Positions 1-32,430 of a stretch of 32,430 bases of DNA are shown piece after piece. Source of the stretch: Hellea sp. (lineage in GTDB: Bacteria > Pseudomonadota > Alphaproteobacteria > Caulobacterales > Maricaulaceae); contig JALZWM010000155.1 in NCBI GenBank assembly GCA_023300105.1, forward strand, positions 1 to 32,430, in the 5' to 3' direction. The notes beneath the pieces were generated by a model. That model did not search any database. It was not told the origin of the DNA and saw only the letters and a program-made list of their open reading frames with translations. Positions within the stretch are counted from its first letter, which is position 1. Each line of letters starts with the position of its first letter. The position numbers were made by a program, and so were the translations under genes.

Positions 1-396
1 CCCTTTCCCGGTGTTATTGATACTTTAAAACTTTTAAAAAATAACGGCGCCGAATTATCAATTTGTACAAACAAGCCTGGATACCTAGCCAGACCCTTAA
101 TTGAAGCTCTTAAGCTAACACCATTATTTTGTAGAATAGTCGGAAGCGACGACCTAGAGCGAAACAAGCCCTTTGCGGAACACATTTATGCCAGCGCAGG
201 TCACCGCGGCGAGCAAGGTCCAATATTTATGGTTGGAGATAGCCGACCAGACGTACTTGCGGCATTAAACGCCAAAGTACCCTCAATTATTATGAGCTAT
301 GGATATTCAACTATACCCGTCATAAAATTAGGGGCTGATAGTGTTCTTCGGAACTTCCGAGACATACCATCAACCCTAAAGCAATTAAGCCAGTAA
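1..396 (+). CDS. HAD-family phosphatase, phosphoglycolate phosphatase-like (3' part only)
   Basis: The open frame runs in from the left edge and stops with TAA at 394-396, giving the last 131 residues of a protein. It has the C-terminal half of a haloacid dehalogenase-type hydrolase: motif II appears as CTNKP near residue 22, the motif III lysine lies in the NKPF stretch, and motif IV is VGDSRPDV. The HAD nucleophile motif (DxDxT) would lie upstream of the window. The motif arrangement and short cap-to-core spacing fit the Gph/PGP subfamily, which hydrolyses 2-phosphoglycolate, but related phosphosugar or pyrimidine-nucleotide phosphatases look alike, so the substrate is inferred. It converges on the small minus-strand gene that ends five bases downstream. 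Confidence 0.85.
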   Translation, partial: PFPGVIDTLKLLKNNGAELSICTNKPGYLARPLIEALKLTPLFCRIVGSDDLERNKPFAEHIYASAGHRGEQGPIFMVGDSRPDVLAALNAKVPSIIMSYGYSTIPVIKLGADSVLRNFRDIPSTLKQLSQ

Positions 397-400
397 GGCT

Positions 401-601
401 TTATGCAAAATTTTCGGTCGAACGAGTCGGAACGCCATTACTTAGGTTAGACCTGACATCAGTTCGCGCAGAACGCATGGATGCAAGAAAACCGCCTTGT
501 ATCAGATTCACTCGGACATCATGTCCACGCTCTGACCAATAGGCCTCAATTTGTTCCTTAAGACGCTCAGCGCCTTCTCGTGTGCAATAATCGCCTTTCA
601 T
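401..601 (-). CDS. Small conserved hypothetical protein
   Basis: This encodes a 66-residue basic, soluble-looking protein with a pattern TREGAERL, then YWxxRGHDV, then ARTDVRSNLxNGxP. I recognise this pattern from short hypothetical proteins of Caulobacterales-type bacteria, but know no function. An ATG four codons upstream (613) is possible. I chose the ATG at 601 because a GAGG at 608-611 (read on the minus strand) sits six bases before it, while the upstream ATG has no ribosome-binding site. There is no membrane segment, signal peptide or cysteine cluster (only one Cys). It stands alone, convergent with the phosphatase gene and divergent from the XRE regulator. Confidence 0.7.
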   Translation of the reverse strand: MKGDYCTREGAERLKEQIEAYWSERGHDVRVNLIQGGFLASMRSARTDVRSNLSNGVPTRSTENFA

Positions 602-671
602 AGCAATCCTCATATTTGTGCGAGGTACCGTCCCTGATGCCTACGCTGTGAATGTCTCCACCCGTGACTTA

Positions 672-700
672 AATCTAGGTATTAAGAAAGGACAATTCAA
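672..700 (-). promoter_or_regulatory. Possible promoter of the small hypothetical gene
   Basis: Read on the minus strand, TTGAAT (695-700) and TAGATT (672-677) are separated by 17 bases, each matching four of six bases of the sigma-70 consensus, about 70 bases upstream of the start at 601. The surrounding 298-base gap (614-911) is AT-rich and holds no other gene I can support; it must also carry the promoter of the divergent XRE gene, which I could not place. Confidence 0.25.
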
Positions 701-911
701 GAAAATTCATTCGTTTTTCGAATAACTTTTTTGTAATACGAGTGTTAGGCTTGCTTTCAGCTTTTATTCATCAAGCATATAATATACCTCAATTACATCT
801 AATTAATGCATATATTAGTGTATTTCTTCCAATTACGGCTTTTCTTCTAATAAATTCAGCGTTAGTTGATACACATATATATTATTTGTTTAACTGATAT
901 TTGAGATCGTT

Positions 912-1451
912 TTGCCTAACAAACTACATACACGTATAAAAGAACGCCGCATTGAATTAGGACTTTCCCAAGAAACTCTCGCAACGGCCTGTAGTGTGAG
1001 GCAATCAACGATAGCGAACTGGGAACGCGGAGGACATATTCCCAGACAAGGAAAAATCAATCAAATTGCTTCAGCTCTAAAAACTAATGAAATTTGGCTT
1101 ATTTCTGGAAAACACCCCGTCAATGAAGGTGCCGTCAATAGATACTTAAACACGCCAATTCGGCATATTCCGCTTTATAATTGGCCTCACAACCCCAAGT
1201 CTTTCGACGCAGACAAGCCGACTGGCTACGTCACAATGACAATTGCACCTGAAAATGTCTTTGCGCTTTTCGCCCCTGTAAGCGGGACAGACTTTCCACA
1301 TGAAACTATGCTGATGTTCACTAAAGACTTTGCAAAAGATGATTCAGGCATATTTCTAGAGTTATCAGGAACACGTCCTGCGCTTAGAACCGCAAAGTCC
1401 CCGCCTCAACACGCAGCAGGACGACTCATTTTTTCACAAACGGCTCATTAA
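912..1451 (+). CDS. XRE-family regulator with degenerate S24/LexA-like C-terminal domain
   Basis: The protein has 179 residues. Residues about 7-62 form a helix-turn-helix of the XRE/Cro type (RIKERRIELGLSQETLA, then STIANWERG), followed by a linker and a region around residues 85-165 shaped like the C-terminal domain of LexA/CI repressors. The start is TTG at 912: an in-frame stop at 891-893 excludes earlier starts, no ATG is suitably placed, and a GAG lies six bases upstream. At the position expected for the GxSM nucleophile motif the protein reads SGTDF, and no clear catalytic lysine is visible, so it probably cannot cleave itself. It overlaps the convergent tpiA stop by four bases. Target genes are unknown. 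It is an orphan regulator, with no phage genes around it. Confidence 0.72.
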   Translation: MPNKLHTRIKERRIELGLSQETLATACSVRQSTIANWERGGHIPRQGKINQIASALKTNEIWLISGKHPVNEGAVNRYLNTPIRHIPLYNWPHNPKSFDADKPTGYVTMTIAPENVFALFAPVSGTDFPHETMLMFTKDFAKDDSGIFLELSGTRPALRTAKSPPQHAAGRLIFSQTAH

Positions 1452-2185
1452 TAGTTTTTTGTGGAGGCATTTTTTGGAGCAGCCTTGGCAATTGCCGCTA
1501 GACTTTCCATATCAAGACTTGCGCCACCAATTAAAGCACCGTTTACATTAGCCGTTGATAGAATTTGTTGAGCATTCGCTGGCTTTACAGAACCGCCATA
1601 AAGTATTTTAATTTTGTTGCCGACAATTTTTCGAATAACAGCATGCATCTCAGCGATATCTGAAGCTGTGGCTGTTTTTCCCGTGCCAATGGCCCAAATT
1701 GGCTCATACGCTATGACATAGTCCGTTATATTAGGAACGGATGATTTAATTTGTTGAGACACGACATCACTAGCCTTCCCGCTTTCGCGCTGCGCTAGGC
1801 TTTCACCGACACATATAATAGGCATAATATTGGCTTTATTTGCGGCCAAGGCCTTTTCTTTCACCATGACGTCAGTTTCACCATTCGCACGGCGTTCAGA
1901 GTGCCCGACGATTACATAGTTGGCGCCTGCTGATTTCAGCATACCCGCGCTGACCTCACCCGTATGTGCCCCGCTCTCGGCAACATGACAATTTTGTCCG
2001 CCAACATATATTTGTGCTTTGGAACACGATCTCACTAATGGCGCTATAAATGGAGATGGGGGACAAATCAAAACATCTAAATGTTCGCGAGATTTTGCAG
2101 GATAATACTTTTCAAATACTTCAGGTTTATCTGACCAGCCCATATCTCCATGCATCTTCCAGTTTCCAGCAATTAAAGGGCGCAT
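1448..2185 (-). CDS. tpiA: Triosephosphate isomerase
   Basis: This 245-residue TIM-barrel enzyme interconverts dihydroxyacetone phosphate and glyceraldehyde 3-phosphate in the cytoplasm. Active-site residues are all visible: Asn8 and Lys10 in GNWKMHG, His95 in VGHSERR, and the catalytic base Glu161 in YEPIWAIGTG, with the phosphate-binding YGGSV near residue 197. An open frame continues upstream to 2245, but the family N-terminus begins at MRPLIAGNWK and a GGAG sits six bases before the ATG at 2185, so I chose that start. It diverges from the PpiD-like gene across about 115 bases. This tpiA - ppiD-like - trp arrangement is, from memory, common in alphaproteobacteria. Confidence 0.97.
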   Translation of the reverse strand: MRPLIAGNWKMHGDMGWSDKPEVFEKYYPAKSREHLDVLICPPSPFIAPLVRSCSKAQIYVGGQNCHVAESGAHTGEVSAGMLKSAGANYVIVGHSERRANGETDVMVKEKALAANKANIMPIICVGESLAQRESGKASDVVSQQIKSSVPNITDYVIAYEPIWAIGTGKTATASDIAEMHAVIRKIVGNKIKILYGGSVKPANAQQILSTANVNGALIGGASLDMESLAAIAKAAPKNASTKNY

Positions 2186-2301
2186 AATCATCTCCATATA
2201 TTTAGCAAAACTACCAAGAATAGTTCGAACGGCAAGAGTAAACACACTTGTATCACTCAGCCGCCGCAGTTATGTAAGCACAAATCACTTAAGGGTTGGT
2301 T

Positions 2302-4227
2302 ATGTCCGAATCTATTGGCGGAAAAATTAGAAACATGATGGTAGCAGTCCTCATTGGATTGCTCGTCATTGCATTTGCGGTTTGGGGCGTGAACGACGTC
2401 TTCACACAGAGGGCAGGAAATTCTGTTTTAACCGTCGGTGACGCTAAAGTTACTACCCAAGAATTCGAGGATGCGTTTGAACGTGAACTTCAAACAATCA
2501 ACCGAGATCAAGGCAGCTCTATAACGAACCAACAAGCATATGCGCGCGGGATGCATAATCGCGTATTACAAGGCCTTCTCACAGATACGGTTATCGGAAT
2601 AGATGCCGATGAGCTGGGTGTTGGCGTTAACCGTAGCGTTGCGCGCAACGTTGTAAAAGAGATTGCTTCGTTTCAAAATGAATTAACGGGAGAATTCAGC
2701 GAAGACAAACTTAATAACCGTCTTGCCCAGAACCGCATTACGCGGAAACAATTTGAAAACGATATATTTCGCTCTCTTCGCCGTCAACAAACAGTGCCTG
2801 CCATAGTCGGCGGGCTCGAAGCTCCAGCAGATTTTGCAACACAGAGGTACAACTTTATAACTGAGCAACGTAAAGCTCAAATTCTAACATTGACTAAGGA
2901 ATCTGTTCCTGCTCCAGCTGAACCAACAGACGATGAACTCAAAACCTTTATTGATGCGAATGGAAGTCAATACACAGCCCCTGAGTATCGCCGTATTGTT
3001 ATGCTTCGCCTTGAAACATTTGACCTCACAACAGACATGGAAGCCACTGATGAAGAAATAAACACTGCTTTTCAGTATAAAATTGAGCTTGGAGAACTAG
3101 GAGCTCCTGAAACACGTACGATTGTTCAAATCACAGCGACAGATGAAGAAAATGCAAAGCTAGCAGCTGAGCGTCTGGCACGAGGCGACAGCCCTGATGA
3201 TGTTGCATCTGGCCTAGGCCTTGTTGCACCTCAAACATTTGAAAACGTGCGCAAGGAAGCTATTTTAGATCCAGAGACGGCGGACGCTGGTTTTGAACTG
3301 GCCGAAGGCGAGGCTAAGTCTCTTTTAGGTAGCCTTGGCACTTATTACGCTGTTGGCGTTATCAAGGTCACGCCTGCGGTCACACCAGATCTTGAAGAGT
3401 CTCGCAGTGAACTTCGCGATACAGTTCTTAAAGAAAAAGCGGCAGAACAACTCTATGACATTACTGGTGAAATAGAAGATGCCATGACAGACGGATTAAC
3501 ACTCGAAGAAATTTCTGAAAAAGTAAATTGGCCTCTGTCCTACTATGACTACATAGACAGATCAGGAGCCACGCGCGAGGAAATCAAAATGTCTGGATTC
3601 TCTATTATCCCGGGCATTGCGACGGATGATATTTTGCTACAAGAAGTATTCACAAGCGATCTGGGCTTTGAAACGGATCTTTTTGAAACTAGCACAGGTG
3701 GTTATGCCGCTATTCGTGTGGATGATATAATCGATAGCAAGAGACGTGACTTTGTTGATGTAAAAGCAAGAGCAACAGTCGCTTGGAAAAATAAGAAAAC
3801 AAATGAATCCTTAGATGAACTAGTTATTGATTTAGCCGCCAAGGCTCGCTCGGGTGAGACTCTGACATCAATCGCTTCTGATGGCAAAAAGGGTATTACC
3901 ACGGATGATGTTGTTATTGTACGTGCTTCCCCGCCACAAGACATAAGTCCTGAAGTTACACTTGGTATACTCAATGGTCAGGTCGGTGCGATAGTTCGCG
4001 GAAAAGGCGTGACACCTCAAACACGTCAACTTGGTCAATTAAATGAGATTGTTCCCAACCAGGATGGTCTCGCAGGTCAATATCTTGATGTTCTACAAGA
4101 ACAAGCGACTGCGGCAATTAGTTCAGATTTGCAAAATGCATATCAGCAAGCCATTTTAGAAAACAATGAATTACGTGAGTATCCAGACAAAATAAAACAA
4201 GCTCTTGGAATTCAGACTGACGAGTAA
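2302..4227 (+). CDS. PpiD/SurA-type periplasmic folding factor (SurA N-terminal domain, peptidyl-prolyl isomerase-like)
   Basis: This 641-residue protein is anchored by one N-terminal transmembrane helix (about residues 12-32, rich in V, L, I and A) with a short cytoplasmic start, so the bulk lies in the periplasm. Residues about 35-190 resemble the SurA/PpiD chaperone core. The middle (about 225-375) corresponds to a divergent parvulin-like PpiC domain, and the C-terminal part to the rest of the PpiD fold. It probably helps newly exported outer-membrane proteins fold at the inner-membrane surface; isomerase activity is uncertain because the parvulin domain is divergent. The ATG at 2302 is preferred over the in-frame TTG at 2296 because AAGGG ends six bases before it. 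The stop overlaps the trpE start in a TAATG, so the trp genes may be translationally coupled to it. Confidence 0.88.
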   Translation: MSESIGGKIRNMMVAVLIGLLVIAFAVWGVNDVFTQRAGNSVLTVGDAKVTTQEFEDAFERELQTINRDQGSSITNQQAYARGMHNRVLQGLLTDTVIGIDADELGVGVNRSVARNVVKEIASFQNELTGEFSEDKLNNRLAQNRITRKQFENDIFRSLRRQQTVPAIVGGLEAPADFATQRYNFITEQRKAQILTLTKESVPAPAEPTDDELKTFIDANGSQYTAPEYRRIVMLRLETFDLTTDMEATDEEINTAFQYKIELGELGAPETRTIVQITATDEENAKLAAERLARGDSPDDVASGLGLVAPQTFENVRKEAILDPETADAGFELAEGEAKSLLGSLGTYYAVGVIKVTPAVTPDLEESRSELRDTVLKEKAAEQLYDITGEIEDAMTDGLTLEEISEKVNWPLSYYDYIDRSGATREEIKMSGFSIIPGIATDDILLQEVFTSDLGFETDLFETSTGGYAAIRVDDIIDSKRRDFVDVKARATVAWKNKKTNESLDELVIDLAAKARSGETLTSIASDGKKGITTDDVVIVRASPPQDISPEVTLGILNGQVGAIVRGKGVTPQTRQLGQLNEIVPNQDGLAGQYLDVLQEQATAAISSDLQNAYQQAILENNELREYPDKIKQALGIQTDE

Positions 4228-5696
4228 TGCCGGCACAAATTCAACCTTCAAAATCGGCATTTCAAGATCAAAAAGATGAGCCTCAACTTGTTTACGCAAG
4301 AGTTATCAATGATCTAGACACGCCTGTCTCAGCTTACTTAAAGGTAGCCAAAGGCAAGCCCTACGCATTTTTGTTTGAATCAGTACAAGGCGGAGAAATT
4401 CGTGGACGTTACTCCTTCCTCGGATTTTCTCCCGATGTTATCTGGAAAGCCAATGGCGACGTTAGCGAAATTTCACGTAACGGGAGCGCTTTCGAAACCT
4501 TAGACGGTAAACCTCTCGACACTCTTCGTACACTACAACAGGAATCCGCTTTCGGTCTTCCAGATGGAATTCCCCCGATGGGCGCAGGTCTTTTTGGATA
4601 CCTTGGCTATGACATGATACGGCAAGTCGAAGCTCTAAGCTCTAACCTCCCTGACCCCATTGGAACACCTGACGCTATTATGGTACGCCCCACAATTGTA
4701 TGTATCTTTGACGCGGTCGCGCAGGAAATCATTGTGGCCTCGCCTGTTTTTCAAGGCGGCAGCTATGACACAGCTTGTGAACGAATTGAAGCCGTCATTC
4801 ACGACCTTAGCTTACCGGTCAGTAGTAATGTTATCGAAGATATTGAAACGCCAATCATTGAGCCAAAACTTGGCACGACGTTGAGCGCGTTCTCAAGCCG
4901 CGTTAAAAAGGCGAAAGACTACATCCTAAGCGGAGATGTTTTTCAAGTCGTGATTGGGCAACGCCTATCTGCGCCCATGCCCGCAAGTGACTTCGCGCTT
5001 TACCGTTCATTACGGCGCATGAACCCCTCACCGTTCTTGTATTTTTTAAATTTTGAGGACCATTCCATCATTGGCTCTAGCCCAGAAATCCTTGTGCGCC
5101 TACGTGATGGTGTCGTCACTATTCGTCCTATCGCAGGCACACGACCACGCGGAAAAAACAACGCCGAGGATATTAAGAATGAGAAAGATTTACTCGCCGA
5201 CCCTAAAGAATGCGCGGAACACCTGATGCTCCTCGACTTAGGCCGCAATGATGTTGGCCGTGTCTCCAAAGCAGGCACAGTCCGCGTGACGGAGCGCTTC
5301 ACCGTAGAGCGCTATAGCCATGTCATGCATATCGTTTCAAATGTAGAAGGCGATATTCTTGAAGAGCATGATGCTATCTCAGCTCTCTTCGCAGGATTCC
5401 CCGCGGGCACAGTTTCTGGCGCGCCAAAAGTTCGCGCTATGGAAATCATTGACGAGCTTGAAGTTGAAAAACGCGGCATCTATGCGGGCGCAGTTGGTTA
5501 CATATCATCTAACGGCGATATGGACACAGCCATCGCACTACGGACAGGCATCGTCAAAGATGGAACCCTTCACGTCCGCGCCGGCGCAGGCATTGTTATG
5601 GACTCTGTGCCGAAACTCGAATTCGAAGAAACGCTTCATAAAGCCGCTGCGCTCTTTCGCGCTGCTGAGCAAAGCGTAAAGTTTGATAGGAACTAA
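4227..5696 (+). CDS. trpE: Anthranilate synthase component I
   Basis: This 489-residue subunit converts chorismate to anthranilate with ammonia from TrpG, the first committed step to tryptophan. The N-terminal feedback region has the expected ESVQGGEIRGRYSF stretch (residues 51-64), where tryptophan binds in studied homologues. The chorismate-binding half carries IAGTRPRG, LMLLDLGRND, PAGTVSGAPK and RGIYAGAVGYIS, typical of TrpE rather than PabB. It is a separate polypeptide, not a TrpE-TrpG fusion as in Rhizobium and relatives. It starts at the A of the upstream TAATG and is followed after one base by trpG. No leader peptide or attenuator is seen before it, so control is likely at an upstream promoter and by feedback inhibition. 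Confidence 0.97.
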   Translation: MPAQIQPSKSAFQDQKDEPQLVYARVINDLDTPVSAYLKVAKGKPYAFLFESVQGGEIRGRYSFLGFSPDVIWKANGDVSEISRNGSAFETLDGKPLDTLRTLQQESAFGLPDGIPPMGAGLFGYLGYDMIRQVEALSSNLPDPIGTPDAIMVRPTIVCIFDAVAQEIIVASPVFQGGSYDTACERIEAVIHDLSLPVSSNVIEDIETPIIEPKLGTTLSAFSSRVKKAKDYILSGDVFQVVIGQRLSAPMPASDFALYRSLRRMNPSPFLYFLNFEDHSIIGSSPEILVRLRDGVVTIRPIAGTRPRGKNNAEDIKNEKDLLADPKECAEHLMLLDLGRNDVGRVSKAGTVRVTERFTVERYSHVMHIVSNVEGDILEEHDAISALFAGFPAGTVSGAPKVRAMEIIDELEVEKRGIYAGAVGYISSNGDMDTAIALRTGIVKDGTLHVRAGAGIVMDSVPKLEFEETLHKAAALFRAAEQSVKFDRN

Positions 5697-5697
5697 T

Positions 5698-6273
5698 ATG
5701 CTCCTCGTCATAGATAATTACGACAGCTTTACTTATAATCTCGTGCATTATGCGCAGGAGATGGGCGCACAGACGCATGTTATACGCAATGACGATATGA
5801 GCGCAGAGGATGCGCTAAGCCTTGGCGCGAAAGCTGTCATGATTTCGCCCGGCCCAAAGACACCTGATGAAGCGGGTATATGTCTGGACCTTCTGACCCA
5901 AGCGCCAAAGAGTCTGCCCATACTCGGTATATGTCTGGGACAACAAAGTATTGGCCAAGCCTTTGGCGGCAAGGTCGTTCGCGCCAAACAAATCATGCAT
6001 GGCAAAGTCAGTGACATCCAGCACGACAATTCTGGGCTGTTCGAAGGTCTAGAAAGCCCGTTCAAAGCCACGCGCTATCATAGTCTTTCTGTTGAACGCG
6101 AAAGTTTGCCAGACTGTCTCGCTATAAATGGCTGGACGAATGACAATGAAATCATGGGTTTACGTCATAAAACTCGCCCTATTCACGGTCTGCAATTTCA
6201 CCCAGAGTCTATTGCTTCTGAAAATGGTCATGCCTTGATTGAGAAATTTCTGAAAATTGCAGGCATAAAATGA
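5698..6273 (+). CDS. trpG: Anthranilate synthase component II (glutamine amidotransferase)
   Basis: This 191-residue class I glutamine amidotransferase supplies ammonia to TrpE. The catalytic triad is visible as Cys79 in GICLGQQ, His168 and Glu170 in LQFHPES. The N-terminus LLVIDNYDSFTYNL is characteristic of TrpG/PabA. The start at 5698 is set by AGGA six bases upstream; an in-frame TTG at 5683 would lie inside trpE and lacks support. The end overlaps trpD in ATGA, which suggests coupled translation. Because TrpG and PabA are often the same protein, it may also serve folate synthesis; no second copy is in the window. Confidence 0.96.
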   Translation: MLLVIDNYDSFTYNLVHYAQEMGAQTHVIRNDDMSAEDALSLGAKAVMISPGPKTPDEAGICLDLLTQAPKSLPILGICLGQQSIGQAFGGKVVRAKQIMHGKVSDIQHDNSGLFEGLESPFKATRYHSLSVERESLPDCLAINGWTNDNEIMGLRHKTRPIHGLQFHPESIASENGHALIEKFLKIAGIK

Positions 6274-7226
6274 TCAATTACGGCGTTACACTTCGTGCCA
6301 TATTGCGCGGCGAATATTCAAACGCAGACATAAAAGATTTCCTTGTTAATTTAAATGATACGGGTCTTACCTCAGATCACGTACGCGCAGGTGTTGAGAT
6401 TATGCGAGAGAATATGACGCCCGTGAATATCGACAGTGCGATTGATATTGTCGGTACAGGCGGAACAGGACTACACACTCTCTCTATATCTACAGCCTCG
6501 GCTCTAGTTTGCGCAGGCGCAGGCGCAAGGGTTGCTAAACATGGCAACCGCGCAGCCAGTTCTCTTACAGGCACGGCTGATACGCTCTCAGAACTCGGAG
6601 TAAACCTCGCGGTTAATCCAGAGAAAGCCGCAGAATGCGTAGATAAAGCGGGCGTGGGTTTCCTTTTTGCACCCAACCATCACCCAGCCATGCGCCATGT
6701 CGGCCCTGCCCGCAAAGCCATTGGCAAACGCACATTATTTAACCTGCTCGGCCCTATGAGCAATCCAGCCAGCACAAAGCGTATGCTTGTCGGCGTTAAT
6801 AATGATGACTGGCGCCACCTCATGGCAGAAGCTTTCTTAGGTCTAGGCACTGAGCATATCTGGGTGGTCCACGGCTCAGACGGGCTAGACGAAATAACAA
6901 CAACAGGCCCAACATTTGTCTCCGAAGTTAAAGACGGCAAAGTCACCGAATTCACAATTTCGCCCGAAAGTTACGGCATTGAACTCACAACAATAGATAG
7001 CTTGCGCGGTGGACATCCCGCTGAAAACGCGCTTGCCTTAACAGGGCTCTTAAACGGCGAACATAGTGATTACCGCAATATCGTTCGTCTCAATAGCGGC
7101 GCAGCCCTGATGATTGCGGGGCTCACCAAAGACATTCCAACGGGCATTGATATGGCCACGCAGAGTATTGATAGCGGCAAAGCCAAAGCTGCGCTCGATA
7201 GATTGATTGAAGTAAGTAATGACTAA
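6270..7226 (+). CDS. trpD: Anthranilate phosphoribosyltransferase
   Basis: This 318-residue enzyme joins anthranilate to PRPP to give phosphoribosylanthranilate. The helical N-terminal region (1-60) precedes the glycine-rich PRPP-binding loop at residues 62-66, here GTGGT, then KHGNRA at 90-95 and the metal-binding acidic pair in GLDEITTT near residue 205. The loop is normally written GTGGD; the Asp-to-Thr change is the main oddity, because that Asp helps hold the metal-PRPP complex in studied homologues. All other landmarks are present and the length is near normal, so I expect an active enzyme. It shares ATGA with trpG and overlaps trpC by eight bases. Confidence 0.95.
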   Translation: MINYGVTLRAILRGEYSNADIKDFLVNLNDTGLTSDHVRAGVEIMRENMTPVNIDSAIDIVGTGGTGLHTLSISTASALVCAGAGARVAKHGNRAASSLTGTADTLSELGVNLAVNPEKAAECVDKAGVGFLFAPNHHPAMRHVGPARKAIGKRTLFNLLGPMSNPASTKRMLVGVNNDDWRHLMAEAFLGLGTEHIWVVHGSDGLDEITTTGPTFVSEVKDGKVTEFTISPESYGIELTTIDSLRGGHPAENALALTGLLNGEHSDYRNIVRLNSGAALMIAGLTKDIPTGIDMATQSIDSGKAKAALDRLIEVSND

Positions 7227-8034
7227 CCAAGCAGATAACACATTGATGGACGCACCAGACGTCTTAAAGAAAATCGCCGCCTATAAGGTCGATGAAGTTG
7301 CGGACCTATATAGTGAAATATCTATCGAAGAACTTCGTGATATTGCTCGCGACCAACCGCCTGCGCGAGGATTCGCCAAAGCTATTCTTAATACATCAGG
7401 CACAGCCCTGATTTGTGAAGTTAAAAAAGCCAGCCCCTCAAAAGGTATAATACGCGAGGACTTTGACCCAGTCGCCATTGCCAAAGCTTATGAGCTTGGC
7501 GGCGCGGCCTGTATGTCTGTGCTAACAGATGGTCCCGGGTTTATGGGAAGTAACGCCATTTTCAAATCTGTCCGCGCGGCAACTAACCTCCCCCTGCTGC
7601 GCAAAGACTTCTTTATAGATCCTATCCAAGTGACAGAAGCCCGCGCCATGGGCGCAGACTGCATCCTCGTAATTATGGCGATGATTGATGATGATAAAGC
7701 GCGCGCACTCATGCTTGAGGCTGCAGAGCTTGGCATGGATGCCCTCATAGAAACCCACGACGAGTCAGAACTTGCCAGAGCTATAGAGCTCGGTGGATTG
7801 CTCATAGGTATTAATAATCGCGACCTACGTACATTCGAAACCTCGCTGGGCACCTTCAGGCGATTAGCAAAGCGAGTCCCAAAAGATGCAACCCTCATCG
7901 CCGAGAGCGGGATATTCACAAAAGATGACATTACAAAATTAGCCCAAGACGGCGCACAAGGTTACCTGATTGGTGAGAGCTTAATGCGGCAAGATGATGT
8001 CGTTGAAGCCGTAAAAAGGCTTATAAACGCCTAA
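7219..8034 (+). CDS. trpC: Indole-3-glycerol phosphate synthase
   Basis: This 271-residue TIM-barrel enzyme closes the indole ring from carboxyphenylamino-deoxyribulose phosphate. Family landmarks are present in order: CEVKKASPSKG (catalytic Lys and phosphate contacts), LLRKDFFID, ALIETHDESEL, IGINNRDLRTF, AESGI and LIGES. It is a stand-alone TrpC, not fused to TrpF; trpF and trpAB are not in the window. The ATG at 7219 lies inside the trpD end with GAAG a few bases upstream; the later ATG at 7246 has no ribosome-binding site. It is the last gene of the ppiD-like/trp block and is followed by a convergent small gene after 27 bases. In Caulobacter-type genomes I would expect moaC and moeA next; they are missing here. 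Confidence 0.96.
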   Translation: MTNQADNTLMDAPDVLKKIAAYKVDEVADLYSEISIEELRDIARDQPPARGFAKAILNTSGTALICEVKKASPSKGIIREDFDPVAIAKAYELGGAACMSVLTDGPGFMGSNAIFKSVRAATNLPLLRKDFFIDPIQVTEARAMGADCILVIMAMIDDDKARALMLEAAELGMDALIETHDESELARAIELGGLLIGINNRDLRTFETSLGTFRRLAKRVPKDATLIAESGIFTKDDITKLAQDGAQGYLIGESLMRQDDVVEAVKRLINA

Positions 8035-8061
8035 TTACATACCCCTTAGATACTCTAACTA

Positions 8062-8241
8062 TTACCGCATCTTTTTGATTTTAAGTTTATCGAGCTTAGC
8101 TCTTTTCTTAGTTGATTCTTCGGAACGGGTGAGCGCTTTAGCAATGGCTTTTAATCCCATCTCTTTTTCGACGAGCGTCTTTAACTTGATAATTTCGTCT
8201 TTTGTCCAGTCTTGGCGGTGGCGTTCGAAACGTTCGCTCAT
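8062..8241 (-). CDS. 59-residue HTH/SANT-like small protein
   Basis: The frame encodes 59 residues beginning MSERFERHRQDW. The pattern DWTKDEIIKLKTLVEKE, then GLKAIAKALTRSEES, then KKRAKL has the tryptophan, acidic helix and IA-L-RS helix seen in small SANT/Myb-like or GcrA-like helix-turn-helix proteins. The C-terminus is a basic tail (KLDKLKIKKMR). AAGG lies seven bases upstream of the ATG. It probably binds DNA, but the target is unknown. It is convergent with trpC and divergent from the monooxygenase gene across 98 bases. A plus-strand open frame over the same bases lacks any recognisable pattern and is a shadow. Confidence 0.7.
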   Translation of the reverse strand: MSERFERHRQDWTKDEIIKLKTLVEKEMGLKAIAKALTRSEESTKKRAKLDKLKIKKMR

Positions 8242-8339
8242 GGTTTTACCTTATTGTAATTTTACATACCATACGGCATGGTGGTTAAAATATCCTAACA
8301 TGATTGCAGCAACGCTATAGAGAGTGTTAAGTTCTGCTT

Positions 8340-9353
8340 ATGAGTATACCTTTTTCTATCCTTGATCTGGCCCAAGTTATTGAAGGGGCGAGTGCGGCAG
8401 ATAGTTTTTCGTGTAGCGTTAAAGTCGCGCAAAAAGCTGAAGCCTTGGGATATAACCGTGTCTGGTACGCGGAACATCATAACATTGCCAGCGTGGCCAG
8501 CTCTGCCACCTCTGTTTTAATTGCCCATGTCGCGGCGCATACGAAATCTATACGGCTTGGTTCTGGCGGAGTTATGCTCCCTAATCACGCGCCGCTTTTA
8601 ATCGCGGAGCAATTTGGAACTTTGGCAACATTACATCCGGGGCGCATAGACCTTGGGCTAGGCCGCGCGCCAGGCGGTGATATGGGCGTTATTCGCGCGA
8701 TGCGTAAAGACTATGAACGCGCGGCGAATAATTTTCCGAGCGACGTTGAAGAGCTCATCCATTACTTATCCAAGCCCGAAGACAGCCCGCCCACGGGCGT
8801 GAAAGCAATTCCAGGTGAAGGCACTGAAGTTCCCGTTTGGATATTAGGATCCAGCTTATTCGGAGCCCAGCTCGCGGCCAAGCTTGGCCTCCCCTATGCG
8901 TTTGCGTCCCATTTTGCACCGGGACATTTAATGCAAGCGGCAGAGATATACCGCAGAGATTTCATACCTTCTCGGCATTTGGATAAGCCCTATTTCATGA
9001 TGGCTTGTAATGTCTTTGCCGCGGACACTGACGCGGAAGCCCATTATCAATTCTCGACCTTGGTTCAAGCCTTCCTCGGTATCATTACAAACCAACGCGG
9101 CCTGTCTCGTAAACCTGTTAAAGACCTAGAAGTTCCAGCGCATGTCGCGCCGCAACTTGAATCCATGCTACAAGTCAGCGCCGTGGGTAATGTTGATACA
9201 GTCACAGAACAACTCGGTCTCTTTATAGATATGGTCAAGCCTGATGAGCTTATTATCGCGAAGAATTTTTACGATCAGGACGCTAGACTGCGTTCGCTAG
9301 AGATCACGATGCAGGTTTGGGAGAGATTGCAGAGACTTGGAAAAGTGGCTTAG
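8340..9353 (+). CDS. Luciferase-like flavin-dependent monooxygenase (LLM class, YhbW-like)
   Basis: This 337-residue protein belongs to the bacterial luciferase-like TIM-barrel family that uses reduced flavin. It begins with the subfamily signature SILDLAQVIEG, followed by AEALGYNRVWYAEHHN, a flavin-contact region GSGGVMLPNHAPLLIAEQF, and HPGRIDLGLGRAPG. This pattern matches the MsnO8/YhbW branch, whose members are widespread and mostly of unknown substrate. The start ATG at 8340 matches the family N-terminus, although no strong ribosome-binding site is visible. It stands alone, divergent from the small HTH gene and convergent with the DUF5710 gene; none of these neighbours suggests a pathway, so the substrate cannot be named. 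The 140-base gap after it shows no clear terminator. Confidence 0.9.
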   Translation: MSIPFSILDLAQVIEGASAADSFSCSVKVAQKAEALGYNRVWYAEHHNIASVASSATSVLIAHVAAHTKSIRLGSGGVMLPNHAPLLIAEQFGTLATLHPGRIDLGLGRAPGGDMGVIRAMRKDYERAANNFPSDVEELIHYLSKPEDSPPTGVKAIPGEGTEVPVWILGSSLFGAQLAAKLGLPYAFASHFAPGHLMQAAEIYRRDFIPSRHLDKPYFMMACNVFAADTDAEAHYQFSTLVQAFLGIITNQRGLSRKPVKDLEVPAHVAPQLESMLQVSAVGNVDTVTEQLGLFIDMVKPDELIIAKNFYDQDARLRSLEITMQVWERLQRLGKVA

Positions 9354-9493
9354 TAAAAATAAATATGAATAGAATGCCCTGATATCAAAAGTTCAAATAA
9401 GTTAAAGAACAACTATATTGTAACCTTTAGCCCCAAGCGTTCTAACGCCAGATAAATTAATCCAACCAAAAGCTGAACCAAAATATATTACCT

Positions 9494-9715
9494 CTACCCT
9501 GCCAAAGGCAATTCAAAATTCTCATTTTGAGCGGGTTGTTGCTTGGGTGTTTTTGCATCAAATTCGCCGCGCCATTTAAAGATAACTGCGAGAGGCGAAC
9601 CTACAGGACAATACCAACGCTGAACTGAAGGGTCCCAACGCGCGCCAAGGCGTTTCGCAAGTTCGCGGTCCGCATATTTAACGTTTAAAAATTTCTTTGC
9701 AGATGTTTTGGCCAT
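9494..9715 (-). CDS. DUF5710 domain protein, probably LexA-controlled
   Basis: This 73-residue protein has the DUF5710 pattern at about residues 7-37: KKFLNVKYADRELAKRLGARWDP followed by RWYCP. The domain is often fused to DNA-processing enzymes such as primases and topoisomerases of plasmids; here it is nearly the whole protein, with a short polar tail. Its molecular function is not established. AGGA six bases upstream fixes the ATG at 9715. A perfect GAAC-N7-GAAC repeat lies 35 bases upstream of the start, so it is probably repressed by LexA and induced by DNA damage. It follows the desaturase gene on the same strand after 112 bases but is likely transcribed separately. Confidence 0.82.
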   Translation of the reverse strand: MAKTSAKKFLNVKYADRELAKRLGARWDPSVQRWYCPVGSPLAVIFKWRGEFDAKTPKQQPAQNENFELPLAG

Positions 9716-9749
9716 GGGAATTTCCTATTTAATCCTTGTTCTGAAATGA

Positions 9750-9764
9750 GAACATAACAAGAAC
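9750..9764 (-). promoter_or_regulatory. SOS box upstream of the DUF5710 gene
   Basis: GAAC at 9750-9753 and GAAC at 9761-9764 are separated by exactly seven bases (GTTC-N7-GTTC on the minus strand), the direct-repeat LexA site known from alphaproteobacteria. It ends 35 bases before the DUF5710 start codon. The same spacing occurs in front of lexA in this window. A further inverted half-site, GTTC at 9738-9741, lies next to it. Confidence 0.75.
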
Positions 9765-9827
9765 AAAATAGGAAATCAATCCTAATTATGCATTTTTATT
9801 TCATTTGCATAATTCAATCAAAATTTA

Positions 9828-10844
9828 CTAAGCACAAGCTGTCTTACGCTTAGAGAATGAAACCATTTTCTCGCGGGTTTCACACCACAGGGCCAAGCGT
9901 ACAGTCTTAAAGCTATTCCAGATTGTTAAACGGCCGACCGTTTTAAGCTCAGGATGCGCCTTTAAAACACGTGGCAATTGATAGAACGGAATACGGCTAG
10001 ACAGGTGATGCACATGATGGACGCCAATATTACCCGTCACCCACATAAGCGGCGCAGGTAAATCGTAATAAGAACTCCCATGCAAGGCTGCATCTTCGCG
10101 CGTCCATTCTTTGGTGCGCGACCAATGTGTTTCATCAAATTGATGCTGAACGTAAAACATCCATACGCCAATAGACGCGCCAATAATAATGATAGGCGTT
10201 TGAATTAAAAGGAAAGCTTTGAGGCCAACGCCCCAAATCAACAAACCATAAAGAATAGCCACCCCTGCATTTGTTGTCAGCGTGCTAATCCACGGCATTT
10301 TACGTTTCATTGACCCCAAAGGGATGCGGTTCGCAATAATAAAGACATAAGCCGGGCCCACACCAAACATCACCACAGGATGACGGTACAGGCGGTATTT
10401 CAGTTTTTCAAATTTTGGTAGCGCATCATATTCTTCAACCGTAAGCGTGTGAACATCTCCCCCAATACCGCGGCGATCCAAATTACCAGATCCCGCGTGA
10501 TGAAGTGCATGATCACGGCGCCAGTGATCATAAGGCGTAAGCGTCAAGATACCGATAAAACGTCCGACCCATGTATTTGCAGTCTTATGAGAAAACATAG
10601 ACCCATGGCCACAATCATGCTGGATGATAAACAGTCTAACAATCAATCCGCCCCCCGGGATAACGCCGAGCAATGCCCAATACTGGCCCATGCCTAAAAG
10701 CAGCCACATAGCCGCCCAAAGCGCAAGGAATGGAATAAGCGTTATAAGCAATTCAAAAATAGCGCGCCCATTTTCGGCGGTACGGTAGGGCGCCAAGCGG
10801 TTAAACCAAAGCTTTGCACTTGCCGCAGGATTAGAAATTGTCAT
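9828..10844 (-). CDS. Membrane fatty acid desaturase (omega-6/DesA type)
   Basis: This 338-residue integral membrane di-iron desaturase carries the three histidine boxes: HDCGH at residues 76-80, HALHH at 112-116 and HHVHH at 276-280, with an extra HQFDETHW at 234-241. Hydrophobic segments at about 31-73, 157-172 and 192-232 supply the membrane helices. The HDCGH first box and HxxHH second box are typical of acyl-lipid desaturases that introduce double bases' worth of unsaturation in fatty acyl chains, i.e. double bonds in membrane lipids; the exact position of the bond cannot be read from sequence. AAGG seven bases upstream supports the ATG at 10844. It is monocistronic and preceded on its strand by a 373-base gap with a structured element that could be its leader. 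Confidence 0.92.
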   Translation of the reverse strand: MTISNPAASAKLWFNRLAPYRTAENGRAIFELLITLIPFLALWAAMWLLLGMGQYWALLGVIPGGGLIVRLFIIQHDCGHGSMFSHKTANTWVGRFIGILTLTPYDHWRRDHALHHAGSGNLDRRGIGGDVHTLTVEEYDALPKFEKLKYRLYRHPVVMFGVGPAYVFIIANRIPLGSMKRKMPWISTLTTNAGVAILYGLLIWGVGLKAFLLIQTPIIIIGASIGVWMFYVQHQFDETHWSRTKEWTREDAALHGSSYYDLPAPLMWVTGNIGVHHVHHLSSRIPFYQLPRVLKAHPELKTVGRLTIWNSFKTVRLALWCETREKMVSFSKRKTACA

Positions 10845-11045
10845 TAAACAGCCTTAACTAGTAATTTTAGTATTGAATCATCGTGGCGAGATTCTGTTAC
10901 CAAGTTATGAACTCTTCAGGGTAATTGCACCTAAACATTTTGTTAAATTACAGTGCTAAAGCATATAAAGCGTGCGTTATGACGCCCTGCATCTTTAGAT
11001 TCCTTTTTGGTTATTAAGTCGGCAACAAATGGCCTGTTTTATATA

Positions 11046-11183
11046 AAATAAGTGATACCCTGCGTGGTACGGGTGTCTAAACTGCCTGCACGCTTACTGG
11101 ATGCACGCTCTCAAGGCAGTTAATGACAAGGCTCACTTATTTATAGCCATGCGGATATGGTCGCTCGCGGTATCACCTGAGCG
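11046..11183. other. Candidate structured RNA or inverted-repeat element
   Basis: In the gap 10845-11217 I see dense complementary segments. AAATAAGTGA (11046-11055) pairs perfectly with TCACTTATTT (11133-11142) and encloses two hairpins, GATACCC/GGGTGTC (11054-11060 with 11071-11077, one G-U pair) and AACTGCC/GGCAGTT (11080-11086 with 11115-11121). A third hairpin is CGCTC/GAGCG (11162-11166 with 11179-11183). GTGATACC (11052-11059) can instead pair with GGTATCAC (11169-11176), which excludes the outer stem. On the minus strand the element lies about 200-340 bases upstream of the desaturase start, so it could be a 5' leader. It does not match tmRNA, RNase P RNA, SRP RNA or a riboswitch that I know. 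The rest of the gap shows nothing convincing. Confidence 0.35.
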
Positions 11184-11217
11184 TTATTGAATTCAAAACT
11201 GCTTAAATATGCGCACC

Positions 11218-11793
11218 TTAATCTGGGCCGAGGTGAAACTTTGACACACCAACGCTGACACCGCTTCCGATTGGGGCAACGGTTCTCACATCTGCAAAGC
11301 ACGCGCTAACCTCATGCCGTCTTTGGCATAGGCGCAAGCGGTACTCGAGCCCGTATATCCCCACGCGGCCACCCACCGAGAGGCGGCAAGCCCGCTCTAG
11401 GAATTGGTTGCCCGTAAGTTGCCTGTCATTCAAATATTGCAGCCCGTCATAGCGGCGGGACGGAGGCAAGCCTCTTGCTAAAATACGGCGGCGGCGTCGA
11501 CCACATAAAACCTGCGGGGCAATTGCGGCGCGGGCACTATCGGGTAAAAGGGATGGTGGGCGCTGATAACCTCTTTGTGAAGTTATTTTTCGATGGGAAA
11601 ATATATCGGTCAGAACACCTTCTGCCACGCACGCAAACCAAAGTCTGAGCCAGACTAAAAATCCACTTATACCATTTTCGGGCAGAGCTTCCCCGCCTAT
11701 TCCAAGGCCTGCGTGAGCAGGAAGGAGAGTGCCTCTTAATGAGGCCGCTTTGCGATTAGGCAAAGCGCGAATATGTGACGTTTTAAACGACAT
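11218..11793 (-). CDS. Doubtful hypothetical ORF, GC-rich
   Basis: An open frame of 191 residues begins with ATG at 11793 without a clear ribosome-binding site. The translation is rich in Arg and Cys, with five consecutive arginines (about residues 98-102), and resembles no family I know. The last 75 residues (from RRYDGLQYLNDR on) look more protein-like, with alternating polar and hydrophobic residues that could form beta strands. The DNA is visibly richer in GC than its neighbours. It may be a real transferred gene, the remains of one, or a chance frame over RNA or degraded sequence. Flanks have no gene for 373 bases on the left and 171 on the right, and no transposase or terminal repeats are seen. 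Confidence 0.3.
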   Translation of the reverse strand: MSFKTSHIRALPNRKAASLRGTLLPAHAGLGIGGEALPENGISGFLVWLRLWFACVAEGVLTDIFSHRKITSQRGYQRPPSLLPDSARAAIAPQVLCGRRRRRILARGLPPSRRYDGLQYLNDRQLTGNQFLERACRLSVGGRVGIYGLEYRLRLCQRRHEVSACFADVRTVAPIGSGVSVGVSKFHLGPD

Positions 11794-11903
11794 GCCCGCA
11801 ATATATCACGGGATGTATTCGTGAGGATTAGATTTAATGTTTCGGCAAGGTTGGGGACATTGTCTCTTAAATGGGGAAAGTGTTTCTTTACTGGACGCAT
11901 GGC

Positions 11904-11930
11904 CGCAATCAATTTTAAGAATTAATTGCG
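11904..11930. other. AT-rich hairpin downstream of the ATP-grasp gene
   Basis: CGCAAT-C-AATT (11904-11914) pairs with AATT-A-ATTGCG (11920-11930) around a five-base loop, with one mismatch. It lies 35 bases beyond the ATP-grasp stop codon. No run of T follows on either strand, so it is at best a weak terminator or a transcript-end stabiliser. Confidence 0.3.
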
Positions 11931-11964
11931 ATGTAGCGTCTTTCTATGTTCGCTGTGGATGATT

Positions 11965-12870
11965 CTATTTCAGTTTCTTGGCTAAAGCTTCGGCCAGTTT
12001 CTGAGCGCCTTTGTTTTCACCATCTTCACCTTCAGCATGACTTAAATAAAGATAAGGCTCGATCATTTCAAGTTCAATAAGCTTAAGGCGGCCATCAAGC
12101 CCTCTAAGTAAATCAACGCGGGCATAAAGTGGTGTAAAATCAAGTGAGTTAAGAACAGCCCGTGCAGAGGCACGTTCAGCAGGCGTAGGTTCATAAGTCT
12201 CTTCCGTTCCCCCATAGAGAGACTGTATGCGGTAATCTCCTTTTTTTGGGCGCTTCACTAAACCATGAGAAAAATTACCACCGAAATAAAGAAATGAGTA
12301 TTCTCCCTCTTCCAGAACACTAGGAAGAAACGCTTGTATCAAGGCTCCCTTTGGGGGCAGCTCATCTTTACTTGGAAAAGGGGCATCTTTTTCATAAAGT
12401 ACCTGCCGCCAAGCCCCGCCCCCAACTTGCGGTTTAATAACAAGTTTATCGGTTTCTAGCTCTTTAAAAGCTTTTGCGACGCAAGATTGGGTCACGCAGT
12501 CTACGTTTATTGTTCCAATGACAGGCGCCCCTTCTTTTTCAAGCTCATCCAAATAAGATTTATTCGAATTCCATTTGATAACTGAAAAACTATTAAGCAG
12601 CATTGTCTTCGCTTCAATCTTCGCCATTTCGGACGTGAAAGCAACTTCATTACCTTCGAAATAATCCCAGACTAATAAGGGCAGCATCGCATCATAATTA
12701 TCAGCAACGTCAGCCGCACCGCGCCAAGGGATTAAGTCAAGCGCCATGCCATGCGCGGCGAAGGCGGGAGTCAGTTTTCCCATTTCTTCGTCACGCTCAA
12801 ATGAGTCTTCACGTTCATTAGGATGGCCTGGCATCATATTATCCGAGGCAAGAACAGCTATCTTTTTCAT
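11965..12870 (-). CDS. ATP-grasp family ligase (RimK/DcsG-like)
   Basis: This 301-residue protein has the order of an ATP-grasp enzyme: an N-terminal pre-ATP-grasp region (1-100), NSNKSYLDELEKEG (about 101-114), the first nucleotide-binding lysine in LVIKPQVGGGAW (143-154), the hinge region ALIQAFLPSVLEEGEYSFLYFGG (176-198) and the metal-binding acidic residues in YARVDLL and LIELEMIEPYLYL (249-276). The pattern is closest to the proteins annotated as DcsG-like or glutathione-synthetase-like ATP-grasp enzymes. Members join a carboxylate to an amine or similar nucleophile; the substrates here are unknown. It is divergent from the PfkB-type kinase with 66 bases between start codons, so the two may share a control region. 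No cycloserine or peptide-biosynthesis partners are nearby. Confidence 0.82.
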   Translation of the reverse strand: MKKIAVLASDNMMPGHPNEREDSFERDEEMGKLTPAFAAHGMALDLIPWRGAADVADNYDAMLPLLVWDYFEGNEVAFTSEMAKIEAKTMLLNSFSVIKWNSNKSYLDELEKEGAPVIGTINVDCVTQSCVAKAFKELETDKLVIKPQVGGGAWRQVLYEKDAPFPSKDELPPKGALIQAFLPSVLEEGEYSFLYFGGNFSHGLVKRPKKGDYRIQSLYGGTEETYEPTPAERASARAVLNSLDFTPLYARVDLLRGLDGRLKLIELEMIEPYLYLSHAEGEDGENKGAQKLAEALAKKLK

Positions 12871-12936
12871 TTCACAAACTCACTAAAATCCGTTAGCGAG
12901 ATAAGCCTATTAGCTTCATCCAACAAGGATTTAAAA

Positions 12937-13911
12937 ATGAAAACGCAGTATGACGTCATCGGCATCGGTAACGCGATTATGGATATCATTTCCCCAGTCT
13001 CAGATACATTTCTAAAAACACATAAAATGGATAAGGGCGGCATGGCACTTATTGACCAAGCTCGCGCCTTGGCATTGAACACAGCTTTGTCTGCTGAAGG
13101 CAAAACACAAGAAATCGCAGGCGGGTCCGCCGCGAACACAATGGTCGGAATTTCCGCACTCGGGTGCCGGTCTGCCTATATTGGTAAAGTCGCAGATGAC
13201 GCTGTTGGGCGGCGCCTGTCCCAAGGCTTTGCTGATGTCAGCGTTGATTTCTCAACTAAGCCCATCAAAAGCGGCGCAGCAAGCGCGCGCTGCATGATCG
13301 CGGTTACCCCTGACGGTGAGCGGACAATGAATACATTTTTAGGCGCGTCGAGTTTGTTTACGCCAGCCGACATTGCCACGTCTAAAATACAATCCGCCAA
13401 AGTCTTATATCTTGAAGGTTATCTGTTCGACGCAGAGCCTGCAAAGAAGGCCTTTGTCCGCGCGTCTGAAATCGCGCAAGCCGCTGGCCGTCAAGTCGCA
13501 CTAACCCTATCAGATAGTTTTTGTGTTGGACGCCATAGAGAGAGCTTTCGCCACCTTGTGGATAACCATGTGAATATCCTGTTCGCAAATGAAGACGAGA
13601 TCCTAAGCCTTTATGAAACAGACCGCCTTGATACAGCTTTGGACAATCTTCACAAAACAAAAACAATAGCTTGCATCACGCGTGGTGAGAAAGGCTCAAT
13701 TATTCAAGATAACGATAAGCGTCACATCGTTCATGCCGCCCCTGTGGATAAAGTTGTGGATACAACAGGCGCAGGTGACCAATATGCGGCAGGCGTACTC
13801 GCTGGACGTGCTATCGGTTTAAGTTGGAAAGACGCAGGTCATCTCGGCAGTCTGTGCGCCGCTGAAGTCATAAGCCATTATGGTGCACGGCCTGAACGCC
13901 CCATAGTCTAA
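12937..13911 (+). CDS. PfkB-family sugar kinase, adenosine kinase-like
   Basis: This 324-residue ribokinase-fold enzyme carries the N-terminal substrate region YDVIGIGNAIMDI, GGSAANTM at residues 62-69, and the C-terminal PfkB signature DTTGAGDQYAAG (275-286) with catalytic base Asp281 and the anion hole GAGD. The GGSAANT motif and the overall spacing match the adenosine-kinase branch common in alphaproteobacteria, which phosphorylates adenosine or a related nucleoside or sugar; the substrate is inferred. An open frame extends upstream to 12823 but overlaps the divergent ATP-grasp gene. The ATG at 12937 has AAGGA seven bases upstream and begins exactly at the family N-terminus. The next gene follows after 230 bases. 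Confidence 0.88.
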   Translation: MKTQYDVIGIGNAIMDIISPVSDTFLKTHKMDKGGMALIDQARALALNTALSAEGKTQEIAGGSAANTMVGISALGCRSAYIGKVADDAVGRRLSQGFADVSVDFSTKPIKSGAASARCMIAVTPDGERTMNTFLGASSLFTPADIATSKIQSAKVLYLEGYLFDAEPAKKAFVRASEIAQAAGRQVALTLSDSFCVGRHRESFRHLVDNHVNILFANEDEILSLYETDRLDTALDNLHKTKTIACITRGEKGSIIQDNDKRHIVHAAPVDKVVDTTGAGDQYAAGVLAGRAIGLSWKDAGHLGSLCAAEVISHYGARPERPIV

Positions 13912-14141
13912 CCCTCATTTACCTGAAACCCATATTAGTTAGTGTCAAGTAACTGAGAGTAATGCCGTATAAAATAGCACTAAAATCTATAAGGCATACG
14001 TCTCAAGAGGTGTTCAAGCTTAAGTTCCCGTTAACCGTAAAAATGGAAACTTTGTAATTATTCTGAACCCAATATTCAGGTCCTGTTAAAGTCAACGCGC
14101 CTAAGAGAAGCATGAATTAAAGACTAATCAAAGGATTCGTC

Positions 14142-14810
14142 ATGAAAAAACTACTGATGTTAGCTGCAGCTTTCGCGACGCTTGTGCCCGTCGCTGCGGC
14201 ACAGGTCCAACAGGGGCAACCGCAAATCATACGGCCTTCAACGCAGGTGGCCTTTACGGACCCCAGAAACGTGCCTTCAGATTTAGCACGCATCGACGAC
14301 GCGATGAATAGTACTGTTAGTTTTTCTGGACGTTTCGCGCAATATGCTTCCGATGGGTCTTTTGCGCAGGGACAAGTATATATTAAACGTCCGGGGAAGC
14401 TACGCTTTGAATATGACGCTCCAAACCCACTTTTAATCGTGTCTGATGGTGTCAACCTCACGCAACAAGACAAGGCCCTTGAAACCATTGACCGCGTGCC
14501 GCTTTCAGCGACGCCGCTGAACTTTTTCCTAAAAGAGAATATCAACCTCGAAAATGATACGGAAATAACCTCCCTCATTAAAACACCTAATGAGTGGCGC
14601 GTGACAGCGCGTGACGGCTCTGGAGAAATGGACGGCGCGATTACTATGATTTATGATGCCAGCACTTTGGCGCTCAAAGAGTGGATTATTGCCGATAGCT
14701 TCGGAGGCGAAACGAAAGTTCTTTTATCTGACCTCAAATATAATGAGCGGATAAATCCACGTCTCTTCGTCCTGCGCGATGAAAGCCGCCGAGACCGACG
14801 TAGACGATAG
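14142..14810 (+). CDS. LolA-like outer-membrane lipoprotein carrier
   Basis: This 222-residue protein starts with a Sec signal peptide (KK, then LLMLAAAFATLVPVAAA, probable cleavage near residue 20). The mature part has the LolA pattern: SGRFAQYASDG, GQVYIKRPGKLRFEYDAPNPLLIVSDG, and a C-terminal beta-rich part. The conserved Arg in the GKLRFEY stretch is present; in LolA this face carries the lipoprotein's acyl chains across the periplasm. The very basic end, RRDRRRR, is unusual. AAAGGA seven bases upstream supports the ATG at 14142. It is followed by exonuclease III after 60 bases on the same strand, an adjacency I recall from other alphaproteobacteria, where ftsK often precedes it. Here ftsK is absent. 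The 230-base gap before it has short hairpins but no clear promoter. Confidence 0.85.
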   Translation: MKKLLMLAAAFATLVPVAAAQVQQGQPQIIRPSTQVAFTDPRNVPSDLARIDDAMNSTVSFSGRFAQYASDGSFAQGQVYIKRPGKLRFEYDAPNPLLIVSDGVNLTQQDKALETIDRVPLSATPLNFFLKENINLENDTEITSLIKTPNEWRVTARDGSGEMDGAITMIYDASTLALKEWIIADSFGGETKVLLSDLKYNERINPRLFVLRDESRRDRRRR

Positions 14811-14870
14811 GCAATATTTTAGTCTAAGATATTTCTTGGCGTTAGCAATCAGGTGGGTTAATCCCTCCTC

Positions 14871-15701
14871 ATGAAAATCAAAGTCGCAACGTGGAACATC
14901 AACTCAGTCAGGCTCAGGATTGATCAAGTTATCCGGTTCTTAGAAGAAGAACAACCTGATGTGCTTGGTCTTCAAGAGATTAAATGCGAAACAAATTTAT
15001 TCCCGAGCCAACCTTTTATTGATGCGGGTTACACTTTCATCGAAGTTGCAGGCATGAAAGGCTATCACGGCTGCGCCACTGTCTCGAAGCTTCCTATGGA
15101 ACGTCTTGCGACAAGTTTTTGCCCGCTGGAGCATGCGCGACATGTCAGCACAAAAGTTATAGCCGGCGATCAAGATTTTGAGTTTCACAATTTCTACATC
15201 CCTGCTGGCGGCGATGTCGCTGACCCTGTTATCAATGACAAGTTCAAGCACAAGATCGATTTTATCGAAAATATGCGCGTCTATTTCTCAGAACGTTTTG
15301 CCATCGGGGATGACCAACAAATTCTTGTCGGGGATTTCAACATCGCTCCACATGAACATGATGTTTGGGGTCATAAGCAGCTTTTGAAAGTTGTCTCCCA
15401 TACACCGCTCGAAGTTGGAATTTTGAAAACCCTCCAAGAGACACATGATTTTACGGATTGCTCACGACTCTTCGCAGACGAGGATGAGAAACTTTATAGC
15501 TGGTGGTCTTATCGTGGAAAGGACCCGATGAAAAGCAATCGCGGCCGCCGCCTCGATCACATCTGGGTTAGTCCCGCGCTTAAACCCGCTGTAGAAGCTG
15601 GCGGGAAAGCCGCCCACGAAATCCACGTCCCCTGCCGTATCTGGGCTCCCAAACCGTCAGATCACGTCCCCATGACACAGATATTAGATTTATCGGTTTA
15701 G
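14871..15701 (+). CDS. xthA: Exodeoxyribonuclease III
   Basis: This 276-residue enzyme of the exonuclease III/AP endonuclease family repairs abasic sites and removes 3' blocking groups. Visible catalytic landmarks are Asn9 in WNINSVRLR, the metal-binding Glu36 in LGLQEIKCE, the Asp/Asn pair in VGDFNIAP, NRGRRLDHIW near the C-terminus and the Asp-His pair in PSDHVPM. Length and motif order match the XthA branch. It lies directly upstream of lexA on the same strand, 145 bases away, but lexA has its own promoter and SOS box, so the two need not be co-transcribed. No SOS box is seen in front of this gene. Confidence 0.95.
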   Translation: MKIKVATWNINSVRLRIDQVIRFLEEEQPDVLGLQEIKCETNLFPSQPFIDAGYTFIEVAGMKGYHGCATVSKLPMERLATSFCPLEHARHVSTKVIAGDQDFEFHNFYIPAGGDVADPVINDKFKHKIDFIENMRVYFSERFAIGDDQQILVGDFNIAPHEHDVWGHKQLLKVVSHTPLEVGILKTLQETHDFTDCSRLFADEDEKLYSWWSYRGKDPMKSNRGRRLDHIWVSPALKPAVEAGGKAAHEIHVPCRIWAPKPSDHVPMTQILDLSV

Positions 15702-15759
15702 ATAATTCTTTTATCCAATCATTCCAATGCAGTTATGATAAATAAGAATACAAGTTTCC

Positions 15760-15787
15760 TTGACAACAAAAAGAACATCTGTAGAAC
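15760..15787 (+). promoter_or_regulatory. lexA promoter
   Basis: TTGACA at 15760-15765 is a perfect -35 box. TAGAAC at 15782-15787 follows after 16 bases and matches four of six bases of the -10 consensus. The -10 element overlaps the right half of the SOS box, so bound LexA would block polymerase. A transcript from here would start about 55 bases before the lexA start codon. Confidence 0.6.
15773..15787 (+). promoter_or_regulatory. SOS box of lexA
   Basis: GAAC at 15773-15776 and GAAC at 15784-15787 are exactly seven bases apart, the alphaproteobacterial LexA operator. It lies inside the lexA promoter, 59 bases before the start codon, which indicates self-repression. Confidence 0.9.
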
Positions 15788-15846
15788 AAACTTAAATGTT
15801 GCTACTTTGTTCGAGGCGATTCCGCTTTGGCTAGGAGAGAATCAAG

Positions 15847-16482
15847 ATGCTGACTCAGAAACAAAAAGATTTACTTTTACTAATCGATCGCAAAATTAAA
15901 GCGGTTGGTGTCCCGCCTTCTTATGACGAGATGAAAGATTCGCTCGGCCTTGCTAGTAAGTCTGGCATTCACCGCCTGATTACAGCACTTGAAGAACGCG
16001 GTTTTATCCGCCGCCTCCCCAATAAAGCCCGCGCGCTCGAAGTTCTCAAACTTCCTGAAGACTTTCAATCCGAAATGGCTAAGCCTGAACCCGCCAATGA
16101 TGTCTATGAAGTTCCCTTTGTTGGTAAAATTGCGGCGGGTAATCCCATTGCCGCGATTGAAGATAGTTACAATATGATATCTGTCCCGCCGAGTATGATG
16201 GGGCCAGGTCACTTTGCCCTCGAAATCGAAGGCGAGTCCATGATTGAGGCTGGTATTTTGGATGGCGATATTGTCATCATCAAAAAAGCCAATACGGCGC
16301 GTAACAATCAAATTGTCGTCGCCCTCGTCGATCAAGAAGAAGCGACGCTTAAGCGCATTTACAAAACAGGCCAAACCATTGAATTAATTCCTGAAAATAA
16401 AGATTTCGAAACAAAAACATTCGGCCCTGACCGTGTTGAAGTTCAAGGCATATTAGTTGGCCTCGTTCGTAGCTATCACTAG
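15847..16482 (+). CDS. lexA: LexA repressor
   Basis: This 211-residue SOS master repressor has an N-terminal winged helix (residues 1-65, [31 protein letters not shown]) and a C-terminal S24 self-cleavage domain. The cleavage site is Ala97-Gly98 in IAAGNP, the nucleophile is Ser131 in EGESMIEAG and the general base is Lys169 in ATLKR. All catalytic parts are intact, unlike the XRE protein at the left of the window. AGGAGAG seven bases upstream marks the ATG. A self-directed SOS box sits in its promoter and a strong terminator follows 28 bases after the stop. RecA-triggered cleavage would release both this gene and the DUF5710 gene. Confidence 0.98.
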
Positions 16483-16502
16483 TCTTTACCCAGCTTTCCT
16501 AT

Positions 16503-18587
16503 TTAAGACCAAGGACGCCTCTGGCGTCCTTTTTTATTGGCAGGACGTAACTCTATACCTTCCTGAGTTATATAAACATCATGTGCCCCTAACGTCTTAA
16601 AACTACGCTCATCTAATAATATTGCGCTGCATTTTCGACGTGCAACTGGCCCAGCGCGTCTCACCGTCAAAATAACAATGTCTGAAGCTTCACATTCAAT
16701 ACCCACTTCTGAAGGATGGCTAACAACGGACACTTTGCTGCCTTTAACTTCAAATCTACAGGCCAGATGATCACAAAGGGCCTGCGTATCTTGGTAGGTT
16801 TTAATATCGCTATTAGGCCGGCCCGCACGCTGCATGAATTGTTCACGTCCATATCTATCCGCACGTTTTCGGCCAACAAAAAGCGTATCATGGTCTGAAT
16901 GCCAAAACGCGACCTGCCCTGTATCTGAAACCCGCAAATCTGGCTTGGGCGCGCGGCTCCAAACGAAAAAGCAAATGGTTGCAAGCGCAAACCCTGAATA
17001 TCGCCTCAAGCCTGTGCCCAATGTCGCGAATAAAAACGCGAGACCAAAGACACCAATAACCCAACCCTGCGCGGCTGGTACGTAAGCCATGGCGCCAGAC
17101 AATCCTGCAACCCAATTAGAAACCTGCAATAACCCCGACAACCCCCACCCCATAACTGCTAAAGGCAATTCTTCAAGGCCAAACGGCAGAGCGATAAGCG
17201 CGGTTAAAGCCGCAGGCATAACAACAAAGGTAAAAAGCGGCATCGCCAATATATTCCCCAGTAAGCTATAACTAGCGATACGGTTAAAATGCAAAACTGC
17301 AAATCCTGACGTCGCGGTACCTGCGACGAAGCTTGTTACAGTTAGAGTCGCAATGTTTACTTTGATTTTCTGGATTAGTCCGGGACGGTAGCTATAAACA
17401 CGGCGTTCGTTCCACTCACTGTAAACAACCACAAGCGCTGCCACCGCAGCAAAGGACATTTGAAAGCCAACAGATATTAAACTCTCAGGATGAAGCATTA
17501 ATGTAATCAACGCCGCCACAGTTACGGAGCGCATTGAAAAGGGCCTACGGTCCATGAGCACGGCTAGAAATACAATAATCGCCATTATATAAGCACGCTG
17601 CGTCGCAACTGAGCCGCCCGACAAAATCAGATACCCCGTGGCAGCCAAAGCGCCGATAATCGCCGCTGGTTTACGAACATCATAACGCCGAGACAGAGGC
17701 GCTATGCATGCTAACAGCAGAGTCGATAGAAAGTAACTCCCGCCAGCTAACAACCCCATATGAAGGCCAGAAATCGCCAACACATGCGCAAGACCAGCAA
17801 CACGCAACGCATCGGTTTGTTCTTGTGGAATAAATGCCCGTACACCCGTTAATAACGCGGCTTGCAGACCTGCTGTTTGCGCAGGTGCTTTGTTTCTTAT
17901 CCTATCTGCAAGGCCATAGCGAAATGTCGCTAGGCGGCGTTGGAGTTTCTCAACGGGATGAGTTGTAATTACATCGGCATGCTTAGGCTTTCCAATCGCA
18001 AAACCATAGCCGCCAAGTTTGTCAAAGAATGCTCGCCTTGCGGGATCATAGCCGCCGGGCACTACTGGCCCGGGGGGCTGTGAAATTATTGCGCGCACTT
18101 GAATGCCATCACCAACTTCAAACCCGCTTGGTTTCACTTTTACACGAACCTTTAACGGTAATTCATCCCGCTCTAGGCCTGACATCTCACTAACGCTAAT
18201 TCGCCACCGATACCCGTTTCCTGACTTCTCAACAGCTTCTATCCACCCCGTAACAGTATAGCTACGTTCATAACTCGGGACTTTCGGGACAGTTTCAAAA
18301 GCCGTGTGTAACGCCGCACGACCACTTCCAAGGAATATCAATAAGACGATGACGGAAAGGTGATAAAACCGAAATAATTTACGCTCAAGAAACCAAGCCA
18401 AAAGGCATAGGACAGAACAAATTACGGCTAACACGTAAAGTGAGGGTTCAAACGGCAAGTAAAAGTAGATGGCAATACCTGCTGCAAAAATGGCGACATT
18501 CCAATCAAAGCGCTGATACTCAGGCGCAGACCACCCCTGCGTCCATGCGCGGTCCAACACCATCTTTATCCTGTTAATGGCGGACAT
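16503..18587 (-). CDS. comEC: ComEC/Rec2-type DNA uptake channel
   Basis: This 694-residue polytopic membrane protein probably moves single-stranded DNA across the inner membrane during natural transformation. Residues about 30-75 hold the first helices, 80-200 an OB-like extracytoplasmic domain, and 225-545 the Competence domain with many helices, including LAHVLAISGLHMGLLAGG. The C-terminal part (about 550-694) begins like the metallo-beta-lactamase domain of longer ComEC proteins (VSDTGQVAF) but lacks the HxHxDH metal motif. Its last codons contain the lexA terminator. The ATG at 18587 diverges from gltX with only 56 bases between starts. No other competence genes are in the window, so actual DNA uptake is not shown. 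Confidence 0.9.
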   Translation of the reverse strand: MSAINRIKMVLDRAWTQGWSAPEYQRFDWNVAIFAAGIAIYFYLPFEPSLYVLAVICSVLCLLAWFLERKLFRFYHLSVIVLLIFLGSGRAALHTAFETVPKVPSYERSYTVTGWIEAVEKSGNGYRWRISVSEMSGLERDELPLKVRVKVKPSGFEVGDGIQVRAIISQPPGPVVPGGYDPARRAFFDKLGGYGFAIGKPKHADVITTHPVEKLQRRLATFRYGLADRIRNKAPAQTAGLQAALLTGVRAFIPQEQTDALRVAGLAHVLAISGLHMGLLAGGSYFLSTLLLACIAPLSRRYDVRKPAAIIGALAATGYLILSGGSVATQRAYIMAIIVFLAVLMDRRPFSMRSVTVAALITLMLHPESLISVGFQMSFAAVAALVVVYSEWNERRVYSYRPGLIQKIKVNIATLTVTSFVAGTATSGFAVLHFNRIASYSLLGNILAMPLFTFVVMPAALTALIALPFGLEELPLAVMGWGLSGLLQVSNWVAGLSGAMAYVPAAQGWVIGVFGLAFLFATLGTGLRRYSGFALATICFFVWSRAPKPDLRVSDTGQVAFWHSDHDTLFVGRKRADRYGREQFMQRAGRPNSDIKTYQDTQALCDHLACRFEVKGSKVSVVSHPSEVGIECEASDIVILTVRRAGPVARRKCSAILLDERSFKTLGAHDVYITQEGIELRPANKKGRQRRPWS
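16511..16535 (+). terminator. Rho-independent terminator of lexA, inside comEC
   Basis: GGACGCC (16513-16519), a TCT loop and GGCGTCC (16523-16529) form a perfect seven-pair GC-rich stem, extended by two A-T pairs and followed by a run of T. It lies 28 bases after the lexA stop and within the last codons of the convergent comEC gene. Confidence 0.88.
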
Positions 18588-18643
18588 GTTATGTGATAGA
18601 CCCTCTAAATATTTTAAACCATTCTAAGAGTTGTATTGCTGCT

Positions 18644-20065
18644 ATGACAACACCCAAAGTAATTACCCGTTTTGCGCCATCTCCGACAGGATTTCTTCAC
18701 ATTGGCGGTGCGCGCACCGCCTTGTTTAACTATTACTTTGCCAAGCATATGGGCGGAGAGTTCCACCTGCGGATCGAAGACACAGATAAAGCTCGCTCCA
18801 CAGCCGAGGCCACACAAGCCATCATCGACGGTATGAACTGGCTCGGTATTCATCATGATGGGGAAATTATTTACCAAAGTAAAAATGCCGACGCACATGT
18901 AGACGCGGCGATAGCTTTACTCGAAAGCGGCGCGGCTTACCGCTGTTACGCGGACGCAGAAGACCTAGAACAATTACGCGAAACAGCCCGCGCAGGTGAT
19001 ACTGCTTTTCGAAGCCCCTTTAGAGACACTACAGAGCAACACGGTAAACCGTTTACAGTCAGGTTTCGCGTCCCAGACGGAGAAACAAAAATCGAAGACC
19101 ATGTGCAAGGCAACATTACTTGGAATAATAAAGAATTTGATGACCTTGTCCTTCTACGTGCGGACGGAACGCCAACATATATGCTCGCTGTTGTAGTTGA
19201 CGATCATAACATGGGTGTAACCCATGTTGTTCGAGGAGACGACCATCTTATAAATGCTGGCCGCCAAACACTTATCTATCAAGCGCTTGGCTGGAACACA
19301 CCTGAATGGGCACATGTCCCCCTTATTCATGGGCCCGACGGTAAGAAATTATCAAAACGGCATGGGGCTTTAGGTGCAGAAGCTTACCGCGATATGGGTT
19401 ATCTCCCAGGGGGTCTGCGCAACTACCTTTTAAAGCTAGGATGGTCGCACGGCGACGCAGAACTATTCTACACTGAAGAAGAGATATCAAAAGTTTTTGA
19501 TCTCGCAGGTATTAACTCAGCTCCAGCCCGCCTCGATTTTGATAAGATGGATTTCATCAATGGACAGCATATTTTGGAAGAGCCAAATGAGACCCTTATG
19601 CGCCAAGCGGCAAAATTTCTAGAAGACGTGAATGGCAGACCATTAGACGAAGTTCTCTCAACGCGAGTTTTAAATGCTATGGAGACATTAAAACCAAGAG
19701 CGAAGACTCTTATCGAGCTCGCAGAACAAGCGCGTTATTTACTACTAAAGCGTCCCATTGAAATAACAGGAAAAAAAGCGAAACCACTAAAGAAAGAAGG
19801 CGCAATAGCCCATCTATCTGGTTTGACTTTACGGCTAAAATCCTTAAAAGGCTCGGATTGGAGCGAAACTGCAATTCAGGCGCTTCTCGAAAATTATGTT
19901 TCAGAACATGATATTGGCTTCGGCAAAATCGGGCAGCCCGTTCGTGCGGCGCTAACCGGCGGCGCGCCCTCCCCAGACCTATTCTGGGTTCTTACTTTGC
20001 TTGGCAAAGAAGAAACACTGGCTCGCCTCGAAGACGTCATAAATTCTGACTTTACAAAGGACTAA
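18644..20065 (+). CDS. gltX: Glutamyl-tRNA synthetase
   Basis: This 473-residue class I aminoacyl-tRNA synthetase attaches glutamate to tRNA. The HIGH-type signature is FLHIGGART (residues 17-25) and the KMSKS-type signature is KKLSKRHG; the tRNA acceptor-binding stretch DDHNMGVTHVVRGDDHL lies between them, and the C-terminal third is the helical anticodon-binding region. An in-frame GTG at 18593 gives a longer frame, but homologues begin at the TTPKVITRFAPSPTG region, so I chose the ATG at 18644, although its ribosome-binding site is weak. Many alphaproteobacteria have two GltX copies and use the transamidation route for Gln-tRNA; only one copy is visible here. gltA follows after six bases. 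Confidence 0.96.
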   Translation: MTTPKVITRFAPSPTGFLHIGGARTALFNYYFAKHMGGEFHLRIEDTDKARSTAEATQAIIDGMNWLGIHHDGEIIYQSKNADAHVDAAIALLESGAAYRCYADAEDLEQLRETARAGDTAFRSPFRDTTEQHGKPFTVRFRVPDGETKIEDHVQGNITWNNKEFDDLVLLRADGTPTYMLAVVVDDHNMGVTHVVRGDDHLINAGRQTLIYQALGWNTPEWAHVPLIHGPDGKKLSKRHGALGAEAYRDMGYLPGGLRNYLLKLGWSHGDAELFYTEEEISKVFDLAGINSAPARLDFDKMDFINGQHILEEPNETLMRQAAKFLEDVNGRPLDEVLSTRVLNAMETLKPRAKTLIELAEQARYLLLKRPIEITGKKAKPLKKEGAIAHLSGLTLRLKSLKGSDWSETAIQALLENYVSEHDIGFGKIGQPVRAALTGGAPSPDLFWVLTLLGKEETLARLEDVINSDFTKD

Positions 20066-20071
20066 ACCTAC

Positions 20072-21373
20072 ATGGACATTAAAATTAAAAACACCGGAAC
20101 TGCCAAACTCACGATTGGCGAAGATAGTTATGACCTTCCAATAATGGCAGGATCAATGGGCGTGCCAGGTATCGACGTTCGTGCTTTACACAAACATTCT
20201 GGACATTTTACTTTTGACCCAGGGTTCACATCAACATGTTCAACCGAATCTCAAATTACATTTATTGACGGGAATAAAGGACAACTCCTTCACCGTGGAT
20301 ACCCTATTGAGCAACTCGCAGATAATTCAACTTTCCTAGAAGTCGCTTATTTGATGATAAACGGCGAACTTCCAAATAAAGCGCAAAATGCCGAGTTCAC
20401 AAAAACGATTACGAACCACACGATGCTTCATGATCAGGTAGAAAGCTTTTTCCACGGATTTAGACGTGATAGTCACCCAATGGCGATGATGTGCGGTACT
20501 GTTGGCGCGATGTCAGGCTTTTACCATGATGACACTCACACGACTGTCGACGAGGCCCGTAACATTGCCATGTATCGTTTGATTGCTAAAATGCCTACAA
20601 TAGCAGCACGATCTTACAAATATTCTATTGGACAGCCCCACGTATATCCAAATAACGAGTTATCCTATACAGAGAACTTCCTACATATGTGTTTTTCAGT
20701 CCCTTCTGAAAAATATAAAGTTAGCAAAACAATCGTAAATGCGATGGATAAAATTTTCATCCTTCATGCAGACCATGAACAAAACGCTTCGACTTCGACA
20801 GTCCGCCTTGCGGGATCATCAGGCGCTAACCCATATGCCTGTATTGCTGCGGGTATCGCATGCCTTTGGGGACCAAGTCACGGCGGCGCAAACGAGGCCT
20901 GTCTTAACATGCTACGTGAAATCGGCACAGTTGACAGAATTCCTGAGTTTATCGCGCGCGCCAAAGATAAGTCTGACCCTTTCCGTCTTATGGGCTTTGG
21001 TCATCGTGTTTATAAAAACTTCGATCCCCGTTCACGCGTTTTGCAAAAAGTAGCTCACGAAGTTCTTGAGGAGCTTGACCTTAAAAATCCAATTCTTGCC
21101 GTCGCTAAAGAACTTGAACGAATTGCTTTGGAAGATGAGTATTTCGTCTCTAAAAAGCTCTATCCGAATGTCGACTTCTACTCTGGTATTGTCTTGTCCG
21201 CTCTAGGTTTTCCAACATCAATGTTTACAGTGTTATTCACACTAGCACGTACGGTCGGTTGGATTTCTCAGTGGAATGAAATGCTTGAAGATCCAAGTCA
21301 GCGTATCGGACGTCCTCGTCAGCTTTATACAGGCGCGACAGAACGTGATTATGTGCCGATTGGGAAGCGCTAG
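20072..21373 (+). CDS. gltA: Citrate synthase (type II, hexameric-like)
   Basis: This 433-residue enzyme condenses oxaloacetate and acetyl-CoA at the entry of the citric acid cycle. The catalytic triad is visible: His270 in [10 protein letters not shown], His311 in [13 protein letters not shown] and Asp368 in NVDFYSG. The N-terminal extension (residues 1-50) is typical of the NADH-sensitive Gram-negative type. AAGGA of the gltX tail precedes the ATG, so the two genes are probably co-transcribed. The stop codon is directly followed by the stop codon of the convergent lpxB gene, and its likely terminator lies inside lpxB. Confidence 0.98.
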
Positions 21374-22525
21374 TTAACCCAATAGACTTAATACAGTTTG
21401 GGCGGCTCGTTTACTCGCGAAGCCGCCTTTTCCATGCATAAAGGCTGTTTGACTTAATAACTGTTCTGATTTTGACTTTCGGTAATCAGCATCGTCCACA
21501 TACTTCAAAATTTCTTTCACTATATTTTTGACTGTCACATCACCCTGAACAAATTCAGGCAGTAGGCTTTGCCCTGCCGAAATATTTACCAGAGAAATAT
21601 ACTCTGGTTTATAAAGCCTTTTGGCAACGGCAAATGTCATCGCATTTAGCTTGTAAGCGACAACTGTAGGAACGCCAGCACAGGCCAGCTGTGTCGTCAC
21701 TGTTCCAGAACACGCAAGCGCAACCGTACTCGCATCAAAAACATCCAGTTTTTTTGACTCTGGTAACAAGATGATATCTTGCAAACGCGTATCCATAGCC
21801 GCGGCGGCTCTGACATCTGTCGCAATTGAATCCGCAACGGGACTTATAAATTTTAAATGCGAGCGTTTTTGTTTCAATAACTGGACAGTCTCTGCAAACA
21901 CGGGTGCTAAGGTCTTAATTTCAGAAAGGCGGCTACCAAAAAAGACAGAGACAATATCGCCTTCTTGTGCAAATCCCAATTCAGACTTTATCTGCGTTCC
22001 ATTTCCAGCTCTATAATCAGTATCGAATATAGGATTTCCAATATAAGTAACAGGGAGTCCATGTTGTTCAAAATACGGCGCATCAAAATTATGTATAGTC
22101 ATAACATGGTCGACATTATCAGCTAATATTTTTGCACGGCCTTCACGCATTGCCCAAACCTGCGGGGCTACATACTTTATGACTTTCCCTTTGTACCCTG
22201 CTTTCTTGAGGTTCTTAGCAACCCTGATCATGAACCCCCAGCTATCAATCAATATAACAGCAGCAGGATTAACTTCAATAATCGACGATACAGTTTGCCT
22301 GACTCTTTTCATAATCATTGGATATGCGCTGATGCCTTCTACGAATCCCAATATAGCTAAGCCAGATATATCAATTTCGGGTTCGACGCCTTGAGCCTGC
22401 ATAGCAGGGCCACCAATGCCTATGCAGTTAATAGTTGGGGACTGCGTTTTCAGGTCTTTAATGAGCTGGGCTCCAAGGTGATCAGCAGAGCTTTCAACAG
22501 CAATTATATAGAGCTTATGCGTCAT
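21374..22525 (-). CDS. lpxB: Lipid-A-disaccharide synthase
   Basis: This 383-residue GT19-family glycosyltransferase joins lipid X and UDP-2,3-diacylglucosamine to form the lipid A disaccharide at the inner face of the inner membrane. Typical stretches are AVESSADHLGAQLI at the N-terminus, IGIGGPAMQAQG, the VAPQVWAMREGRA region, FFGSRLSEI and the donor-site ACSGTVTTQLACAGVPTVVAYK. An open frame reaches back to 22573, but homologues start at the KLYIIAVESSADH region, so I use the ATG at 22525; no clear ribosome-binding site is seen there and the start overlaps the end of lpxI by 11 bases, which suggests translational coupling. It is the last gene of the envelope operon. Confidence 0.95.
   Translation of the reverse strand: MTHKLYIIAVESSADHLGAQLIKDLKTQSPTINCIGIGGPAMQAQGVEPEIDISGLAILGFVEGISAYPMIMKRVRQTVSSIIEVNPAAVILIDSWGFMIRVAKNLKKAGYKGKVIKYVAPQVWAMREGRAKILADNVDHVMTIHNFDAPYFEQHGLPVTYIGNPIFDTDYRAGNGTQIKSELGFAQEGDIVSVFFGSRLSEIKTLAPVFAETVQLLKQKRSHLKFISPVADSIATDVRAAAAMDTRLQDIILLPESKKLDVFDASTVALACSGTVTTQLACAGVPTVVAYKLNAMTFAVAKRLYKPEYISLVNISAGQSLLPEFVQGDVTVKNIVKEILKYVDDADYRKSKSEQLLSQTAFMHGKGGFASKRAAQTVLSLLG
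21401..21431 (+). terminator. Likely terminator of gltA, inside lpxB
   Basis: GGCGGCT (21401-21407) and AGCCGCC (21421-21427) form a seven-pair stem around a 13-base loop, followed by four T. It lies 28 bases after the gltA stop, within the 3' end of convergent lpxB. Confidence 0.55.
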
Positions 22526-23354
22526 GCGTTTTCGGAGGTAGTCCCGCGACAAATATGCCGAAATCATCAGCAAGCTTAATCACCTCTTCACGGTCAATCA
22601 CAAATGCACGTCCGCCCTCAGCAACAATACCTGCAAGGCCCGCTTCAGCAGCATTTTTAACAGTCATTGGGCCTATAGTCGGCAAATCCACACGTGTTTC
22701 CTGTCCAGGCTTAAGCATTTTAGCTAATATACCAACACGGTTATTGCTTGAGCCTCGAATATTTTGAGGTAAATATTTGATACGTTCTAGCATAAGGTCA
22801 GTACCTTCTTGTGCCTCAACGGCTAACACAACCCCTTTGGCAACAACAACTCCCTGACCAATATCCAAGGCTCCTATTTTCAAAGCGGTTTCACAAGCCT
22901 TTCGAGTATCTTCTGAATGTACTTTTGAAATTTTCACAGCCCCTAAAACGCCTTCCGGTAATAATAAAGATTGGCAAAGGTCTTGCGGAGCAAGGATTTC
23001 AAAACCTTCTTTTTCGAAAAGACTTAGGAGATATCGCATCAAGGCGTCATCACCATTTTTTGCCGCCTTTATAGCCCCCGCCATATGAAGCATACCTTTA
23101 AAGTCAGGCTTCAGTGTCATAAAGTCAGGGCGGTTCACAATTCCTGCAAAACAAACATGCGTACACTTATCTTTTTTAAGTGTTCTAACCATCTTACCAA
23201 ATTCGGCTAAGCGCAATTCATGAGCACCATCATAGTGGTTCACATCAGCAAAGCCATCTAAGGCAATTATAGTCAGCTCATGAGCCTCTTGTGTAGAAGC
23301 GGCCACAACATGCTTAGGTAAGTCGCCTCCGCCCGCTATTACGCCTATACGCAT
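22515..23354 (-). CDS. lpxI: UDP-2,3-diacylglucosamine diphosphatase LpxI
   Basis: This 279-residue enzyme cleaves UDP-2,3-diacylglucosamine to lipid X and UMP, replacing LpxH in alphaproteobacteria. The N-terminus RIGVIAGGGDLP and the C-terminal catalytic region with the conserved Asp in RVDLPTIGP followed by VKNAAEAGLAGI are typical of the family (formerly DUF1009) first characterised in Caulobacter. The open frame reaches 23381, but AAGG eight bases before the ATG at 23354 and the family N-terminus fix the start, two bases after the lpxA stop. The position between lpxA and lpxB is the usual one and supports the role. Confidence 0.95.
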   Translation of the reverse strand: MRIGVIAGGGDLPKHVVAASTQEAHELTIIALDGFADVNHYDGAHELRLAEFGKMVRTLKKDKCTHVCFAGIVNRPDFMTLKPDFKGMLHMAGAIKAAKNGDDALMRYLLSLFEKEGFEILAPQDLCQSLLLPEGVLGAVKISKVHSEDTRKACETALKIGALDIGQGVVVAKGVVLAVEAQEGTDLMLERIKYLPQNIRGSSNNRVGILAKMLKPGQETRVDLPTIGPMTVKNAAEAGLAGIVAEGGRAFVIDREEVIKLADDFGIFVAGLPPKTHDA

Positions 23355-23356
23355 AT

Positions 23357-24154
23357 CTATGACCTTGTCGTTGGCATACAAATTGATCTATTTTTTTGCA
23401 ATCGAATGAAGTTTATAATTTCCATAACCAATTCATGATCGGAATAAAGCTTCGCCGTGTCTTCTAAACGTTCAGAAAAAGTTCCTTCTAGAGCAAATAG
23501 CTGACGATAAGCAGATCTAAGGTCTCGTATTTTTTCTCTTGAAAAGCCTCGTCTTTTTAAACCCACCACATTTAAACCCGCTAAATGTGCCGCGTTTCCC
23601 CGAACTGATCCATAAGGGATAACATCCGCAGTAACAGTTGCCATGCCACCTATGAAAGAATGAGCCCCTATTCTCGTATGTTGATGTATCGCACATAATC
23701 CGCCAAGAATAGCGTGATCTCCAATGGTTACATTACCGCCAATTTGAGCACCGTTTGAAACAATAACATGATTTCCCATTTGCCCCTCATGCGCAAGATG
23801 AGTTCCAACCATAAAATAACAATCATGCCCTATGCGGGTAATAGGTTCACCGGCGTCAGTACCAGGATGAACATTCACATTCTCACGAAATACGCAACGG
23901 TCCCCAATTTCAATACTGACCTTTCCGCCCTTATGTTTAAAATCCTGAGGTGGGTGCCCCATAGAAACAAATGGGTAGAGCTTAGAATCTGCACCTATTG
24001 ACGTATTCCCGTCAAGATTAACTTGAGCTATCAATTCTACATTTTGTGCAAGTTTAACGTTAGGTCCAACAACGCATAATGGACCAATCTTAACACCATC
24101 AGAAAGCTCAGCCTTAGGGTCAACGAAGGACGAGGCATGTATAGAAATACTCAA
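23357..24154 (-). CDS. lpxA: UDP-N-acetylglucosamine O-acyltransferase
   Basis: This 265-residue cytoplasmic trimer carries out the first step of lipid A synthesis, transferring a hydroxyacyl chain from acyl carrier protein to UDP-GlcNAc. It is built from left-handed beta-helix hexapeptide repeats (residues about 1-190) and a helical C-terminus. The catalytic histidine is His122 in HLAHEGQMGN. The start codon is TTG: its T G A bases are shared with the fabZ stop, GGGAGG stands five bases upstream, and no ATG occurs until residue 65. TTG may keep expression low. It overlaps fabZ by four bases and is followed by lpxI. Confidence 0.96.
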   Translation of the reverse strand: MSISIHASSFVDPKAELSDGVKIGPLCVVGPNVKLAQNVELIAQVNLDGNTSIGADSKLYPFVSMGHPPQDFKHKGGKVSIEIGDRCVFRENVNVHPGTDAGEPITRIGHDCYFMVGTHLAHEGQMGNHVIVSNGAQIGGNVTIGDHAILGGLCAIHQHTRIGAHSFIGGMATVTADVIPYGSVRGNAAHLAGLNVVGLKRRGFSREKIRDLRSAYRQLFALEGTFSERLEDTAKLYSDHELVMEIINFIRLQKNRSICMPTTRS

Positions 24155-24612
24155 GCGAGCCTCCCATATTGCATTTCAGCCGCAGCAAACTTTAATGTTG
24201 CAGCAACTTTCCCGTCAACAGTTGCAACTCCAGAGAACTTGTAAAAAGGTAGCCTAACTTTTTCAATTTCCACTTCTACAGTAATTACTTCACCTGGCTT
24301 TACGGGGCGACGAAACTTAACCGAATCCACATTTGAAAAAGCAATAAATTTATCATCCGACAAACCTCTCGTAAGAGAAACGAGTAAAGCCCCTGCCTGC
24401 GCAACAGTCTCTATTATTAAAACACCTGGCATTATGGGCATGCCCGGAAAATGCCCTTTAAAATAAGCGGCATCGGCTTTTACGTCAGATTCAATAATGA
24501 TTGAATTCTCCTCAAGCGCTGTTACGCGGTCAATGAAAAGCATCGGATCACGGTGCGGAAGATAATCTTTAATGTAAGCTCTATCTAAGGGAAGAGATTT
24601 AATAGTTGGCAT
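24151..24612 (-). CDS. fabZ: 3-hydroxyacyl-ACP dehydratase FabZ
   Basis: This 153-residue hotdog-fold enzyme dehydrates 3-hydroxyacyl-ACP in fatty acid elongation. The catalytic pair is His54 in KGHFPGMPIMPG and Glu68 in IIETVAQAG; LPHRDPMLFIDRV at residues 18-30 is the usual N-terminal stretch. It competes with LpxA and LpxD for hydroxyacyl-ACP, which explains its position between lpxD and lpxA: the cluster balances membrane phospholipid and lipid A supply. It starts two bases after the lpxD stop. Confidence 0.97.
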   Translation of the reverse strand: MPTIKSLPLDRAYIKDYLPHRDPMLFIDRVTALEENSIIIESDVKADAAYFKGHFPGMPIMPGVLIIETVAQAGALLVSLTRGLSDDKFIAFSNVDSVKFRRPVKPGEVITVEVEIEKVRLPFYKFSGVATVDGKVAATLKFAAAEMQYGRLA

Positions 24613-24614
24613 AA

Positions 24615-25625
24615 TTACTTCTTTGAACTTTGGGAAAGTTTTCTTGTCGCGCTGACCATCCTCATATGCTGCCTTATAGGCATAGCAGGCAAACCGCTCC
24701 AGGTTTCCCCCGCAGGAATATCGTGCATAACGCCTGAGCGGGCTGCAACAAATGCGCCGTCCCCGATTGTAATATGATCAGCAAGACCCACAGCCCCCCC
24801 CAATTGAACTCCTTTACCGATCACACAGCTACCTGCAACGCCTACCTGCCCCGCTAAAACGGCATTAGCCCCTATTTTAACATTATGTCCAATTTGAACT
24901 AGATTATCAATTTTAACACCATCGCCGAGTTCAGTATCATCCAACTGCCCTCTGTCTATACTCGTCTGAGACCCAATGGTTACATTGTCCCCCATAATAA
25001 CACGTCCAATATGAGGGATATCCATTATCCCATTTTCATCAGTTGCAACCCCAAATCCTGCGCCGCCAATGATAGCGTTTGACTTAATTTTACAGTCCTG
25101 ACCGACTATAGTGTATTCAATATGAACGTGGGGACCAATAAAAGTGCCAGCACCGATCTGAACGCCAGGGCCAATAACAGCATAAGGTGAAATAACTACA
25201 TTTTCTTCAATAATAACCCCTGCGCCTAAAACAGCGGTCGCATGAACACTTGCTGATTGAGCAATAGTAGAAGCACCTTTTGTTGAATGCAAATAGAGTG
25301 GTGAAACAAGTTTTTTCATTACTCTCCCAAAATGAGCTTTAGGAGTCTTAGAAATCAATGGAATAATATGCTTGTTACCAACAATCTCTGCATTATTTTT
25401 TTGTACGAAACATGCCGTTGCTCTAGCGGTATCAACTTGAGATTTGTGACGCTTACTGCCTAAGAAACTAATTTGACCAGGCACGCTCACAGATAGCATG
25501 GAGCCACTATGTATTAACTCATCAGCAAACTTCTCATGAGGCAATTCAACATCTAATCCATCTATAAGGTCAGATAAAGAAAAAGGGCCATTAGCCTTAT
25601 AGAAACGAGTATCTAACATTCCCAT
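24615..25625 (-). CDS. lpxD: UDP-3-O-acylglucosamine N-acyltransferase
   Basis: This enzyme adds the second hydroxyacyl chain, at the 2-amino group, in lipid A synthesis. An N-terminal uridine-binding domain (to about residue 100) is followed by a long series of hexapeptide repeats forming a left-handed beta helix; the catalytic histidine lies in NLVQIGHNVKIG. The start is uncertain. The frame allows TTG at 25637 (with AAGGG close upstream) and ATG at 25625 or 25619; homologues usually begin with a sequence like MxDxRFF, which favours 25625 or 25619. It lies between skp and fabZ in the envelope operon, with a 44- to 56-base gap before it. Confidence 0.95.
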   Translation of the reverse strand: MGMLDTRFYKANGPFSLSDLIDGLDVELPHEKFADELIHSGSMLSVSVPGQISFLGSKRHKSQVDTARATACFVQKNNAEIVGNKHIIPLISKTPKAHFGRVMKKLVSPLYLHSTKGASTIAQSASVHATAVLGAGVIIEENVVISPYAVIGPGVQIGAGTFIGPHVHIEYTIVGQDCKIKSNAIIGGAGFGVATDENGIMDIPHIGRVIMGDNVTIGSQTSIDRGQLDDTELGDGVKIDNLVQIGHNVKIGANAVLAGQVGVAGSCVIGKGVQLGGAVGLADHITIGDGAFVAARSGVMHDIPAGETWSGLPAMPIRQHMRMVSATRKLSQSSKK

Positions 25626-25681
25626 TTCATAAACCAAATAGCCCTTAAGGTAATCTCAATTTAAGTTACCATGTTTTACGA

Positions 25682-26257
25682 TTAGCTTTTACGCGGTAAA
25701 CGCTCACGTGAAACTGGAACAGTTTTCAATTGATTATTTAGACGGCTAATTACAGTATCCGTTACATCAGCGGGATCTCCATAAATCACAAGAGAGCGCT
25801 CAAGGACTACATCCGCATTTCGTTCTGCGACAATTGCCTTTAAAATTACGCGCAAACGCTCTTGTACTTTCTGAACAGCTTTACCTTCAGTGATTTGCAA
25901 CTCTTTTTTCTTATATGCCAAATCAACTTGGACCGCTTGTTGGTCTTTTTTAAAGGACTGAATTTGAGCTTGCAGTGCAGTATCACCTTGGAGTGAAGCA
26001 ACTGATTTCCCTTTAAGCTTTGCTTCAAGGGATTTACCTTTGCTTTCCAAAGGTGAAGCCTTAGCTTTAGCCTCAGACTCCATGGACTTACCTATTGTAT
26101 CTAACTGACGTTTGATATGCTTTCCGACATCTGAATCCCTAAGGACACGCCCAGTATCAACAACCAAAATAGTGCTTTGGGCCATTGCAGATGCACTAAA
26201 CACAAGTGATGCCGCAAATCCGATAGCTGTAAGGTAGAAAGATTTATATATAGACAT
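25682..26257 (-). CDS. skp: OmpH/Skp-family periplasmic chaperone
   Basis: This 191-residue protein has a Sec signal peptide (YKSFYLTAIGFAASLVFSASAMA, cleavage near residue 26) followed by ILVVDTGRVLRDSDVGK, the short beta strand and first helix of the Skp fold. Long charged coiled-coil helices rich in Lys, Gln and Glu (about residues 50-140) would form the tentacles of the trimer that holds unfolded outer-membrane proteins. The C-terminus returns to the body domain (DVVLERSLVIYG). It starts two bases after bamA, whose product receives its clients. Confidence 0.9.
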   Translation of the reverse strand: MSIYKSFYLTAIGFAASLVFSASAMAQSTILVVDTGRVLRDSDVGKHIKRQLDTIGKSMESEAKAKASPLESKGKSLEAKLKGKSVASLQGDTALQAQIQSFKKDQQAVQVDLAYKKKELQITEGKAVQKVQERLRVILKAIVAERNADVVLERSLVIYGDPADVTDTVISRLNNQLKTVPVSRERLPRKS

Positions 26258-26259
26258 AA

Positions 26260-28704
26260 TTAGAACCTTGTTCGGGTAGTAAATTGAAATGATTGTCGTT
26301 CGTCAAAATCTTGTTGTACAAGAGGTTTCGTAAAGTCAAAACGGATAGGGCCAAATGGACTTTCCCAGAATACACTAATACCTGCAATTGACCTGAGTGC
26401 CAACTCATCTTCTGTTCTTTGAAAAATAGTTCCTGCATCAAAATTAGTGATCTGCTGTCCTGTTTCTGGGTCAATACCGGTATCAAATTGAAAGTCCTCA
26501 TCCAAGAGACCAACTGTTCCTGCTTCTACAAACAAACTACCTAATAAATTTGGGATTCCAACAGGAAAACTCACCTCAGCTGTAGCTAGAGCAAACGCGT
26601 TACCGCCCAAAGCCCTACCACGCCCCACAACGTTACCAGTCGCGGCGTCATAGAAAACCTCACGAGGTCCAACACCTGCATTATCAAATCCACGGAATTC
26701 AAAATTACCTTTAAAGTATCGATCATTGACAGAAACGGAATCGCTTCCCCATCCACGAATATAGCCAGCAGATAGAGACGTACTTGCAATCACATCTTTA
26801 AATAACCCACGATAAGCGTTCGCCTTAATATCAGTTCTCAAATATTTAACATCTCCACCTAAACCAGCCACGTCTTGACTAAACCGAACATCAAAACCAC
26901 GTGTTGGCGAAATAGGGTCGTTCCGTTTATCCCAAGAAAAAGTATACCCTAAAATTGAAGATAAACGGCCACCTATTTGCTCACACAATTGAAGTGTAGA
27001 TTGATCTGCGTTGGTCAAGTTAGCCAAAGTACAATCTGTCCCTGGCAATTCGATATCTTCTGTTCTCAACGAATACCTTGCTGATAACGACGTGTTTTCA
27101 GTTAACGGGAAAGCAAGTGTTAACTGCCCGCCGCGTCGAGATTGACGAAAACCAGCTTCGCTTAAAAAATCGATTTCAACATCAAAAACTTCCAAACCAG
27201 CCGCTAAGTTACGGCCCAGAAAACGAGGCTCTGTAAAACGAAGGTCAACTTCACGTCTGTTGGAACTTGCCCGAATAACAAACCTAAGTAGTTGCCCGCG
27301 TCCCCTGAGGTTACGTTGGGTAATTGATAAATCCACCAAAAATGCATCGGCAGAAGAAAACCCTGCTGAAAATGATAATTCACCTGTCGGCTGTTCTTTT
27401 ACAGCCACTTCAACAATTGCACGGTCAGGAGCCGAACCTTGACGTTCTGTTATTTCAACACCTTCGAAAAAACGAAGAGAACGAACTCGGTTCCTAGAGC
27501 GGTCGAGGAGAATTCGGTTAAAGGCATCTCCTTCAACTAGTTCCATTTCACGGCGAATAACATAATCCAGAGTTGTCGTGTTACCGACCACATCGATACG
27601 TTCGATATAAACGCGGGGCCCCTCAACAACATTAAAAACGAGATCTACAGTTTTTGTTTCGCGGTTACGTTTAATATTGGGTTGAATATCAACAAAAGCA
27701 AATCCAGATGTTCCCGCCGCAAAATTAAGAGTATCTATAACTTGCTCCACCCGACTCGCATTATAAATGCTTCCAGGTTTAATATTTATCAAGCGCTCAA
27801 GAAAATCAGAGTTGAGTTCATCTAATTCTGTTTCTACAGTCAATTCACCCCATGTATATTCATCCCCCTCATCTACTGTGAAAGTAATGTAAAAGTCTTC
27901 TTGGTCTGGAGTTAGTTCAGCAACAGCGGATACAACTCGAAAATCAGCAAAGCCTCTATTCGTATAAAATGTACGAAGTTGCTCTCGGTCAAACTCTAAA
28001 CGTCCCGGATCATAATTATCATTAGATGAGAAAAATTTATACCATATAGATTCTTGAGTCGCCATTTCTTTACGAAGACGTCTATCCGCAAATTCAGTAT
28101 TGCCGATTATGTTTATGCGTTTGACTCCTGTCACAGGGCCTTCTGAAATTTCAAATATGAGGTCGACACGATTTTGCGGTTGTTGCACGACCTTTGGTGT
28201 AATAGTTGCCCCGAAGCGCCCTGATTGACGGTAAAGTTCTATAATTCTCTGTACATCTTCTTGTACATTTGTACGCGTGAATATGGATCTAGGTTCTGCT
28301 TCAATCTCATCCGTGATTTTATCACTCTTAAGAGACTTGTTACCTTCTAGAATGACACGGTTAATAATCGGATTCTCAATAACACGTATAAGAACATTAC
28401 CATCACGCGGATCAATTGCGACGTCTGCAAATAGTCCAGTAGCATATAAAGTTTTTATCGATAAATCGACCCGGTTTTCACTGTAAGGGTCACCAGGAGA
28501 AAACAAGAGATAAGAGGCAACCGTATTGGCTTCTACCCTCTGATTACCTTGAACTTGAATTGTTTTGATAATTGTCGGGAGGGCTACAGGCTCAGGCTGA
28601 GTGTCTTGAGCAAATGCGTCATTAGATGACATCAAGAAGATGCTCATAATAACCGCAATCACCATACACGCGGGTTTAAACCAAATTGTTGATATTTTTT
28701 TCAT
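26260..28704 (-). CDS. bamA: Outer-membrane protein assembly factor BamA
   Basis: This 814-residue Omp85-family protein folds and inserts beta-barrel proteins in the outer membrane. After a signal peptide (residues about 1-32, ending DAFA) come five POTRA repeats, beginning at IKTIQVQGNQRVEANTV and with joints at NRVILEGN, GVKRINIIGN, YTWGELTVE and YIERIDVVGN. The C-terminal half is a beta barrel with the loop-6 motif in the form FRGFDN, the SPFGPIRFDF strand, and a terminal phenylalanine (TTRTRF) as the assembly signal. Length is normal. It lies between rseP and skp, the standard alphaproteobacterial order. Confidence 0.97.
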   Translation of the reverse strand: MKKISTIWFKPACMVIAVIMSIFLMSSNDAFAQDTQPEPVALPTIIKTIQVQGNQRVEANTVASYLLFSPGDPYSENRVDLSIKTLYATGLFADVAIDPRDGNVLIRVIENPIINRVILEGNKSLKSDKITDEIEAEPRSIFTRTNVQEDVQRIIELYRQSGRFGATITPKVVQQPQNRVDLIFEISEGPVTGVKRINIIGNTEFADRRLRKEMATQESIWYKFFSSNDNYDPGRLEFDREQLRTFYTNRGFADFRVVSAVAELTPDQEDFYITFTVDEGDEYTWGELTVETELDELNSDFLERLINIKPGSIYNASRVEQVIDTLNFAAGTSGFAFVDIQPNIKRNRETKTVDLVFNVVEGPRVYIERIDVVGNTTTLDYVIRREMELVEGDAFNRILLDRSRNRVRSLRFFEGVEITERQGSAPDRAIVEVAVKEQPTGELSFSAGFSSADAFLVDLSITQRNLRGRGQLLRFVIRASSNRREVDLRFTEPRFLGRNLAAGLEVFDVEIDFLSEAGFRQSRRGGQLTLAFPLTENTSLSARYSLRTEDIELPGTDCTLANLTNADQSTLQLCEQIGGRLSSILGYTFSWDKRNDPISPTRGFDVRFSQDVAGLGGDVKYLRTDIKANAYRGLFKDVIASTSLSAGYIRGWGSDSVSVNDRYFKGNFEFRGFDNAGVGPREVFYDAATGNVVGRGRALGGNAFALATAEVSFPVGIPNLLGSLFVEAGTVGLLDEDFQFDTGIDPETGQQITNFDAGTIFQRTEDELALRSIAGISVFWESPFGPIRFDFTKPLVQQDFDERQSFQFTTRTRF

Positions 28705-28715
28705 AAATCGTCCAT

Positions 28716-29909
28716 TTAGGAAAACATGCTGGCGACGTAGCCAATATCATTTACCGTTAAAATCACGAAAAGTGTTAGTAATAATGCAAACCCAATTCGA
28801 AACCCAAACTCCTGCTTTTTTTGACTCAACGGACGACCCGTGATGGCTTCATAGCCGTAATAGAGTAAATGTCCACCATCTAGCACGGGAATCGGCATTA
28901 AATTTGCGAAACCTAAGGCGATTGAAAGCGATGCTGCAATCGATAAAAGACGAGTAATGAGAAGACTCACACGCTCACCAAACCCAACATCTGCACTTGC
29001 AGCGTCTATAGCGGTTTTCCCTGTTATGGTGGCGATTTTGACGACGCTTCCTAACTGTTTTCCATCCTCTTTACCCGTAAAAATACGGCCTATATAAGTC
29101 CCTGTCATAGAAATAGTATCTTGGACTTCACCTATTCCAAACCCGAGGGCTGTTATCGGGTTAAACTTTATTTTTATAATTTCCGCATCACGAGAACTCC
29201 CAATACCAATTTTCCCTGATGAAGACTTCCCACCTATAAAATCTTTCTCAGTAACTTTGATTGGCGTAATCTCAAGCTCAAGGCGTTGTCCATTGCGATC
29301 AATTACTGTGCTAATTGAATTATTGCTTTTTAAAACAACATATTTTCGAAGGTCATCAAACTGACTGACGTCCCGTCCATTCATTGTGAGTATCTTATCC
29401 CCGGGAAGAATACCTGCTTTCTCCGCTGCGCTGCCTTCCAAAACGGACCCAACTAAAGATTCGAGAGTATATGAACCATATGCCAAACCTAAGCCTGCAA
29501 AGATAAAGACCGCCAATATGAAGTTAAATATAGGACCTGCGAGTACGACAAGCGCACGCTGCCAAAGGGGTTTAAAGTGAAAAACCTCATTGAGAGCAAC
29601 AGAACTATCTTTTTTTAATTTTGCCTTCAATTCATCCAGAGCATCCGAATCAGGATTACTGGCCGCTCCCGCGTCTCCTAAGAACTTTACGTATCCACCT
29701 AGAGGAATTCGGCCAATAGACCACTGTGTACCATTTTTAGCAGTCCACTGAGCAATGGGTTTGCCAAAACCTATAGAAAACCGTTCCACTGCTACGTTAA
29801 AGAAACGCGCAACAGAATAGTGACCCAACTCATGAAAATACACGAGAAATGAAAGAACAATAATAAAGCTCGATAAAAATATAAAACTATCGATTAGGCC
29901 AGATAACAT
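28716..29909 (-). CDS. rseP: Site-2 intramembrane zinc protease RseP
   Basis: This 397-residue M50-family protease cuts transmembrane segments of anti-sigma factors and leftover signal peptides. The zinc motif HELGH is at residues 26-30 in the first membrane helix, the third zinc ligand lies in LMPIPVLDGGHLLYY near the C-terminus, and a PDZ domain (GSVLEGSAAEKAGILPGDKILTMNGRDV) stands between. There is one PDZ domain rather than the tandem pair of E. coli, as is common for shorter homologues. It starts 44 bases after dxr, and GAGAAG precedes the ATG at 29909. Confidence 0.95.
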   Translation of the reverse strand: MLSGLIDSFIFLSSFIIVLSFLVYFHELGHYSVARFFNVAVERFSIGFGKPIAQWTAKNGTQWSIGRIPLGGYVKFLGDAGAASNPDSDALDELKAKLKKDSSVALNEVFHFKPLWQRALVVLAGPIFNFILAVFIFAGLGLAYGSYTLESLVGSVLEGSAAEKAGILPGDKILTMNGRDVSQFDDLRKYVVLKSNNSISTVIDRNGQRLELEITPIKVTEKDFIGGKSSSGKIGIGSSRDAEIIKIKFNPITALGFGIGEVQDTISMTGTYIGRIFTGKEDGKQLGSVVKIATITGKTAIDAASADVGFGERVSLLITRLLSIAASLSIALGFANLMPIPVLDGGHLLYYGYEAITGRPLSQKKQEFGFRIGFALLLTLFVILTVNDIGYVASMFS

Positions 29910-29953
29910 AGGCTTCTCTTTTCCGATTCAGTTTTGACCTAATTTTCAGTATT

Positions 29954-31126
29954 TCACAAGCTTACAATATGCTCATGTGCAGTATTTCGAGCCGCTAAAT
30001 CAGTTGCTAGAATTTCATCTACTTCCTGAGGACTCACACCAAAACACGAACGCGCAGCATGCTTATTCAACACACTCTCTACAACTTTTGAAATGTCTAA
30101 AAAGGATATCTGGTCATTCAGAAATGCGGCGACTGCAATTTCATTCGCAGCATTAAGAACACAAGGAGCCTTTCCGCCAGAAATCAACGCTTCACGCGCT
30201 AAACGTAAAGCTGGAAACTTAATAACATCAGGTTCAAAAAACGTTAGCCCATTCAGCTTTGTAAAGTCTAACCTCTCAACAGGTGCTGCCATTCGCTTTG
30301 GCCATCCCATTGAATAAGCGATTGGCGTGCGCATATCTGGAGACCCTAATTGAGCAAGAACAGACCCATCAATATATTCAACCATTGAGTGAATGATGGA
30401 TTGTGGGTGAACCACAACATCTATTTCCGAAGACGGGCGATCAAAGAGATAACTCGCCTCGATAAGCTCTAAACCCTTATTCATAAGCGTCGCAGAATCG
30501 ATAGAAATTTTTGCGCCCATCTTCCACACGGGGTGCGCTAAGGCATCAGCGCGCGTCACAGATTGTAATTTTTTGAGTGATGATTCACGGAAAGGCCCGC
30601 CGCTGGCTGTCAGTATAAGACGCTTTACGCCTTTTGGTTTGTCTCGCTCCAAGACTTGGAATATCGCATTATGCTCAGAGTCCACAGGTAACAAGGTTGC
30701 TCCCTTGGAGATAACTCTCTGCATAAATAGGTCGCCAGCACAAACAAGGCATTCCTTATTCGCAAGACCGACATGGATGCCTTGATCCACAGCAGCCAAT
30801 GTAGGTTGCAGCCCTGCAGCTCCTATAATTGCTGCCATACAGAAGTCGGCTTTGCGTTCAGCCGCTTCTGTCACGGCTTCAGGACCAATTCCGATTTTTA
30901 TGTTGGTGCCAGACAGAGCCTCTTTCAATACATGTGCATTCTCAGGACTAGCTAGAGCCACATATTCAGCATTAAATTCAATAGCTTGCGCAGCAAGTTT
31001 TACCGCATTTGTGTTAGCGGTCAGCGACACTATGCTGAGTTCATCGGGCGAAGCCCGCCTCACTAAATCAAGTGTACTCTCGCCAATTGAACCCGTTGAG
31101 CCCAGTATAGTAATTCGTTTTGTCAT
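29954..31126 (-). CDS. dxr: 1-deoxy-D-xylulose 5-phosphate reductoisomerase
   Basis: This 390-residue NADPH-dependent enzyme makes 2-C-methylerythritol 4-phosphate, the committed step of the non-mevalonate isoprenoid pathway. The nucleotide-binding GSTGSIG is at residues 9-15; ANKECLV, LPVDSEHNAIFQ (metal ligands), ASGGPFRE, GAKISIDSATLMNKGLE and HPQSIIHSMVEY follow in order. The open frame reaches 31192, but it would overlap cdsA and the family begins at KRITILGSTG, so I use the ATG at 31126, seven bases after the cdsA stop with GAG upstream. Its product feeds the undecaprenyl carrier made by UppS, encoded two genes upstream. Confidence 0.97.
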   Translation of the reverse strand: MTKRITILGSTGSIGESTLDLVRRASPDELSIVSLTANTNAVKLAAQAIEFNAEYVALASPENAHVLKEALSGTNIKIGIGPEAVTEAAERKADFCMAAIIGAAGLQPTLAAVDQGIHVGLANKECLVCAGDLFMQRVISKGATLLPVDSEHNAIFQVLERDKPKGVKRLILTASGGPFRESSLKKLQSVTRADALAHPVWKMGAKISIDSATLMNKGLELIEASYLFDRPSSEIDVVVHPQSIIHSMVEYIDGSVLAQLGSPDMRTPIAYSMGWPKRMAAPVERLDFTKLNGLTFFEPDVIKFPALRLAREALISGGKAPCVLNAANEIAVAAFLNDQISFLDISKVVESVLNKHAARSCFGVSPQEVDEILATDLAARNTAHEHIVSL

Positions 31127-31133
31127 GAAAGCT

Positions 31134-31964
31134 CTACAATGGCCAAATACTTGGCGCGAAATATAACATAACGCCCGCACCAACAACGGCAAGCATTAGG
31201 CTATCAAGACGATCTAAAAAACCACCATGCCCAGGTAGTAAGGAGCCCGTATCTTTGACATTCAACACACGTTTAAGCCCACTCTCCAAAAGGTCACCAA
31301 GGACAGACAGAATTACGATTGGAATTGCAAGGCCCGCCCCAAGAAGGAACCCTATGCCGATGATTTGTCCTACAATACCACCAATTAAAGTCCCAAAGAT
31401 CATTCCACTAGAAAAACCAGACCATGTTTTATTTGGGCTTAGTTTGGGCGCCATTTTGGGTCCCTTGAACAATGACCCTCCGAAATATGCACCAACATCT
31501 GCGGCAACAACTACGGATATGATATAAATGATTTTCCCGAAGCCTTCTGTCGCAAAGCCGTTTTCCATACCCCGGATAGCTACAATCGTTAAGCAAGGGA
31601 TAACTATATAAAGATATCCTAGTCCTGCCCAAAGGAGACCTCCGCGACGAGAACGCTCAATAGCGGCAACAAGTGCGGCAACGGCCATACTGATAACAGC
31701 ATAAGGCAATAAATCCTGCGCCATATAAAAAGTGGCTATAACCACGCCAATAATAGGCAGTATGAACGCTAACCGTGTTGGCGCAGTATCGGACATACTC
31801 ACCCATTCCCACATCATACGTCCACCAAGAATAGAAACCAGTAAAGCCAAAGGCCAGCCCCCTAAGTAAAGGGGCGGAATACAAACAACTATTAATAACA
31901 CGCCTGTAATGGCTCTAATGCCGACATTTTTCCAAATCGGTTTCTTTATCTTAGTCTGCTCCAT
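31134..31964 (-). CDS. cdsA: Phosphatidate cytidylyltransferase
   Basis: This 276-residue polytopic membrane enzyme makes CDP-diacylglycerol from phosphatidate and CTP, the branch point of phospholipid synthesis. About seven or eight hydrophobic segments are visible, and the family signature is complete near the C-terminus: SVLGDLLESGLKRVLNVKD then GHGGFLDRLDSL, holding the metal-binding aspartates. AGG lies six bases before the ATG at 31964, and uppS ends seven bases upstream. Confidence 0.96.
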   Translation of the reverse strand: MEQTKIKKPIWKNVGIRAITGVLLIVVCIPPLYLGGWPLALLVSILGGRMMWEWVSMSDTAPTRLAFILPIIGVVIATFYMAQDLLPYAVISMAVAALVAAIERSRRGGLLWAGLGYLYIVIPCLTIVAIRGMENGFATEGFGKIIYIISVVVAADVGAYFGGSLFKGPKMAPKLSPNKTWSGFSSGMIFGTLIGGIVGQIIGIGFLLGAGLAIPIVILSVLGDLLESGLKRVLNVKDTGSLLPGHGGFLDRLDSLMLAVVGAGVMLYFAPSIWPL

Positions 31965-31971
31965 TGTGCGC

Positions 31972-32430
31972 CTAAGCCACTTCTGAGGCGTTTAAATTTC
32001 CAAACCGGCGCTCACGCGTTTGAAACTCAGTAATCGCTAATTCAAGGTCTGCTTTAGAAAAATCAGGCCATAAGACATCTGTAAAAATGAATTCGGAATA
32101 TGCGGCTTGCCACAGCAAAAAATTACTGATCCGTTTTTCTCCGCTTGTCCTAATAACAAGATCAGGGTCAGGCATATCTGTCGTATCTAGAAAAGGTGTT
32201 AAATCCCCCTCTTCCATTGTAGCCATATTCAAGCCTGCGGCAGAGGCTTTTGCAATCGCCCGCAAAATTTCATCACGTCCGCCGTAGTTAAAGGCAATGT
32301 TCAGGTGGAACTCAGTGTTCCCCTCGGTTCTTTTTTCAACGCGCTCGATTAAATCTAAAAGATCAGGTTTAAGACCTTTACGGGAGCCTAAAATTCTAAC
32401 GCGTACATTATTGTCGTTCAGAGTTTCCAG
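31972..32430 (-). CDS. uppS: Undecaprenyl diphosphate synthase (3' part only)
   Basis: The frame enters from the right edge and stops with TAG at 31972-31974, giving the last 152 residues. The cis-prenyltransferase signatures are visible: LNIAFNYGGRDEI, and PDPDLVIRTSGEKRISNFLLWQAAYSEFIFTDVLWPDF, which holds the diphosphate-binding Arg and Ser residues. The first part, with the catalytic Asp motif, lies outside the window. The enzyme makes the C55 lipid carrier for peptidoglycan and O-antigen. It is the first visible gene of the envelope operon and starts upstream of the window, so an internal start should not be annotated. Confidence 0.96.
   Translation of the reverse strand: METLNDNNVRVRILGSRKGLKPDLLDLIERVEKRTEGNTEFHLNIAFNYGGRDEILRAIAKASAAGLNMATMEEGDLTPFLDTTDMPDPDLVIRTSGEKRISNFLLWQAAYSEFIFTDVLWPDFSKADLELAITEFQTRERRFGNLNASEVA

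Follow-up and report, generated by a model that had tools for sequence, protein, structure and literature searches.

The LexA regulon of Alphaproteobacteria has been described for Caulobacter crescentus, where the operator is a GTTC-N7-GTTC box. Two early induced SOS genes of this organism, ccna_01391 and ccna_02355, have been tracked by RNA-seq and with reporters, and the LexA box reported for both is, letter for letter, the 15-mer that stands in front of the gene discussed here (PMC12700426). A second group of comparators comprises the accessory proteins of the DnaN sliding clamp (Hda/HdaA, MutS and the translesion polymerases), which carry a short QLxL(x)L/F-type motif near a terminus. The consensus of this beta-clamp-binding motif is given as QL[S/D]LF, usually C-terminal (PMC3716654, PMC9690074); Caulobacter HdaA has QFKLPL, which is reported as needed for DnaN binding in live cells, and E. 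coli Hda has QLSLPL (PMC3836487), while Caulobacter MutS is described as recruited through DLPLF, a motif without the Q (PMC8034640). The Caulobacter toxin SocB is likewise reported to act via the DnaN cleft (PMC9690074). As for DUF5710 itself, the literature searched places it in plasmid Rep proteins only, namely in Rep_3 replication proteins (PMC11233732).

The locus described here lies in the window, that is, the whole stretch of 32,430 nucleotides of Hellea sp. DNA that was analysed (assembly GCA_023300105.1, contig JALZWM010000155.1), and encodes a DUF5710 mini-protein (Table 1). With the Caulobacter LexA regulon it shares both the GTTC-N7-GTTC box and its spacing, and it differs in the regulon member itself, the DUF5710 profile matching none of 14 control genomes, Caulobacter vibrioides among them. 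As in the clamp accessory proteins, there is a short stretch near its terminus, the putative clamp-binding motif NFELPL, which resembles the QFKLPL of HdaA and for which the DLPLF of MutS is a Q-less precedent. In contrast to them, the body of the protein is a DUF5710 domain of ~45 residues rather than an ATPase, nuclease or polymerase, and 21 of 35 DUF5710 tails, the window's own included, have N at the usually conserved Q position. The mini-protein would, as SocB does, act through the DnaN cleft, but it has no kept neighbour, is predicted to be under LexA-type control and need not be toxic in its role. Finally, it belongs to the same family (PF18974) as the plasmid zincin/TraC-type and Rep_3 proteins, in which DUF5710 is a module of a larger protein, whereas here it stands alone with a tail and a box.

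An initial annotation of this DNA had recognised a stand-alone DUF5710 gene of 73 residues, and this identification stands: the translated ORF matches Pfam DUF5710 with E 2.6e-11 and 43.5 bits, above the curated cut-off of 26.5, and DUF5710 is its single Pfam domain. A profile search of the source genome, a draft of 2.43 Mb in 167 contigs, returned this ORF as its only match. The same annotation had spoken of the Hyphomonadaceae; NCBI taxonomy, in this regard, puts Hellea in the Robiginitomaculaceae, Maricaulales. Named records with relatives of the mini-protein are from Hellea at all five loci, and Hellea balneolensis DSM 19091 is a named, cultured relative with the gene. The literature searched on clamp-binding small SOS proteins and on LexA in Hyphomonas/Hyphomonadaceae contains, in the parts covered, no description of the DUF5710 gene, which is no proof of absence. 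Between the promoter of the gene and the upstream gene there is one terminator-like hairpin, against 0.4 expected in shuffles.

Table 1. Features at the DUF5710 locus and at lexA in the window.
Feature	Positions	Strand	Remarks
DUF5710 mini-protein gene	9494..9715	-	ATG start, 73 aa; ORF, translation, Pfam
Putative beta-clamp-binding motif NFELPL	9503..9520	-	residues 66-71, two residues before C-terminus
DUF5710 domain	9572..9697	-	residues 7-48; basic, predicted beta-alpha-beta-beta-alpha
Likely ribosome-binding site AGGA	9723..9726	-	by eye in sequence
Third half-site GAAC, inverted	9738..9741	-	8 nt downstream of box
Putative LexA box GTTCTTGTTATGTTC (along gene)	9750..9764	-	perfect GTTC-N7-GTTC
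-10 hexamer TATGTT, within LexA box	9751..9756	-	upstream comparison
-35 hexamer TTGATT	9774..9779	-	17 bp spacer
Inverted repeat TAGGAnnnnnnTCCTA (TAGGATTGATTTCCTA)	9769..9784	.	over -35; by eye, several Hellea upstreams
Terminator-like hairpin	9828..9853	-	between DUF5710 promoter and upstream gene; weak evidence
LexA box of lexA, GAACATCTGTAGAAC along gene	15773..15787	.	repeat scan
lexA	15847..16482	+	Pfam LexA_DNA_bind + Peptidase_S24

The box had originally been described as a GAAC-N7-GAAC repeat 35 bases upstream of the gene and likened to that of lexA in the same window. The repeat is present, with a gap of 34 bp rather than 35 between it and the ATG, and the likeness to the lexA box holds for the spacing and for the reading on the plus strand, but not for the orientation along the gene, the DUF5710 box reading GTTC..GTTC and the lexA box GAAC..GAAC. 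The window contains three perfect repeats against 0.75 expected, a number matched in 5 of 100 shuffles. Across the genome there are 54, with 33 falling within ORFs that are 150 codons or longer and the other 21 outside such ORFs; since a reversed control pattern occurs 91 times, the repeat count was dropped as evidence in its own right. A single repeat of this type proves little, and it is conservation that lifts the DUF5710 box beyond chance.

That conservation is complete among the relatives that carry the gene. When 61 genomes, that of the source included, were searched with the protein, 14 gave a match to the DUF5710 gene; a profile search over 137 family genomes gave 36, spread across 6 of 19 genera. 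It was not found in the other 101, among them 74 of the 95 near-complete genomes; its function is therefore accessory, not core. Conservation of both half-sites in front of orthologues had been put forward at the outset as a check, and on running it a perfect GTTC-N7-GTTC was found upstream in all 36 genomes, with two boxes in one of them. These 36 comprise 35 distinct proteins with their promoters (44 family loci were read, nine of them repeats of the same protein) and one copy truncated where its contig ends (G076), which was taken in for the box count and left out of the tail count. Shuffled upstream regions contain a perfect repeat in 37 of 10,500 cases (0.35%), against 35 of 35 real ones, and each half-site spacing from 3 to 12 other than 7 occurs in at most 2 of the 35 upstreams. 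The orthologues are related, so the 36 genomes are not 36 independent trials. Conserved synteny as the source of the conserved repeat is ruled out because the flanking genes differ: in nine contexts, where the two closest large ORFs to either side were compared by eye, different genera have no flanking gene in common, and one neighbour is common to two genomes of genus g9.

A second copy in genome G137 (locus L109) is a decayed DUF5710 with an in-frame TAA; it falls below the cut-off and was left out of the counts. Upstream of it stands GTTC-N7-GCTC, with one half-site altered.

The same perfect repeat occurs in the source genome before lexA, recA (twice), ruvC, comM and two Y-family polymerases, as well as in the gap between uvrA and ssb; at rmuC and at a GIY-YIG protein gene it overlaps the assigned start. 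The sites at these genes and at the DUF5710 gene belong to the 21 repeats outside large ORFs, others of which stand beside genes without a known repair link or with no gene near. Domain names are those of Pfam; the names of genes (comM, for instance), and the uvrA assignment as a whole, are our own reading. Moreover, lexA has the repeat upstream in all 14 DUF5710-bearing relatives chosen for this check (12 located by script, two read separately), in addition to the window's own lexA. Co-occurrence with Y-family polymerases was also considered and is uninformative, as 130 of 137 genomes match. Together with the conservation in all 36 genomes and the identity to the reported Caulobacter 15-mer, the lexA boxes support the original proposal that the gene belongs to the SOS regulon, and the DUF5710 gene is thus very probably under LexA control.

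The anatomy of the predicted promoter is in keeping with such control. In 35 of 36 boxes (from 35 upstream regions), the end of the spacer together with the second half-site yields the -10 hexamer TATGTT, and a TTG stands 17 bp upstream of the -10 in 33 of 35 upstream regions. A consensus promoter scanner with a limit of 9 did not call the DUF5710 promoter, which agrees with the consensus at 8 of 12 positions by hand count. The box covers the -10, so that the geometry is as expected for repression; in other words, the predicted operator overlaps the core promoter in a position that would allow it. In a column-by-column tally, for which 33 of the 35 upstreams were used, the best-kept columns beside the box are the T directly before it (100%), the T directly after it (85%) and the TTG (91-97%), as well as a stretch rich in A and T ahead of the -35 (mostly 61-82%) and, ~4 bases past the box, two T (79-82%). 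The third, inverted GAAC is found 7-9 nt past the box in 19 of 35 orthologue promoters, against 1.4% of shuffles.

That the second half-site overlaps the -10, and that a conserved AT-rich stretch, the inverted repeat at the -35 and the third GAAC all lie nearby, could be taken to mean that the repeat belongs to the promoter itself or serves some other regulator, with the gene outside the SOS regulon. Against this, the promoter spacer holds the first GTTC, which is invariant although no promoter element needs it there, and only a repressor site explains this; the spacing is exactly 7; and recA, lexA and further SOS genes have the repeat too, the 15-mer being that of the reported Caulobacter LexA box. 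Placement of the gene outside the regulon is, therefore, very improbable indeed. The inverted repeat over the -35 is possibly an upstream promoter element, or else a second regulator may bind there. In many promoters of genus g9, a GAATAnATTCCTTG-like element related to it can be seen by eye before the -35.

Turning from the promoter to the product, the domain is basic: the window protein has a net charge of +8 before the linker, and the mean domain charge of the orthologues is +7.1. The initial annotation had held that DUF5710 is otherwise found fused to DNA-processing enzymes, which is largely so: 1138 plasmid records match DUF5710, the 40 listed of these being mostly annotated as zincin-like metallopeptidase or DNA primase TraC, and the reported Rep_3 proteins agree. 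Exceptions are the stand-alone copies in viral contigs and in another alphaproteobacterial family, where the 73-codon frame of locus L111 lacks both the box and the tail motif. From the basic charge and the fusion partners, DUF5710 probably contacts DNA. Folding did not supply a precedent. A first AF2 model has a mean pLDDT of 60, and a domain-only model reaches 71, with residues 11-30 at ~81-82. Foldseek searches with these models, which are of middling confidence, gave nothing at E 0.001 or better, and VIA-align gave best Z values of 2.0 and 2.5 and no known fold; a PDB sequence search returned just short, repeat-like or chance matches. With no known fold to draw on, we infer DNA binding rather than read it from structure. 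A further lead is a possible likeness between DUF5710 and HARP, the fork-binding domain of SMARCAL1. HARP is absent from the Pfam matches of 35 DUF5710 members (to E 10) and from the listed fold-search matches of the same middling-confidence models.

Behind the domain, a linker that varies both in length and in sequence leads to a conserved end. In the window's genus (g1) this end is NFELPL, NFEFDL or NFELDL in 7 of 7 tails; in genus g19 it is QLSLLG in all six whole proteins; and in genus g9 the 17 tails divide into NFDMF (8), NFELPL (3), NFELFM (1), QLSFL (2) and QLSLL (3). QLSMF also occurs among the relatives. Beta-clamp-binding motifs take the form of the pentapeptide consensus or of a hexapeptide, QL[SP]LPL. 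A literature-type pentapeptide pattern fits 12 of 35 tails, compared with 0.07% when the tails are shuffled. If N or D may stand in for Q, a relaxation composed after the tails had been seen and uncorrected for their kinship, the figures are 33 of 35 and 0.28%. The two tails outside the relaxed pattern are VQLQLAC (L041) and LFDQPAARYG (L045). QLSLL, NFDMF and NFELPL thus swap within one slot, which is the pattern that selection for clamp binding would leave, and the tail probably binds the beta-clamp, DnaN. This putative motif is a new observation and suggests a more specific role for the mini-protein than SOS membership by itself. A search of the source genome for HdaA gave one match to PF00308 and none to PF22688.

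The conserved C-terminus could alternatively be a ClpXP-type protease tag which clears an SOS-controlled protein after damage, with no clamp hook at all. The last residues are indeed small or hydrophobic in nearly all tails (for example LAG, LAS, LLG, IAG, AAG, FLA), whatever their distance from the QL/NF motif, and ClpXP is reported to turn over SocB in Caulobacter (PMC5422525). A protease tag would not, however, need the upstream Q/N-L/F-x-L/M pattern. ClpXP-type tags typically end in LAA or VAA, whereas most of the tails end in G or S. As a replacement for clamp binding, a protease tag is unlikely; the two functions can, on the other hand, coexist in one tail.

In the loci read, the box goes with the family's copies of the gene and not with DUF5710 copies elsewhere. 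Samples across the order (398 genomes) and the class (385 genomes) supplied 35 outside-family loci; 13 of these were unlocated by the search pattern, and the remaining 22 represent 17 genes, 13 with their start in view. No box was found at any of the 22 located loci, nor at the 13 genes with start in view. Viral loci gave the same result, with no box upstream in 12 (8 distinct) and none in a second set of 33 loci, read out of 45 fetched and scanned within 400 bp before the domain, a distance that misses the gene start in long frames. In viral contigs L162, L163, L166, L168, L178, L184 and others, DUF5710 lies in short frames of 66-122 codons from stop to stop. Such short viral frames, and the abundance of DUF5710 on plasmids (the 1138 records), would suit a domesticated plasmid or phage gene kept for defence or anti-restriction and merely put under LexA. 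Neither viral set has the box, within the reach given for each, and the clamp-like tail indicates replication or repair instead, so that this origin and purpose appear quite improbable.

From the box, the promoter geometry, their conservation and the tail motif, all of which are there in the DNA to be read, we infer binding by LexA, induction by damage, contact of the protein with the clamp and with DNA, and the direction in which it acts. LexA on the box over the -10 would shut the DUF5710 promoter. Upon DNA damage LexA would be cleaved and the mini-protein made alone from its own promoter; its C-terminal peptide would then dock in the hydrophobic cleft of DnaN, the sliding clamp, and the DUF5710 domain would touch DNA at or behind stalled forks. 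The effect might be to guard the fork, to hold DNA or recruit partners there, or to displace other clamp clients such as polymerases. A basic mini-protein, repressed by LexA, induced by damage and held on DnaN at damaged forks, is, on balance, the likely reading.

The small size of the protein, which has a single clamp-like motif and no other Pfam domain, also invites the idea of a brake that competes for DnaN and slows replication after damage. Inhibition by way of the clamp cleft has a reported precedent in SocB (PMC9690074), and LexA repression would fit a harmful protein. In an alignment of 12 sequences, however, every invariant column falls within the DUF5710 part, so that the mini-protein should do more than fill a cleft; moreover, no partner gene travels with it, its neighbours varying between genera. 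A SocB-like brake is accordingly rather unlikely. The tethered mini-protein could further be held to represent a new class of damage-induced factors which remodel or guard forks on DnaN, with DUF5710 as a general module for contact with forks or single-stranded DNA; this we offer tentatively, the balance being somewhat against it. The mini-protein is nevertheless now testable, since it has a predicted switch in LexA, a predicted address at the sliding clamp and a cultured relative. If the proposal is true, the SOS response gains a small accessory factor that probably acts at the replisome, and there would be a hint as to the role of DUF5710 in TraC-type primases and Rep proteins.

Several other boxes were seen in passing. 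The two at recA (locus L058, 1501-1548) are both perfect and end 116 and 83 bp before the ATG. Perfect boxes also lie at the assigned starts of two genes (L002, 1157-1171, and L013, 1501-1515), one with a GIY-YIG domain and the other, a second small gene, GIY-YIG-like by eye and without a Pfam match. A perfect LexA-type box stands 7 bp before the ATG of a gene for a FAN1-HTH protein (L020, 1501-1515), a site which had been tallied inside an ORF because the frame runs on upstream; this gene is a possible SOS-controlled FAN1 nuclease.
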